In this document: positions 1-64,000 of the stretch, in pieces | How positions within the stretch are numbered: the first letter of the stretch is position 1 | Layout of the letters: the number at the start of each line of letters is the position of its first letter | Assembly: GCF_900106525.1 (NCBI RefSeq) | Contig: NZ_FNOG01000015.1 | Span: 1 to 64,000, forward strand | Reading direction: 5' to 3' | DNA length: 64,000 nt | DNA from: Lysobacter enzymogenes | Lineage (GTDB): Bacteria; Pseudomonadota; Gammaproteobacteria; Xanthomonadales; Xanthomonadaceae | Translations under genes and position numbers: made by a program | The notes under the pieces: generated by a model | The model's input: the letters and a program-made list of their open reading frames with translations, nothing else | What the model was told of the DNA's origin: nothing | Databases searched by the model: none

Positions 1-1811
1 GCCAGATTGCGCGGCTTGTCCACATCCGTCCCGCGCGCCAGCGCCGCGTGATACGCCAGCAACTGCACCGGAATCGCATGCACCACCGGCGACAGCACGC
101 CGACGTGGCGCGGGGTGCGGATCACGTGCACCTGTTCGGATTCGCCGAAGTGGCTGTCCAGGTCGGCGAATACGAACATCTCGCCGCCGCGCGCACGCAC
201 TTCCTGAATGTTCGACTTCACCTTCTCCAGCAGCTTGTCGTTCGGCGCGATCACCACCACCGGCATCGCCGCGTCCACCAGCGCCAGCGGGCCGTGCTTG
301 AGCTCGCCCGCCGGGTACGCCTCGGCGTGGATGTAGGAGATTTCCTTGAGCTTGAGCGCGCCTTCCAGCGCGATCGGGTAATGCACGCCGCGGCCCAGGA
401 ACAGCGCGTGGTGCTTGGGCGCGAAGCGCTCGGCCCAGGCCGTCACCTGCGGTTCCAGGTTCAGCGCGTGCTGCACGCTGCCCGGCAGGTGGCGCAGCGC
501 GTCGAGGTATTCGGCTTCCTGTTCGTCGCTGAGCGCGCCGCGCAGCTTGGCCAGGGTCGCGGTCAGGGTGAACAACGCCACCAACTGGGTCGTGAACGCC
601 TTGGTCGAGGCCACGCCGATCTCGGCGCCGGCGCGGGTGTAGTACACCAGCTTGCTCGCGCGCGGGATCGCGCTCTCGGGCACGTTGCAGATCGAAAGGG
701 TCTTGTCGTGGCCCAGCGATTTGGCGTACTTCAGCGCTTCCATCGTGTCGAGCGTTTCGCCGGACTGCGAAATCGTCACGATCAGCTGCTTCGGGTTCGC
801 CACCGCGGCGCGATAGCGGTACTCGCTGGCGATCTCGACCTGGCACGGCAACCCGGCGATGGCCTCGATCCAGTAGCGCGCGGTCAGGCCGGCGTAATAG
901 CTGGTGCCGCAGGCCAGGATCTGCACGCCCTCGACGCCGGCGAACACTTCGTCGGCCTTGGCGCCGAACAGCGACGCGCTGAAGCCGTTGTTGTCGATCA
1001 CCGCCTCGATGGTGTCGGCGATCGCGCGCGGCTGCTCGTGGATTTCCTTCTGCATGAAGTGGCGGTATGGGCCCAGCTCCAGCGAGGCCAGCGACACGTC
1101 CGACAGATGCACTTCGCGCTCGATCTGCGCGCCGTCGATGTCGAACACCCGCACCGCGGCGCGGGTGACTTCGGCGGTGTCGCCTTCTTCCAGGAAGATC
1201 ACCCGGCGCGTGGCCTGCACGATCGCCGACACGTCGCTGGCGACGAAGTTCTCGCCCTCGCCCAAGCCGACCAGCAGCGGGCAGCCCATGCGCGCGGCGA
1301 TCAGCCGGCCCGGCTCGTTGAGGCTCACCACCGCGATCGCGTAGGCGCCGACCAGCTCGCGCACCGCCGCCTGCACCGCCGCGAGCAGGTCGTGACCCTG
1401 CTTGAGATAGGAATGAATGAGATGGGCGATGACTTCGGTGTCGGTCTGCGATTCGAACGCATACCCGGCCGCACGCAACCGCTCGCGCTGTTCATCGTGG
1501 TTTTCGATGATGCCGTTATGCACCACCGCCAGTTCGCCGAAGCTGATGTGCGGGTGCGCATTGGCCTCCGTCACTCCGCCGTGGGTCGCCCAGCGGGTGT
1601 GGCCGATGCCGATCTGCGCGCTGAACGACTCGGACTGCGCCGCCGCCTCCATCTCCGCCACGCGCCCGGTCCGGCGCACCCGGCGCAGCTGCGCGCCGTC
1701 GAACACGGCGATGCCCGCCGAGTCGTAACCGCGGTATTCCAACCGCTTCAAGCCGTCGATCAGGACCGGCACCACATCGCGATCGGCGATCGCGCCTACG
1801 ATTCCGCACAT
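1..1811 (-). CDS. glmS: Glutamine--fructose-6-phosphate aminotransferase (3' end outside window)
   Basis: Makes glucosamine-6-phosphate from fructose-6-phosphate and glutamine in the cytoplasm, the first step to UDP-GlcNAc for peptidoglycan and LPS. The frame opens at the ATG at 1811 and begins [12 protein letters not shown], so the catalytic cysteine is residue 2 after Met removal. The glutaminase domain is followed by two sugar isomerase (SIS) domains. The last codons in the window read DVDKPRNLA, which matches the near-terminal part of E. coli GlmS, so only about six residues and the stop are missing. It lies on the same strand as glmU further right, with an 11 kb plus-strand block between them. 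Identification is secure. Confidence 0.97.
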
Positions 1812-1868
1812 GCTGGAGGCATCCGTGAAAATGTGACCGCATTCTAGCGGGGCGGCGGTCATGGCGGT

Positions 1869-1910
1869 GTCCGCGCGGACGCGGTGTCCGGACGGTCGGA
1901 CGCCCGGACA
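1869..1910. promoter_or_regulatory. Cluster of TGTCCG palindromes, candidate upstream activator sites
   Basis: GTCCGCGCGGAC (1869-1880) is a perfect 12-base palindrome. It is followed by GTCCGGAC (1886-1893), and TGTCCGG (1885-1891) is mirrored by CCGGACA (1904-1910). The cluster ends about 35 bases before the sigma-54 -24 element. That is close but workable for an enhancer-binding protein. It could equally act on the divergent glmS promoter. Assignment to the NtrC-class regulator at 9350 is inference. Confidence 0.45.
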
Positions 1911-1944
1911 GGCATCACCACCCTTATGAATCAATAAGTTGAAG

Positions 1945-1962
1945 TTGGCACGGGATGTGCTT
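1945..1962 (+). promoter_or_regulatory. Sigma-54 (-24/-12) promoter for the exporter operon
   Basis: The sequence TTGGCACGGGATGTGCTT has the -24 core TGGCACG, the -12 core GTGCTT (consensus TTGCWT, one mismatch) and exactly ten bases between the invariant GG (1947-1948) and GC (1959-1960). The predicted start of transcription is near 1972, about 24 bases before the ATG of the adaptor gene. An NtrC-class activator is encoded 7 kb downstream on the same strand, which supports the call. Confidence 0.7.
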
Positions 1963-1995
1963 GGTATTGGGCAGAGACCCCGACCGAGCGCCCCG

Positions 1996-3279
1996 ATGAG
2001 CATCCGCGACACCTCCGCCCAGGACCAACGCCTCGCCCCCGCCGCCCAGCAGGGCCGGCGCCGCCGGCAATGGGCGCTGACGGCCGCGGTCGCCGCGGTG
2101 GTGCTCGGCGCTGGCGCCTGGGTCGCCTCCGGTTGGGCTGCGGGCGGCACCTCTGTATCGGCGCAGCGCCTGCGCATCGCTGAAGTGAAGCGCGGCGATC
2201 TGGTCCGCGACATCGCCGCCGACGGCCGCGTGATCGCCGCCAACAGCCCGGTGCTGTACGCCATCGCCGGCGGTTCGGTTGAGCTCAAGGTCGTCGCCGG
2301 CGACGCGGTGCGCAAGGGTCAGGTGCTGGCCGAGATCGACAGCCCCGAGCTGCGCAGCAAGCTCGCGCAAGAGCAGTCCACCCTGGCCGGCCTGGAAGCC
2401 GAGGCCAGCCGCGCCGAACTCGACGGCGAGCTGGCGCGTTCCACCGCGCGCAAGGAACTCGATCAGGCCCGGATCGACCGCACCGCCGCCGAACGCGATC
2501 TGGAGCGCTACAACCGCGCCTTCAGCGGCGGCGCGGTGGCCAAGGTCGACGTGGCCAAGGCCGAAGACGAATTGAAGAAGGCCGACATCGGCCTGTCCCA
2601 CGCCCGCGAAGGCCTCGGCCGCCAGGACCGCAGCGCCGCGCTGGACGCGCGCAACAAGCGCCTGCTGGCGCAGCGCCAGCGCGCGATCGTCGCCGAAGCC
2701 CAGCGCCAGGTCGACGCGCTGACCTTGCGCGCGCCGTTCGACGGCCAGGTCGGTCAGGTCCAGGTCGCCCAGCGCGCCAACGTCGCCATCAACGATCCGG
2801 TGCTCAGCGTGGTCGACCTGGGCGTGTTCGAACTCGAGATCAAGGTGCCGGAAAGCTTCGCCCGCGATCTGGCCATCGGCATTCCGGCGCAGATCGCCGG
2901 CAACGACGGCCGCACCTACGCGGCCAAGATCTCGGCGGTGTCGCCGGAAGTGGTGACCGGCGAAGTCGCCAGCCGCCTGCGCTTCGACGGCGCGCAGCCG
3001 CCGGCGCTGCGCCAGAACCAGCGCCTGAGCGCGCGCATCGTGCTCGACACCCGCCGCAACGCGCTGATCGTCGAGCGCGGGCCGTTCCTGGAACAAGACG
3101 GCGGCCACAGCGCCTACGTCGTGTCCGGCGGCGTCGCCGCCCGCCGCGTCATCCGCACCGGCGCCAGCAGCTTGAGCCAAGTGGAAATCCTCGAAGGTCT
3201 GCAGCCGGGAGAACGCATCGTCGTCTCCGGCGCCGACCAGTTCGCCAACGCCGAAACCGTCCGCATCTCCGGAGAATGA
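1996..3279 (+). CDS. Periplasmic adaptor (membrane fusion protein, HlyD/MacA-type) of an efflux system
   Basis: Links an inner-membrane ABC transporter to an outer-membrane channel. The protein has 427 residues. A short basic cytoplasmic tail (RRRR near residue 21) precedes one membrane anchor at about 26-46. A biotinyl/lipoyl-like half ([20 protein letters not shown]) then leads into a long Ala/Glu/Arg-rich coiled-coil hairpin and the second lipoyl half ([12 protein letters not shown]), followed by the beta-barrel and membrane-proximal domains. The start at 1996 was chosen because it gives the short basic tail before the anchor. It is the first gene after the sigma-54 promoter and is followed by a small gene and an ABC ATPase with two permeases. 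No outer-membrane channel gene is present here, so TolC is probably supplied elsewhere. Confidence 0.88.
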
Positions 3280-3283
3280 ACCC

Positions 3284-3496
3284 ATGAACGCCTTCAACGC
3301 CGCCAACGCCTACGACTTCGCCCCGCACTGGAACGCCCAGGAACTGACCGACGCGGTGCCGCTGCGCCTGCACCAGCTGATCGACTTCAACCACGACGGC
3401 GAGCGCGCGGTCAGCGCCAACGCCGCCGCGCCGAAGCGCTCGACGCGCCCGCGCTTCGCCAGCGCCATCGCGCTGCCGCTGTTCTCGGTGCGCTGA
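3284..3496 (+). CDS. Small protein of unknown function (70 aa) inside the exporter operon
   Basis: I do not recognise this protein. It starts four bases after the adaptor stop, with GGAGA at 3269-3273 as a well-spaced ribosome binding site, and ends about 200 bases before the ABC ATPase. The N-terminal half is acidic/aromatic (residues such as YDFAPHW, LTDAVPLRL, IDFNHDGE). The C-terminal third is basic and Ser/Arg/Pro-rich and ends in a hydrophobic stretch with a final Arg. No signal peptide is visible. Codon use resembles that of its neighbours. Its place in a transporter operon leaves open a peptide substrate, a regulator or a transporter-associated small protein. None of these is shown. 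Confidence 0.6.
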   Translation: MNAFNAANAYDFAPHWNAQELTDAVPLRLHQLIDFNHDGERAVSANAAAPKRSTRPRFASAIALPLFSVR

Positions 3497-3540
3497 GGCG
3501 ACGCCGCGTGCCGCACGCGTCGCGCCGTCTGCGTCAGGAC

Positions 3541-3624
3541 GTCGTCCCTGCGAAGGCAGGGATCCAGGGATTTATCGAGACGATACGCTGAAGTCTCTGG
3601 ATCCCCGCCTTCGCGGGGATGACG
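3541..3624. repeat. Palindromic repeat, family A (paired inverted copies)
   Basis: Two inverted half elements of about 25 bases, TCCCTGCGAAGGCAGGGATC and GATCCCCGCCTTCGCGGGGA, face each other across a short spacer. The same family recurs at 37931-38195 and at 48756-49004. It looks like a REP/BIME-type extragenic repeat. It separates the small gene from the ABC ATPase and could form a processing or attenuating hairpin in the exporter mRNA. Confidence 0.85.
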
Positions 3625-3694
3625 ATCCGGCAGGTCGCCTCGCCCGTTCGAACTGCGAATTCCCGATTTCCAATTCCGCTCCAAGGACACCGCC

Positions 3695-4429
<735 letters not shown>

Positions 4430-4439
4430 GGCCGCGCCC

Positions 4440-5768
4440 ATGTCCGGCAACAGCCAGTTCGCCTATTACCTGCAGCTCGCCGCGCGCAGCTTCAAGCGCA
4501 ACAAGGTGCTGACCGCGCTGATGGTGCTCGCCATCGCGCTCGGCATCGGCGCGGCGATGACCACCTTGACCGTGTTCTACGTGCTCTCCGGCGATCCGAT
4601 GCCGGGGCACAGCCAGAACCTGTTCCAGCCGCGCCTGGATCCGCGCTCGATGACCGGCTACATCCCCGGCTCCGAGCCGCCGGACAACATCTCGCGCTTC
4701 GACGGCGAAGCCCTGCTGCGCCAGGCGCGCGCCGACCGCCAGGCGCTGATGACCAGCGGCAACGTGGCGATCGAGCCGCGCCGCGACAACCTGCCGGCGT
4801 TCCGGCAGAACTCGCGCTACACCTCGGCCGATTTCTTCCCGATGTTCCAGGTGCCGTTCCAGTACGGCGCGGCGTGGAGCGGCAAGGAAGACGAAGGCCG
4901 CGCGCGCGTGGCGGTGATCGGCAAGAAGCTCAACGAGCGTTTGTTCGGCGGCGGCAACAGCGTGGGCAAGTCGATCTGGGCCAACAACCACGAGTTCCGC
5001 GTGGTCGGCGTGATCGACGCCTGGCATCCGCAGCCGAACTTCTACGACCTCACCGTGGAGCGCGGCTTCGGCGAAGCCGAAGAATTGTTCGTGCCGTTCA
5101 GCACCGCGCGCGACCTGCGCATGGGCGCGCAAGGCAACATCAGCTGCTGGGGCGACACTGCCGACCTGCCGGAAGGCAACTACTCGGCCACCGCCAAGTG
5201 CATCTGGGCGCAGTACTGGGTGGAACTGAACTCGCCGCAGAAAGTCGCCGCCTATCGCCAGTACCTGGACAACTACGTCGCCCAGCAGCGCAGCGCCGGC
5301 GTGTACGTGCGGCCGACCGCGCCCAAGCTCGACGGCCTGATGCAGTGGCTGGACTACAAGCGCGTGGTGCCGGCCGACGTGCGCCTGCAGATGTGGTTGG
5401 CGTTCGGCTTCCTCGCGGTGTGCCTGCTCAACACGGTGGGCTTGCTGCTGGCCAAGTTCCTGCGCCGCTCCGGCGAGATCGGCGTGCGCCGCGCGCTCGG
5501 CGCGACCCGGCGCGCGATCTTCGCCCAATGCCTGGTCGAGGCCGGCAGCGTCGGCCTGGCCGGCGGCGTGCTCGGCCTGGTGCTGGCCCAGTTGGGCCTG
5601 TGGGCGGTGCGCCAGCAGTCGGTCGGCTACGCCGCGCTGGCGCGGCTGGACCCGGCCATGCTCGCCACCACCTTCGTTCTGGCCGTCGCCGCCAGCGTGC
5701 TGGCCGGCCTGTTGCCGGCCTGGCGCGCCTGCCAGGTGACGCCCGCCATCCAGCTCAAGAGCCAATGA
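4440..5768 (+). CDS. ABC transporter permease, MacB/FtsX type (first of two)
   Basis: Inner-membrane subunit of 442 residues with the MacB-like layout. One N-terminal transmembrane segment (about 20-45) is followed by a large periplasmic domain of about 230 residues (MacB_PCD type), then three C-terminal transmembrane segments forming the FtsX domain. The FtsX signature GEIGVRRALGATRRAIFAQ lies between the second and third of these. The gene follows the ATPase after ten bases and precedes a paralogous permease after seven bases, so the transporter is probably a heterodimer. The periplasmic domain of this copy carries several tryptophans and two cysteines (SCWGD, AKCIW) that could form a disulphide. 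The two permeases are homologous but clearly diverged. Confidence 0.9.
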   Translation: MSGNSQFAYYLQLAARSFKRNKVLTALMVLAIALGIGAAMTTLTVFYVLSGDPMPGHSQNLFQPRLDPRSMTGYIPGSEPPDNISRFDGEALLRQARADRQALMTSGNVAIEPRRDNLPAFRQNSRYTSADFFPMFQVPFQYGAAWSGKEDEGRARVAVIGKKLNERLFGGGNSVGKSIWANNHEFRVVGVIDAWHPQPNFYDLTVERGFGEAEELFVPFSTARDLRMGAQGNISCWGDTADLPEGNYSATAKCIWAQYWVELNSPQKVAAYRQYLDNYVAQQRSAGVYVRPTAPKLDGLMQWLDYKRVVPADVRLQMWLAFGFLAVCLLNTVGLLLAKFLRRSGEIGVRRALGATRRAIFAQCLVEAGSVGLAGGVLGLVLAQLGLWAVRQQSVGYAALARLDPAMLATTFVLAVAASVLAGLLPAWRACQVTPAIQLKSQ

Positions 5769-5775
5769 GGCCCGC

Positions 5776-7002
5776 ATGGACATCCGTCCGATCCTGACCA
5801 CCTTGCGCCGGCACAAGACCGCCGCGGCGCTGATCGTGTTCGAAGTCGCGCTGACCTGCGCGATCATCTGCAACGCCTTGTTCCTGATCCAGAACCGCAT
5901 CGCCCGCCTGCAGCGTCCCAGCGGCATGGTCGAGAACGAACTGGTGGCGGTGCGCATCTCCAACATCGGCCGCGCGCAGGAAGCCGACGCGCTGACCCAG
6001 ACCGACCTGGCCGCGCTGCGCGCAGTGCCCGGCGTGCGCTCGGTCGCCGTGTCCAACCAGGTGCGCTACGGCGATTCGGCGTGGAACTCCGGCTTCGGCC
6101 CGAAGCCGAACCAGCAAGTGCCCAGCGCCAGCGCCGGCGTCTATTACGGCGACACCCAACTGGTGGACACGCTGGGCCTGAAGCTGCTGGCCGGGCGCAA
6201 CTTCCGCGAGGACGAGATCGTTCCGCTGTCGCAGCGGCTCAAGCCCGGCGCGCCGCCGATCCCGGTGGTGATCATCACCCGCGCCCTGGCCGACAAGCTG
6301 TTCCCCGGCCAGGACCCGCTCGGCCGTCCGATCTACAGCGGCGACGAGGACGGCGCGCGGGTGATCGGCGTGGTCGAACACCTGATGCGGCCGAACGAGT
6401 TCGACGGCCCGGCCTCGGCCGACTATTCGGTGATCTCGCCCACCCGCACCGACTACGACAGCGGCCTGTATTTGCTGCGGGTGACCGACCCGAGCCGGCG
6501 CGAGGAAGTGCTCAAGGCCGCCAGCCAGGCGCTGACCCGCAACGGCCCGCAGCGGATCCTGTCCAAGAGCAACGACACCGTCGAAAACATGGCCGAAGCC
6601 TTCAACCGCACCGACCGCGCGATGGTGTGGCTGCTCGGCTCGGTATGCGCGGCGCTGCTGATCGTCACCGCGCTCGGCATCGTCGGCCTGGCCAGCTTCT
6701 GGGTGCAACAGCGGACCAAGCAGATCGGCGTGCGCCGCGCGCTCGGCGCCACCCGCGGGCAGATCCTGCGCTACTTCCAGACCGAGAACTTCCTGCTGAC
6801 CTCGATCGGCATCGTCCTGGGCATGGTGCTGGCGTTCGCGATCAACCTGCTGCTGATGAAGTACTACGAACTGCCGCGGTTGCCGGCGCTGTATCTGCCG
6901 CTAGGCGCGCTGAGCCTGTGGTTGCTCGGCCAGTTGGCGGTGTACGGCCCGGCGCGGCGCGCGGCGCTGGTGCCGCCGGCGCTGGCCACGCGCGCGGCCT
7001 GA
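5776..7002 (+). CDS. ABC transporter permease, MacB/FtsX type (second of two)
   Basis: Partner permease of 408 residues with the same plan: an N-terminal membrane segment (about 18-38), a periplasmic MacB_PCD-like domain and three C-terminal helices with the FtsX motif KQIGVRRALGATRGQILRY. It probably pairs with the preceding permease and the ATPase to form a type VII (mechanotransmission) ABC exporter that works with the adaptor encoded at 1996. The gene starts seven bases after the first permease stop, so the two are likely to be co-translated. About 240 bases without a gene follow before the next start, so the exporter operon may end here. Confidence 0.9.
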   Translation: MDIRPILTTLRRHKTAAALIVFEVALTCAIICNALFLIQNRIARLQRPSGMVENELVAVRISNIGRAQEADALTQTDLAALRAVPGVRSVAVSNQVRYGDSAWNSGFGPKPNQQVPSASAGVYYGDTQLVDTLGLKLLAGRNFREDEIVPLSQRLKPGAPPIPVVIITRALADKLFPGQDPLGRPIYSGDEDGARVIGVVEHLMRPNEFDGPASADYSVISPTRTDYDSGLYLLRVTDPSRREEVLKAASQALTRNGPQRILSKSNDTVENMAEAFNRTDRAMVWLLGSVCAALLIVTALGIVGLASFWVQQRTKQIGVRRALGATRGQILRYFQTENFLLTSIGIVLGMVLAFAINLLLMKYYELPRLPALYLPLGALSLWLLGQLAVYGPARRAALVPPALATRAA

Positions 7003-7244
7003 GGCCGCGCCGCAAGCGCAACCGCAAGCGCGTTCGCCGTATCGGTTGTATCGACCCGTCGGCGAACGCGGCTTACGCAAGTCACCGCGCAAGCCTCGCA
7101 TTCGTCAGCAGTGTCGGCGGCGCGTTCGCGGCATGCTTGCAGCGATCCACTGTCTGCTTCCTTCCGCTCCGTCCGGCCGCGCGCCGGACGGTCCGGGGCG
7201 CCGCGCCGCGCGCGCGTCCCCGCCTCATCGTCACGGAGTCGTCC

Positions 7245-9116
7245 ATGAAATCGAGCTTCCCTCTGCGCGCCCTGGGTCCTGCGCTGCGCGTCGCCCTGCT
7301 CTCGGCCGCGCTCGCCGCGCCGGCGCTGCCCGCCTTCGCCGCCAGCGCGACCAAGACCACCGCGCCGGCGACCGGCGACGCGGGCACGGCCGATGTCGCC
7401 CGCCGCGTGGCCGCCTTCAACGCCCTGCTCGACCGGCAGTGGGAACAGTTGATGCGCTTGCTGCCGGAACAGGCGAGCTTCTTCGGCGACTACCGCTACA
7501 ACGACGCCTGGGCGGACTACTCGCTGGCCGGCGCTGCGCACATGCAGCGCGAATACAAAAAGATGCTGACCGAGTTCGAAGCGGTCGACACCCGCGGTTT
7601 CCCCGAAGCCGACCGGCTCAACCAGCGGCTGATGGTGCAGTGGCTCAAGAGCGCGATCCGCGGCTACGAACTCAAGACCCACGAGATGCCGCTGGACCAG
7701 TTCGTCGGCGTGCACCTCAACCTCACCGCGCTGGTCAGCGCGTTCCCGTTCAACGATGCCAAGCAGTACCAGCAATACCTCACCCGCCTGCACGCGCTGC
7801 CCAAGCTGCTGCAGCAGGTGACCGGCGTGGCCCGCCAGGGCGCCAAGGACGGGCTGATGCAGCCGCGCTATCTGCTGGAGAAGGTCGCCTCGCAGTGCGA
7901 CAACCTGGCCGCCGCGGCCGGCGCCGACAACGTCTTCGCCGCGTCGCTGAAGAAGATGCCCGAGTCGATCCCGGCCGCCGAGCGCGAACGCCTGCGCCGC
8001 GAGATCCTCGCCGCGGTCGACGGCGAAGTGCGCCCCGCGTTCCGCGAGCTGGCGCGGTTCGTGCGCGAGGACTACGCGCCGCACGGCCGCGAACAATACG
8101 GCGTGTGGTCGCTGCCCAACGGCGAGGCGCTGTACCGCTACGCGATCGAGCAATACACCACGACCACGATGGCGCCCGAGCGGATCCACCAGCTCGGCCT
8201 GAGCGAGGTCGAGCGGATCGAGAAGGCGCAGGGCGAGATCGCCGCGCGCCTGGGCTACGCCAGCCTGAAGGCCATGCGCGAGGCGGTCGCCGCCGATCCC
8301 AAGCACCACGCCCACTCGCGCGAGCAGATCCTCGACGAGTACCGCAAATACCTGGCGCAGATGGAGACCCAGCTGCCGCAGCTGTTCGGCACCCTGCCCA
8401 AGGCCAAGGTGCAGGTGCAGGCGGTCGAAGCCTGGCGCGAGAAGGAAGCCTCGATGGCCCAGTACATGGCCGGCACGCCCGACGGCAAGCGCCCGGGCCT
8501 GATCACGGTCAACACCGGCGAGCCGGAGAAGCGCCTGCTGACCACGATCGAAGCGGTGGCCTATCACGAAGGCGTGCCCGGCCATCACTTGCAGATGACC
8601 ATCGCCCGCGAGCTGCCGGCGCTGCCGAAGTTCCGCACCCTGCTCGGCCAGCTCGCTTTCATCGAAGGCTGGGGCCTGTACTCGGAAGACCTGGGCAAGG
8701 AAGTGGGCTTCTACCAGGATCCCTACAGCGACTTCGGCCGGCTCTCGCAGGAGCTGATCCGCGCCAACCGCCTGGTGCTGGACACCGGCGTGCACTACAA
8801 GCGCTGGAGCCGCGAGCAGATGGTGCAGTGGATGCGCGACCACTCCGACATGGAGGAACCCAACATCCAGGCCGAAGCCGACCGCTACATCGCCTGGCCG
8901 GGCCAGGCGCTGGCGTACAAGGTCGGCCAGCTCAAGATCCGCGAGCTGCGCGCGCGGGCGCAGAGCGAGCTGGGCGCGCGCTTCGACGTGCGCGCCTTCC
9001 ACGACCGCGTGCTCGGCGGCGGCGCGCTGCCGCTGAGCGAGCTGGAGGCGCGGGTCGACGAGTGGATCGCCGCGCGCAAGAACGCAACCGACGGCGCCGC
9101 CGCCGGCGCGCAATGA
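7245..9116 (+). CDS. Secreted DUF885 family protein (probable metallopeptidase)
   Basis: Member of the DUF885 family, whose members carry a zinc-peptidase-like HExxPGHH motif. The protein has 623 residues, normal for the family. A signal peptide runs to about residue 29 (MKSSFPLR... ending AFAAS). The family motif HEGVPGHH is at 441-448, followed by a second conserved block (FIEGWGLYSEDLG) that holds a likely third metal ligand. It should act in the periplasm or outside the cell. The start was placed at the ATG at 7245 because it gives a canonical signal peptide. The open frame continues upstream into the permease gene, but that part is in the wrong frame for it. It stands between the exporter and the two-component genes, so a link to exported peptides is possible but unproven. 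Confidence 0.88.
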   Translation: MKSSFPLRALGPALRVALLSAALAAPALPAFAASATKTTAPATGDAGTADVARRVAAFNALLDRQWEQLMRLLPEQASFFGDYRYNDAWADYSLAGAAHMQREYKKMLTEFEAVDTRGFPEADRLNQRLMVQWLKSAIRGYELKTHEMPLDQFVGVHLNLTALVSAFPFNDAKQYQQYLTRLHALPKLLQQVTGVARQGAKDGLMQPRYLLEKVASQCDNLAAAAGADNVFAASLKKMPESIPAAERERLRREILAAVDGEVRPAFRELARFVREDYAPHGREQYGVWSLPNGEALYRYAIEQYTTTTMAPERIHQLGLSEVERIEKAQGEIAARLGYASLKAMREAVAADPKHHAHSREQILDEYRKYLAQMETQLPQLFGTLPKAKVQVQAVEAWREKEASMAQYMAGTPDGKRPGLITVNTGEPEKRLLTTIEAVAYHEGVPGHHLQMTIARELPALPKFRTLLGQLAFIEGWGLYSEDLGKEVGFYQDPYSDFGRLSQELIRANRLVLDTGVHYKRWSREQMVQWMRDHSDMEEPNIQAEADRYIAWPGQALAYKVGQLKIRELRARAQSELGARFDVRAFHDRVLGGGALPLSELEARVDEWIAARKNATDGAAAGAQ

Positions 9117-9349
9117 GCCCAGGCCGCGCGCGCATCCCGGCGATGCGCGCGTCCGGCCCGGCCGCATCGCCGGCCCTTCCCGCACTCACGCAGCGCGTCG
9201 CGCGCCGGCATCGCCGGCGCGGCGGCCGCCTGCACCCGCCCTTCGGCCTACGCCGCCCAGGTCGCGCGCTGGCATACTCGGCATCTGGAAAACGCGATTC
9301 CCGCCACGTTTTCCGCCGCCTCCACCCTCGCGTCCGCCCACGGCCCTCC

Positions 9350-10720
9350 ATGCGCACCGTTCTGGTCATCGACGACAACCCCGCGGTCGCCACCGCGCTC
9401 GATCTGCTGTTCGGCCTGCGCGACATCCGCGTGCTGACCGCGCAATCGCCCGAGCAAGGCCTGGAGACGCTGGCGCGCGAAGACGTCGGGCTGGTGCTGC
9501 AGGACATGAACTTCACCGCCGACACCACCTCCGGCCAGGAAGGCGTGGCGCTGTTCCGCGCGATCCGCGCGCGCCACCCCGACCTGCCGATCATCCTGCT
9601 GACCGCGTGGACCCACCTGGACATCGCCGTCGACCTGGCCAAGGCCGGCGCCGCCGACTACCTGGCCAAGCCCTGGGACGACCAGAAACTGCTGGCCAGC
9701 GTGGAGAACCTGCTCGAGCTCGGCGACAGCGCGCGCGAGGTCAACCGCCTGCACGAGCAGCGCCGCCGCGCCCGCCGCGAGCTGGACGCGCGCTACGACC
9801 TGCGCGGCCTGGTGTTCGCCTCCGAGCCGATGACGCGGGTGGTGGAACTGGCCTGCCACGTCGCCCGCGCCGACGTGCCGGTGATGATCCTTGGCCCCAA
9901 CGGCGCCGGCAAGGAGAAGATCGCCGAGATCGTGCAGGCCAATTCGTCGGTCGCCGCCGGCCCGTTCGTGACCTTGAATTGCGGCGCGCTGCCGACCGAA
10001 TTGATCGAAGCCGAACTGTTCGGCGCGGATGCCGGCGCCTACACCGGCGCCAACAAGATGCGCGAAGGCAAGTTCGAAGCCGCCGACGGCGGCACCTTGT
10101 TCCTCGACGAAATCGGCAACCTGCCGCCGGCCGGGCAGATGAAGCTGCTGCGCGTGCTGGAGACCGGGCGCTACGAACGGCTCGGCTCCAACCGCGAGCG
10201 TCAGGTCAAGGTGCGGGTGATCAGCGCGACCAACGCCGACCTGGCGGCGATGATCCGCGACGGCCGCTTCCGCGAAGATCTGTACTACCGCCTCAACACC
10301 ATCCAGATCGAACTGCCGCCGCTGGGCGAGCGCCGCGACGATGTGCTGCCGCTGGCGCGCCACTTCCTCGCCGACAACCCGCTCGGCGCCAGCAAGCGCC
10401 TGGGCGAGGACGCCGAGCGCGCATTGCTCGCGCACGCCTGGCCCGGCAACGTGCGCGAACTGCGCAACACCTTGCAGCGCGCGGCGCTGCTGGCGCGCGG
10501 CGACGCCATCGCCGCAGCCGACCTCGGCCTGCCCGCGGCGAGCGCCGCGAGCGTCGCCGTCGCCGCGGCCGCGCACAGCGGCGACGAACCCGACCGCGCC
10601 GCGATCGAAGCGGCGATCGAGCGCGCCGGCGGCGTGCTGGCGCAGGCCGCCGGCGAACTCGGGCTGTCGCGACAGGCGCTGTATCGGCGCCTGGACCGGC
10701 TCGGCATCAAACGCGACTGA
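9350..10720 (+). CDS. Sigma-54-dependent response regulator, NtrC class
   Basis: Cytoplasmic activator of 456 residues. The receiver domain (1-120) has acidic residues D8/D9, phospho-acceptor D52 (LQDMNF) and K107. The AAA+ domain has Walker A GPNGAGKE at 182-189 (usual form GESGTGKE), the sigma-54 contact loop GAYTGA at 229-234 (a known variant of GAFTGA), Walker B TLFLDE at 249-254, and the arginine-finger region NVRELRN. The C-terminus is a Fis-type helix-turn-helix ([19 protein letters not shown]). The cognate kinase follows after 11 bases. A matching sigma-54 promoter lies in front of the exporter operon at 1945, the most likely target. Confidence 0.94.
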
Positions 10721-10731
10721 GGAGAGCGAGC

Positions 10732-12036
10732 ATGCGTCGCCTGCCCTTGAGTCTGGCCTTCGGCGCGCTCGCGCTGGCCTATCTGGCTGTCGGCGCAGCG
10801 GCGGCCTTGTGGCTGGCGGACTATCTGTCGCCGCGCTGGCTGGCGCTGCCGATCGTGGTCGCGGTGCTGGCGCCGCTGCTGCTGTACCACGTCGCGCGCC
10901 TGTTCGCGCCGATGAACTCGCTGTTCCGCGCCTTGGCCGGCTCGGTGGCGAGCTACCGCGACGGCGATTATTCCTTCAGCTTCAACTGGAGCGGCAAGGG
11001 CGACCTGGGCGAACTGGTCGCCAGCCACAACCGGCTCGGCGACACCTTGCGCGAGCAGCGCCTGAATCTGGTCCAGCGCGAGCTGCTGCTCGACACGATG
11101 GTGCAGAACACGCCGGTGGCGATGCTGCTGGTGGATCCGGCGCGGCGCGTGGTGCTGGGCAACCTGGCCGCCCGCAAGATGCTCGGCGAAGGCCGGCGCC
11201 TGGAAGGCCAGGACTTCGCCGAGATCATGCTCGGCGCGCCCACGCCGATGCGCGAGGCGTTCGAGCGCGGCGGCGACGGCATGTTCAGCGTCGGCGACGT
11301 CGAGAACGAGGAGATCTACCACCTCTCGCGCCGCCTCTTCCGCCTCAACGGCCGCGCCCACGAACTGGTGCTGCTGCGTCAGCTCACCGCCGAGCTGCGC
11401 CGGCAGGAAGTGCAGACCTGGAAGAAGGTGATCCGGGTCATCAGTCACGAGCTCAACAACTCGCTGGCGCCGATCGCCTCGCTCGCCCACTCCGGCGCCG
11501 AACTGCTGCGCCGCGGCCAGTACGAACGCCTGCCGACCGCGCTCAACACCATCGAAGAGCGCGCGCGCCATCTGGAAGGCTTCATCCGCGACTACGCGCG
11601 CTTCGCCAAACTGCCGGCGCCGCGCTTGCAGCCGGTGGAATGGTCGCGCTTCATCCAGCAACTGCGCAGCCAGGTCGAGTTCGCCTACGACGGCGTGTCC
11701 GCCGATGCGATCGGCCGGGTCGATGCGGCGCAGCTGGAACAGAGCCTGATCAACCTGCTCAAGAACGCGCACGAATCCGGCTCGCCGCCGCAGGAAGTGC
11801 GCCTGCAGTTGCGGCGCGCGCAGGACGCTTGGCGCATCGACGTGCTCGACCGCGGCACCGGCATGAACGACGCGGTGCTGGCCAACGCGCTGCTGCCGTT
11901 CTATTCGACCAAGCGCAACGGCACCGGCCTGGGCCTGGCGCTGGCGCGCGAGATCGCCGAAGCGCACGGCGGCCGCATCGCTCTGCTGAACCGCGAAGAC
12001 GGCGGCTTGTGCGTGTCGATGGTGCTGCCGGACTGA
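10732..12036 (+). CDS. Sensor histidine kinase, NtrY-like
   Basis: Inner-membrane kinase of 434 residues that should phosphorylate the preceding NtrC-class regulator. There are two transmembrane segments (about 5-28 and 38-56) with almost no periplasmic loop, so the signal is probably sensed in the membrane or cytoplasm. A HAMP-like linker, a PAS-like domain (about 115-215) and the H-box VISHELNNSLAPI with H239 follow. The catalytic domain has the N-box (INLLKNAHES), DRGTGM and the G2 box GTGLGLAL. A good ribosome site (GGAGAG) lies in the 11-base gap after the regulator. The family is found with macrolide-type ABC exporters in xanthomonads, which fits this locus. Confidence 0.92.
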   Translation: MRRLPLSLAFGALALAYLAVGAAAALWLADYLSPRWLALPIVVAVLAPLLLYHVARLFAPMNSLFRALAGSVASYRDGDYSFSFNWSGKGDLGELVASHNRLGDTLREQRLNLVQRELLLDTMVQNTPVAMLLVDPARRVVLGNLAARKMLGEGRRLEGQDFAEIMLGAPTPMREAFERGGDGMFSVGDVENEEIYHLSRRLFRLNGRAHELVLLRQLTAELRRQEVQTWKKVIRVISHELNNSLAPIASLAHSGAELLRRGQYERLPTALNTIEERARHLEGFIRDYARFAKLPAPRLQPVEWSRFIQQLRSQVEFAYDGVSADAIGRVDAAQLEQSLINLLKNAHESGSPPQEVRLQLRRAQDAWRIDVLDRGTGMNDAVLANALLPFYSTKRNGTGLGLALAREIAEAHGGRIALLNREDGGLCVSMVLPD

Positions 12037-12293
12037 ACCGCCGCGCCGCGCCGCGCGCGGCCCGCGGTGCGACGAACGTTCGCGCCGCGTTTTTCCGACT
12101 CGTTTCTCACTCGCCCGATTCGCGAACGCGCGCATGTTATTCGCGCGCCGCTTGACCCAGGCTTGCGCGGCGAACCGCATCGCATCGCGCGCGAAACTCA
12201 CGACGCCCGCCGTAGGGTGATCCGCCTCTTGGTTCGTTTCTAGCCAGGACGCGCGCGACCGGCCGCGTTCGCACACGCCAAATCGAGCTGATT

Positions 12294-12308
12294 TTCCAAC
12301 TATTGGAA
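12294..12308. promoter_or_regulatory. Palindrome TTCCAA-CTA-TTGGAA before the GH18 gene
   Basis: A perfect 6-3-6 inverted repeat lies immediately before the GAGGAG ribosome site (12309-12314) and 15 bases before the ATG at 12323. It sits in an A/T-rich patch that contrasts with its surroundings. It could be an operator or a small hairpin affecting translation. Confidence 0.4.
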
Positions 12309-12322
12309 GAGGAGATTCGCCA

Positions 12323-13192
12323 ATGCTTCGCCAACCTACGCTTTTGGCTTTCGGTCTAATGGCATTTATCGCGAGCTTCGCCGCGTCCGCGCGCAACGTC
12401 GTATTTCTGAACAATCCTTCGCCGCAGGACGTGAAGGACATCGGCCGCTACGTGGTCAAGAGCACCGGCAAGCCGTTCTTCTCCGACCTGGTGCTGTTCG
12501 CCGCCAACATCAACGGCAGCACACCGAACACGCCGGTGCTGTACTACAACGCGGAGATGACCGCGATCTTGAAGAACAACATCGATGCGGTGCGGCAGTT
12601 GCAGAACAAGGGCATCAAGGTGCAGATCTCGTACCTGGGCAACCACCAGAACGCCGGCTGGTCGTGCAACATGACCTCGGCCACCGCGACCAAGCTGGCC
12701 AATGCGATGGTGGCGGACGTGGTCAAGTACGGCCTCGACGGCATCAGCGTCGACGACGAATACTCCACCTGTTCCGGCAGCGCCAGCTCGTTCTATGCGG
12801 TGCTCAAGGCGATCCGCGCCAACACCTATTTCAGCGGCAAGACGCTGAGCAAGGCGCTGTGGTCGGATTCGAGCTATTTCCGCGCGCCGTACAACGCGGC
12901 CAACCAGCTCACCGAAGGCTATGAGATGACCTACGGCGGCAGCGTCAGCTACCTGACGCCGTACGTGGGCTACGGCATGGCCAAGAGCAATCTGTTCCTG
13001 GGCATCTCGCCGGAGTTCAGCTCGGCCTCGCAGGCCGGCACCATCGCCAAGAACGTCGCCGACGGCGGCTATCAGGGCGTGATGATCTGGGCGCCGAACG
13101 CCTTCCTCAACACCACCACCGCGGCGCAGTACTACACCGCCATCGTCAAGTCGCAGGCCAACTCGACCGAATCGGTGCAGTACGTGCCCTGA
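12323..13192 (+). CDS. Secreted GH18 endo-beta-N-acetylglucosaminidase (EndoH-like)
   Basis: Likely hydrolyses the chitobiose core of N-glycans or related GlcNAc-GlcNAc linkages. The protein has 289 residues with a signal peptide (1 to about 23, cleavage near ASA-RN). The catalytic strand reads YGLDGISVDDEY with D139, D144 and the acid/base E146. These match the DGxDxDxE motif of EndoH, except that the second motif Asp is Ser142. The catalytic Asp/Glu pair is retained. The C-terminal half keeps the barrel strands expected (EMTYGGS, GVMIWAP). Two cysteines flank the active site (C115, C150). The gene stands alone with its own hairpin terminator. A role in attacking glycoproteins of prey or hosts is inference. 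Confidence 0.85.
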   Translation: MLRQPTLLAFGLMAFIASFAASARNVVFLNNPSPQDVKDIGRYVVKSTGKPFFSDLVLFAANINGSTPNTPVLYYNAEMTAILKNNIDAVRQLQNKGIKVQISYLGNHQNAGWSCNMTSATATKLANAMVADVVKYGLDGISVDDEYSTCSGSASSFYAVLKAIRANTYFSGKTLSKALWSDSSYFRAPYNAANQLTEGYEMTYGGSVSYLTPYVGYGMAKSNLFLGISPEFSSASQAGTIAKNVADGGYQGVMIWAPNAFLNTTTAAQYYTAIVKSQANSTESVQYVP

Positions 13193-13206
13193 GCGCGGAG
13201 CGCGTA

Positions 13207-13233
13207 CGCGGGACGGCGCAGCGCCGTCCCGCG
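13207..13233 (+). terminator. Hairpin after the GH18 gene
   Basis: Perfect 12-base stem CGCGGGACGGCG / CGCCGTCCCGCG with a three-base loop, 14 bases after the stop codon. There is no clear T-run, so termination strength is uncertain. It also lies between convergent genes (the GH18 gene and glmU). Confidence 0.65.
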
Positions 13234-13355
13234 TCGTGTGGCTTAAACACGCAGGCCCGGCGGCGCAGGCGGCGGGGTTTCAGCTGTGCGGGCCCGGCAA
13301 GCGCACAGGCTTGCCGATCCGCGCACCGGCCGCAGCGCGCGATGCGCGCCGCCGC

Positions 13356-14747
13356 TCACTTCTCCTGCGGCGTTTTCTTGACCGGCCGCTTCCAGCCTTC
13401 CACCGTGGTCTGGCGCGCGCGGCCCAGGGTCAGCTCGCCCGCCGGCGCCGGCCGGGTGATGACCGAGCCGGCGGCGATGGTCGCGTTCTTGCCGATGGTC
13501 ACCGGCGCCACCAGCGACGAGTTCGAACCGATGAAGGCGCCGTCCTCGATCGTGGTGACCGACTTGTTGACCCCGTCGTAGTTGCAGGTGATGGTGCCCG
13601 CGCCGACGTTGACGCCCGCGCCGATCGCCGCGTCGCCCAGATAGGTCAGGTGATTGGCCTTGCTGCCCACGCCCAGGCGCACGTTCTTGGTCTCGACGAA
13701 GTTGCCGACGTGGGCGCCGTCGGCGAGCACGGTGCCCGGACGCAGGCGCGAGTACGGGCCGATCTGCGCCGCGCCTTCGACCACCACGCCGTCGAGATCG
13801 CAATGCGCGCGCACTTCGGTGCGCGCGCCCAGGCGCACGTCCTTGAGCCGGCAGAACGGACCGATGCGCACGCCGTCGCCGAGCTCGACGATGCCTTCCA
13901 GGACCGCGTCGACGTCGATCTCGACGTCGCGCCCCACCGTCACCGTGCCGCGCTGGTCGTAGCGCGACGGATCGGCCAGGCGCGCGCCCTGCGCGCACAG
14001 CGCGCGCGCGGCGCGACGCTGGAACGCGCGTTCGAGCTGGGCCAGCTGCCACGGATCGTTGGCGCCTTCGACCTCGATCGGGTCTTCCACGTGCACCATC
14101 TCGGCCGGGCTGTATTCGGCCGCGGCCGCGGCGAACACGTCGGTGAGGTAGTACTCGCCCTGGGCGTTGTCGTTGCCCAGCCGCTCCAGCCAGCGCCGCA
14201 GCGGTTCGCCGTCGGCGACCAGGATGCCGGTGTTGATGGTGCGGATCGCGCGCTGGTCCTCGTCGGCGTCCTTGTGCTCGACGATGCGGCCGACCCGGCC
14301 TTCGGGGTCGCGCACGATGCGGCCGTAGCCGGTAGGGTCGTCCATGTCGGCGACCAGCACCGCCAGCCGGCCGGGCGCGTCGAGCAGGCGCTGCAGGGTC
14401 GCCGCCTGGATCAGCGGCACGTCGCCGTACAGCACCAACACCCGCGCGTCCTGCGGCACGCCCGGCATCGCCTGCTGCACGGCGTGGCCGGTGCCCAGGC
14501 GCTGTTCCTGCTCGGCCCAGCTCAGGTCGCCCTGGCCCTGGAACGCGGCGCGGACCTGGTCGCCGCCGTGGCCGTAGACCAGATGGATGCCGGCCGGACG
14601 CAAGGCGCGCGCGGTGTCGATCACGTGGGCCAGCATCGGCCGCCCGGCGATCTTCTGCAGGACCTTGGCGGTCGCCGACTTCATCCGCTTGCCCTCGCCG
14701 GCGGCGAGAATCACGATGTGCAACTGGTTCATCGACTCATGAGCCAT
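13356..14747 (-). CDS. glmU: Bifunctional UDP-GlcNAc pyrophosphorylase / glucosamine-1-phosphate N-acetyltransferase
   Basis: Catalyses the last two steps to UDP-N-acetylglucosamine in the cytoplasm. The protein has 463 residues (usual about 456). The N-terminal nucleotidyltransferase domain has the signature [10 protein letters not shown] and the metal/sugar residues of VLYGDVPL. The C-terminal left-handed beta-helix shows hexapeptide repeats (for example [15 protein letters not shown] and [12 protein letters not shown]) and the acetyltransferase block [10 protein letters not shown]. The ATG at 14747 was chosen because AGGAAGG lies nine bases before it. An internal ATG at 14732 gives the usual family N-terminus ([12 protein letters not shown]) and is an alternative. 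It acts downstream of GlmS, whose gene lies on the same strand at the left edge. Confidence 0.96.
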
Positions 14748-14834
14748 GTACGAAACCTTCCTGACCTGTTCGGTGCTTGACGTGGGCCCCCCGTCGGGTC
14801 CGAATCTTAGCAATTGCCTACGCAAGGACTCTGC

Positions 14835-16436
14835 ATGCCCGCTGAGCGCGCCCCCTGGCGGACCGCCGCACTGGCCGCCCTATTCTTCATCGCCGTGGCG
14901 GTGATCGCACTGCGCCAGGACGCGAACTGGGATCTGCGCAACTATCACCTGTACACCCCGCTGGCCTGGCTGGAGGGCCGGCTGGCCCAGGACATCGCCC
15001 CGGCCCAGTTGCAGACCTGGCACAACCCGACCGTCGACATCCCCTTCGCGCTGATGGTCCGCGCCGGCCTGGGCGGGCTGCCGATCACCCTGTGGCTGGC
15101 CATTCCCAGCCTGCTGGCGCTGTATTTCGCCCTGCGCCTGCTCGACACCCTGATGCCGGCCCAGCGCAGCCGCGCGCGCACCTGGATCGCCGGCTTCGTG
15201 ATCATGACCGGCGCGGCCATGTACCCGGGCACGGCGGCGATCTTCAACGACCACATCGTCGGCATGTTCGTGCTCGGCGCGCTGCTGTGGTGGGCGCAGT
15301 CGCAGGGCCGGCGCGGGCCGTTCGCGACCTGGCTGCCGGTGGGGCTGCTGGCCGGCGCGGCGGCCGGGTTCAAGCTCACCGGGGTGACCTACTGCCTGGG
15401 CTTCATCGCCGCGGCGCTGGTCGCCGGCCCACTGCGGCAGCTGCCGGCGCGCATCCTCGGGCTGGCGATCGGCGGCGGCGTCGCGGTGGCGGTGTGCTGG
15501 GGGCCGTGGGGCTGGTACGTGTGGAAGCTGCACGCCAATCCGCTGTTCCCCTACTTCAACCAGTGGTTCCTGTCGCCGGACACCATCGCCGATTCGTGGC
15601 GCGACGCGCGCTACGTGCCGCGCAGCCTGATCGACCTGTTCGACCCGCCGCTGCAGCTGCTGCGCCGCAGCCGCCATTACTCCGAGCCGCTGCTGGCCGA
15701 CCCGCGCCTGCTGCTGGGCCTGTGCGCGCTGGGCGCGTGGCTGTGGCTGCTGCGGCCCGGCGCGCGCGCGGCCGAGCCCGTCGCCGTCGCCGATCCCGCG
15801 GCCGCCACGGCCCAGGCCAACGCGGTCGCGCTGCGCTGGCCGCTGCTGGCGTTCGTCGCGGTCAGCTACTTCGCCTGGGCCGGCGTGTACGGCATCTACC
15901 GCTATCTGCTGCCGCTGGAAGTGCTGTGCTCGCTGCTGATCGTCGGCGCGGTGTCGATGCTGTTCGCGCACAAGCGGCCGGTGCTGGCGATGCTCGCGGC
16001 GATGGTGCTGGTGGTGGTTCCGACCAAGCATCCCAACTGGGGCCGCGACTCGTTCCGCACGCCGATGATCGCGGTCAAATTCCCGCCGCTGCCGGCCGGC
16101 AGCGTGGTGCTGACCAGCACCGAGCACCCCATCGCCTACGCCGTCGCCTTCCTGCCGCACGAGGTGCCGGCGATGGCGGTGCGCAACAACTTCATGGACC
16201 CGCAGCGCTGCACCCGCCTGCAAGAGCGGGTCGAGCGCACCGTCGCCGCCAACCCCGGCCCGCTGTGGCTGCTGCGCCCGGTCCGCCCCGACCCGCCCGC
16301 CAGCGACCGCATCGCGCTGTACGGGCTTAGCGTCTCCGCCGCGTGCACACCGCTCGACAACAATATGGGCGACCTGGAACTGTGCCCGCTGGCGCGGGCG
16401 CCGTTCGCGCCGATTTGCGTCAAGACAGCGCAATGA
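14835..16436 (+). CDS. Polytopic membrane protein, probable GT-C type glycosyltransferase
   Basis: Integral membrane protein of 533 residues with about ten or more hydrophobic segments and a soluble C-terminal part. An early loop after the first helix carries an acidic motif ([13 protein letters not shown]) followed by a conserved NPTVDIPF block. This resembles DUF2029/GT87-like polyprenyl-phosphate sugar transferases, in which the first loop holds the catalytic Asp. The start at 14835 has AAGGA in front. It is divergent from glmU (87 bases between starts). Its stop overlaps the start of the next gene by four bases (ATGA), so the two are translationally coupled. The exact sugar and acceptor cannot be told. 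The enzyme class is an inference from topology and motif. Confidence 0.6.
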
Positions 16437-17353
16437 GCCACGCCGCCGCACTGCAACGGGCGCGCGAAGCCCTGGAAGGCCTGTCGGTGGGCGACGCCTT
16501 CGGACAGTGCTTCTTCCAGCCGCCCGAACGCTCCGATCCTTGGCTAATGCAGCGCATCGCGCCGCCGGGCCCGTGGCCGTACACCGACGACACCCAGATG
16601 TCGCTGTCTGTTTTGGAAGCCCTGGCCGGCGGCGCGGGCATCGAATGCGACGCGTTGGCTCGCTCGCTGGCCCGCCACTACGACTACGACCGCGCCTATG
16701 GCCCGTCGATGCATCGGGTGCTGGCGCGCATCGAAGCAGGCGAAGACTGGCGCGAGGTCGCCGCCTCGTCGTTCGGCGGCACGGGCTCTTACGGCAACGG
16801 CGCGGCGATGCGGGCCGCGCCGGTCGGCGCCTACTTCCGCGACGACCTGGATGCGGTGGTGGAACAGGCCACGCGTTCGGCGCAGGTCACCCATCTGCAT
16901 CCGGAAGGCATCGCCGGCGCGGTCGCCGTGGCCGTCGCCGCAGCCCACGCCAGCCGTTGCCGGCAGCGCGGGCAGCGTCCGGCGCATGCCGAATTCCTCG
17001 CTGCGGTGATCGAACAGTTGCCCCAGAGCGAGGTGCGCTCCAAGCTGGCTCGCGCACAGGCGTTGGAACGGGTCGCTTCGCTCGACCAAGCGATCGCGCT
17101 GCTCGGCAACGGCACTCTGATCTCGGCGCAGGACACCGTGCCCTACGCCTTATGGTGCTGCGCGCAATCGCTGGACGATTACCCGGCGGCGCTGTGGCTG
17201 GCCGCCGACGCAGGCGGCGACCGCGATACCTTGTGCGCGATCGTCGGCGGCGTGGTCGCCTGCTTCGTCGGCGCGCAGGGCATCCCTGTCGACTGGCTGG
17301 AACGCCGCGAGGTCTTGCCGCTGTGGCCGTTCGCAGCCCTCGCGCCGATCTGA
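16433..17353 (+). CDS. ADP-ribosylglycohydrolase family protein
   Basis: Predicted to remove ADP-ribose from proteins, nucleic acids or small molecules, using two metal ions in an all-alpha fold (DraG/ARH family). The protein has 306 residues. The first metal motif is YTDDTQMSL (TDDT at 51-54). The middle block is GSYGNGAAMRAAPVG, followed by THLHPEGI, and the second metal motif is the C-terminal GGDRDTLCAIVGGVV (GDxDT form). All key acidic residues appear to be present, so it should be active. The ATG overlaps the stop of the GT-C-like gene (ATGA). No partner ADP-ribosyltransferase or nitrogenase genes lie nearby, so the substrate is unknown. Confidence 0.9.
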   Translation: MSHAAALQRAREALEGLSVGDAFGQCFFQPPERSDPWLMQRIAPPGPWPYTDDTQMSLSVLEALAGGAGIECDALARSLARHYDYDRAYGPSMHRVLARIEAGEDWREVAASSFGGTGSYGNGAAMRAAPVGAYFRDDLDAVVEQATRSAQVTHLHPEGIAGAVAVAVAAAHASRCRQRGQRPAHAEFLAAVIEQLPQSEVRSKLARAQALERVASLDQAIALLGNGTLISAQDTVPYALWCCAQSLDDYPAALWLAADAGGDRDTLCAIVGGVVACFVGAQGIPVDWLERREVLPLWPFAALAPI

Positions 17354-17363
17354 AACGAACGCC

Positions 17364-18290
17364 TCAGCGGCCGTCGCCGCGATGCACGACCTGATCGGTG
17401 ATCAGGCGCAGGATCTCGTTCGAACGCCGGTTGACCGTGTCCAGGATCAGCCCGGTCGCCAGCAGGATGAAGGCGGTCAGCGCCAGCGCCGCGGCCAGCA
17501 CTGCGGTCGAGGGATGGGTGACCGCGCCGGTGCCGCTGAATTCGTGGATCACCACCGCGCCGAAGCCGAGGCTGGCCGCGCCGGCCAGCGCCGCGGCGGT
17601 GCCGAAGAACAGCAGCGGGCGCAGGTCCTTGTACAGGAAGCCGATGGTGCGCATCACGCGGAAGCCGTCGCGGAAGGTGTTGAGCTTGGATTCGCTGCCT
17701 TCCGGGCGCACGCCGTAAGGCACGGTGCGTTCGGTCAATACGAAGGCGTTGGCCATCGCGAACACGGTCATTTCGGTTTCGATCTCGAACCCGCGCGACA
17801 GCACCGGCATGGATTTGACGAAGCGGCGCGAGAACGCGCGATAGCCCGACAGCACGTCGCGCACCGGCTGGCCGAACAGACGGCCGATGCTCCAGCGCAC
17901 CAGCTTGTTGCCGAAACCATGAAAACGACGGAACGAGCCCGTGTCGTGCTGTTCCAGGCGGGTGCCGACCACCATGTCGGCATGCCCTTCGATCACGTCC
18001 TGCATCAACGCGCGCGCATGTTCGGCCGGATAGGTGTCGTCGCCGTCGACCATCAGGTACACGTCGGCCTCGACCTCGCGGAACATCGCCCGCACCACGT
18101 TGCCCTTGCCCTTGGCCGGCACCCGGTGCACGCGCGCGCCGGCCTGCAGCGCCAGTTCGGCGGTGCCGTCGGTGCTGGCGTTGTCGAACACCCAGATGTC
18201 CGCCTCGGGCAGGGCGCGGCGGAAATCGGCGACCACCTTGGCCACCGTATGCGCCTCGTTGTAGCAAGGGATCAGTACCGCGCTGCGCAA
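17364..18290 (-). CDS. Polyprenyl-phosphate glycosyltransferase (GtrB/DPM1-like)
   Basis: Transfers a sugar from a nucleotide donor to undecaprenyl phosphate on the inner face of the membrane. The protein has 308 residues. The GT2 domain starts at once with AVLIPCYNEA, then FDNASTDGT and the metal-binding DGDDTYP. Two hydrophobic segments near the C-terminus (about 225-250 and 258-285) anchor it. No ATG fits. The best start is the TTG at 18290 with CGGAG in front, giving MRSAVLIPCYNE. A GtrA-type flippase gene starts 133 bases away on the other strand. The two are the usual functional pair for side-chain glycosylation of O-antigen, teichoic-like or S-layer glycans. Confidence 0.88.
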   Translation of the reverse strand: MRSAVLIPCYNEAHTVAKVVADFRRALPEADIWVFDNASTDGTAELALQAGARVHRVPAKGKGNVVRAMFREVEADVYLMVDGDDTYPAEHARALMQDVIEGHADMVVGTRLEQHDTGSFRRFHGFGNKLVRWSIGRLFGQPVRDVLSGYRAFSRRFVKSMPVLSRGFEIETEMTVFAMANAFVLTERTVPYGVRPEGSESKLNTFRDGFRVMRTIGFLYKDLRPLLFFGTAAALAGAASLGFGAVVIHEFSGTGAVTHPSTAVLAAALALTAFILLATGLILDTVNRRSNEILRLITDQVVHRGDGR

Positions 18291-18423
18291 GGATGCGCTC
18301 CGAGCTGTCTGGAATGGCGCGATGGTACAGCCTCCGCTGCGGCTCGTCTGGCTAGAATGCGCGCATGCCCGCCCCCGCCCCGTCCGCCGTTTCCTCCTCC
18401 CCGCGCCGCCGCCGGTGGCGCGC

Positions 18424-18810
18424 ATGAGCCTGACCCGACAGGGCCGCAATTTCCTCATCGTCGGCGGCATCCAGTACGTCGTCGACTGGGGCGTCATGGT
18501 CGCGCTGAGCCACCTGGGCATGCCGGTGGAAGCGGCCAACCTGGCCGGCCGGGTCAGCGGCGCGTTGCTGGGGTTCTGGCTCAACGGCCGCTTCACCTTC
18601 GCCAGCGCCGAGTCGTCCTCGCTCGGCCGGCGCCAGTTCGCCCGCTTCATCGCCATGTGGCTCGGCACCACCGTGCTCAGCACCGGCGCGATCAGCGCGG
18701 TCAACGCCTACGCCGGCCTGCAATGGACCTGGCTGGCCAAGCCGGCGATCGAGCTGGTGCTGGCGGCGCTGAGCTTCACCGTCTCGCGCTATTGGGTTTA
18801 CCGGCGCTAA
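18424..18810 (+). CDS. GtrA family flippase-like membrane protein
   Basis: Small integral membrane protein of 128 residues with four hydrophobic segments, the size and pattern of the GtrA family. These are thought to flip undecaprenyl-phosphate-linked sugars across the inner membrane. Typical features are the N-terminal FLIVGGIQYVVDW, the loop GFWLNGRFTF after the second helix and the C-terminal SRYWVYRR. It is divergent from the GtrB-like glycosyltransferase and probably acts with it. It ends 63 bases before a strong bidirectional terminator. Confidence 0.88.
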   Translation: MSLTRQGRNFLIVGGIQYVVDWGVMVALSHLGMPVEAANLAGRVSGALLGFWLNGRFTFASAESSSLGRRQFARFIAMWLGTTVLSTGAISAVNAYAGLQWTWLAKPAIELVLAALSFTVSRYWVYRR

Positions 18811-18872
18811 CGCCGCCGGAGCGAGCGCAAACCGCCGCGCCGACGCTCGCGCAGAGCCTGCGCGCAAAAACA

Positions 18873-18899
18873 AAAACGCCGGCGCGAGGCCGGCGTTTT
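18873..18899. terminator. Bidirectional rho-independent terminator between gtrA and atpC
   Basis: Perfect 11-base stem AAAACGCCGGC / GCCGGCGTTTT around the loop GCGAG. It has a T-run when read from either side, so it can end the gtrA transcript (plus) and the atp operon (minus). Confidence 0.93.
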
Positions 18900-18936
18900 C
18901 GCATCGCGGCGCGGTTAGGCGCCGAACGGTTGCGAC

Positions 18937-19362
18937 TCAGTGCTTCATGTTCTTGCGCAGGCGCTCCAGCGCCTGCAGCTGCGCCATCGCTTCGGCCAGC
19001 TTGGCCTGGGCTTCGGCGATGTCCATCTGCGGGCCGCGGTTGGCCAGCGCGCGCTCGGCTTCTTCCTTGGCCGCGCGCACGGCGGCTTCGTCGATGTCCT
19101 GAGCGCGGATCGCGGTGTCGGCCAGCACGGTCACGACCTGCGGCTGCACCTCGAGGATGCCGCCGGAGACCGCGAAGTCGAGCTGCTCGCCGCTGGGCAG
19201 GGTCACCACGACCTTGCCCGGCTTGAGCCGGGTGATCAGCGGCGCATGGCGCGGCGCGATGCCGAGTTCGCCGATCTCGCCGGTGGCGACCAGCAGCGTC
19301 GCCTCGCCGTGGAAGATTTCTTCCTCGGCGCTGACGATGTCGCAACGGAAGGTGGATGCCAT
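18937..19362 (-). CDS. atpC: ATP synthase F1 subunit epsilon
   Basis: Central-stalk subunit that couples gamma rotation and can inhibit ATP hydrolysis. The protein has 141 residues: an N-terminal beta-sandwich ([37 protein letters not shown]) and a C-terminal helical hairpin rich in Ala, Glu and Lys. It is the last gene of the operon and ends just before the bidirectional terminator. A 137-base spacer that contains a repeat element separates it from atpD. Confidence 0.97.
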
Positions 19363-19386
19363 GTCTGTCTCGCTTTGCTCGTTCGA

Positions 19387-19498
19387 CGGGAGTGCGGAAT
19401 GGGGAGTCGGGAATCGGAAGACCGGCGAACGAACAAGCGCAGCGCGCGCTTACGATCCCCTACTTCCCGCTCCCGAATCCCGAGACGCCGTCAGGCGT
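19387..19498. repeat. Palindromic repeat, family B, in the atpD-atpC spacer
   Basis: Purine-rich text GGAGTCGGGAATCGGAAG (about 19399-19420) is answered by pyrimidine-rich CCCGCTCCCGAATCCCGAG further on (about 19466-19486), so the spacer can fold on itself. A related pair lies between atpA and atpH (about 23560-23640). These are unusually placed inside an essential operon. Confidence 0.55.
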
Positions 19499-19499
19499 C

Positions 19500-21005
<1,506 letters not shown>

Positions 21006-21869
21006 TTAGACCGCGGCGGCGCCGCCGACGATTTCGGAGATTTCCTGGGTGATCGCCGCCTGACGGGCCTTGTTGTAGACCAGGTTCAAGGTGCCGATCA
21101 GCTTGGTGGCGTTGTCGCTCGCCGACTTCATCGCGACCATGCGCGCGGCATGCTCGGAAGCCACGTTCTCCAGCACCGCCTGGTACACCAGCGACTCGAT
21201 ATAGCGGGTCAGCACGTGATCGAGCACGGTCTGCGCATCGGGTTCGTAGATGTAGTCCCAGTCGTGCTTGGCGACCTGGGTCTCCGGCGCCGGCAGCGGC
21301 AGCAGCTGATCGAACGCCGCGCGCTGGGTCATGGTGTTGACGAAGTCGTTGTAGCAGACGAACACGCGATCCACGGTGCCGGCGCTGTAGGCGTCGAGCA
21401 CAACCTTGATCACGCCGATCAGCTGCTCCAGGTGCGGCTGGTCGCCCAGGTGGGTGACCGAGGCGAGCATGTTGACCTTGATCCGGCGGAAGAACACCGA
21501 GGCCTTCTGGCCGATGGTGACCACGTCGACCTCGACGCCCTGCTCCTGCCACTTGCGGAACTCGCCCAGCAGCTTGCGGAACAGGTTGTTGTTGAGGCCG
21601 CCGGCCAGGCCGCGGTCGGACGACACGATCACGTAGCCGACGCGCTTCACGTCCTTGCGCTCGACCATGTACGGATGCCGGTAATCGGAATTGGCCTGGG
21701 CCAGGTGTCCGATCACTTGCTTGATCACGCGCGCGTACGGGCGCGAGGTCTTCATCCGATCCTGCGCCTTGCGGATCTTGGAAGCCGAGACCATTTCCAG
21801 CGCGCGGGTCACCTTGCGGGTGTTCTGCACGCTCTTGATCTTGGTTTTGATTTCTCTGCCGCCGGCCAT
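21006..21869 (-). CDS. atpG: ATP synthase F1 subunit gamma
   Basis: Rotor shaft that connects the F1 head to the c-ring. The protein has 287 residues with the conserved N-terminal helix ([21 protein letters not shown]) and C-terminal helix ([22 protein letters not shown]) that form the coiled-coil, and the middle [16 protein letters not shown] block. Length and termini are normal for the family. It sits between atpA and atpD. Confidence 0.98.
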
Positions 21870-21953
21870 CTCTCGCTCGCTTTGTTCGCTTTAGGGCATG
21901 GGTTGTGGGTGGCGCGCAAACCGGCTCGGCCGGCTTGCGCTACGCGACCCGCC

Positions 21954-23504
<1,551 letters not shown>

Positions 23505-23559
23505 TGTCGTTTCCTTGGTCCTGCATCGCGACGAAGCGACGCGCGGGTGCTTTCTTTTA

Positions 23560-23641
23560 AACGGGAGCCGGGGGTCGGAACTCGGGAGTCGGAAGCGCGG
23601 CGCTTCGACGATTCCCTATTGCCGATTCCCCGTTCCCGGCT
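23560..23641. repeat. Palindromic repeat, family B, in the atpH-atpA spacer
   Basis: The sequence around 23561-23580 (ACGGGAGCCGGGGGTCGG) and 23620-23640 (GATTCCCCGTTCCCGGC) forms an imperfect inverted repeat. It resembles the purine/pyrimidine-rich element between atpD and atpC. It lies between the atpH stop and the atpA start, so it is transcribed with the operon. Confidence 0.5.
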
Positions 23642-24169
23642 TTAACCGGCCAGCGCCGTCTGCAGGCGCGCCAGCTTGCCCTTGAGCGAGCCGTCGATCA
23701 CCACTTCGCCGGCGTCGATCACCGCGCCGCCGATCAGCGAGGCGTCGACGGCCGTTTCGATCTCGACCTGGCGGCCGAAGCGCTTGACCAGCGCGGCCTT
23801 GATCGATTCGAGTTCGGCCGCCGGCAGATCGCTGGCGGAGGTGACCTTGGCCTTGACCACACGGTCGGCCTCGGCGCGCAGTTCCTCGAACAGGCCGGCG
23901 ATTTCCGGCAACAGGGCGAGGCGGCGGTTGTCCGCGAGCAGGGTCAGGAACCGCTGCACGGACTCGTCCGCGCCGTCGATCGCGACCAGGGCGACCGCGT
24001 CGTTGGCGGTCAGGCGCGGATGGCCGAGCACCGACTGCACCTGCGGATCGGCGGCGACGCGCGCCGAGAAGGCGAGCGCTTGCGACCAGTCGGCGGTGCG
24101 GCCGGTTTCGCGCGCCAGCGCGAACGCGGCGCGGGCATACGGTCGGGCGAGGGTGAGGTTCTGGCTCAT
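23642..24169 (-). CDS. atpH: ATP synthase F1 subunit delta
   Basis: Peripheral-stalk subunit that binds the top of the F1 head to the b dimer. The protein has 175 residues (normal 175-180). It starts with LTLARPYARAAFALA, the conserved N-terminal helix of the OSCP/delta family, and has the C-terminal motif IETAVDASLIGGAVIDAGE followed by GSLKGKLARL. It lies 17 bases from atpF in the canonical order. Confidence 0.97.
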   Translation of the reverse strand: MSQNLTLARPYARAAFALARETGRTADWSQALAFSARVAADPQVQSVLGHPRLTANDAVALVAIDGADESVQRFLTLLADNRRLALLPEIAGLFEELRAEADRVVKAKVTSASDLPAAELESIKAALVKRFGRQVEIETAVDASLIGGAVIDAGEVVIDGSLKGKLARLQTALAG

Positions 24170-24186
24170 CGCGTGGGGCGTTCCGG

Positions 24187-24657
24187 TCAGATTTCCGCGG
24201 CCAGCTCGTCGAGCAGCGCCTTGTGGGCGTTGGCGTCGATTTCGCGCTTGAGCAGCTTCTCGGCGCCGGTCACGGCCAGCGCGGACACCTGCTTGCGCAG
24301 ATCCTCGCGGGCACGGTCGGCGGCGGCGGCGATTTCGGCGTCGGCCAGCGCCTTCAGGCGCGTACCTTCGACCATCGCATCGGTCTTGGCCTGGTCGACG
24401 ATCTGGTTGGCGCGCGAATGCGCCTGCTCGACGACTTCGTTGGCCTTGACGCGCGCTTCGCGCACGATTTCGTCCGCCTGCGCACGCGCCTGCTGGACGA
24501 GCACCTCAGCGCCTTCGGCATTCGCCAGACCCTGGGCAATCTTTTGTTGCCGTTCTTCGATCGCCTTGTTCAGGGGCGGCCAAATGAACTTCATCGTGAA
24601 CCAGATGAGGATCGCGAACGTGATCATCTGGCCGAAGAAGGTCATGTTGATATTCAT
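24187..24657 (-). CDS. atpF: ATP synthase Fo subunit b
   Basis: Peripheral-stalk subunit, 156 residues, same length as the E. coli protein. One N-terminal transmembrane helix (about 5-25, [19 protein letters not shown]) is followed by a long charged Ala-rich coiled-coil that dimerises and ends by contacting delta. It lies between atpE and atpH. Confidence 0.97.
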
Positions 24658-24744
24658 GACAGCTCCGATGGGACGCTGCGGGCGCTAGGGCCCGGGAGAG
24701 CCGCCCGCTCGCGCGGACGGCTCAGACTGCTCGCTGAGCGAGGA

Positions 24745-25035
<291 letters not shown>

Positions 25036-25103
25036 CTACTGAAACGTTGGTTTGGCTAAAGGAAAGGGTGAAACGCGCAAAGAACTAAAAGGTGGAACCC
25101 GGG

Positions 25104-25943
<840 letters not shown>

Positions 25944-26312
25944 CTATCGTTTCAAAAGATTGGCCAGTGCGAACGCCAGCGTTGCCGCCGACAGACTCAC
26001 CAGCATTGGCAGGGGAGGCAGACGCCACACGGCCATTCCCAGGCCGAGCACCGTCAATACCGCCACCCATTTGAATATGACTCCGAGCAACAACCGCCCG
26101 ATCGCCGACCCGGCCGGTTGCACGCCGCCCCCCAACGCCATCCTGGCGGCCGCAAGGTTGCCGGCCACCGCTGCGCCTCCTCCCACCGCGGCAGCCAACG
26201 CGGACGGCGCACCGAGGGAGTAGAAGGCCAGCGCGGTCAGCGCCGTCGCGCCGGCTTGCCAAGCAATCGCGCGCGACGCCAGCCGGCGGCCTGCGGACAA
26301 AGGATCGTGCAC
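25944..26312 (-). CDS. atpI: ATP synthase subunit I
   Basis: Small membrane protein with four hydrophobic segments, thought to help c-ring assembly or magnesium supply. It is the first gene of the atp operon and its stop touches the atpB start. I place the start at the GTG at 26312 (122 residues, VHDPLSAGRRLASRAI...), because a sigma-70 promoter predicts transcription from about 26357. The alternative TTG at 26342 adds ten residues but would leave a leader of only about 15 bases and has no ribosome site. Sequence conservation in this family is low, so the call rests mainly on position, size and topology. Confidence 0.85.
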   Translation of the reverse strand: MHDPLSAGRRLASRAIAWQAGATALTALAFYSLGAPSALAAAVGGGAAVAGNLAAARMALGGGVQPAGSAIGRLLLGVIFKWVAVLTVLGLGMAVWRLPPLPMLVSLSAATLAFALANLLKR

Positions 26313-26363
26313 GCGGGTCTCGTCGGTCTGGGGTTGGCGCAAAGCGCCCGGTAGAGCCGCAAA

Positions 26364-26392
26364 AGTATAGAACGTAGGCGACTTTGCGGCAA
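26364..26392 (-). promoter_or_regulatory. Sigma-70 promoter of the atp operon
   Basis: Read on the minus strand, TTGCCG (26392-26387) and TATACT (26369-26364) are 17 bases apart, close to the housekeeping consensus. Transcription should begin near 26357, just in front of atpI. Confidence 0.7.
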
Positions 26393-26508
26393 CCGGCGGC
26401 AGTCACGGCCGTCACAGCCCTGCCATAGGCGGCGTGTTGGGCGGCGATGGCGGCGGCGGTCTGTGCGTTCACGCCGCCGACTATGCGGCCAAGCGCTACA
26501 GCGTTGAA

Positions 26509-26523
26509 TTACCTGGGAGGTAA
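26509..26523. promoter_or_regulatory. Inverted repeat TTACCT-GGG-AGGTAA
   Basis: A perfect 6-3-6 palindrome lies in the 330-base divergent region between atpI and the DUF2061 gene, about 135 bases before the latter. It has the form of an operator for a dimeric regulator. The protein that binds it is unknown. Confidence 0.35.
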
Positions 26524-26613
26524 GCCGCGGCGCGCGCCGGGGCCGAAAGATAGGCCGGAACTATGAAAGCGGTCGCATCTGTCGATTTGCTTTTATCTGT
26601 AATCGGCGTATTT

Positions 26614-26628
26614 TGAGAATCATTCTCA
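26614..26628. promoter_or_regulatory. Fur box
   Basis: TGAGAATCATTCTCA is a perfect 7-1-7 inverted repeat and matches the bacterial Fur heptamer model (TGATAAT-n-ATTATCA) with only one changed base per arm. It ends 15 bases before the ATG of the DUF2061 gene, where a bound repressor would block expression when iron is plentiful. Confidence 0.7.
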
Positions 26629-26643
26629 TTTGAGGCCTGCGCC

Positions 26644-26862
26644 ATGAGCAAGACCCTCAGCTTCGCCGGCGTCCACTTCACCGTCGCCTTCCTGGTCGGC
26701 TATCTGATGACCGGCAGCATCTGGGTCGGCGGCGCGCTGGCCCTGGTCGAGCCGGCCTGCAATACCGTGGCCTTCCACCTGCACGAGAAGGTCTGGAAGC
26801 GCATCGAGCAGCGCCGCGCTGCCGCAGCCGCCGCGAACGGCGACGGCCATTTGGCGACTTGA
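26644..26862 (+). CDS. DUF2061 family small membrane protein
   Basis: A protein of 72 residues with the DUF2061 pattern: KTLSFAGVHFTVAFLVGYLMTG, then a second hydrophobic stretch (GGALALVEPACNTVAF) and the conserved HEKVWKRI. It should lie in the inner membrane with two helices. Function is not known for the family. A GAGGCC ribosome site and a perfect Fur box precede it, so iron control is likely. A terminator follows 110 bases after the stop. Confidence 0.85.
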   Translation: MSKTLSFAGVHFTVAFLVGYLMTGSIWVGGALALVEPACNTVAFHLHEKVWKRIEQRRAAAAAANGDGHLAT

Positions 26863-27170
26863 TCGAAATCTTTGACGAACTGCGGAACCTTTGCGCGCCG
26901 CACCGGTCAGTATCAACGAACGCCCGCCGCCACTCTCTCCTCGTCAATGGCAAAGCAGCGGCGGGCACCCCGAAGCCCCGGCACCACCCGCCGGGGCTTC
27001 GCCTTTTTTGCAGCGGGCAGCTATCGACGACGCGCGTCACAGTTCTTCGGACAGGACTTTGCGCGTTCGGGCATCGCGGTTTTTTTCACGGTCACTCCAC
27101 CTGAACGACGGCATCCATGTACGCACCAGTACACGAATGTGCTGACTTCCCCCGTATACGGAGTGACCTT
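26863..27170. other. Intergenic region of about 300 bases
   Basis: It holds the terminator at 26972-27007 and, after it, the presumed promoter region of the outer-membrane protein gene. I see no convincing coding sequence here. Short open frames on the plus strand overlap the hairpin and lack conserved features. Confidence 0.6.
26972..27007 (+). terminator. Rho-independent terminator after the DUF2061 gene
   Basis: Ten-base stem GAAGCCCCGG / CCGGGGCTTC with a nine-base loop, followed by GCC and six T residues. Confidence 0.92.
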
Positions 27171-27977
27171 GTGACCAACCGATTCCTGCCGTTGACGCTG
27201 GCGCTGTTCGCCGCCGGCGCCGCGTACGCCCTGCCCGCGCACGCCGAAGACGACCGTTTCACCATTCGCCTGGGCGCCATGTCGGTCGACACCAGCGGCG
27301 AATTCACCGCCGGCACCACCTTCCGCGGCAATCCCTACGAGTTCAGCCAGGACTACGATTTCGGCAGCAAGGAAACCGTGCCGCGCCTGGAAGGCCAGTT
27401 CAAGTTCGGCGACCGTCACCGCCTGCTGTTCAACTACTGGGGCTACGACAAGAGCAAGACCGCGCGCCTGTCGCAGGACGTGTCGTTCGACGACACCACC
27501 ATCCCCGCCGGCAGCTTCGCCCGCGCCAAGACCAAGTTCGAACTGGCCAGCGCGATGTACGACTACGCGGTGGTGGAAACCGACACGGTCAGCTGGGGCC
27601 TGCAGATCGGCGTGGAGTACGCCAAGATCGAAGGCAAGCTGCGCGCCCAGGCCGGCACCGCCGAATACAACAACGGCCGCAGCGAGGACGGCTACGCGCC
27701 GGTCGTCGGCAGCCGCCTGACCTTGTCGCCGAACGAGCACTGGCGCTTCGTCGTGCAAGGCCAGTACCTCGACGCCGGCTGGGGCGACTTCGGCGACTAC
27801 AAGGGCGACATCAGCCGCGCCAACGCGCTGGCCGAGTACCGCTTCACCGAAAACGTCGGCGTGTTCGTCGGCTACGACTGGTTCAAGATCAACGCCAAGC
27901 GCAGCCGCAACAACGTCGACGTCGGCCTGGACCAGCGCTTCAAGGGCCCGATGGCGGGCGTGACGTTCTCGTTCTGA
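27171..27977 (+). CDS. Outer-membrane beta-barrel protein
   Basis: A protein of 268 residues with a signal peptide (TNRFLPLTLALFAAGAAYALPAHA, cleavage near residue 25). The rest alternates in amphipathic strands with aromatic girdles (HRLLFNYWGYD, WGLQIGVEYAKI, WRFVVQGQYLDAGWGDFGDY) and ends VTFSF with a terminal Phe, the BamA recognition signature. The start is the GTG at 27171, ten bases after GGAG. It resembles the small Ax21/OmpA-like barrel group of xanthomonads in layout. I cannot name the family with certainty and the function is unknown. A minus-strand gene converges on it. Confidence 0.75.
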   Translation: MTNRFLPLTLALFAAGAAYALPAHAEDDRFTIRLGAMSVDTSGEFTAGTTFRGNPYEFSQDYDFGSKETVPRLEGQFKFGDRHRLLFNYWGYDKSKTARLSQDVSFDDTTIPAGSFARAKTKFELASAMYDYAVVETDTVSWGLQIGVEYAKIEGKLRAQAGTAEYNNGRSEDGYAPVVGSRLTLSPNEHWRFVVQGQYLDAGWGDFGDYKGDISRANALAEYRFTENVGVFVGYDWFKINAKRSRNNVDVGLDQRFKGPMAGVTFSF

Positions 27978-28019
27978 TCCGATGTCCGGGCGCGCGCCGC
28001 ATCGCTGCGGCGCGCGCAA

Positions 28020-28439
28020 CTAACGGCCGCGGATCGGCAGCCCCAGGCGCATGCTCGCCATGCGCAAACACACCTGGGGGTCCAGCAGCGGGTTCCAATC
28101 CGACAGATAGGACACGCCTTTGAGCCGGGATGCGAGGCTCCAGGCCAGGTTCTCGTCCAGCGCCGGCTCTCGCTCGAGGCAAAAATACAGCCGAGCGACG
28201 CAGTCCAAGGCATCGCCTCCCGGCGGAATGCGCACCTCGCCCGGATCTTGCGCCCAGAACGCCACGGCCATGGCCTGACGCCAGAAGCGGCGCAAGCCGT
28301 CGTCGGCCAGTATCGTCATGGCCTCGGCCAACGGCGTGGGCCAACCGATGCGTTCGACCAGCGCCTCCACGGCCTCACACAGCTCGTACCCGTCGGGGTC
28401 GGCCAGTTCCGCTTCCAGCAGCGGCAGCAATACGTGCAT
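28020..28439 (-). CDS. Conserved hypothetical protein (139 aa)
   Basis: I do not recognise this soluble acidic protein. It begins MHVLLPLLEAELADPDGYE and is mostly helical, with Leu, Trp and Ala heptad-like spacing, no signal peptide and no transmembrane segment. Two cysteines occur in the middle (DCVARLYFC). The ATG at 28439 is 65 bases after the lpd stop on the same strand, across a hairpin, so it may be transcribed with lpd at reduced level. Codon use is a little less G/C-biased than that of its neighbours. Confidence 0.65.
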   Translation of the reverse strand: MHVLLPLLEAELADPDGYELCEAVEALVERIGWPTPLAEAMTILADDGLRRFWRQAMAVAFWAQDPGEVRIPPGGDALDCVARLYFCLEREPALDENLAWSLASRLKGVSYLSDWNPLLDPQVCLRMASMRLGLPIRGR

Positions 28440-28459
28440 GGCGCTCGTTCCAGGGCGAT

Positions 28460-28496
28460 GCGCAGCGCGTCCCTCCTGAGGGGGCTCGCGCTGCGC
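28460..28496 (-). terminator. Hairpin after lpd
   Basis: Ten-base stem GCGCAGCGCG / CGCGCTGCGC around a 17-base loop, eight bases after the lpd stop codon. There is no T-run. It may stabilise or attenuate read-through into the small gene that follows. Confidence 0.45.
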
Positions 28497-28504
28497 CGGC
28501 CGGA

Positions 28505-30343
<1,839 letters not shown>

Positions 30344-30493
30344 GACGCGGCAATCCTCTTGAAAAGCTTCGCTGGCGCGCGCGTGGGGCGCGCGCGGTGG
30401 GGCGCACGGCCGGGCCATGCGTGGCGACCGCCGCGGCGGTCGCCGGAAAAACGCCGGTGCGCGCGGGCGTCGTCGCCGCGCGCGCCGGCTCGG

Positions 30494-31177
30494 TTACGGT
30501 GCGGGCGCGGCCTGCAGCTGGCGTTCGAGTTCGTCCAGCGATTCGCCCAGCGCGCGCCAGCGGCGCTCGCGCTTGCCGGCGCTTTCGTTGGCCGCCTCGG
30601 TCAGCAGCGAGGCCTGCTCCATCAAAGTTTCGCCGACGCCGCAGCCGGGCCGCGCGCCGCTCACGCGCAGGCCGTCGACCACGAACAGCAGCTGTTCGCT
30701 GTCGCGGAACTCGGCCGCCTTGTCGGCCGGCACGGCTTGTTCGAGCGCGCGCTTCCAGCCGGCGACCAGGCGCTGGGCCAGCGCGGCCGGGATCGGCGCT
30801 TCCTCGTTGTCCACTTCCTGGTCGACGCGCAGTTCCAGCGCGCCGCCGCCGCGCGAGCGGCTCCAGCTCTGCACGCGCTCGTTGGGCACGGCGTGGCGCA
30901 GAGTCCAGTCGGCGTCGGCGGCGGCGCCGGGAATCAGCAGCAGGCCGCTCTCGGTGCCGCGGGTCGGCAGCAGGGTCAGGCTCAGGCGCGGTTCGGCCTT
31001 CGCCGCGAGCAGTTGTTCCACGGCCGAACCGTGGTTCTCCGTCGCCGGCGGCCAGCCGCGGCCGAGCGGCAGCGTGCAGCCGTCGGCGGCCTGCGCCAGC
31101 GGCGCGGCCAGCAGGGCGGCCAGGCCGAGCCGGGCCAGACGGTGGGAGACACAAACGCGACGCGGGTGACGGCTCAT
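30494..31177 (-). CDS. Secreted hypothetical protein between E2 and E3 genes
   Basis: I do not recognise a family. The protein has 227 residues with a signal peptide (about 1-30, ending AAPLAQAAD), so it should be periplasmic. The mature part has two cysteines (C33 and a second in RPGCGVGE) that may pair. The C-terminal helix is rich in Glu and Arg and ends RQLQAAPAP. It lies on the same strand between aceF and lpdA, with gaps of 97 and 150 bases, and may be co-transcribed with them. A periplasmic protein has no obvious part in pyruvate dehydrogenase, so its place there looks accidental or lineage-specific. Confidence 0.7.
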   Translation of the reverse strand: MSRHPRRVCVSHRLARLGLAALLAAPLAQAADGCTLPLGRGWPPATENHGSAVEQLLAAKAEPRLSLTLLPTRGTESGLLLIPGAAADADWTLRHAVPNERVQSWSRSRGGGALELRVDQEVDNEEAPIPAALAQRLVAGWKRALEQAVPADKAAEFRDSEQLLFVVDGLRVSGARPGCGVGETLMEQASLLTEAANESAGKRERRWRALGESLDELERQLQAAPAP

Positions 31178-31273
31178 CGAAAAGAAGGTTCCTGGTGGCG
31201 GACGGCGAAGCGAACCGGGCGGCAGCCGCGCAGCGGCGCGCCGGACGGCCGCGCGCGGCGGCCGCCCCGGCCG

Positions 31274-32686
31274 TTACAGCAGCGAGCGGCGCATATCGGC
31301 GAGCAACTGCGCCAGATACGCGGTGAAGCGCGCCGCCGCGGCGCCGTCGATGACGCGGTGGTCGTAGGACAGCGACAGCGGCAGGATCAGGCGCGGCGCG
31401 AACTGCTTGCCGTCCCACACCGGCTTGGTCGCCGACTTGGACACGCCCAGGATCGCCACTTCCGGCGCGTTGACGATCGGCGTGAACGCGGTGCCGCCGA
31501 TGCCGCCGAGCGAGCTGATCGAGAAGCAGCCGCCGCTCATGTCGGCCGGGCCGAGCTTGCCGTCGCGCGCCTTGGCCGCCAGCTCGCCGGTTTCGCGCGC
31601 GATCTGCAGCACGCCCTTCTTGTCGACGTCGCGCACCACCGGCACGACCAGGCCGTTCGGGGTGTCGGCGGCGAAGCCGATGTGGAAGTACTTCTTGAGG
31701 GTCAGGTTCTCGCCGCTGGCGTCGAGCGAGGCGTTGAAATTCGGGAACTTCTGCAGCGCGTTGACCGAGGCCTTCATCAGGAACGCGAGCATGGTCAGCT
31801 TGATGCCGGCCTTTTCGTTTTCCTTGTTGAGCGCCACGCGCAGCGCTTCCAGGTCGGTGATGTCGGCATCGTCGTGCTGGGTGACGTGCGGGATCATCGC
31901 CCAGTTGCGCGCCAGGTTGGCGCCGGAGAGCTTCTGGATGCGGGTCAGCGGCTTGGTCTCGACCTCGCCGAACTTGCTGAAGTCGACCTTCGGCCACGGC
32001 AGCAGGTTGAGGCCGCCGCCGAGCGACGGCGCGGCGCCGGCCGCGGCCGGTGCGGCGACGCTGCCCTGCATGACGCCCTTGACGAAGGACTGCACGTCTT
32101 CCTTGCTGATCCGGCCGCCGCGCGCGCTGCCGCTGACCCGGGTCAGGTCGACGCCGAGCTCGCGCGCGAACAGGCGCACCGCCGGGCTGGCGTAGGGCAC
32201 CTTGTCGGGCATCAGTTCTTCGGCGGTGAAGGCCACCGGCGGGGTGCGCGGCGGCAGCGCTTCGGGGTCGGTGCCGGCGGTGGCGCCGGGCAGCGCGGCC
32301 GGGGCCTGCGCTTCGGGCTTGGGCGCCTCGGCCTTCGGCGCGGGGGCGGGTTCGCTCTTGGCGGGGGCCGGGGCTTCGGCCTTGGCGGGGGCGGCGGGTT
32401 TGGCGGCGTCTTGGGCCGGCGCCGGCGCCTGCTTTTCTTCCCCTTCGGTGGGTTCGATCAATGCCACCACACTGCCCTCGGCCAGCTCATCGCCGATCTT
32501 GACCTTGAGTTCGCGCACGATCCCGGCGAACGGCGCCGGCACTTCCATCGTGGCCTTGTCCGACTCCAGCGTGACCAGGCCCTGGTCCTGGGTCACCGTG
32601 TCGCCGACCGCGACCAACAGTTCGATGACGGGCACGCCGTCGTAGTCGCCGATGTCGGGGACGCGAGCTTCCTTCAGATCAGCCAT
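31274..32686 (-). CDS. aceF: Dihydrolipoamide acetyltransferase (E2 of pyruvate dehydrogenase)
   Basis: Core subunit that forms acetyl-CoA. The protein has 470 residues. One lipoyl domain (about 1-80, ESDKATMEVPAP) is followed by a long Ala/Pro/Glu/Lys linker (about 85-160), a peripheral subunit-binding domain (YASPAVRLFARELGVDL, GRISKEDVQSFV) and a catalytic domain with the active-site block SLSYDHRVIDGAAAARF. A second lipoyl domain, common in E. coli, is absent. The lipoyl domain carried on E3 may compensate. The ATG at 32686 was taken because it gives the standard MADLKEARVPDIGDYDG start. The aceE gene is not in the window. Confidence 0.95.
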   Translation of the reverse strand: MADLKEARVPDIGDYDGVPVIELLVAVGDTVTQDQGLVTLESDKATMEVPAPFAGIVRELKVKIGDELAEGSVVALIEPTEGEEKQAPAPAQDAAKPAAPAKAEAPAPAKSEPAPAPKAEAPKPEAQAPAALPGATAGTDPEALPPRTPPVAFTAEELMPDKVPYASPAVRLFARELGVDLTRVSGSARGGRISKEDVQSFVKGVMQGSVAAPAAAGAAPSLGGGLNLLPWPKVDFSKFGEVETKPLTRIQKLSGANLARNWAMIPHVTQHDDADITDLEALRVALNKENEKAGIKLTMLAFLMKASVNALQKFPNFNASLDASGENLTLKKYFHIGFAADTPNGLVVPVVRDVDKKGVLQIARETGELAAKARDGKLGPADMSGGCFSISSLGGIGGTAFTPIVNAPEVAILGVSKSATKPVWDGKQFAPRLILPLSLSYDHRVIDGAAAARFTAYLAQLLADMRRSLL

Positions 32687-32881
32687 GTTCGTGGGGCTCC
32701 GCAAATGCGCGAAAACCCTATTGTGGCGTGTGCGGGCGATGGCGCCAACCGCAGCGCGGCCGGTGCAGTACTAAAGGCCTAAGCGGCACAGCCCTTGCGC
32801 CGCCAGGGTTTGCGTACGCCCCAGTACTGAGCGTGGCGTCCACGGCGCGGCGGCTGGTCGAAGATCCGCGCCGGGCGCGGC

Positions 32882-33676
32882 TCAGCGCTTGCCGTCGCGC
32901 GGCGCGGCGTCTTCGGGCTTGAACTCGACCCGGACCAGATCCAGCGCGCGCCCGTCGAAACGGTAGGACAGTGCGTTCTCCAGCGCGTCGAGGTCGAGCA
33001 TGCGCCGGCACAGCCGGTCGCTGCGGCGCCCCAGCGCGTCGGCGCGCGGCTGCACCGCGGCTTCGATCTGGGCGTCGAGGTTGTCCAACTGCTGGAAGCG
33101 CTGGGCGTCGCCGCTGAGCGCGGCGCTGACCGCGCCGCCGACCAGGTCGCCGATCACCAGCGGCACCGCCTCGCCGACCGCCTTGCCGATGCCGTCGCCG
33201 AGCAGCTTGCCGCTGAAGCGGGTCGGGCCGATCGCGTCGCGCAGGCTGGCGTCGAGCTGCTTGCGCGCTTGCGCGACCTTGGCCTGGGTGCGGTCGGGAT
33301 GGTTGCCGAGCTTGGCCGCGACCTCGCCCAGCGCGATCAAAGCGATGTCGGCGGCCTCGCGGGCGATGGCCTGGGTCTCGGGCATGGCCGCGCGCGCGCC
33401 GCGTTCGAACTCGGCCAGGCGGCGCGAGTCGTCGGCGCTGAGCGCGACCCAGCGATCGTCGACGAATAGCCGGCCCTGGCGCATCACCAGCGCCTTGGGC
33501 TCGCCGTCCTGGCGGGTCAGGATCAGGCTGCGTTCGTTGAGGGTGAGCTGATAGGGGCTGTCGATCTCGCACCGCCCATCGACCTTGACATCGGCGAAGG
33601 CGGCGCCGCAGGCGAGCATCGCGGCGGCCGCGGCGGCGAGGCGGTACGGCAGGCGGAAGGGCGGGCGAGACGGCAT
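32882..33676 (-). CDS. DUF2884 (YggN-like) periplasmic protein
   Basis: A protein of 264 residues with a signal peptide (about 1-29, ending ACGAAFAD). It shows the YggN/DUF2884 pattern: a short N-terminal beta region (CEIDSPYQLTLNERSLILTR), then a long helical part with IAREAADIALIALGEV, and a C-terminal pair of cysteine/arginine-containing helices (RLCRRMLDLDALENALSYRFDG). Family function is unknown. It is likely periplasmic. It stands alone, about 200 bases after the start of aceF on the same strand. Confidence 0.7.
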   Translation of the reverse strand: MPSRPPFRLPYRLAAAAAAMLACGAAFADVKVDGRCEIDSPYQLTLNERSLILTRQDGEPKALVMRQGRLFVDDRWVALSADDSRRLAEFERGARAAMPETQAIAREAADIALIALGEVAAKLGNHPDRTQAKVAQARKQLDASLRDAIGPTRFSGKLLGDGIGKAVGEAVPLVIGDLVGGAVSAALSGDAQRFQQLDNLDAQIEAAVQPRADALGRRSDRLCRRMLDLDALENALSYRFDGRALDLVRVEFKPEDAAPRDGKR

Positions 33677-34325
33677 CGTCGTGTCCTGGACGGTGGAATG
33701 GCCCCAGCTTGCGGCCGGCGCCGTCGGCGCGGCGCGTGCCTTTGGGCGGCATGACCTTCGTCATGGCGGTTGGCCGTGCCGATCCTGGCGCCTGGCGATT
33801 GCTTACGCGTTGCAAGCAATGCGTCGTCGCGCATGCATCGCCACGCGCATACACGCGGCGAACGCGCGCGAAACCGGGTTTCGGCGACGCGCCGAACAGG
33901 CAGGAAAACGCGGCATTTCCGATCCGTTCAAACAATCCTCGCGCGTTCGCGGCATCGCACGCGCGCCGCCGCGTGCGTTCGCGCTGCGCGCGATCGAGCC
34001 CGCGCGGGCGATGTTCATGCGCCGTCCATCTGCGACGAAACCCGTTTATTCAAGCGGTTTTCTTGCGCCATAAGGGTTTCAGCGCGAACTCGAGCAACGT
34101 TCGCGCAGACTCGAACGTCGGCGCGATAGCGACGTTATTGCGCGCTACCTGCTCGTTCATTTCATTCATTTTTGCCTTGAAAACAGGCCTCTAACACGGT
34201 TGTCGCGTGAAAAGTTCCTTCACGCGCATTCGCGCGGCAAGTTCGGTTCATGCATGCGTTGCTAACTTGCGTCCCGCCTCCCCCAAGGCAGTACGCAAGA
34301 CCACAACAACACAGGAGTCCACTCC
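33677..34325. other. Long intergenic region with inverted repeats
   Basis: No convincing gene is visible in these 649 bases. Codon bias is weak and G+C falls towards the right. Two clear palindromes stand out: CATGAC-CTTC-GTCATG at 33750-33765 and CGCGTGAA-n7-TTCACGCG at 34204-34226. The right part, A/T-richer (about 34030-34320), should hold the promoter and a long leader of the OmpW-like gene. Confidence 0.6.
34204..34226. promoter_or_regulatory. Inverted repeat upstream of the OmpW-like gene
   Basis: Perfect 8-base arms CGCGTGAA / TTCACGCG with a seven-base spacer, about 100 bases before the ATG. It may be an operator or an mRNA hairpin in the leader. Confidence 0.35.
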
Positions 34326-34958
34326 ATGATCCGCTTCCGTCATTTGACCCTTGCCATGCTCGGCGCCCTGGCCTTCGCCCCGGCCGCCTTCGCTCAGGAT
34401 GCCTCCACCGACAGCGCCAGCGGCAAGCGCTTCGCCATCGTCGGCGGCTACGCCCTGACCCAGCCGACCAAGAATCCGCAGATCGCCGGCACCCGCACCA
34501 ATCTGGACGGCGACGGCGCTCCGACCCTCAGCGCCAGCTACTTCTTCAACGACAACTTCGCCGTCGAGTTGTGGGGTTCGGCCGACAAGTTCGGCCACCG
34601 CATCAACTCCAGCACCGGCAAGCTCGGCAGCGTCGACTCGCAGCCGGTCGCGCTGAGCGGCCAGTACCACTTCCGCAGCGCCGACAGCATCGTGCGTCCG
34701 TTCGTGGGCCTGGGCTACTACCAGGCCAACTACACCGGCGAGAAGCTCGAGAACGGCCAGCGCCTGGGCGTGGACAACGCCAAGGGCGGCATCGCCACCG
34801 CCGGCGTGGATCTCAACATCAACCCGACCTGGTTCGCCCGCGCCGACGTGCGCTACATGCAGGGCAGCAAGTCGGACGTGAAGCTCAACGGCCTGAAGGT
34901 CGGCGAGGCCGAGCTCAACCCGGTCACCGTCGGCGTCGGCATCGGCGCGCGCTTCTGA
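34326..34958 (+). CDS. OmpW family outer-membrane protein
   Basis: A protein of 210 residues forming an eight-stranded barrel, with a signal peptide (about 1-23, ending AAFAQD). Family traits are the start of the barrel RFAIVGGYALTQPTKNP, the strand SASYFFNDNFAVELWG, the block VRPFVGLGYYQANY, and the end VGVGIGARF with the terminal Phe. OmpW proteins form narrow hydrophobic channels in the outer membrane. The gene has a GGAG ribosome site and a strong terminator about 185 bases after its stop. Confidence 0.9.
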   Translation: MIRFRHLTLAMLGALAFAPAAFAQDASTDSASGKRFAIVGGYALTQPTKNPQIAGTRTNLDGDGAPTLSASYFFNDNFAVELWGSADKFGHRINSSTGKLGSVDSQPVALSGQYHFRSADSIVRPFVGLGYYQANYTGEKLENGQRLGVDNAKGGIATAGVDLNINPTWFARADVRYMQGSKSDVKLNGLKVGEAELNPVTVGVGIGARF

Positions 34959-34964
34959 TCGCGC

Positions 34965-35140
34965 CGCGCAGCGAGCAGTACGTAGTACGCAGTAGCAAGT
35001 AGTAGTAGCTGGTAGCAGTACGCAACAGGCAATACCGCAGTGACAACCGCTGTAGTGATCGACGGCGGTCGCAACACGCAACACCGTGGTAACGATGTTT
35101 CCGCAGTACGCAGTCTGAGCACTACCGCAAGCGCAGTACC
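34965..35140. repeat. Degenerate short-repeat tract (GTAGTAC/CAGTACGCA words)
   Basis: After the OmpW-like stop, words such as CAGTACGTAGTACGCAGTAG, AGTAGTAGTAGC, GCAGTACGCAAC and CAGTACGCAG recur every 10-40 bases and in both orientations (GTAC is self-complementary). The composition differs clearly from the genome. It is transcribed before the terminator at 35142 and has no coding potential. Confidence 0.55.
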
Positions 35141-35141
35141 G

Positions 35142-35172
35142 GACGGGCTCCCTCGGGGGCCCGTCTTTTTTT
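35142..35172 (+). terminator. Rho-independent terminator of the OmpW-like gene
   Basis: Stem GACGGGC / GCCCGTC with further CCC/GGG pairing inside, followed by seven T residues. Confidence 0.92.
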
Positions 35173-35181
35173 GCGCGGCGC

Positions 35182-35985
35182 TCAGGCCGGCGGGTCGCCG
35201 AAGAACTGGATGACGTAGAACGCCGCGCCGCGCGGGTCGGCCAGGCGGGCGATGCGCACGTCGCTGTTGGCCTCGAACGGCGCCGACTCGAGCCGGCCGC
35301 CCAGCTCCAGCGCGCGCTGCACGCAGGCCTCCACGTCCGACACCTGCAGGTAGATCGACCAGTGCGGCGCGAGGTCGCGCCATTCCGGCCGCATCTGCAG
35401 CAGGCCGCCGAGCATGCGCTGGCCGTCGGCGAACACGCGGTAGCCGTGCGGCGCGACCGGATGCCCGCGCAGGCGCCAGCCGAACAACTGCTGGTAATAG
35501 CGTTCGGCGCGGTCGATGTCGCGGGTGGCCAGCTCCGCCCAGCACACCGCGTTGTCCACGCCCAGCGCGTCGGCGCCGGGATGGGCGCGCTGCTGCGCCA
35601 GCGAGAACACCACCCCTTCCGGATCGGCGCACACCGCCATGCGCACGTGTTCCATCAGCTCGAACGGCGAGGCGATCATGCGCCCGCCCAGGGCGACCGC
35701 GCGCGACGCCGTCTTGTCGCAATCGTCGGTGCGGAAGTACACGCCCCAGTGCGGCGCGCCGATCCCATCGGCACCGGCGCCGCCCGGACCGGGCACCAGG
35801 GAATAGGTGCCGGCCACGTCGCGGCCGTCGAGCTGGAAGATGGTGTAGAGGCTGCCGTCGGGCATCGGCGTGCGCTCCAGGGTCCAGCCGAACAGCGCGG
35901 GGTAGAACGCCTCGATCGTCGGCTGGTCGTCCGTGGCCAACTCGAACCAGCACGGCGCGCCGGGTGCGTGGACGACTGCGGTCAT
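35182..35985 (-). CDS. VOC (glyoxalase/bleomycin-resistance) protein with two domains
   Basis: A protein of 267 residues made of two tandem vicinal-oxygen-chelate modules (about 1-130 and 140-265), each beginning with a CWFELATDD or CWAELATRD strand and a YPALFGWTL or YYQQLFGWRL helix. Each module ends with a DPEG or DPRG block. Members act as dioxygenases, lyases or resistance proteins. The metal ligands are not clearly kept in both modules and no substrate can be named. It converges on the OmpW-like gene and shares its terminator region. Confidence 0.85.
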   Translation of the reverse strand: MTAVVHAPGAPCWFELATDDQPTIEAFYPALFGWTLERTPMPDGSLYTIFQLDGRDVAGTYSLVPGPGGAGADGIGAPHWGVYFRTDDCDKTASRAVALGGRMIASPFELMEHVRMAVCADPEGVVFSLAQQRAHPGADALGVDNAVCWAELATRDIDRAERYYQQLFGWRLRGHPVAPHGYRVFADGQRMLGGLLQMRPEWRDLAPHWSIYLQVSDVEACVQRALELGGRLESAPFEANSDVRIARLADPRGAAFYVIQFFGDPPA

Positions 35986-36080
35986 GGCTGGCTCCCCCTA
36001 CTACTGCGAACTACGTCACGACATTAACCCCGGGAGCGGCGGGCGTCATGGCGCGCTGCGGCGAGAAATCGCCGCCGCCG

Positions 36081-36965
36081 CTAAGGATGTTCAGCTTCGA
36101 GGTGAACGCGTTCGCGGCGCAGCAGGTACAGGCCGCTGGCGACGATGATCGCCGCGCCGGCCCAGGTCACCGAGTCGGGCAGCACGCCCCACAGGCTCAG
36201 GTCGAGCAGCACGCCCCAGATCAACGCGGTGTACTCCAGCGGCGCGATCAGCGAGGCCTCGCCGAGGCGGAAGGCCTCGGTGACCGCGTACTGGCCGAGC
36301 GAGCCGGCCACGCCCAGGCCGAGGATCAGCCACAGATGCTCGCCGCGCACCGGCACCCAGCCGGACCAGGCCAGCGCGCCGGCGCCGACGGTGATCAGCG
36401 TCATCAGCCAGACCATCATCGCCTGGGTCGTGTCGGTGCGCGCGAGCACGCGCACGGTGATCGCGGTGGCCGCGTAGCCCAGCGCCGCGCCGGCCACCGC
36501 CAGCGCGGCCAGACTGAGCATGCCCTCGCCGGTCGGCCGCAGCAGCACCAGTACGCCGATCAGGCCGATGCCGATGGCGACCCAGCGCCGCGGCCCGACC
36601 CGTTCGCCCAGCAGCGGGCCGGACAGCGCGGTGATCAGCAGCGGCGCGATGAAGAACACCGAGTAGGCGGTCGACAGCGGCAGCCGGTTCACGCCATAGA
36701 CGAAGGACGCCATCATCCCCACGCCGAGCGCGCCGCGCAGCAGGTGCAGCGGCCAGCGCACGCGCAGCAGGCTGCGGCCGCCGCCGCTGAGCAAGGCCCA
36801 GGTCAGCACGAACGGCAGCGACGAGGCGCCGCGCAGGGTCGCCACCTGGAACGGCGGGTAGTGTTCGGACAGCAGCTTCAGCAGCGCATCCATCAGCGAG
36901 AACATCAGCACCGCCGCGAGCATGGTGAAGATCGCGCGGCGCGCGTGCGGGTGGGCGGCGGTCAT
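36081..36965 (-). CDS. EamA/DMT family transporter
   Basis: Inner-membrane transporter of 294 residues with about ten transmembrane segments in two EamA repeats (residues about 10-140 and 150-285). Typical features are AVLMFSLMDALLKLL at the first helix, TLRGASSLPFVL, LPLSTAYSVFFIAPLLITALSGPLLGE, and the second repeat ending EYTALIWGVLLDLSLWG. It probably exports or imports a small metabolite and the substrate is unknown. Its ATG overlaps the stop of a possible small upstream gene (ATGA). Confidence 0.88.
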   Translation of the reverse strand: MTAAHPHARRAIFTMLAAVLMFSLMDALLKLLSEHYPPFQVATLRGASSLPFVLTWALLSGGGRSLLRVRWPLHLLRGALGVGMMASFVYGVNRLPLSTAYSVFFIAPLLITALSGPLLGERVGPRRWVAIGIGLIGVLVLLRPTGEGMLSLAALAVAGAALGYAATAITVRVLARTDTTQAMMVWLMTLITVGAGALAWSGWVPVRGEHLWLILGLGVAGSLGQYAVTEAFRLGEASLIAPLEYTALIWGVLLDLSLWGVLPDSVTWAGAAIIVASGLYLLRRERVHLEAEHP

Positions 36966-37162
36966 GGGGCGGTGGCGCGTAGGGTCGACTCGAAACGGCG
37001 GGCCGCGCAGAGGATCGCTGCGATGCGGTCGGTGCTGGTGCGCTCGGCTTCGGTGCGGCCGGTTTCGGGATGAGCCGAGCCGATACGCGTGGCTTCGATG
37101 CGGGCGACGGCGATACTGTGCAACGACGGGATCATGGCGGCGAGAACGTGGCGGTCCGGCAT
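36962..37162 (-). CDS. Possible small gene upstream of the EamA transporter (66 aa)
   Basis: The open frame MPDRHVLAAMIPS...STLRATAP fills the gap between two membrane protein genes on the same strand, and its stop overlaps the EamA start (ATGA), which suggests coupling. G/C at third positions is high but below that of its neighbours, no family is recognised, and the ribosome site is weak. It may be a real small protein or only an open leader. Confidence 0.3.
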   Translation of the reverse strand: MPDRHVLAAMIPSLHSIAVARIEATRIGSAHPETGRTEAERTSTDRIAAILCAARRFESTLRATAP

Positions 37163-37199
37163 CATGACCCGACGGGCGCGGCGCGTCATCCGGCTGCTG

Positions 37200-37763
37200 T
37201 CAGCGGATGTCACCAGTGAGCGGCGCGCGTTCGCGCAGGCGGTGGTGGCGGCGCAGGCGCCGGCGCACGCCGAGGGTGTAGATCAGGTAATAGCCCAGCA
37301 GCAATCCGCCGACTGCGAACAGCCCGCCCTGGCGCGGCAGCCAGCTGTCCGGCGCGTCCGCGCCCCAGGCGTGCAGCCCTTGCCACAGGCCGTAGCACAG
37401 GCGCGCGGCGATCAGCGCGGTCAGGCCCAGCGCGATCCAGCGGTTGGGGGTGTAGTACAGGCCTTTGGCCTCGTCCTCGAACCGGGTCAAGGCCAGGCCG
37501 AACGCGCCCAGCGCGAGACCCGCGAGCAGGCCGGCGCCGGCGTACAGCGGCGCGTCGGCGATCCAGTGGCCCGACACCCAGGCGCCGGCGAAGAACAGCA
37601 ACAGCGAGAGCAGCGACAGCGTCGCGCCCAGACTCACCGCCCAGCCCAGCGCGCGGCGGCGCGCTTTGCCGTAGCGGTAGCGCTGGATCAGGCCGATCGG
37701 GATCAGCAGGACCCAGAGCAAGGCCAGGGCCAGCAGGGCTAACGGGATCAGGAGCAGCGGCAT
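37200..37763 (-). CDS. Integral membrane protein, DUF1453/CcdC-like
   Basis: A protein of 187 residues with five hydrophobic segments and a basic tail (RRRLRRHHRLRER). The middle block GLYYTPNRWIALGLTALIAARLCYGLWQG resembles the DUF1453 family, which has YxxR-type motifs between helices. Function is unknown. It lies at the head of a minus-strand group that includes the EamA transporter. The region upstream is occupied by repeats. Confidence 0.6.
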   Translation of the reverse strand: MPLLLIPLALLALALLWVLLIPIGLIQRYRYGKARRRALGWAVSLGATLSLLSLLLFFAGAWVSGHWIADAPLYAGAGLLAGLALGAFGLALTRFEDEAKGLYYTPNRWIALGLTALIAARLCYGLWQGLHAWGADAPDSWLPRQGGLFAVGGLLLGYYLIYTLGVRRRLRRHHRLRERAPLTGDIR

Positions 37764-37838
37764 GGGGGCAGTCTACGGCGGGTGCGGGGACTGCGCTGCG
37801 GTTGAGGTCGGGTGTCAGGGCTTGGGGATATGCCTGGG

Positions 37839-38195
37839 TGAAGCCCTGGATGTTCGGCTTCGCCGAAGTAAAGCAGAGCCCGCTTTCGCGGGAATGACGG
37901 AGGGTCGGTTACGCGGCGTCTCTTCAAGATCGTCATCCCCGCGAAGGCGGGGATCCAGAGACTTCAGAGTCATGCTTCGGTGAAGCCCTGGATGCCCGCC
38001 TTCGCGGGCATGACGATAGGTAGGTTCCGCGACTCATCTCCAACCGTCATCCCCGCGAAGGCGGGGATCCAGAGACTTCAGAGTCATGCTTCGGTGAAGC
38101 CCTGGATGCCCGCTTTCGCGGGCATGACGTTAGGTGGGTTTCGCGGCTCCTCTCCCAACCGTCATCCCTGCGAACGCGGGGATCCAGAAACTTCA
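37839..38195. repeat. Tandem array of family A palindromic repeats
   Basis: Two nearly identical units (37931-38015 and 38045-38129), each made of TCATCCCCGCGAAGGCGGGG facing CCCGCCTTCGCGGGCATGAC, recur with a period of about 114 bases. A decayed copy lies to the left (37839-37900) and a third, half copy to the right (38160-38195), ending 14 bases from the alcohol dehydrogenase stop codon. The array fills nearly all of the 446-base gap between the membrane protein and dehydrogenase genes. Confidence 0.9.
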
Positions 38196-38209
38196 ACGCG
38201 CCGCCGCGA

Positions 38210-39265
38210 TCAAACCGCCTTGTCGAGGCTGGCGATGTCGATCACGAAGCGATAGCGCACATCGCCCTTCAGCATCCGCTCGTACGCCTCGTTGATCGAC
38301 TCGATGCCGATCAGTTCGATGTCCGAAGCCACGCCGTGCTGCGCGCAGAAGTCGAGCATCTCCTGGGTCTCGCGAATGCCGCCGATCAGCGAGCCGCCGA
38401 GCTTGCGCCGCTGCATGATCAGCGCCCCGGCCGCGACCGGCGCGGGCTTTTCCGGCACGCCGAGCAGAACCATGGTGCCGTCGACCTTGAGCAGGCTCAG
38501 GTAGGCGTTGTAGTCGTGCTCGCCCGAAACCGTGTCGATGACGAAGTCGAAGCTGCGCGCCAGGCGCTTGAAGGTGTCCTTGTCGCGGGTCGCGGCGAAG
38601 GCGTGCGCGCCCAGTTCCAGCGAGGCTTCGCGCTTGGATTCGGAGGTGCTCAGCACGGTCACCCGCGCGCCCATCGCCACCGCCAGCTTGACCGCCATGT
38701 GGCCCAGGCCGCCCAGGCCGACCACCGCCAGCTCGTCGCCGGCCTTGACGCCGTAATGGCGCAGCGGCGAATAGGTGGTGATGCCGGCGCACAGCAGCGG
38801 CGCGGCGCGGTCGAGCGGGATCGACTCGGGGATGCGCAGCACGTAGGCCTGATCGACGGTGATGCGGGTCGAGTAGCCGCCGTAGGTCGGCGCGCCGTTG
38901 CCGCGTTCCTTGGCGTTGTAGGTACCGGTCATGCCCTGGTCGCAGTACTGCTCCTCGCCGGCCTTGCACTGCGCGCACTCGCGGCAGGAGTCGACGAAGC
39001 AGCCCACGCCGACGGCGTCGCCGGCCTTGAAGGTCTGGACGTTGGCGCCGACCTTGGCGACCCGGCCGACGATTTCGTGGCCCGGCACCATCGGGAAGAT
39101 CGAGCCGCCCCATTCGTCGCGGGCCTGGTGGATGTCGGAATGGCAGACGCCGCAATAGAGGATGTCGATCAGCACGTCGTCCGGGCCGGGCTCGCGCCGG
39201 TCGATCGAGAACGGGGCCAGGGGCGAATGCGCGTTCTGCGCGGCGTAAGCAGCGGTCTTGAGCAT
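38210..39265 (-). CDS. NAD(P)-dependent zinc alcohol dehydrogenase (YahK/CAD-like)
   Basis: Reduces aldehydes, or oxidises alcohols, in the cytoplasm. The protein has 351 residues. Catalytic zinc residues lie in YCGVCHSD and VPGHEIVG. The structural zinc cluster is CRECAQCKAGEEQYC. The Rossmann motif is GLGGLGHMAVKLA. The start MLKTAAYAAQNAHSPLAPF is typical of the cinnamyl-alcohol-dehydrogenase-like (YahK) group, which prefers NADPH. The gene stands alone. Its 3' end abuts the family A repeat array, which may act as its terminator. Confidence 0.92.
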   Translation of the reverse strand: MLKTAAYAAQNAHSPLAPFSIDRREPGPDDVLIDILYCGVCHSDIHQARDEWGGSIFPMVPGHEIVGRVAKVGANVQTFKAGDAVGVGCFVDSCRECAQCKAGEEQYCDQGMTGTYNAKERGNGAPTYGGYSTRITVDQAYVLRIPESIPLDRAAPLLCAGITTYSPLRHYGVKAGDELAVVGLGGLGHMAVKLAVAMGARVTVLSTSESKREASLELGAHAFAATRDKDTFKRLARSFDFVIDTVSGEHDYNAYLSLLKVDGTMVLLGVPEKPAPVAAGALIMQRRKLGGSLIGGIRETQEMLDFCAQHGVASDIELIGIESINEAYERMLKGDVRYRFVIDIASLDKAV

Positions 39266-39485
39266 GGGGAGTTCCAGGTGGCGTGGACGGGACGCGGCGA
39301 GGGCCGTGGGCTCCCCGGTCGTGGTCGGGGGCGGCGGTCGCCGGGGCGTTCATTCTAGGCACGCCGCGTTGCGCCGGCGTCAATCCGGCCGGCCCCGCAG
39401 CGCTGCGCCGCTGCAACGCTGCGTTGCGTATCGCCGCCGCGCTTGCGCTACCCTGTGCGGCGTTTCCCCCAAGTGCGAGCGCGCC

Positions 39486-39968
39486 ATGCCTTCCTTCGAC
39501 GTGATTTCCGAAGTCGACACCCACGAACTCACCAACGCGGTCGACCAGGCCAACCGCGAGCTGTCCACCCGCTTCGACTTCAAGGGCGTGGACGCCAAGT
39601 TCGTGCTCGACGACAAGCAGATCAGCCAGTCGGCGCCGAGCGAATTCCAGCTCGAACAGATGACCCAGATCCTGCGCCAGCGTTTGGCCGCGCGCCAGAT
39701 CGACTCGCGCTGCCTGGAGTTCGGCGACATCGAGACCAACCTGGCCGGCGCGCGGCAGAAGATCACCGTGCAGCAGGGCATCGAGCAGAAGCTGGCGAAG
39801 AAGATCGCCGCGGCGATCAAGGACGCCAAGCTCAAGGTCGAAACCCAGATCAACGGCGACAAGCTGCGGGTCACCGGCAAGAAGCGCGACGACCTGCAGG
39901 CCGCCATCGCCCTGCTGCGCGCGGGCGACTTCGAGCGCCCGCTGCAGTACGACAACTTCCGCGACTGA
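39486..39968 (+). CDS. YajQ family cyclic di-GMP-binding protein
   Basis: A protein of 160 residues, the normal length. It shows the two-domain YajQ fold signature: MPSFDVISEVDTHELTNAVD, FDFKGVDAKF near residue 30-40, QKITVQQGIEQKLAKKI in the centre and VTGKKRDDLQAAIALLR near the end. In Xanthomonas campestris a YajQ protein binds c-di-GMP and works with a LysR regulator in virulence gene control, so a signalling role is likely here. The next gene starts 19 bases later and may be co-transcribed. Confidence 0.94.
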   Translation: MPSFDVISEVDTHELTNAVDQANRELSTRFDFKGVDAKFVLDDKQISQSAPSEFQLEQMTQILRQRLAARQIDSRCLEFGDIETNLAGARQKITVQQGIEQKLAKKIAAAIKDAKLKVETQINGDKLRVTGKKRDDLQAAIALLRAGDFERPLQYDNFRD

Positions 39969-39987
39969 CAGCGCAGGAGCCGCCGGC

Positions 39988-40545
39988 GTGAACGAGCACG
40001 GACCCGACCCCGTCGCCGAAACCGTGCGCTGGCTCGAGCGCGCGGTGATCGGGCTCAACCTGTGCCCGTTCGCCAAGGCGGTGCTGGCCAAGCGCCAGAT
40101 CCGCTTCGTGCTGAGCCATGCGCGCACGCCGGAACAACTGCTGGAAGAACTGTCGTCGGAGCTGGTGCTGCTGGAGCAGACCCCGGCCGAACAGATCGAC
40201 ACCACCTTGCTGATCCATCCGCAGGTGCTGACCGATTTCCTCGACTTCAACGACTTCCTCGACCTCGCCGACGAAGCGGTGGCGCTGCTGGACCTGGAAG
40301 GCGAGATCCAGATCGCCAGCTTCCATCCGGATTACCAGTTCGCCGGCACCGCCTTCGACGACATCGGCAATTGCACCAACCGCTCGCCCTACCCCACCTT
40401 GCACCTGCTGCGCGAAAGCAGCGTGGAGCGCGCGGTGGCGGCGTTTCCGGATCCCGACGCGATCGTCGAGCGCAATCTGGCGACGCTGGAAACGCTCGGC
40501 GCGGAAGGTTGGCGCAAGCTGTCGGCCTGGAATTTCAGCGACTGA
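39988..40545 (+). CDS. DUF1415 family protein
   Basis: A soluble protein of 185 residues with the DUF1415 hallmarks: RAVIGLNLCPFAK near the start, then HPQVLTDFLDFNDFLDLAD, IQIASFHPDYQFAGT and NRSPYPTLHLLRE. The function of the family is not known. The start is a GTG at 39988 with GCAGGAG nine bases before it. It follows the YajQ gene closely and converges on the HAD phosphatase gene. Confidence 0.9.
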   Translation: MNEHGPDPVAETVRWLERAVIGLNLCPFAKAVLAKRQIRFVLSHARTPEQLLEELSSELVLLEQTPAEQIDTTLLIHPQVLTDFLDFNDFLDLADEAVALLDLEGEIQIASFHPDYQFAGTAFDDIGNCTNRSPYPTLHLLRESSVERAVAAFPDPDAIVERNLATLETLGAEGWRKLSAWNFSD

Positions 40546-40561
40546 GCGCGATCGCCGCGGC

Positions 40562-41281
40562 TCAGCCTGCCTGCGCCGCGTCCTTGTTCGCCAACACGCG
40601 CTCCAACAAGCTGCGCGCCTGTTCCAGCGAGGCCACGATGCGGTGGCCGAACGCGCGCAATTCTTCGCCCGGCACGACCAGGTCGGGCACCTGGATCGGG
40701 GTCGCCCCGGCCGCCAGCGCGGCGCGCACGCCGGGTTCGGAATCCTCCAGCACCACGCAGCGGCGCACATCGACGCCGAGTTCGCGCGCAGCCAGCAGAT
40801 AGATATCCGGCGCCGGCTTGGGATGCTCGACATCGCTGCCGGCGACGATCGCGTCGAAGCGGTCGATCAATCCGCTCGCGGCGAGCTTGGCCAGCGCGCG
40901 CGGGCGCTGGGTCGAGGTCGCCACCGCCTTGGGCACGCCGCGCGCGTCGAGCAGGTCCAGCAATTCCAGCAGCCCGCGCTTGCGCGGCAGGCCGGCGGCG
41001 ACGCGCGCGTCGTAGAGCCGATAGCTGGTGTCGCGCAGGCGGACCGCCGCATCACTGCCGAAATGCCCGCTGAGATGAGCGAGGCTGGCACGGTCGTGCA
41101 TGCCCACCATCGCCAGCCACACCGCATCGTCGGCGGCGAGGTTCTCGGCCGCGGCCGCTTCGCGCCAGGTTTCCAGCATCGCCCGTTCGCTGTCGAGCAT
41201 CAGCCCGTCCATGTCGAACAGCACCGCGTCGGGGACGAAATCCAGCGCTACGGACGCCTCAGCCACGAAAGTCTCAGCCAC
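40562..41281 (-). CDS. HAD family hydrolase (phosphoglucomutase/phosphatase-like)
   Basis: A protein of 239 residues, HAD subfamily I with an alpha-helical cap. Motif I FDMDGLMLDSE carries the nucleophile and acid aspartates, motif II is ATST, motif III is HPKPAPDIYL, and motif IV is LEDSEPGV. It probably dephosphorylates a sugar phosphate or similar small molecule. The start is a GTG at 41281 that overlaps the stop of the upstream rsuA-like gene by eight bases. A second identical GTGGCTGAG follows five codons later and could be the true start. Confidence 0.88.
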   Translation of the reverse strand: MAETFVAEASVALDFVPDAVLFDMDGLMLDSERAMLETWREAAAAENLAADDAVWLAMVGMHDRASLAHLSGHFGSDAAVRLRDTSYRLYDARVAAGLPRKRGLLELLDLLDARGVPKAVATSTQRPRALAKLAASGLIDRFDAIVAGSDVEHPKPAPDIYLLAARELGVDVRRCVVLEDSEPGVRAALAAGATPIQVPDLVVPGEELRAFGHRIVASLEQARSLLERVLANKDAAQAG

Positions 41282-41975
41282 GGAACAAAGTCTCTAGATC
41301 GGTGGAATCGAGCGCGCGCCATTGCCCGCCCGGCAGGTCCTGCAGCGACAAACCGCCGATGCGCGCGCGGTGCAGCGCCACGACGTGGTTGCCGACCGCG
41401 GCGAACATGCGCCGCACCTGGTGATAGCGGCCCTCGGTGAGGGTCAGGCGCGCGCGCCGCGGCTCCAGCGTTTCCATCAGCGCCGGCGCCAGCGGGGTCT
41501 TTTCCGCTTCCAGCATCAACTCGCCGCTGGCGAACACCGCCGCTTCGTCGCCGCGCAGGTCCGAAGCCAGGGTAGCTTCATAGACCTTGCCGAGCTTGGC
41601 CTTCGGCGACACGATCCGGTGCAGCAGCGCGCCGTCGTCGGTCAGCAGCAGCAGGCCGCTGGTGTCGCGGTCGAGCCGGCCGACCGGCGACAGCAGCGGC
41701 GAGCGCAGGCGCAGGCGCGGCGGCAGCAGGTCGTAGACGACGCGGCCGGGGTCCTTGGTCGAGCAGGTGTAGCCGACCGGCTTGTGCAGCATGAGGGTCA
41801 GCCCGGCCGGCGGGTCCAGCGGCTCGCCGTCGACGCGGATCGCGGCGTGCTCGACCTGGTCGTCGGCGTACAGCACCTCGCCGTCGGCATCGGTGATGCG
41901 GCCCTGGCGGAACATCGCGGTCACGTCCTTGCGGCTGCCGTAACCGAGGTTGGCGATCAGCTTGACCAGTTTCAT
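41274..41975 (-). CDS. rsuA: Ribosomal small subunit pseudouridine synthase (RsuA-like)
   Basis: Isomerises a uridine in 16S rRNA (U516 in E. coli). The protein has 233 residues. A short S4-like N-terminal domain (MKLVKLIANLGYGSRKDV) is followed by the RsuA catalytic block GRLDRDTSGLLLLTDDG with the catalytic Asp, then the KVYEATLAS and GRYHQVRRMFAAVGNHV regions. Its ATG overlaps the stop of the upstream methyltransferase gene (ATGA), and its own stop overlaps the HAD gene start, giving a tightly coupled three-gene operon. Confidence 0.92.
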   Translation of the reverse strand: MKLVKLIANLGYGSRKDVTAMFRQGRITDADGEVLYADDQVEHAAIRVDGEPLDPPAGLTLMLHKPVGYTCSTKDPGRVVYDLLPPRLRLRSPLLSPVGRLDRDTSGLLLLTDDGALLHRIVSPKAKLGKVYEATLASDLRGDEAAVFASGELMLEAEKTPLAPALMETLEPRRARLTLTEGRYHQVRRMFAAVGNHVVALHRARIGGLSLQDLPGGQWRALDSTDLETLFRG

Positions 41976-43024
41976 GCCCGCCCCCGCGCGCCGCGCGCTT
42001 CCACCACTTTGAAGCCGCCGTCCTGGGCAACGGTGCGGACCTCGCCGAAATGCTCGTCCAGCGCCTGTTCGTACGGCAGATGGCGGTTGGCGACCAGCCA
42101 CAGGCGGCCGCCGCGCTCGAGCGATTGCGCGGCCACCTGGATGAAGCGGCGGCCGATGTCCGGGCGCTCCTCGCGGCCCTGCGCATGGAACGGCGGATTG
42201 CTGACGATGACGTCGTAGCGGCGCGGCAGGCCGGCGGTGACGTCGTGCCAGAACACTTGCACCGGCACCCGCGCGCCCTCCAGGTTGCGGCGCGCCAGCG
42301 CGACCGCGCGCGCCTGCGCCTCGAACAGGTCGAGCGCGGCGATGCGCGGGCAACGCGCCAGCAGTTCGGCGGACAAATAACCGTAGCCGGCGCCCAGATC
42401 GGCGGCATGGCCGCTCAGGTCGGCCGGCAGGTGCGCGGCGAGCAGGGCCGAGGCCGGATCGATGCGGTCCCAGGCGAACACGCCCGGGCGGCTGTGGAAA
42501 CGCCCGCCGAGGATCGCGCGCGGCGCGTCCAGCGCGGCCCAGGCGCGCGCCAGCGCTTCGTCGGCCGGGCCTTGCAGCGGCGCGGTCCAGAACGCGCGGC
42601 ATTTGCGCTTGGACAGGCTGCCGACCTTGCCGGCGAGCTTGCCCAGGTCGTCCTCGCCCGAGCGCGCGCCCTCGTCGTTGCGCATGCACGCCAGCACCCG
42701 CCCGCCCGGCGCGCAGCGCGCCACGGCCTGGGCGAACAGCGCGCGCGCTTCCTCGCGCTGGCGCGGCGGCAGCACCAGCACCAGCGGGAAGCGGCGCGCG
42801 GGGTCCAGCGATTCCAGATCGACCACGTCCAGGCCGCCGCGCTCCAGCGCTTCGGCGGCGGGCCGGAAATCCTGCTCGCACAACAGGCCCGGACGCGGCG
42901 CCTGGCGCAGGCCGACGCCGTCGCGCGCGCGCAGGAACAAGGCATCGCCGGGCCAGGGCCACAGGCCGTCGGCGAAAGGCTGGAACAGGGTCTCGAGCGC
43001 GTCGTCGGAGCGGTCAACGCGCAT
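41972..43024 (-). CDS. rsmC: 16S rRNA guanine-N2 methyltransferase (RsmC-like)
   Basis: Uses S-adenosylmethionine to methylate 16S rRNA (G1207 in E. coli). The protein has 350 residues in two domains of the same fold. The N-terminal half lacks the cofactor motif. The C-terminal half has ADLGAGYGYLSAELL and the catalytic SNPPFH. The ATG at 43024 was chosen over a TTG three codons upstream. It heads the operon with rsuA and the HAD gene, and both RNA enzymes act on the small ribosomal subunit. The neighbouring gene to the right is divergent. Confidence 0.88.
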   Translation of the reverse strand: MRVDRSDDALETLFQPFADGLWPWPGDALFLRARDGVGLRQAPRPGLLCEQDFRPAAEALERGGLDVVDLESLDPARRFPLVLVLPPRQREEARALFAQAVARCAPGGRVLACMRNDEGARSGEDDLGKLAGKVGSLSKRKCRAFWTAPLQGPADEALARAWAALDAPRAILGGRFHSRPGVFAWDRIDPASALLAAHLPADLSGHAADLGAGYGYLSAELLARCPRIAALDLFEAQARAVALARRNLEGARVPVQVFWHDVTAGLPRRYDVIVSNPPFHAQGREERPDIGRRFIQVAAQSLERGGRLWLVANRHLPYEQALDEHFGEVRTVAQDGGFKVVEARGARGRA

Positions 43025-43130
43025 GGTCGGCAAGGTCGGTAACGGCGAACGGGGTCATCTTCATCGCGCCGATTTTACGCGGCCGCGGGTTAGGGTGTGG
43101 GCATCGCCATCGACGCAAGGAATGCCCACC

Positions 43131-43907
43131 GTGCGCCTGCCCGTGCTGATCGCGGCCGCCCTGATGCCGGCGGTGGCCTGGTTCTCGCAAGCCGGCTACT
43201 TCGGGCCCGACAACGGCGAAATCTCCGACCGCTACCCCACTTTGCTCGTGGCCGCCGGCTACGCCTTTTCGATCTGGGGCCTGATTTTCCTGCTCGACCT
43301 GGCCTTCGCCGCCTGGCAGCTGGGCGCGCGCCGGCGCGAGGACGACACCCTGCTGCGGGTGCGGCCGGTCGCGGCGGCCGGCTTCACCCTGACCGCGCTG
43401 TGGATGCCGCTGTTCTCGCAGCAGTGGTTCTGGCTGGCGCTGGCGACGATCTGGCTGGCCCTGGCCTGTCTGGCCTGGGCGGCGACGGTGCTGGCGCGCG
43501 ACGCCACCCCGCTGCCGGGCCAACGGGTCTGGGCGACATTCGCGCTGTCGCTGCACGCCGGCTGGCTGGCGCTGGCGGCGTTCCTGAACACCGCGCAGGT
43601 GCTGGTCGCCTACCGGCTGGCGCCGGTGGACGCGATGCTGCCGTGGAGCCTGGCCCTGTTCGCGGCCGCGGCGCTGGTGCTGCTGGGCTTGAACGCGCGC
43701 ATGCGCGGCAGCGCCGGCTTCGTGCTGGCGGCGCTGTGGGGACTGGCCGGGGTGTACATGAAGCAATCGGCCTCGGCGCTGCCGGGCGCGACGGTCGCGG
43801 CCTGGACTGCGGCCGGCATCGGCGTGTTGCTGCTCGCGCAGACCGCGTGGCTGCGGCTGCATCCCAAGCACCGGGTGTTTTCCGGGCATTTGTCGCCGGG
43901 CGAGTGA
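43131..43907 (+). CDS. TspO/MBR-related polytopic membrane protein
   Basis: A membrane protein of 258 residues with about eight hydrophobic segments. The N-terminal block AAGYAFSIWGLIFLLDLAF is typical of the long tryptophan-rich sensory (TspO-related) proteins, longer than classical TspO (about 160). It may sense or carry a hydrophobic ligand such as a tetrapyrrole. The start is placed at the GTG at 43131, because AAGGA at 43117-43121 is nine bases before it. An ATG at 43122 touches that site and is less likely. Confidence 0.65.
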   Translation: MRLPVLIAAALMPAVAWFSQAGYFGPDNGEISDRYPTLLVAAGYAFSIWGLIFLLDLAFAAWQLGARRREDDTLLRVRPVAAAGFTLTALWMPLFSQQWFWLALATIWLALACLAWAATVLARDATPLPGQRVWATFALSLHAGWLALAAFLNTAQVLVAYRLAPVDAMLPWSLALFAAAALVLLGLNARMRGSAGFVLAALWGLAGVYMKQSASALPGATVAAWTAAGIGVLLLAQTAWLRLHPKHRVFSGHLSPGE

Positions 43908-44046
43908 ATTCGCGGCAAGCGCCTGGGTTTTTGTGGGTTTGTGGTTTTGTGGGAGGGACTTCCACACCGCGCAAACATCCGCTTCATCCCCAGCCAACAC
44001 CGCCGACGCGAGGATGAAACCTCGCCCATCACAGGAGCCTTGCACG

Positions 44047-44304
44047 ATGCGAGCCCTCTTCGTCGGCGGCACCGTCGACAACAGCGAACTCGACCTGGAA
44101 GGCGGCACGGCGCCGCGCCACTATCCGCCCGACACCGGCAGCGGCACCGCGCGCTACCGCCTGCATCATGTGGGACTGCGCGACGGCGATCTGGTCTATG
44201 CGGTGTATGCGGCGCAGGGGTTGGCCGACGGCGAGATCGAGCGGGTGGCCGAGGAGCGCGGGTATGCGCGCAGGTTCGAGGCCGAGCCGCAGTTGAGCGT
44301 TTGA
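44047..44304 (+). CDS. Hypothetical protein (85 aa)
   Basis: No family is recognised. The protein is small and soluble, with no signal peptide. The first residues MRALFVGGTVDNSELDLEGG look like the opening beta strand of a compact fold, followed by YRLHHVGLRDGDLVYAVYAAQG and a charged C-terminal helix (GEIERVAEERGYARRFEAE). A good ribosome site (AGGAG) lies ten bases before the ATG, and third-position G/C is high, which supports a real gene. A family C palindromic repeat follows at 44324. Confidence 0.65.
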   Translation: MRALFVGGTVDNSELDLEGGTAPRHYPPDTGSGTARYRLHHVGLRDGDLVYAVYAAQGLADGEIERVAEERGYARRFEAEPQLSV

Positions 44305-44323
44305 GCGGTTTTGGCAACTGCTG

Positions 44324-44435
44324 CCCTCACCCCAACCCCTCTCCCGCAAGCGGGAGAGGGGCTAAAGAGTTCGGCGCCAATTGCCGTTCCTTCTCCCGCT
44401 CGCGGGAGAAGGTGCCCCGAAGGGGCGGATGAGGG
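44324..44435. repeat. Palindromic repeat, family C (free-standing copy)
   Basis: It opens with CCCTCACCCCAACCCC and contains two hairpins, CCTCTCCCGC-AA-GCGGGAGAGG and CCTTCTCCCGC-TC-GCGGGAGAAGG, then GCCCCGAAGGGGC and a closing GATGAGGG that is complementary to the opening. It lies between convergent genes and may terminate both. A shorter relative lies inside lpdA. Confidence 0.88.
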
Positions 44436-44447
44436 CCGCCGCGAACC

Positions 44448-46952
44448 TCAGTTCTGCAACTCGCGCAACGTCACCGATGGCGGCGCATCCAACACCTTCC
44501 GCGTCGCGAACATCCCCGCCGCCAACGCCGCCAGCATGCCCGCCGCGCCGCCGGCCGCGGTCATGCGCCAGTCGAATTCCCACGGCAGGTCGAACACCTG
44601 CACCGCGACCACGCCGGCCAGCACCGACGCGGCGATCGCCGCGACCAGCCCCGACAACAGCCCGATCGCCGCGAATTCCGAGGCCTGGGCCAAGCGCAGC
44701 TGCCAGCGGCTGCCGCCGAGCACGCGCATCACCCCGCCTTCGAGCAAGCGCTCGTCCTGGCTCGCGCTCACCGCCGCCATCAACACCAGCAATCCGGCGA
44801 ACAGCGAGAAGTAGAACACCACCTCGACCACCGTCGAGACCTGGTCGGCGGTGCTGCGCACCTGCTTGAGCACCTGTTCGACGTCGATCACCGACAGATT
44901 CGGGAAACGCTCGACCAGTTGCGAGGTGAAGCGGGTATTGCCCGCCGGCACGCTGATCGCGGTGATGTAGCTGGCCGCGTAGCCGTCCATCGATCCGGGC
45001 GATCCGACCACGAAGAAGTTCGGCCGGAAGCTCTCCCAATCGACCTTGCGCAGGCTGGTGATCTTGGCCGCGTACGGCTGCCCGGCGATGTCGAAGCCGA
45101 TGCGGTCGCCGACCTTCCAGCCCAGCGTCTCGGCGAAGCCTTCTTCGACCGACACCTCCGGCTGCGCCAGCTTGCGCGGCGCCCAGAACTTGCCGTCGGT
45201 CACCTTGTTGTCGTCGCGCAGCGTGTCGGCCACCGACAGGTTGAACTCGCGCTCGGCCAGTTGCTTGGCGCGGTCGCCGCGTTCGGCGTAGCTGTCGCCG
45301 GTCACCGGCTGGCCGTTGTGGCTGACCAGACGCGCGCGGATCATCGGGAACAAGGTCGGCGCGCCGATGCCTTGCTCGGCGATGAAGCGGCGCACATCGG
45401 CCATCTGGTCCTGCTGCACGTTGATGATGAAGCGGTTGGGCGCGTCGGCCGACAGCGCCAGCTGCCAGCGGTCGAGCAGATCGGTGCGCACGAAAGTCAG
45501 CAGCAGCAGCGCCATCAAGCCCAGGCCCAGCGCCGAAACTTGGGCGATGCTGGCGCCGGCGCGACGGCTGACGTTGGCCAGGCCGTAGCGCAGCGCGCCG
45601 CGCAGGCGCGAGCGCAGGCGCCGCACCAGCACGATCAGGCCCAGCGCCAGCGCGGCGAGCACGGCGAAGGTGGCGATGATGCCGGTCAGCATGTACGCCC
45701 CGAGCATCAGCGAACCGGCCTTCCACCACAGCAACGCGGCCAGCCCGCCGAGGCCGGCGAGCGCGACCAGCCAGGCGCTGGGCTCGGTCGCGTCGAGATC
45801 GCGGCGCAACACCCGCAGCGCCGGCACCCGACGCAGCGCCAGCACCGGCGGCGCGCCGAACGCCAGCAACACCACCAGCCCGACGCCGAAGCCCTGCAGC
45901 GCCGGCAACCAGCCGGCCGGCGGAATCGACATCTTCAACGATTGCTCCAGCCAGCCGCCGATCGCCCATTGCAAGGCGAACGCCAACGCCACGCCGATCG
46001 CGCTGGCGAGCAGGCCCAACAGCACCATCTCGCCGACATGGATGCCGACCAACGTGCGCTGGCTGGCGCCGAGGCAACGCATCACCGCGGTGCCGGACAG
46101 ATGGCGTTCGCTGTGGCGGCGCGCGGCCATCGCCACCGCCACCGCCGCCAGCACCACCGACACCAGCGCGGCCAGACCGAGGAAACGGCCGGCGCGGTCG
46201 AGCGCGGAGCGCACTTCCGGGCGCGCGTCGGCGATGGTTTCCAGGCGCTGGCCGCGGCCGAGCGCGGGCTTGGCCGCGGCGACGAAGCGCTCCACCGCCG
46301 CGGCCGGGCCGGCCACGACCAAGCGATAGCGGATGCGGCTGCCGGGCTGAATCAAGCCGGTCTGCGGCAGGTCCGCCAGATTGAGGAAGACCTTCGGCGC
46401 GATGTTGAAGTAATCCAGCGACGCATCGGGTTCCTGCGTCACCAGCGCGGCCAGGCGCAGGCGCGAATCGCCGATGGCGATCTCCTGCCCGACCTGCGCG
46501 CCGAGCGTGTCGGCGCCGGCCTGGCTCATCCACACCGTGCCGCGCTCGGGCACGCCGGGCGCGTCGCGCTCGGCGCCGCCGACGCGATCGGCGATGCGGA
46601 ACGCGCCGCGCAGCGGGAAACCTTCGCCGAGCGCGCGCAAGTCGCCGAGTTGCAGGCGCTCGCCGACGCGGACCATCGTTTGCAGCTCGGTGGCTTCGGC
46701 GCGGCGCAGTTCGGCGGAGTTGGCCGCTTCGCGCAGCTTGCCGGCGATGGGTTGGTCGGCGCGCACCACCGCATCGCCGCCGAGCAAACGGTTGGCTTCG
46801 ATCGCCAGCGCGCGCTCGGCGCGGTCGGTGACGAAACCGACCGCGGTCACCGCCAGCACCGCCAGCACCAGCGCGGCGAGCAGAATGCGCACATCGCCGG
46901 CTTTCAGGTCGCGGCGCAGCTGGCGCCACGCCATCGCGATCGTGCGGCCCAT
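44448..46952 (-). CDS. ybbP: ABC transporter permease (YbbP-like, double FtsX)
   Basis: An inner-membrane protein of 834 residues with the YbbP layout: one N-terminal helix, a large periplasmic region, a first FtsX domain (around AALVSVVLAAVAVAMAARRHSERHL and RCLGASQRTL), further central helices, a second periplasmic region and a final FtsX domain (FSLFAGLLVLMAAVSASQDERLLEGGVMRVLGGSRWQL). It works with the ATPase encoded one base upstream. The substrate is unknown. Lipid or lysophospholipid handling has been suggested because tesA is its conserved neighbour. The C-terminus ends at a family C repeat. Confidence 0.92.
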   Translation of the reverse strand: MGRTIAMAWRQLRRDLKAGDVRILLAALVLAVLAVTAVGFVTDRAERALAIEANRLLGGDAVVRADQPIAGKLREAANSAELRRAEATELQTMVRVGERLQLGDLRALGEGFPLRGAFRIADRVGGAERDAPGVPERGTVWMSQAGADTLGAQVGQEIAIGDSRLRLAALVTQEPDASLDYFNIAPKVFLNLADLPQTGLIQPGSRIRYRLVVAGPAAAVERFVAAAKPALGRGQRLETIADARPEVRSALDRAGRFLGLAALVSVVLAAVAVAMAARRHSERHLSGTAVMRCLGASQRTLVGIHVGEMVLLGLLASAIGVALAFALQWAIGGWLEQSLKMSIPPAGWLPALQGFGVGLVVLLAFGAPPVLALRRVPALRVLRRDLDATEPSAWLVALAGLGGLAALLWWKAGSLMLGAYMLTGIIATFAVLAALALGLIVLVRRLRSRLRGALRYGLANVSRRAGASIAQVSALGLGLMALLLLTFVRTDLLDRWQLALSADAPNRFIINVQQDQMADVRRFIAEQGIGAPTLFPMIRARLVSHNGQPVTGDSYAERGDRAKQLAEREFNLSVADTLRDDNKVTDGKFWAPRKLAQPEVSVEEGFAETLGWKVGDRIGFDIAGQPYAAKITSLRKVDWESFRPNFFVVGSPGSMDGYAASYITAISVPAGNTRFTSQLVERFPNLSVIDVEQVLKQVRSTADQVSTVVEVVFYFSLFAGLLVLMAAVSASQDERLLEGGVMRVLGGSRWQLRLAQASEFAAIGLLSGLVAAIAASVLAGVVAVQVFDLPWEFDWRMTAAGGAAGMLAALAAGMFATRKVLDAPPSVTLRELQN

Positions 46953-46953
46953 G

Positions 46954-47718
46954 TCAGGCCTGCACCAGTCGGCCGCTGTCGAGGCGGATGCGGCGGTGGC
47001 AGCGCTCAGCGAGGTGATCGTCGTGGGTCACCAGGATCAACGTGGTGCCGGCGTCGGCGTTGAGCTGGAACAGCAATTCGATGATCGCCTGGCCGGTATG
47101 GGTGTCGAGGTTGCCGGTGGGTTCATCGGCGAACAGCAGCGAGGGCCGGGTCACGAATGCGCGCGCCAGCGCCACGCGCTGTTGTTCGCCGCCGGAGAGC
47201 TGGCGCGGATAGTGATCCAGGCGCTGGCCGAGGCCGACCTTGTCGAGGATCGCGCGCGCCGGCGCCTGCGCGTCGCGGTCGCCGCGCAGCTCCAGCGGCA
47301 GCATCACGTTCTCCAGCGCGGTCAGCGACGGCAACAGCTGGAAGCTCTGGAACACGAAGCCGACCTTCTCGCCGCGCACGCGCGCGCGGCCGTCTTCGTC
47401 GAGCGCGGAGATGGTTTCGCCGTCGAGCACGACTTCGCCGGTGCTGGGCGAATCCAACCCGGCCAGCAGCGACAGCAGCGTGCTCTTGCCCGAACCCGAC
47501 GCGCCCACGATCGCCACGGTGTCGCCCTTGGCGATGGAGAAACCGACCCCATCGAGAATGGTGAGCTCGCCCGACGGCAGCGTTACGTGCTTGCCCAGGC
47601 CGCGCACGTCCAGGGTGATCGGACGCGCGGATGCGGACGGCCGCTCGGTCTGCGCTCGTTCATCGTTTTGCGCGATGTCATCGGCCATGATCGGTGCGGC
47701 CAGGTCGGAAACTGCCAT
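46954..47718 (-). CDS. ybbA: ABC transporter ATP-binding protein (YbbA-like)
   Basis: ATPase partner of the YbbP-like permease, 254 residues. A poorly conserved N-terminal extension of about 30 residues precedes the core. Walker A is GASGSGKS, the Q-loop FQSFQLLPSLT, the signature LSGGEQQR, Walker B LLFADEP and the H-loop VTHDD. An internal ATG at 47688 would remove ten residues of the extension and is a possible start. One base separates it from the permease. It is divergent from tesA by only 47 bases, the same arrangement as in E. coli. Confidence 0.92.
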   Translation of the reverse strand: MAVSDLAAPIMADDIAQNDERAQTERPSASARPITLDVRGLGKHVTLPSGELTILDGVGFSIAKGDTVAIVGASGSGKSTLLSLLAGLDSPSTGEVVLDGETISALDEDGRARVRGEKVGFVFQSFQLLPSLTALENVMLPLELRGDRDAQAPARAILDKVGLGQRLDHYPRQLSGGEQQRVALARAFVTRPSLLFADEPTGNLDTHTGQAIIELLFQLNADAGTTLILVTHDDHLAERCHRRIRLDSGRLVQA

Positions 47719-47765
47719 GATCGTCCTTCTGCTTGACTCGCCGCATCTTCGGGAGAGGTTATTAA

Positions 47766-48560
47766 ATGATCTTTAAGACTTTCGGCGCGCGCCGCGACCG
47801 CGATGCGCGCCTCGCCAACGAAGGATATGCGGGACTGCGGCGCCGGCTTCAATGGGCCATAAGTCCGGCCGCGACTGCGGACACCTTTATGGGCACCGCT
47901 GCAATGGCCGCCTTGCTCGCCGCCGCCCTGCTCGCGGCGGCCGCCGCACCGGCAGCGGCGCAGCCCGCGCCGGGCGCCCGCCCCGCCGCGGCCGCGCCGG
48001 CGGCCAAGGCCCAGCGCACGGTGCTGTTCATGGGCGACTCGCTCTCCGCCGGCTACGGCCTGGCCGCGCCGCAGGGCTGGGTGGCGCTGACCGCGCAACG
48101 CATCGCCCAGGCCAAGCCGGGCTGGCGCGCGGTCAACGCCAGCATCAGCGGCGAGACCACCGCCGGCGGCGCGGCGCGCATCGCCGGCGAACTGCAGCGC
48201 AACAAGCCGGCGGTGGTGGTGATCGAGCTGGGCTCCAACGACGGCCTGCGCGGCCTGCCGCTGGCGCAGAGCCGGGCCAACCTGGAACGCATGATCCAGG
48301 CCGCGCAGGCGGCCAAGGCGCAGGTGCTGCTGATCGGTATGCGCATGCCGCCGAACCTGGGCCGCGAATACACCGAAGGCTTCGAGCGCAACTACCGCGA
48401 GCTGGCGCAGAAGTATTCGGCGCCGCTGCTGCCGTTCCTGCTCGAACCGGTCGCGGCCGACCGCAACAACTTCCAGAACGACAACCTGCATCCGACCGCG
48501 GCGGCGCAGCCGGCGCTGCGCGATCACGTCTGGACCAAGCTGGGGCCGATGCTCAAGTGA
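47766..48560 (+). CDS. tesA: Periplasmic GDSL/SGNH arylesterase-thioesterase
   Basis: Hydrolyses acyl esters, lysophospholipids or acyl-CoA. Block I GDSLSAGYGL holds the nucleophile serine, block III GSND holds the oxyanion Asn, and block V DNLHPT holds the catalytic Asp/His. The start at 47766 has GGGAGAGG seven bases before it and gives 264 residues. This leaves about 40 residues ahead of the hydrophobic signal region (AALLAAALLAAAAAPAAAQ). An ATG at 47889 would give a normal signal peptide but lacks a ribosome site. It is divergent from ybbA. Confidence 0.88.
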   Translation: MIFKTFGARRDRDARLANEGYAGLRRRLQWAISPAATADTFMGTAAMAALLAAALLAAAAAPAAAQPAPGARPAAAAPAAKAQRTVLFMGDSLSAGYGLAAPQGWVALTAQRIAQAKPGWRAVNASISGETTAGGAARIAGELQRNKPAVVVIELGSNDGLRGLPLAQSRANLERMIQAAQAAKAQVLLIGMRMPPNLGREYTEGFERNYRELAQKYSAPLLPFLLEPVAADRNNFQNDNLHPTAAAQPALRDHVWTKLGPMLK

Positions 48561-48755
48561 GCGGACGTGGCGCTCGATGCGGGTTCGCATCGGGTGGGTG
48601 CGGAGGGCGGGAGCGAAATGGATTCCGGCGTTCGCCGGAATGACAGAGCGGCGCTTTACCGCACCGCCCACCCGCATCGTCCAGGGTTGCGCGCCCGCCG
48701 CCTAATCGTCGTGCCTGCGCAACCCGCCTATCGTCATGCCCGCGAAACCCTCCTA

Positions 48756-48840
48756 CGTCATGCCCGCGAAGGCGGGCATCCAGGGCCTTATCGCGACATG
48801 ACTCTGAAGTCTCTGGATCCCCGCCTTCGCGGGGATGACG
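48756..48840. repeat. Palindromic repeat, family A (complete pair)
   Basis: TCATGCCCGCGAAGGCGGGC faces GATCCCCGCCTTCGCGGGGA across a 35-base spacer, the same unit as at 3541 and 37931. Confidence 0.9.
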
Positions 48841-48961
48841 GCCTGAAAGAGGCGCGGTGAAACCCAACCGTCGTGGCGCAGCATCGTCGTGATGCCGGGC
48901 AACTCACTTGCCGTCATGCATGCGAACCCCACCTATCGTCATCCCCGCGAAACCCTCCTAC

Positions 48962-49004
48962 CGTCATGCCCGCGAAAGCGGGCATCCAGGGCTTTATCGA
49001 GACG
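48962..49004. repeat. Palindromic repeat, family A (half element)
   Basis: The left half CGTCATGCCCGCGAAAGCGG is followed by the usual spacer start GGGCTTTATCGAGACG. The right half is missing. Confidence 0.8.
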
Positions 49005-49164
49005 CTGCCGCGGTTTCCAGGCGTCTTCCGCTTCCGCGAGAAGCCGAGGCGAACGCAGCGGGTTTCGCCCTTCGCCAGACTGACGCTGACAAAGGCTGGC
49101 CGGATGGTGGCTGGATAAATCCCGCGAGCACCGGCCAGCGTAATTCGAGCGGACAACGCGCACC

Positions 49165-50421
49165 TCAGCGCGCGTAACGCTCGATCCCCAACCCTTCCAG
49201 ATCGATCTGCGGCGCGCGGCCGGCGATCAGATCGGCCAGCACGCGCCCGGTGCCGGCCGCCATGGTCCAGCCCAGGGTGCCGTGGCCGGTGGCCAGGTAC
49301 AGGCCGCGCAGCGCGGTGGCGCCGAGCAGCGGCGTGCCGTCCGGGGTCATCGGTCGCAGGCCGCACCAGAACTCGGCGCGCGCCGCATCGCCGCCGCCCG
49401 GGAACAGATCGCCGACCACGTGCGCCAAGGTCTGCCGCCGCGCCTCGTGCAGGCGCAGGTCGTAACCGGCCAGCTCGGCGGTGCCGCCGACGCGGATGCG
49501 GTCGCCCAGGCGGGTCACCGCGACCTTGTGGGTCTCGTCCATCACCGTCGATTCCGGCGCGCAGGCCGCATCGACGATCGGCAAGGTCAACGAATAGCCC
49601 TTCACCGGATACACCGGAATGCGCAGGCCCAGCGGCGCCAGCCAGCGCGGCGAATAACTGCCGAGCGCGAGCACGCAGGCGTCGGCCTCGAACGTGCCGG
49701 CGTCGGTATGGACGCGGCGCCAACGGTCGCCATCGGCCTCCACACCCACGATATCGGTGCCGAAGCGGAACCGCGCGCCCGCCGCCTGCGCCAACGCGGC
49801 GAGGTTCTGGCTGAACTTGAAGCAATCGCCGGTCTCGTCGCCGGGCAGGCGCAGGCCGCCGGCGAACTTGTCGCGCACCCGCGCCAGCGCCGGTTCGTGC
49901 TCGGCGCAACCGTCGCGGTCGAGCAACTGATAGGCCACGCCAGACTCGCGCAGGATCTCGATGTCCTTGCCGGTGTCGTCGAGCTGGCGCTGGGTGCGGA
50001 ACAGTTGCAGCGTGCCGCGCTGACGCGCGTCGTAGTCGATGCCGGTGGCCGCGCGCAATTCGCGCAGGCAGTCGCGGCTGTACTCGGCCAGCCGCACCAT
50101 CCGCCCCTTGTTGATGCGGTAGCGCGCTTGTGTGCAGTTGCGCAGCATCGCCAGGCCCCAGCGCCACAGCGCCGGGTCGAGGCCTGGGCGGATCACCAGC
50201 GGGCGGTGGCGCATCGCCAGCCATTTGATCGCCTTCAGCGGCACGCCCGGCCCGGCCCACGGCGCCGAATAGCCGGGCGAGACTTCGCCGGCGTTGGCGT
50301 AGCTGGTTTCCATCGCCGGCGCCGCGCGCCGGTCGATCACCTCGACCTCGTGGCCGTCCTGGGCGAGGTAGTAAGCGGCGGTGGTTCCGATCACGCCGCT
50401 GCCGAGAATGAGGACTTTGAT
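49165..50421 (-). CDS. dadA: D-amino-acid dehydrogenase small subunit, apparent ATC start
   Basis: Membrane-associated FAD enzyme that oxidises D-amino acids, chiefly D-alanine, to keto acids. The N-terminal Rossmann motif [19 protein letters not shown] is followed by [30 protein letters not shown], cut here as the family block, and the C-terminal [11 protein letters not shown] and [13 protein letters not shown] motifs. Homology runs to codon 50421, which reads ATC AAA GTC CTC ATT CTC GGC instead of ATG. AGGGGAG lies six bases before it, at ideal distance. The first normal start in frame is a GTG at 50394, but that would cut away the first part of GxGxxG. Full length would be 418 residues, close to the E. 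coli protein (432). Confidence 0.88.
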
Positions 50422-50654
50422 GCGCGACTCCCCTGCCTGCCGCCGGCGCTTGCGAAGGCGCGGGCCGCAGGCGCGAACGGGCGCCCGCGGCGCCGACGCG
50501 GCAGGCTACCACCGCGCCGGCGCGGCCGGAACCGGCGCTTGTGCGAACTACGGGCAGGGTCGAGGAACGGGGCGGATCGTGGCGCCGAACATCGCTGGTA
50601 CGGCGGGCTCATCGCCTCGCTAGACAAACAGCCGAACCCGCCTGCCGCCCCGCC

Positions 50655-50945
50655 TCATCCGCCGTGCGGCCGCTCCGGCGCCACCGGCTTGCACGCCGCG
50701 TATTCCTCGCGGCTGAGCTTGCTGTCGCGGTCGGCATCGCAGTGGACGATGCGCTTGGCCAGTTCCGGCGCGCGCACCGTCACCTCCGGCAGGGTCACTA
50801 CGCCGTCGCCGTTGCTGTCGAGCGATTCGTAGCTAGGCAAGGTCGCAGCGGCTGCAGCGGGCTTGGGCGCGTCCTTAGCCTGCGCGGCCAGGGACAGCAG
50901 GGCGAGCGCGGCGGTCGCCGCGAGCAAGACGGGGCGAACATTCAT
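50655..50945 (-). CDS. Secreted EF-hand protein
   Basis: A protein of 96 residues with a signal peptide (about 1-23, ending LAAQAKD). Two calcium-binding loops follow: DSNGDGVVTLPE (standard 12-residue EF-hand) and DADRDSKLSREE (also canonical at positions 1, 3, 5 and 12). A proline-rich end follows. It probably binds calcium in the periplasm or outside the cell. Such small EF-hand proteins are frequent in xanthomonads. It lies just after the RcnB-like gene on the same strand. Confidence 0.85.
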   Translation of the reverse strand: MNVRPVLLAATAALALLSLAAQAKDAPKPAAAAATLPSYESLDSNGDGVVTLPEVTVRAPELAKRIVHCDADRDSKLSREEYAACKPVAPERPHGG

Positions 50946-51012
50946 CGGGGCGGCTCCGGTCGGGGGAAAACGCGGGAAGCGAACGCCGGAGCCGCGGCCC
51001 CGACGCGCGCGG

Positions 51013-51480
51013 TCACAGGAAGTTGTCGTAAACGCTCTGCACCACTTCGCCGCTACGCAGATCGATCAGCAGCGCGTCGGGCCCGTAGCGCACCCATTCG
51101 TAGCCGACCGGCGGAATGTCCAGGCCGAACAGCCAGAAATCGGCGAGCACGAACTGCGGCCCCCAATACGCGCGCGGCAGGAATTCGCCGTAGTGCCAGC
51201 GTCGGTAGGCGTAGCCCGGCGGCGCGCGCCACGGCCCGATGCGGTAGCCGCGATGGGCCTGGAAGTTGTGGGCGAAATAGCCGCGATCGAACTCGCGCGG
51301 GCGCTGCTCGATGCCGCGCGGCGGCTCCATGCGCTGATAGCCGTGCGGCGCGCGCTGGACTTCGGCCGGGCCGCCGCCGCGACGCTCGAACGCACCGGCG
51401 GACAGGGCCAGGGAGGGCAGGATCAGGGCCAACGCCGCGGCGGCGGCGAGGCGACGGCGATTGCAGGACAAGGCGAACAT
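51013..51480 (-). CDS. RcnB family periplasmic protein
   Basis: A protein of 155 residues with a signal peptide (about 1-29, ending LALSAGAF). The middle is rich in Arg, Gly, Tyr and Pro. The C-terminal domain has the RcnB hallmark GYEWVRYGPDALLIDLRSGEVVQ, normally written YxWVRxGxDAxLIxxxTGxI. RcnB in E. coli influences nickel and cobalt homeostasis. Most relatives have unknown roles. The ribosome site AGGAG is present. It is followed by the EF-hand gene 67 bases later on the same strand. Confidence 0.83.
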   Translation of the reverse strand: MFALSCNRRRLAAAAALALILPSLALSAGAFERRGGGPAEVQRAPHGYQRMEPPRGIEQRPREFDRGYFAHNFQAHRGYRIGPWRAPPGYAYRRWHYGEFLPRAYWGPQFVLADFWLFGLDIPPVGYEWVRYGPDALLIDLRSGEVVQSVYDNFL

Positions 51481-51717
51481 GCTCGGCTCCTTCTGAGGAG
51501 GCTGACGGGATGTCAGCGACGATCGCGGCTGCCGGACGCGTGCCTGTGATCCTCAGTCCGCCGGGCTGTCGTGGTGCTGGCGAGAGGATTAAAGAATTTC
51601 AATCGTAAGCCGCGCGCGAAACGCAGGTGTGGTTCGCGTAAGCGCGGCGCCGCGCTGGGGCGGCGTTCAGCGGCGCCGGTAGGCCGGCTTCAACCGGTAT
51701 GAGTCAGCAGGGATGAG

Positions 51718-51969
51718 TCAGCGGCGGATCAGGAAGTCGGGTTGTTCGTTCAACGAACCGTCGGTCTCGATCACCACGAAGCGCTCGCCGTCGTCGCGGA
51801 ACACCACCGGAATCGGATCGAGGAACAGCGGCCGGCGCACGAAACGCAAGCGCCAGCCGAACTGCTCCAGCGTCGCCAGCGCGTCGAGCTGGGCGCGGTT
51901 GAGGCCGGCGCGCAGGCCGACCGCGCTCAACAGTTCGGCATCGGCTTTACGGCGGTCGGGTTCGGTCAT
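51718..51969 (-). CDS. Conserved hypothetical protein (83 aa)
   Basis: A soluble small protein with no named domain. It begins MTEPDRRKADAELLSAVGL and continues with a helical part (NRAQLDALATLEQFGW), then a beta hairpin RLRFVRRPLFLDPIPVVFRDDGERFVVIETDG. The sequence reads as a compact alpha/beta fold with high third-position G/C. Similar short proteins occur in other xanthomonads as far as I recall. The start at 51969 was chosen over an upstream in-frame codon that lacks a ribosome site. It sits downstream of the hydrolase gene on the same strand. Confidence 0.7.
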   Translation of the reverse strand: MTEPDRRKADAELLSAVGLRAGLNRAQLDALATLEQFGWRLRFVRRPLFLDPIPVVFRDDGERFVVIETDGSLNEQPDFLIRR

Positions 51970-52053
51970 GGCGGCGGACGCATCGGCTCGGACCGGGCGA
52001 CGATACCCCAATGCCGCGCGCGCGACCGCGCCGGCGGTCGCGCAACGGCGCCT

Positions 52054-52851
52054 TCAATCCTCGCTCAGAAACTCGATGCTCGCGCGTTCGAACGCATCGG
52101 CGCATTCGATGTTGGCCATATGCACCGCGGGCAATATCAGCAAGCGCGCACCGGGCACCGTTTCGGCGAGGAGGCGGCCGTGTTCGGGCAGCGTCACCGG
52201 ATCGGATTCGCCGGCGATCACCAGGGTCGGCGCGACGATCAAGGCGGCGGTGCGGCGTAGGTCGGCATCGCGCACGGCGGCGAAGCTGCCGGCCAGGCCG
52301 TCGGCGCTCTGAGCGAGCAAGGCGGCGCGGAACGGCGCCACGCGCGGATCGTCCGCCGCGAGCATTGGCGCCGGAAACCAATCGCGCAGAAACCGCTCGC
52401 CGATGGCATGCATGTCGGTCGCCGCATGCACTTCGTCTATGCGCTGGTCGAACACCGCCGCCGGGCCCAGGTGCGACGAGGTGTTGCTCAGCACCAAGCG
52501 GCCGATGCGCTCGGGCGCGTGCACGGCCAGCCACTGGCCGACGAAGCCGCCGAGCGACAGGCCGAGGAAGTGCACGCGCTGCAGCCCGAGCGCGTCGAGC
52601 AGCTCCAGCACGTCGCGGCCGAGCCGGTCCAGCGAGTAGGCGCCGGCCGGCGCGTCCGAACCGCCGTGGCCGCGCGCGTCGTAGCGCAGCACGCGGAAAT
52701 GCGCGCTCAGCGCCGCAATCTGCGCGTCCCACATATGCAGGTCGGTGGCGATGGAGTTGGACAGCACCAGCACCGGCAGGCCGGGGTTGCCGTCGAAGCG
52801 GTAGGCGATGCGCACGCCGTCGCCGGTGAGGATATGGGTGGAAGCGGTCAT
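52054..52851 (-). CDS. pcaD: Alpha/beta hydrolase, 3-oxoadipate enol-lactonase-like
   Basis: A protein of 265 residues, the usual length of PcaD. It has the nucleophile elbow GLSLGGFVG, the oxyanion region LVLSNSIATDLHMWD, the acid residue in AGESDPVTLPEHG and the catalytic His in LPAVHMANIE. PcaD converts 3-oxoadipate enol-lactone to 3-oxoadipate in the protocatechuate pathway. No other pca genes are nearby, so another lactone or ester may be the substrate. The ribosome site CAGGAG precedes the ATG. It is divergent from a LysR-type regulator with a palindrome between them, which suggests control by that protein. Confidence 0.8.
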   Translation of the reverse strand: MTASTHILTGDGVRIAYRFDGNPGLPVLVLSNSIATDLHMWDAQIAALSAHFRVLRYDARGHGGSDAPAGAYSLDRLGRDVLELLDALGLQRVHFLGLSLGGFVGQWLAVHAPERIGRLVLSNTSSHLGPAAVFDQRIDEVHAATDMHAIGERFLRDWFPAPMLAADDPRVAPFRAALLAQSADGLAGSFAAVRDADLRRTAALIVAPTLVIAGESDPVTLPEHGRLLAETVPGARLLILPAVHMANIECADAFERASIEFLSED

Positions 52852-52948
52852 GGTCGGGCTCCTGGAGGATGGTCGGCGCAGCTCGCGCATCGCGGGGCGA
52901 TGTCGCCGCATGCCGTGCATCCTGGTTGCCGGGGGCCCGGATTGATAT

Positions 52949-52972
52949 TACAAAGATCGCAAGTTCTTTGTA
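52949..52972. promoter_or_regulatory. LysR-type operator between hydrolase and regulator genes
   Basis: TACAAAGA-n8-TCTTTGTA is a perfect inverted repeat in an A/T-rich stretch, 24 bases before the regulator ATG and about 98 before the hydrolase ATG. The position and dyad form suit an autoregulating LysR-type protein acting on a divergent target. Confidence 0.65.
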
Positions 52973-52995
52973 GATAAACTGGAATATAGGCCGCC

Positions 52996-53940
52996 ATGTC
53001 CGGATTCACCCTGCACGACCTGCAGTGCTTCGACGCGGTGATCCAGGCCGGCGGCTTCCAGGCCGCAGCGGCGAGCCTGCACCGCTCGCATCCGGCGGTG
53101 TTCGCCGCGGTGGCGCGGCTGGAGCGCCAGCTCGGCCTGGAACTGCTCGACCGCAGCGGCTACCGGGTCGCGCCGACCGCGGCCGGCCGCTCCCTGCACC
53201 GTCGCGCGCAGAATCTGCTGCGCGAATCGCAGCAGTTGCGCGCGCACGCCCGGCAACTGGCCATGGGCGAGGAAAGCGAGCTGCGCATCGTGCTCGGCGA
53301 CTTGTGCCCGCGCCCGCAGGCGCTGGCGCTGCTGGGCCGGTTCTTCGCCCAGTGCCCCAACACCCGCCTGCATCTGCATTTCGAGTCGGTGAGCGGGCCG
53401 CGCGAGCGCCTGCTCGACGACGAGGCCGATCTGATCGTGCACCGCATCGACGACGGCGACCCACGTACCGAGACCATCGCCCTCGGCGAGGTCCGGATGA
53501 TTCCGGTGGTCGCGCCGGGCTTCCTGCCCTTCCCCATCGACCGCGCGATCCGCCCCGAGCAGTTGCGCGGACTGACCCAATGCGTGATGCGCGACAGCGC
53601 GCGGCATTCTCCGCCGGTGGACTACTTCACCATCGACGGCGCGCCGCAATGCACGGTGGCCGATCAGCTGATGAAGAAGGATTTGATCGCCCACGGCCTG
53701 GCCTGGGGCCATATGCCGGGGTTCCTGGTCGAAGAGGAATTGGCCGACGGACGTTTGCTGTCGATCGCGGGGCGCTATCTGCCGGGACGCGGCGAGCGTT
53801 TGGTCGCTGCGCGCCGCAACGACCGCGCGCATGGGCCGGTGGCCGAACGTTTGTGGGCCTATCTGCAGGCGCAGGCGCCGCAGTTCCGGCGAGCGCTGTC
53901 GCCGGCCCCGCACGGCCGCGGGCGCAAGCCGCGCGGCTGA
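52996..53940 (+). CDS. LysR family transcriptional regulator
   Basis: A protein of 314 residues. The N-terminal winged helix (LHDLQCFDAVIQAGGFQAAAASLHRSHPAVFAAVARLERQ, given here only as a reading guide in part) covers 1-65. A linker helix leads to the substrate-binding domain (about 92-295). Target and ligand are unknown, but the divergent hydrolase gene and the palindrome between them make that gene the likely target. The C-terminus carries an unusual basic, Pro-rich tail (PAPHGRGRKPRG). Confidence 0.9.
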   Translation: MSGFTLHDLQCFDAVIQAGGFQAAAASLHRSHPAVFAAVARLERQLGLELLDRSGYRVAPTAAGRSLHRRAQNLLRESQQLRAHARQLAMGEESELRIVLGDLCPRPQALALLGRFFAQCPNTRLHLHFESVSGPRERLLDDEADLIVHRIDDGDPRTETIALGEVRMIPVVAPGFLPFPIDRAIRPEQLRGLTQCVMRDSARHSPPVDYFTIDGAPQCTVADQLMKKDLIAHGLAWGHMPGFLVEEELADGRLLSIAGRYLPGRGERLVAARRNDRAHGPVAERLWAYLQAQAPQFRRALSPAPHGRGRKPRG

Positions 53941-54067
53941 AGCGTCTGCGGGCGGTTTGCTGCGAACGGCGACGGAAGATCGCTAGCGCCGGATACGAAG
54001 CCGGACCGGCGAACCGGTCCGGCCATGCGGTGCGCGAAGGCGCGCCGCGAACGATGGATCGACTGCG

Positions 54068-54232
54068 TTACGCCGCCGGACGGCGACCACGCAGCAGCGA
54101 GATGACCGCCAACACCACGAACACCACGAACAGGATCCAGGCGATGTTGCTGGCGGCGCCGGCGATGCCGGTGAAGCCCAGCACCGCGGCGATCAGGGCG
54201 ATGACGAAGAACACGACGGCGTAATGAAGCAT
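54068..54232 (-). CDS. DUF1328 small membrane protein
   Basis: A protein of 54 residues with two transmembrane helices ([19 protein letters not shown] and [18 protein letters not shown]), joined by TGIAGAAS, typical of the DUF1328/YtjA family. Function is unknown. Members are often stress-induced. A full Shine-Dalgarno sequence AGGAGG lies seven bases before the ATG, unusually strong for this genome, so high expression is likely. Confidence 0.9.
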
Positions 54233-54404
54233 ACAAACCTCCTGCGGCGTGCTGCGCTCCGGGCGAATCCCGAGCTCGTGGATCGATCCTCGCGCACTGG
54301 AAGTTGCCATGCGGTGAGGATGCGCGATGCCGTGCATGCGCGCTTCAGCGTGGTCAGGGTTTCGTTAACGCTGCGTACTCGCCGCGTCATCGCGATTGCC
54401 GACG

Positions 54405-54487
54405 GTAGGAGCGGCGCGAGCCGCGACCGCGACACCATGCTTGCGTCGTAAGCGCGATGTCGCGGTCGCGGCTTGCGCCGCTCCTAC
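54405..54487. repeat. Long hairpin repeat, family D (first copy)
   Basis: Two 30-base arms, GTAGGAGCGGCGCGAGCCGC... (54405-54434) and its complement ending GCGCCGCTCCTAC (54458-54487), differ at a single base and enclose 23 bases. The same arms occur at 61964-62052 in the reverse arrangement. The type is like REP sequences known from pseudomonads and xanthomonads. Confidence 0.9.
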
Positions 54488-54501
54488 AGGGGGGCGAACG
54501 A

Positions 54502-55404
54502 TCAACGGCGCAGGTCGGGCGGGCACAGGCGCTCGGACTGGCGCTCGAATTCGGTCACGGCGAAATCGACCAGGGCGCGCAGGCGCGGCGTCTGCCGCAT
54601 GTCGGAGTGGAAGCCGACCCGCACCGCGCGCACCACCGGTTGCGGGGCGAGGTCGAGACGCCGCAGCTGCGGTTCGCGTTCGCCCAGCAGGCACGGCAGC
54701 ACCGCCATCGCCGCGCCGTCGCGCACCGCGGACAGATGCGCGCGCAAGCCGTTGGCGCGCAGCGCCACCCGCGCGCGCGGCGCCAGCGGCGGCAGCCAGG
54801 CTTCGTGCGCGACCGCGCCGGCGGCGTGGTCCATCAGCACCAAGGCGTGGCCGTCGAAACCATCGGCCGGATCGGGGCGGCCATGTTCGGCGAGATACGC
54901 TTCGCTGGCGTAGAGCGCGTAGGCGACATCGCCGACCCGGCGTTCGATCAGGTTCTCCTGCGCGAACGAGCCGAAGCGGAACGCCAGGTCGGCCTCGCGC
55001 CGGGCGAGGTTGAACACCCGCACGTCGTTGATGACTTCCAGCGCCACGCCCGGATGCAGGGCGCCGAAGCGCGCCAGCATCGGCGCGATCACCTCGTCGC
55101 CGAGCCAATCCAGGCTGGTCACGGTCAGCGCGCCGTCCAGGCCGGTGTCGCGCGCGGCGATGCGCCGCTGCACCGCGAGCGCGCCGGCGTCCATCTGCTC
55201 CAGGCCTTCGAGCAGACTGCGGCCGAGCGCGTTGGCGCGCATGCCGCCGGCTTCGCGTTCGAACAGCTTCGCGCCCAGGCGCTGCTCCAGCGCGTCCAGG
55301 CGGCGGCCGACCGTGGGCTGGGTACTGCCGAGCGCGCGCGCCGCCGCGCTGAGGCTGCCGTGGCGCGCGATCGCCAAGGCGATCTTGAGGTCGTCCCAAT
55401 CCAT
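54502..55404 (-). CDS. LysR family transcriptional regulator
   Basis: A protein of 300 residues. The N-terminal DNA-binding domain begins MDWDDLKIALAIARHGSLSA, followed by the recognition region GSTQPTVGRRLDALEQRLGA. The substrate-binding domain has RREADLAFRFG and LPCLLGEREPQL blocks, as in the group often annotated as GcvA/TrpI-unrelated family regulators with MDWDD starts. It is divergent from the VOC-SDR-LysE genes and may control them. The 3' end meets the family D hairpin. Confidence 0.9.
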   Translation of the reverse strand: MDWDDLKIALAIARHGSLSAAARALGSTQPTVGRRLDALEQRLGAKLFEREAGGMRANALGRSLLEGLEQMDAGALAVQRRIAARDTGLDGALTVTSLDWLGDEVIAPMLARFGALHPGVALEVINDVRVFNLARREADLAFRFGSFAQENLIERRVGDVAYALYASEAYLAEHGRPDPADGFDGHALVLMDHAAGAVAHEAWLPPLAPRARVALRANGLRAHLSAVRDGAAMAVLPCLLGEREPQLRRLDLAPQPVVRAVRVGFHSDMRQTPRLRALVDFAVTEFERQSERLCPPDLRR

Positions 55405-55566
55405 CTTCGTCCTTTCGAGTCGGCGCGATGCGTTTGCGAATGGCGGCCATGCCGCTGCGGCGAATGGGCCCGCCATGCGGCGGCGCCTAGACTGCCACCG
55501 GCGCCGGCCGCGCAACAAGCGCGGCGGTGTCGCCTTCCACACCGATCGCCACGCACCGTGACCGCC

Positions 55567-55944
55567 ATGCATCTGGACCACTTGATCCTGCGCGTCGCCG
55601 ACGCCGCCGTGTCGGCGCGCTTCTACCGCGACACCCTCGGCCTATGCGAAGAACCCGGCCCCGGGCCGCTTCGTGTGCTGCGCGTGGACGCCGGCACCAC
55701 CCTGGACTTGCTGCAGGCGCCGCCGCGCGACGCCGTCCACCTCGCCTTCCGCCTCGACCGCGCCGGCTTCGAACGCGTGCGCGCGGGCCTGGACGCGCGG
55801 GGCATCGCCTACGGCGCCTCGCCGTTCCAACGCGACGGCCGCAGCGGCTTGCAGCACGGCGCGATGGGCGCGGCCGAGTCGCTGTACTTCTCCGATCCGG
55901 ACGGACACAACCTGGAAATCCGCAGCCATGAACCAAACGCCTGA
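55567..55944 (+). CDS. VOC family protein (single domain)
   Basis: A protein of 125 residues with one glyoxalase-like module. It opens with MHLDHLILRVADAAVSARFY, containing the first metal His, and ends with SLYFSDPDGHNLEIR, containing the final Glu ligand. The probable role is in dioxygenase, isomerase or resistance chemistry and no substrate can be inferred. A GTG three codons earlier (55558) is an alternative start. Its end overlaps the SDR start by 17 bases, so the two are likely co-translated. Confidence 0.86.
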   Translation: MHLDHLILRVADAAVSARFYRDTLGLCEEPGPGPLRVLRVDAGTTLDLLQAPPRDAVHLAFRLDRAGFERVRAGLDARGIAYGASPFQRDGRSGLQHGAMGAAESLYFSDPDGHNLEIRSHEPNA

Positions 55945-56731
55945 ACGTCCTGCGCCGCACGCGTCGGTTCCGGTCTTCGCCGATTTGCGCGGCAAGACCG
56001 CGCTGGTCACCGGCGGCTCGCGCGGCCTCGGCGCGGCCACCGCGCTGGCGCTGGCGCGCAGCGGCGTGCGCGTGGCGGTCAACGGCCGCGACCGCACCGC
56101 GCTGGCGGCCAGCGTCGGCGCGCTGCGCGAGGGCGGCGGCGAAGCCGAGGCCTTCGTCGCCGATTGTTCCGAACTGTCCCAGGTCGAAGCTTTGCGCGAC
56201 GCCGTGTTGGCGCGTTTCGGCGCGCCCGACTTCGTGCTCGCCTTCGCCGGCGGCGGCAGCGGCCGGCCGATGCCGGTGCACGAGATCGACGAACGCGACT
56301 GGCGCTCCAGCCTCGACCACAACCTCACCGCGACCTTCTTGGTCGCCAAGTGCTTCCTGCCCGGCATGCTCGCGCGCGGCAGCGGCGCGCTGCTGACCAT
56401 GGCCTCGGCCGGCGCGCGCGTCGTCGCCGGCGCGCCGGCCGGTTACGCCGCGGCCAAAGCCGGGGTGATCGCGCTGACCCGCCAGCTCGCCCACGAGTTG
56501 GGCCCGCGCGGCCTGCGCGCCAACTGCCTGTCGCCGTCGGCGGTGCTGACCGAGCGCACCCGCGACCATCTGTCGCAGGAACGGCAAACGCAGATGCTGC
56601 GTGCGTTCCCGCTCGGCCGGCTCGGCGAGCCGGCGGACGTGGCGGCAGCGTCGTTGTTCCTGCTCAGCGACGCCTCGGCCTGGATCACCGGGCAGGTGCT
56701 CGACGTGGCCGGCGGGCGGGTCATGCTCTGA
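55928..56731 (+). CDS. Short-chain dehydrogenase/reductase
   Basis: NAD(P)-dependent oxidoreductase of 267 residues. The cofactor motif is VTGGSRGLGAA (TGxxxGxG form), the catalytic serine is in MASAG, and the Tyr/Lys pair is YAAAK. NAG is replaced by AGGG (LAFAGGG). The C-terminal GEPADVAAASLFLLSDASAWITGQ is typical of the FabG-like classical SDRs. The N-terminus has about 18 extra residues before the first strand. It overlaps the VOC gene and is followed by the LysE-like gene after 73 bases. Confidence 0.9.
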   Translation: MNQTPERPAPHASVPVFADLRGKTALVTGGSRGLGAATALALARSGVRVAVNGRDRTALAASVGALREGGGEAEAFVADCSELSQVEALRDAVLARFGAPDFVLAFAGGGSGRPMPVHEIDERDWRSSLDHNLTATFLVAKCFLPGMLARGSGALLTMASAGARVVAGAPAGYAAAKAGVIALTRQLAHELGPRGLRANCLSPSAVLTERTRDHLSQERQTQMLRAFPLGRLGEPADVAAASLFLLSDASAWITGQVLDVAGGRVML

Positions 56732-56804
56732 GCGGCCAGCCGCGCAGCGCTTGCGCGCGGCGGCGCGCTCGCCTCCAATGGGGTTCCCCGCACCGGAGCC
56801 GCCC

Positions 56805-57428
56805 ATGGACCCGCAGACCCTCGCCGCCTTTTTCGCCACCGCGTTGTTCCTGGCGGTGGTGCCCGGCCCGGACAACGTGTTCGTGCTGACCCAGTCCGCG
56901 CTGCGCGGCAAGCGCGCCGGCCTGTGGGTGGTGCTGGGCCTGTGCACCGGCCTGCTGGTCCACACCGGCGCGGTAGCGCTGGGCGTGGCTGCGCTGTTCG
57001 AGCGCTCGCGCCTGGCCTTCGACCTGCTCAAGTACGCCGGCGCGGCTTACCTGCTGTACCTGGCCTGGCAATCGCTGCGCGCGCCGGCGATGACGGTGGA
57101 AAGCGGCGAAGGCGAGCGCAGCAGCGCCGGCAAGCTGTACCTGCGCGGCATCGTCATGAACGTGACCAATCCCAAGGTGTCGATCTTCTTTCTCGCCTTC
57201 CTGCCGCAGTTCGTCGACAAGCAGGCCGGTTCGGTCACGTTGCAGATGCTGGCGCTGGGCGCGACCTTCATCCTCGCCACTGCGCTGGTGTTCGGCGCGC
57301 TGGCCTTGAGCGCGGGCGCGGTCGGCCAGCGTTTCGCCCGCTCCGCGCGCGCCCAGCGCTGGATGAACCGCGCCGCCGCGGCGGTGTTCGCCGGGCTCGC
57401 GGCCAAGCTCGCCACCGCGCAGCGCTGA
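56805..57428 (+). CDS. LysE/RhtB family amino-acid exporter
   Basis: An inner-membrane protein of 207 residues with six hydrophobic segments. It has the family start FFATALFLAVVPGPDNVFVLTQSALRGKRAG, cut here to the PGPDN motif as hallmark, and the loop MNVTNPKVSIFFLAFLPQF. It likely exports an amino acid or homoserine-lactone-like compound. It is preceded by CCGGAG and follows the SDR gene. It ends seven bases before the convergent ybgE stop. Confidence 0.9.
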   Translation: MDPQTLAAFFATALFLAVVPGPDNVFVLTQSALRGKRAGLWVVLGLCTGLLVHTGAVALGVAALFERSRLAFDLLKYAGAAYLLYLAWQSLRAPAMTVESGEGERSSAGKLYLRGIVMNVTNPKVSIFFLAFLPQFVDKQAGSVTLQMLALGATFILATALVFGALALSAGAVGQRFARSARAQRWMNRAAAAVFAGLAAKLATAQR

Positions 57429-57435
57429 TCGCGGC

Positions 57436-57732
57436 TCACAGCAAGCTGCGCGTCCACAACACGGCCAAGCCCAGCATCAACGGCCACAGCAGCGCCGGAT
57501 GCACCAGCGCGCGCGCCCAGGCGCGGCGCGGGCGGAAGCCGACGCCGTGGACGAAGCCCGCGCAGATCGCCATCACCAGCGGCGTCAGCAGGCCGTGCGC
57601 GCCGGGGCTGAGCCCGGCGCCGCGCATCGCCGGCAGGAACAGCAGCGCCAGCGACAGCGCCGCCGCCAACATCAGCGACAACGCGCGCGCCCAGCCCGCG
57701 CCTGCCGCGACGGCGACCGGTGCCGCGTCCAT
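57436..57732 (-). CDS. ybgE: Cytochrome bd operon protein YbgE
   Basis: A small membrane protein of 98 residues with three hydrophobic segments. The C-terminal part AICAGFVHGVGFRPRRAWARALVHPALLWPLMLGL shows the YbgE pattern (GFVHGVGF). It is thought to assist assembly or function of cytochrome bd oxidase. Its ATG overlaps the cydX stop codon (TGATG), so translation is coupled. Confidence 0.88.
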   Translation of the reverse strand: MDAAPVAVAAGAGWARALSLMLAAALSLALLFLPAMRGAGLSPGAHGLLTPLVMAICAGFVHGVGFRPRRAWARALVHPALLWPLMLGLAVLWTRSLL

Positions 57733-57857
57733 CAGCGGCCCCGCCGCGCTTCGCCGCGCGCCTGCTCCTCGTCCTCGCGCATCTCGAACCACATCGCGTT
57801 GAGCACGCCGAAGCTGCAGGCCAGGGCCAGGCCCAGAATCCAGGCGAAGTACCACAT
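57732..57857 (-). CDS. cydX: Cytochrome bd oxidase small subunit CydX
   Basis: A protein of 41 residues: MWYFAWILGLALACSFGVLN, then AMWFEMREDEEQARGEARRGR. This is the CydX/YbgT signature with one transmembrane helix and a charged tail. It stabilises the haem groups of CydAB. The start overlaps the cydB stop (TGATG) and is preceded by AAGGAGG, and the end overlaps ybgE in the same way. Confidence 0.94.
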   Translation of the reverse strand: MWYFAWILGLALACSFGVLNAMWFEMREDEEQARGEARRGR

Positions 57858-58990
57858 CAGTAACCTCCTTCATGGTCGCCCTGCGCCTGCACATGGGCGC
57901 GGGTGATGGTGCCGCGCATGACCCGGAACGCCCACGCGGTGTAGGCCAGGATCAGCGGCAGGAAGATCGCCGCGGCGACCAGCATGATCCCCAGCGTGCG
58001 CTGGCTGGACGAGGCGTCCCACACGGTCAGGCCGTGCGCGGGATCGGTCGACGAGGGCAGCAGGAACGGGAACAGCGACGCGCCGGCGGTGAGGATGATG
58101 CAAGCCACCGCGACGCCGCTGGCGATGAACGCCCACTTGCGCGAATGCAGCAGCGCGACCGCCAGCAACCCGGCGAACGCCAGGGCCGGCAACGCGATCA
58201 GCCACGGCTGCAGGGCGTAGTTCGCCAGCCAGCCGCCGTCGACCAGGATCGCGTGCTTGGCCAGCGGATCCGACGGCGCGCCGGTGTTCCAGGCGCCGAC
58301 GATGGCCGAGCCTGGCAACGAACGCAGCCACACGCCGGCCGCGGCGAACGCGGCGATCGCCGTCGCCGCGGCGATGCGGGCGATGCGCCGGGCGCGCGCG
58401 CCGACCGGGTCTTCCACCCGCATCGCCGCATAGCTGGCGCCGTGCATGGCCAGCATCGACAGGCTCACCACGCCGGCCAACAGCGCGAACGGATGGAACA
58501 GGCCGAGGAAGCTGCCGTCGTACACCGGCAGCAAGACGTCGGTGAAATGGAACGGCACGCCCAGGAACAGATTGCCGAAGGCCACGCCGAACACCAGCGA
58601 CGGCACCGCACCGGCGATGGTCAGCGCCCAGTCCCAGGCGCCGCGCCAACGCGCATGCGGCAGGCGGTTGCGGAAGGCGAAGCCGACCGGGCGCAGGATC
58701 AACGCCACCAGCAGCAGGAACATGGCGAAGTAGAACGCCGAGAACGAGGCCGCATACAGCAGCGGCCAGGCCGCGAAGACCGCGCCGCCGCCGAGGATGA
58801 ACCAGACCTGGTTGCCTTCCCAGTTCGGCTCGATCGCTTCCAGCGCCATGCGCCGCTCCACGTCGTCGCGGCCGATCAGACGCAAGATCGCACCCAGGCC
58901 GAGGTCGTAGCCGTCGGTGAGGGCGAAGCCGATCAGCAGCACGCCCAGCAGCAGCCACCACAGTTCGCGCAACAGTTCGTAATCGATCAT
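57857..58990 (-). CDS. cydB: Cytochrome bd ubiquinol oxidase subunit II
   Basis: Membrane subunit of the high-affinity terminal oxidase, 377 residues (E. coli 379) with eight to nine helices. It starts MIDYELLRELWWLLLGVLL, followed by ALTDGYDLG, EPNWEGNQVWFILGGGAVFAAWP (family block) and the C-terminal TLGIMLVAAAIFLPLILAYT. The ATG at 58990 with GAGGA before it was preferred over a TTG two codons earlier. It follows cydA after ten bases. Confidence 0.97.
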   Translation of the reverse strand: MIDYELLRELWWLLLGVLLIGFALTDGYDLGLGAILRLIGRDDVERRMALEAIEPNWEGNQVWFILGGGAVFAAWPLLYAASFSAFYFAMFLLLVALILRPVGFAFRNRLPHARWRGAWDWALTIAGAVPSLVFGVAFGNLFLGVPFHFTDVLLPVYDGSFLGLFHPFALLAGVVSLSMLAMHGASYAAMRVEDPVGARARRIARIAAATAIAAFAAAGVWLRSLPGSAIVGAWNTGAPSDPLAKHAILVDGGWLANYALQPWLIALPALAFAGLLAVALLHSRKWAFIASGVAVACIILTAGASLFPFLLPSSTDPAHGLTVWDASSSQRTLGIMLVAAAIFLPLILAYTAWAFRVMRGTITRAHVQAQGDHEGGY

Positions 58991-59000
58991 GGCCAAGTCC

Positions 59001-60560
59001 TCAGGCGGTATGCGCGGCAGCGGTGCGGGTCGCGGGCCAGAATTTCAGCTTGTCCGGCCCCGAGCGGATCGCGCGCAGCATCAGCACCGCATCGACCACG
59101 GCCAGGCCGGTGTAGAGCACGACGAAGCCGACCAGGCTGGCGATCACCTGGGTGGAGTTGGTCGCCGACACGCCCAGGAACGTCGGCAGCACGCCGTCGA
59201 TCGCCCAAGGCTGGCGGCCGTATTCGGCCACGATCCAGCCCAGCTCCGCCGCCACCCACGGCAGCGGCAGGCTGTACAGCGCCAGCCTCAGGAACCAGCG
59301 CTTTTCCAGCTGGTTGCGCGTGGCCAGCCAGAACGCGGCGGCGAACAGGAAGATGAAGTAGAAGCCCAGCCCGACCATGATCCGGAACGACCAGAACAGC
59401 ACCGGCACGTTCGGCACCGTGCTCCAGGCGGCGCGCTCGACGATCTCGTCGCTGGCGTTGGCCGGATCGGTGGTGTAACGCAAGGTCAGCAGGCCGAAGC
59501 CGAGGTCGTCGCGCAAGGCCATGAACGCGGCTTGCTTGTGCGGATCGTCGCGGTCGGCGCGCAGTTCGCGCAGCGCCTCATAGGCGCCGATGCCGCGGCG
59601 GATGCGGGCGCGGTTCTCTTCGACCAGCTCGTGGATGCCGGCGACTTCCTTGTCCAGCGAGCGCGTGGCGATCAGGCCCATCGCCCAGGGAATGCGCACG
59701 GCGTACTCGGTCTCGCGCTTGTCCATGTTCGGCAGGCCGAACAGGGTGAACGAGGCCGGCGCCGGATGGGTGCGCCATTCGGCCTCGATCGCGGCGACCT
59801 TCATCTTCTGGTTTTCCGAGGCGGTGTAGCCGCTCTCGTCGCCGAGCACCGCCACCGACAACGCCGAGGCCAGGCCGAAGCTCGCCGCCACCACCATCGA
59901 GCGCTTGGCGATCTCGACATTGCGCCCGCGCAGCAGATACCAGGCGCTGATCGACAGCACGAACATCGCGCCGGTGACGTAGCCGGCGCTGACGGTGTGC
60001 ACGAACTTGGCCTGCGCGACCGGGTTGAACACCACCGCGGCGAAGTCGGTGATCTCCATGCGCATGGTGTGGAAGTTGAATTCCGCGCCGACCGGGTTCT
60101 GCATCCAGCCGTTGGCGATCAGGATCCACAGCGCCGACAGGTTCGCGCCCAGCGCGGTCAGCCAGGTCACGGTGAGGTGCTGCAGCTTGCTGAGCCGGTC
60201 CCAGCCGAAGAAGAACAAACCGACGAAGGTGCTTTCCAGGAAGAACGCCATCAGCCCTTCGATCGCCAGCGGCGCGCCGAAGATGTCGCCGACGTAATGC
60301 GAGTAATAGGCCCAGTTGGTGCCGAACTGGAATTCCATGGTGATGCCGGTGGCCACGCCCATGGCGAAGTTGATCCCGAACAGCACGCCCCAGAAGCGGG
60401 TCATCTGCTTCCAGATGACCCGGCCGGTCATCACGTAGACGCTCTCCATGATCGCCATGATCAGCGCCAGGCCGATGGTCAGCGGCACGAACAGGAAGTG
60501 ATAGAGCGCGGTCAGCGCGAATTGCAGGCGCGACAGATCGACGAGGTACAGGTCCGGCAT
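59001..60560 (-). CDS. cydA: Cytochrome bd ubiquinol oxidase subunit I
   Basis: Haem-bearing subunit that oxidises quinol and reduces oxygen. The protein has 519 residues, which fits the long-Q-loop type. The haem b595 ligand is the His in LTALYHFLFVPLT, with further conserved GWMQNPVGAEFN, GRQPWAIDGVLPT and EFQFGTNW blocks. Nine transmembrane helices are expected. It is the second gene of the operon cydP-cydA-cydB-cydX-ybgE. An FNR-type box lies upstream of cydP, as expected for an oxidase induced at low oxygen. Confidence 0.97.
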   Translation of the reverse strand: MPDLYLVDLSRLQFALTALYHFLFVPLTIGLALIMAIMESVYVMTGRVIWKQMTRFWGVLFGINFAMGVATGITMEFQFGTNWAYYSHYVGDIFGAPLAIEGLMAFFLESTFVGLFFFGWDRLSKLQHLTVTWLTALGANLSALWILIANGWMQNPVGAEFNFHTMRMEITDFAAVVFNPVAQAKFVHTVSAGYVTGAMFVLSISAWYLLRGRNVEIAKRSMVVAASFGLASALSVAVLGDESGYTASENQKMKVAAIEAEWRTHPAPASFTLFGLPNMDKRETEYAVRIPWAMGLIATRSLDKEVAGIHELVEENRARIRRGIGAYEALRELRADRDDPHKQAAFMALRDDLGFGLLTLRYTTDPANASDEIVERAAWSTVPNVPVLFWSFRIMVGLGFYFIFLFAAAFWLATRNQLEKRWFLRLALYSLPLPWVAAELGWIVAEYGRQPWAIDGVLPTFLGVSATNSTQVIASLVGFVVLYTGLAVVDAVLMLRAIRSGPDKLKFWPATRTAAAHTA

Positions 60561-60565
60561 GGGAA

Positions 60566-60775
60566 TCACCTTGCGTGCAGAAGGAGCCGGTCGACCGCGC
60601 CGGCATCGACCGGCGGACGGTGCGAAGGCGAGAAGAACAGCAGATACAGCGCCGTCAGCAGCGCCAGCTTGGCCGCGATGGTCAGCGCGATGCGGCGCAG
60701 CAGCGCCGCGCTCCAGCGCGGCGGCGCCGCGGCGGACGCGCCGCATTCATCGAGCTGCGCTCGCGGAGTTTTCAC
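60566..60775 (-). CDS. cydP: Cytochrome oxidase putative small subunit CydP
   Basis: A protein of 69 residues with one transmembrane helix (IALTIAAKLALLTALYLLFF) followed by SPSHRPPVDAGAVDRLLL, which matches the CydP family found just before cydA in many proteobacteria. The start is a GTG at 60775 preceded by CGGAG. The stop lies five bases before the cydA ATG. It is probably a further small subunit or assembly helper of cytochrome bd. Confidence 0.88.
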   Translation of the reverse strand: MKTPRAQLDECGASAAAPPRWSAALLRRIALTIAAKLALLTALYLLFFSPSHRPPVDAGAVDRLLLHAR

Positions 60776-60829
60776 GGCCGGCTCCGGGGGAATCTGCGAG
60801 CATTTCAGGCCATCCGGGCCGGCGGCGTG

Positions 60830-60843
60830 TTGATCCAGGTCAA
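60830..60843. promoter_or_regulatory. FNR/ANR-type box before the cyd operon
   Basis: TTGATCCAGGTCAA matches the consensus TTGATnnnnATCAA at nine of ten defined bases. Its centre is about 60 bases before the cydP start, so a transcription start near 60795 would put it at the class II position (-41.5). Confidence 0.72.
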
Positions 60844-60974
60844 GCCGCCCGCCGATCGCCCCATCGATCCGGCCGCCGCCCTGCCCGCGACGGCCGCCCA
60901 GGCCGGAGCCCAGGCTCCGACCGGCCCAAGACGCCGCCCGCGCGGCGAACGCCGCCGCGGGTCACCGGCGCGGT

Positions 60975-60988
60975 TTGATCCGGGTCAA
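60975..60988. promoter_or_regulatory. FNR/ANR-type box before the universal stress protein gene
   Basis: TTGATCCGGGTCAA matches the FNR consensus at nine of ten defined bases. A possible -10 (GTAATG, 61011-61016) lies at the right distance, predicting a start near 61023 and a leader of about 30 bases. Confidence 0.72.
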
Positions 60989-61051
60989 CACCGCGCGCGC
61001 GAAGCCGGCCGTAATGCGGGCAAAGGCCCGACGCGGCCGCGGAGAAGACAC

Positions 61052-61888
61052 ATGTACAAGGATCTGACCATTGCGATGACCGGCAGCGCCGGCGACGCCG
61101 ACGCGCTGCGTTTGGCGGTGAAGCTGGCCGCGCGCCACAGCGCGCGCCTGTCGGTGCTGGAAAGCGTCGACCTGCCGATGCCGATCAGCCACGCCTGGGA
61201 CATGCTCCCCGACCCGACCTCCGGCGCGGTCTACGCACAGTTGCGCGACCGCGGCCAGCAGCGCCTGGCGGAGCTGAAGGCGCGCCTGGACGACGAGACC
61301 GTGAGCTGGGACGCGCGTGTGGTCGAAGCGCTTTACGCCGACGCGCCGCACACCGTCGCGCGCGAAGCCTTCGATGCCGATGTCTGCCTGGTCGCCGGCA
61401 GCGGCGGCGATGCGTCCAACGCATCGGCCCTGCATGCGTGGTTCACCGCGCTGCTGCTCGAATCCGGCCGCCCGGTGCTGGTGGTGCCGCCGAACAGCGG
61501 CCCGACCCTGCCGCTGCGACGGGCGATGATCGCCTGGCAACCCACCCGCCAGACCACGCGCGCCGTGCACGACGCGCTGCCGCTGCTGGCCGATGCCGGC
61601 CTGGTGGAACTGGTGCTGATCGGCCAGGGCGACGACGACCCGGCGCAGGAATCGGCGCGGCGCATGGTCGCGCATCTGGTCCGCCACAGCATTCCCACCG
61701 ACTTGGTCAGCCTGCGCGCCGGCGACCGCGGCGTCGCCGAGGTGCTGCTCGACTATGCCGAACGCAGCGGCGTGCAGTTGCTGGTGGCCGGCGGCTACGG
61801 GCATTCGCGGTTGCGCGAATGGGTGCTGGGCGGGGTGACGCGCGAGTTGTTGACGTCGGCGTCGCTGCCGGTGTTTTTCGGGCATTGA
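61052..61888 (+). CDS. Universal stress protein with two UspA domains
   Basis: A cytoplasmic protein of 278 residues made of two UspA modules (about 1-145 and 150-278). The second module has the ATP-binding signature GGYGHSRLREWVLGGVTRELL. The first has a weaker form (AGSGGDASNASALHAWF), so only the second may bind nucleotide. Tandem Usp proteins are often induced by low oxygen. An FNR-type box and GGAGAAG ribosome site precede this gene. It is divergent from the cyd operon. Confidence 0.9.
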   Translation: MYKDLTIAMTGSAGDADALRLAVKLAARHSARLSVLESVDLPMPISHAWDMLPDPTSGAVYAQLRDRGQQRLAELKARLDDETVSWDARVVEALYADAPHTVAREAFDADVCLVAGSGGDASNASALHAWFTALLLESGRPVLVVPPNSGPTLPLRRAMIAWQPTRQTTRAVHDALPLLADAGLVELVLIGQGDDDPAQESARRMVAHLVRHSIPTDLVSLRAGDRGVAEVLLDYAERSGVQLLVAGGYGHSRLREWVLGGVTRELLTSASLPVFFGH

Positions 61889-61963
61889 TGCGGCGGTCGG
61901 TGCGGGTGGAGGTGCCCTCGCCTGCTGCGGCGCGGCCGTTCGAGAATTTCGTCGCAGGCGAGG

Positions 61964-62052
61964 TGTCGCGGTCGCGGCTTGCGCCGCTCCTACAGGGGCT
62001 TCGGCGAGATTCGTATCCGACTGTAGGAGCGGCGCAAGCCGCGACCGCGACA
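61964..62052. repeat. Long hairpin repeat, family D (second copy, reversed)
   Basis: The arms TGTCGCGGTCGCGGCTTGCG... (61964-61993) and the exact complement ending CCGCGACCGCGACA (62023-62052) are 30 bases long and perfectly complementary around 29 bases. Compared with the copy at 54405 the arms are in opposite order, so the stem closes from the other end. It lies between convergent genes. Confidence 0.92.
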
Positions 62053-62129
62053 ATGGAACCACGACGAAACCAGCCACGCCCCTTCGCCATCCCAAGATCG
62101 CGAAACCGGCACCGCCGCCGTAACCGCCG

Positions 62130-62993
62130 CTAAGGCCGCACGCCCACCGGCGCATCGAGCCACGGCTGCATCGCCGCCGCAATCCGCCCCTGCGCCGCCC
62201 GCAATGCCTGCGGCGTAGCGCCGTACAAATCGCGCAATCGCGCATAAGCCGGCTCGATTCCATCGCTGGCGCCGTTGGCCAACCGCGCCAGCGACGGCTG
62301 CGGCCGCACCCGGGTCAGGCGCGCATGGCGACGGTTGCCCGCCACCGCATCGGCCAGCGCCGCGGGCAACTCGCGCGAGCGCCACCGTTCGCTCAACCCC
62401 GCCGCCTCGCCGCGGGCGCCGCGCTCGCGCGCCAGCCGTCCCGCGCCCTGCGCGCAGCCCAGTGCGAGCGAACGCGCCATCGCCTGCGCCTGCGCCGCAG
62501 CGGCGTCGCCGAGGTAATCCACGCCCAGCAGCGCCAACGCGTCGGCGACGCCGATCAAACCGACTTCCAGGCGCAGGCCGCCGGCGACCTCCGCGCCGAA
62601 CGCCTCGGCCGCGTCGTCGAGCAGGCGCACCGCCAGCGCCGCCGTCGCTGCGAAGCGCTCGAAATCGAAACGCGCGCGCGCGCCGCCGGGCTCGATCACG
62701 AACGCGCCGGCGTTGAGCGCCGCACGCGGTGCGCGCAACGGCGGCACCGCGCGCTCGGTGCCGGCGCGGCGCAGCAGGCGCGGGTCGGGCAGCAACTGCC
62801 AGGCGCCGAACGCAGCCGCGTAACGGTTGCGCCAGTAGCCGCCGTCGCCGCCGCTGCCGCCCACGGCCGCCGCCACCCGTTGCCAGGTCGCGTCGATGGT
62901 GCGGTCGCGCAGGCGCTCGCCGCTGCGCCAGCGGAAGCGCCGGTCCCACAGGTCGACAGCATGCGGATCGGTGAATCGGGTCAGGCGGGTCAC
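62130..62993 (-). CDS. Degenerate class II ribonucleotide reductase-like protein lacking the catalytic core
   Basis: A protein of 287 residues. Three stretches resemble B12-dependent reductase NrdJ: the start (AVDLWDRRFRWRSGERLRD), the middle (FDFERFAATAALAVRLLDDA, then LRLEVGLIGVADALALLGVDY) and the end (GNRRHARLTRVRPQPSLARL, NGASDGIEPAY). In NrdJ the last two read RRIGLGVTGLADALAMLG and APTGTISLLAGNVSSGIEP. The region that carries the thiyl-radical cysteine is missing, and the usual CNLG is ALNAG here. Only one cysteine (C180) remains. It cannot be a reductase in its own right. The start is a GTG at 62993. An FNR-type box lies about 70 bases upstream. Resemblance is judged by eye. Confidence 0.65.
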   Translation of the reverse strand: MTRLTRFTDPHAVDLWDRRFRWRSGERLRDRTIDATWQRVAAAVGGSGGDGGYWRNRYAAAFGAWQLLPDPRLLRRAGTERAVPPLRAPRAALNAGAFVIEPGGARARFDFERFAATAALAVRLLDDAAEAFGAEVAGGLRLEVGLIGVADALALLGVDYLGDAAAAQAQAMARSLALGCAQGAGRLARERGARGEAAGLSERWRSRELPAALADAVAGNRRHARLTRVRPQPSLARLANGASDGIEPAYARLRDLYGATPQALRAAQGRIAAAMQPWLDAPVGVRP

Positions 62994-63059
62994 GGCAAGT
63001 CCGAGGGCTGCGGGGCGCACCCGCTCGCGTCCACTGTGCCCGCGTCGCACCGGGCATTC

Positions 63060-63073
63060 TTGATCGGGATCAA
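63060..63073. promoter_or_regulatory. Perfect FNR/ANR box between the reductase-like gene and the Crp/Fnr gene
   Basis: TTGATCGGGATCAA matches TTGATnnnnATCAA at every defined position. The centre is about 73 bases before the reductase-like start and about 210 bases before the Crp/Fnr start, so the former is the likelier target. Control of both is possible. Confidence 0.8.
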
Positions 63074-63277
63074 GTTCGCCCGCGATCACAACGCCGCGGT
63101 GCCTGGGCGCGACCCGCCGCTGCGCCGCAAAGGCCACAACACCAGCAAGCGCGCTCAACGAGCACGTCAAAACGAGCGCGTTACAAACCGTTACCGCTGG
63201 TTACCGCTTCCGCATCGGCGCGCGCCTTCGCGCGTCTAGCCTGTGCCCGGTCAAACCGCCGAACCGGAATCGCCGTC

Positions 63278-64000
63278 ATGCTGCTCGAACACACCGTCTA
63301 CGCCGACTCCGGCTTCGCCGCCGACAGCGCCGCCGCCCACTACGCCGGGGACGACGCGCTGGAACCGTGGCTGCAGCGCGAACTGCTGCGCCTGGGCTGG
63401 CCGCTGCAACGCCGCCGGGTGCGCGCCAAGCAGCATGTGTTCCGCGCCGGCCAGCCGCGCACCGCGCTGTACCTGGTGCATGCCGGCTGCTTCAAGACCG
63501 CGCTGGTCAGCGAAGACGGGCGCGAGAAGATCACCGGCTTCCGCCTGCGCGGCGATCTGCTCGGCCTGGACGCGCTGGACATGAACGCCTACGCCTGCGA
63601 CGCGGTCGCGCTCGACACCGGCGAGCTGTGGGAAGTGCCGTTCGCGCGGCTGCGCAGCGAGCTGCCGCAGTTCCAGGAGCGCATCACCGCACTGCTTGCA
63701 CGCGAGATCCGCCGCGACTGGACCTGGATGCTGGCGCTGGGCACGCTCGGCGCCGACCAGCGCGTGGTGACGTTCCTGTTCGACCTGGCCGCGCGCCTGC
63801 AGGCGCTGGGCTTCAGCGGCGAACGCCTGCAACTGCGCATGACCCGCGCCGAACTCGGCAATTTCCTGTCGCTGACGTTGGAAACGGTGGCGCGCTCGCT
63901 GTCGCGCCTGCAGGCGCGCGGGTTGATCGAAGTGGCCGGCCGCGAGATCGTCCTGCGCGACCGCGCCGCGCTGAGCGGGTTGCTCGCGGCGGGCGGCCGC
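63278..64000 (+). CDS. Crp/Fnr family transcriptional regulator (3' end outside window)
   Basis: At least 241 residues, probably lacking only a few at the end. A cyclic-nucleotide-binding-like sensor domain (about 35-140) has KITGFRLRGDLLGLDAL, very close to the FNR text. A dimer helix precedes the helix-turn-helix TRAELGNFLSLTLETVARSLSRLQ (189-212). In the recognition helix E202 and R206 match FNR, but Ala205 replaces the FNR serine. The N-terminal cysteine cluster of FNR is absent. Only C71 and C107 exist, so no FNR-type iron-sulphur cluster is expected. An FNR box lies 200 bases upstream. Confidence 0.9.
   Translation, partial: MLLEHTVYADSGFAADSAAAHYAGDDALEPWLQRELLRLGWPLQRRRVRAKQHVFRAGQPRTALYLVHAGCFKTALVSEDGREKITGFRLRGDLLGLDALDMNAYACDAVALDTGELWEVPFARLRSELPQFQERITALLAREIRRDWTWMLALGTLGADQRVVTFLFDLAARLQALGFSGERLQLRMTRAELGNFLSLTLETVARSLSRLQARGLIEVAGREIVLRDRAALSGLLAAGGR

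Follow-up and report, generated by a model that had tools for sequence, protein, structure and literature searches.

Relatives of ribonucleotide reductases have been described in settings that partly resemble the one reported here. In the available part of a study on Mycobacterium tuberculosis, NrdZ is named as a peripheral member of the DosR regulon (PMC4428469). The accessible text on the low-oxygen-activated (lxa) locus of Burkholderia lists a 'ribonucleotide reductase-like protein', BCAM0310 (PMC4981469). Moreover, UL45 of human cytomegalovirus (HCMV) is one of the herpesvirus homologues of the reductase large subunit; according to the available sections of the paper, it has lost its activity and fulfils another job (PMC5469499).

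In the window, which is the whole stretch of 64,000 nucleotides analysed in this study, we describe a gene for a small relative of class II reductases without a catalytic core, referred to as the mini. Like NrdZ in the DosR regulon, whose core is given in the part of the source at hand as universal stress proteins and alpha-crystallins, the mini would be a class II relative in a hypoxia regulon; however, NrdZ is described there as a B12-dependent reductase and not as a core-less protein, and it stands under another regulator (PMC4428469). With the lxa locus, as far as the available text describes it, the mini shares a reductase relative, a universal stress protein (Usp), a heat shock protein, a two-component pair and putative regulators of the CRP family (PMC4981469). 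BCAM0310 is likened to the mini by its description in that text, and the 128.9-fold value given for it was rejected as a measure of low-oxygen induction because the table compares two isolates (PMC4981469). UL45 resembles what is proposed for the mini in that it is a reductase homologue which is inactive and serves a different function, judged by the accessible sections (PMC5469499). Unlike the mini it is viral, and it is not under the FNR control that is predicted for the mini. Furthermore, we take UL45 to be related to the class I large subunit and to miss no half-barrel. A description of a core-less reductase family was not found in the literature searched, which most subscription papers lay outside; within this literature, the statement of the original prediction that such a protein has no described role held.

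The mini gene and its family matches

The mini gene is located at 62130..62993 on the minus strand and encodes 287 amino acids starting with a GTG at 62993. Upstream of this codon the frame is still open, and GTG or TTG occupies the start position in 11/11 copies of the genus. As predicted, the frame is intact and contains no internal stop. A plus-strand frame of 304 amino acids (62325-63239) overlaps the gene; the family matches fall on the minus-strand frame.

In the profile searches PF02867 matched residues 92-251 of the mini (profile positions 231-407 of 523) with an E-value of 3.6e-5 and 23.0 bits, slightly below the cut-off of 23.9. NCBIfam NF005401 'ribonucleotide reductase-like protein' matched with E 1.5e-11 and 43.6 bits at a cut-off of 906, and NrdJ_Z with E 9.4e-11, far below its cut-off, so that the window protein misses the curated cut-offs of all these families. 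In a set from the genus that was made up of the window protein and nine relatives, PF02867 was found in 10/10 and PF00317, the N-terminal all-alpha domain, in 4/10 at E 0.01. Searching solved structures with the single sequence gave weak matches (best E 0.0059), and a 10-row genus profile matched reductases at E 6.4e-8 with coverage of the second half-barrel only. The reductase family was the sole type of match in PHROGs, and a search for plasmid-borne minis gave zero matches. Based on these profile matches and on its position in the tree described below, the mini at 62130-62993 is a relative, by common ancestry, of the NrdJ/NrdZ class II ribonucleotide reductases, in agreement with the relationship first proposed for it.

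PF02867 has three places in the host genome: an NrdA-type protein, a full NrdJ-type protein and the mini. The NrdA, assigned to class I by eye, is adjoined by an NrdB-like frame, and the full-length NrdJ comprises 717 amino acids. These places speak against the mini being one piece of a trans-split active reductase with its other half encoded elsewhere. Split class II enzymes exist in Pseudomonas aeruginosa, according to the accessible part of the source (PMC4520616), but, in addition to the evidence of the three PF02867 places, redox and loop residues are also substituted in the half that the mini has kept, and we regard such a split as barely credible. For the host genome it was ruled out unless the other half bears no likeness to PF02867. 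The detached C-terminal subunit of the NrdJb type carries a cysteine-rich zinc-finger domain, as stated in the available text (PMC5704485); the mini in the window, which contains a single cysteine, has no such domain.

Loss of the catalytic core

Class II reductases fold as a ten-stranded alpha/beta barrel. We take the radical cysteine to be that of NPCGE, the redox cysteine pair to lie in FNC and CNLG, and PTGTIS to be the phosphate loop. The core-less form is not confined to the host genome, since 32 such genes were collected. In an alignment of 22/32 minis with 12 full-length proteins the absent block corresponds to residues 80-273 of the 577-aa reference L110 (~194 residues), and half of the reductase barrel sequence is missing from the mini. 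The FNC and NPCGE cysteines fall inside the deleted block; the positions of the CNLG cysteine and the PTGTIS loop sit in the kept part, where the residues are substituted. Accordingly, a motif search for NPCGE, FNC, CNLG and PTGTIS found each of them in 0/32 minis. Of the 22 full-length comparison proteins, 18 of which had been selected by the presence of NPC[GA]E, this motif occurs in 22, the CNLG type in 22, the PTGTIS type in 21 and the FNC type in 20. From the AGT motif to the N..F strand the spacing amounts to 13-15 aa in the 29/32 minis and to 206-245 aa in the 11/22 full-length proteins in which it was measurable. The losses of the radical-cysteine region and of the CNLG cysteine that had been noticed in the window protein are thus found throughout the collected minis.

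On the minus strand of the window, residues 1-79 of the mini (62757..62993) form the remnant of the N-terminal all-alpha region, as indicated by alignment, blastp, PF00317 and a region test; the first 80 residues are homologous to NrdZ-like N-termini (blastp comparison with full-length proteins, lowest E 3e-12). Residues 80-91 (62721..62756) are the junction at which the first half-barrel and the radical-cysteine loop are absent. The second half-barrel remnant, delimited by PF02867 and by conserved and derived columns, comprises residues 92-252 (62238..62720) and includes the substituted CNLG cysteine and PTGTIS loop. Residues 253-287 (62133..62237) align as a shortened C-terminal remnant with WLDAP at the place of the reductase VDxxISKTxN. 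Several minis from other families of the order keep a longer C-terminal remnant in the alignment, and therefore the shortening probably continued after the first deletion. From these losses we infer that the mini cannot reduce ribonucleotides.

Presumably, the half that is deleted from the minis also held the dimer interface and the specificity site of the reductases. This concerns the possibility that the mini is a ligand sensor which has retained the ability to bind cobalamin, a nucleotide or a deoxynucleotide and signals this to a partner. Such a role would agree with the N-terminal region and the second half-barrel being kept under selection, but the PTGTIS phosphate loop is absent in 32/32 minis, the region of the specificity site is presumably deleted, and no usable fold was obtained from the single-sequence AlphaFold2 model of the window mini (mean pLDDT 36.9, pTM 0.26), which was too low for a fold search. 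We therefore consider a sensor unlikely.

Origin and distribution of the minis

In a maximum-likelihood tree of 51 proteins (269 shared columns), from which the partial L099 was omitted, 31/31 minis form one clade with a UFBoot value of 100. This clade groups with short NrdZ-like reductases of ~600 aa, apart from the group of the cell's own NrdJ; its branch is long, and its exact position among the NrdZ-like lineages is weakly supported (79-88). The short NrdZ-like reductases (nearest PRK06948 and NrdJ_Z; L110, L064, L074 and L075) align with the minis in the N-terminal region and the second half-barrel, and they differ in keeping NPCGE/CNLG/PTGTIS-type motifs and the internal residues that the minis have lost. 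The core loss looks like a single event common to the minis. Descent from a short (~600 aa) NrdZ-like class II reductase is the first part of an explanation which, taken as a whole, we consider reasonably probable.

Only G023 and G417, neither of which has a mini, gave short NrdZ-like matches among the 42 genomes examined. Three incomplete genomes among the 31 mini genomes gave zero reductase matches. Outside the order, the genes of full-length NrdZ-like proteins are for the most part not located in low-oxygen clusters; of nine loci inspected by eye, one (L121) has acetate kinase and phosphoketolase-like genes as neighbours. In one genome (G516, C1:693998-696769) the NrdJ-type match extends over 2772 nt in a frame of 1105 aa, possibly due to an intein or an insertion.

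Within the genus, a full-length copy of the mini with 55-100% identity is present in 11/20 genomes, host included; of the remaining genomes, five show only weak matches, which lie in 722-763 aa frames, and the other four show no match. The family sample (n = 297 genomes) contained the mini in 22 genomes, with 23 genes at 214-497 bits, and the next-best match of 79 bits lay within a reductase frame of 685 aa. One of these genomes (G171) carries two minis (C20:721701 and C30:190661), each next to its own FNR-like gene. In the order sample (n = 299) 13 genomes passed E 1e-22, and 12 mini carriers are left as the match in G417 is a full-length reductase. No mini was found outside the host's order in the class sample (n = 369); the 15 matches beyond the order stem from open frames 438-985 aa long, and NPC[GA]E is present in all ten of them that were read. 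The phylum sample (n = 299) likewise gave zero matches outside the host's order at E 1e-27; the genome samples overlap in part and weaker minis may escape the E limits. None of the mini matches has an internal stop, and the partial L099 ends at the end of its contig. Three minis of the genus (L012, L013 and L014) end in three clustered cysteines (DCEDRLCSxC), which do not occur in the other eight genus copies.

Purifying selection and new invariant residues

The original prediction held that the gene is maintained. Among the 55 pairs of the 11 genus copies, dN/dS was 0.15-0.44 for the 16 closest, the listed pairs being those with pN <0.25, which confirms maintenance; the ratios lie well below 1 and thus give no sign of a decaying pseudogene. 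Five bootstrapped mini pairs had ratios of 0.22-0.42 with intervals below 1 in 5/5, and a value of 1 was never reached in 2000 replicates each. The neighbouring FNR-like gene is under tighter constraint than the mini (0.03-0.16). Constraint in five close genus members is tightest over the first 45 alignment columns, with a pN/pS of 0.20 versus 0.41-0.46 from column 92 onwards. A decaying, functionless reductase remnant would fit the weaker constraint compared with the regulator and the patchy presence in 11/20 genus genomes, but the low dN/dS in 16 pairs, the matches free of stops, the constant length of the junction and the conserved promoter arrangement make decay very improbable.

Invariant columns were compared for 29 minis (L087, L088 and L099 were omitted). 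Tryptophan 65 is present in 29/29 minis, where NrdZ has phenylalanine in 9/10, and at the PTGTIS positions glycine is replaced by proline in 26/29 and serine by alanine in 28/29. Of 134 alignable columns conserved in NrdZ, 56 are retained in the minis. The fixation of residues that are absent from NrdZ speaks for a new function over mere relaxation, and the mini probably has a new, non-enzymatic job.

A conserved predicted promoter of the FNR type

The box of the FNR/Anr type under which the gene had been placed was recovered as an exact match, TTGATCGGGATCAA, at 63060..63073, 66 nt upstream of the start codon of the mini. It is the sole exact match to the FNR box in the 64 kb. Boxes with at most one mismatch number 3 in the 64 kb versus 0.28 expected, and all are located at 60.8-63.1 kb; two of the FNR-type boxes, with one mismatch each, lie at 60830-60843 and 60975-60988 between usp and the cytochrome bd genes. 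In 21/32 loci the 360 nt upstream of the mini contain a box with zero or one mismatch, and its centre is always 107-123 nt ahead of the same tryptophan codon, as in the window. Elsewhere in the mini loci the background amounts to 0.064 boxes per 360 nt, and in shuffled loci to 0.0011. Ten of the 11/32 loci without such a box have one with two mismatches and L102 has none; hence, the best box stands at the conserved position in 31/32 loci at up to two mismatches.

Besides, a -10-like hexamer, CACAGT (63033..63038, minus strand), begins 22 nt from the end of the box. A hexamer of the form NA[ACT]AGT occurs at an offset of 22-23 in 17/31 loci and at no other offset within 60 nt; it was picked post hoc from the alignment, and 11 of the 17 carrying loci belong to one genus. 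In 15/32 mini loci the hexamer is absent. A scan with the sigma-70 consensus found neither a promoter nor a terminator at the mini. In class II activation by FNR the box is centred at -41.5. The spacing between box and hexamer fits this class, with a predicted transcription start near 63026. The promoter of the mini would thus represent a conserved FNR class II-type arrangement, which suggests that the gene is switched on at low oxygen.

The neighbourhood and the FNR-like regulator

The survey of the 32 mini genes and their context revealed recurring neighbours, namely an FNR-like gene in 29/32 and a hybrid kinase in 28/32 loci, as judged by clustering with domains confirmed in the host genome only. 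In the window the gene of the FNR-like regulator (63278..64000, plus strand) is divergent from the mini, and its frame runs on to 64009 past the end of the window. A universal stress protein gene (61052..61888, plus strand; PF00582) is convergent with the mini, followed on the minus strand by open frames for cytochrome bd oxidase subunit I (59001-60746) and subunit II (57857-58996), with PF02322/PF01654 matches for the pair. REP-like inverted pairs of TGTAGGAGCGGCGCAAGCCGCGAC were observed at 61971-62045 and 54404-54488 (4 matches with at most 3 mismatches, 0 expected), and one of these pairs separates the mini from the convergent usp gene. Past the window (contig C18, ~64037-66762; L078 11538-14263), a DNA-binding response regulator and a PAS-GAF hybrid histidine kinase adjoin the FNR-like gene; this pair is possibly the signal input of the regulator.

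The FNR-like gene is not nearby in L102, L103 and L109. In L102, which has neither the box nor a nearby regulator, the mini lies among genes for Usp, GNAT, Hsp20, phosphoketolase and acetate kinase. The regulator is the sole match to the FNR model NF008365 in the host genome at E 1e-8. A C..C pattern is absent from the N-terminal part of the window regulator and, more widely, from the 60 residues before the binding-domain motif in 21/21 readable copies; it is present in three other FNR-type genes from the same loci.

In the genus, the mini and the FNR-like gene occur in the identical 11/20 genomes, a co-occurrence that linkage alone could explain. In the family, the regulator was found with at least 224 bits in 22/22 mini genomes, and 13 genomes carry the regulator without the mini. 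No mini-like frame was detected among the 137 open frames listed for these 13 genomes; among the listed neighbours, Usp, Hsp20 or dehydrogenase genes were seen nearby by eye.

These observations are compatible with a role unrelated to reductases, in which the remnant fold was recruited to bind another protein or a nucleic acid within the low-oxygen module. In favour of it are the new invariants, which differ from NrdZ family-wide, the presumed deletion of the interface and specificity-site regions, and the restriction of the mini, within the family, to genomes in which the regulator occurs (22/22). On the other hand, no partner and no domain of another kind was found, and many ancestral positions are kept (the 56/134 columns mentioned above). 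We regard this reading as possible, though not as the probable one.

A possible pseudoenzyme effector

The mini takes a place that fits a hypoxia regulon but is devoid of the parts that the enzyme requires, and an inactive cytomegalovirus homologue is known; therefore, we favour a pseudoenzyme effector which acts by binding. On balance, we think it fairly probable, judged from the sequence comparisons, that the mini is such an effector of a low-oxygen survival regulon and acts by protein binding. One deletion, common to the minis, removed the first half-barrel and the radical-cysteine loop, and the kept part stayed under purifying selection and gained new invariant residues. The gene lies beside those of the FNR-like regulator, the two-component system, Usp and cytochrome bd; the mini would be made at low oxygen and would bind another protein via its conserved N-terminal region and the half-barrel remnant. 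It might thereby serve as an optional effector of the regulon. Against this reading count the loci without box or hexamer, the three loci that have no FNR-like gene nearby, the weaker selection than on the regulator, the 13 genomes with the regulator but no mini, and the full-length NrdZ-like genes elsewhere, most of which stand outside low-oxygen clusters. The original interpretation held in part: the view of a maintained, non-catalytic reductase relative with an FNR-type promoter stood, and it is sharpened to kinship with NrdZ-like reductases, a single loss and a module of low-oxygen type.

The partner may be the full-length class II NrdJ of the cell, whose activity the mini would lower in non-growing cells; this is a guess, which we put forward tentatively. 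Of the mini genomes with a completeness of 90% or more, 28/28 have an NrdJ-type match and 5/28 have no NrdA-type match, the types being assigned from score and frame length. NrdJ is widespread in the family, however, and finding it is hardly evidence of a partnership. The presumed position of the dimer interface and the specificity site in the deleted half also counts against this partner. The full scenario, in which a half-barrel pseudo-reductase pairs with NrdJ as oxygen falls and turns dNTP synthesis down for dormancy, appears rather doubtful.

Ribonucleotide reductases are universal and closely studied, and a maintained bacterial family with a half-barrel and without the core would give a clear example of how pseudoenzymes evolve. 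The fixed promoter and the tight link to one regulator permit a direct test of the mini. Should the pairing with NrdJ be true, the mini would be a bacterial inhibitor protein that derives from a reductase and acts on one. The mini could show how DNA precursors are controlled on oxygen starvation, or how the reductase fold is reused.
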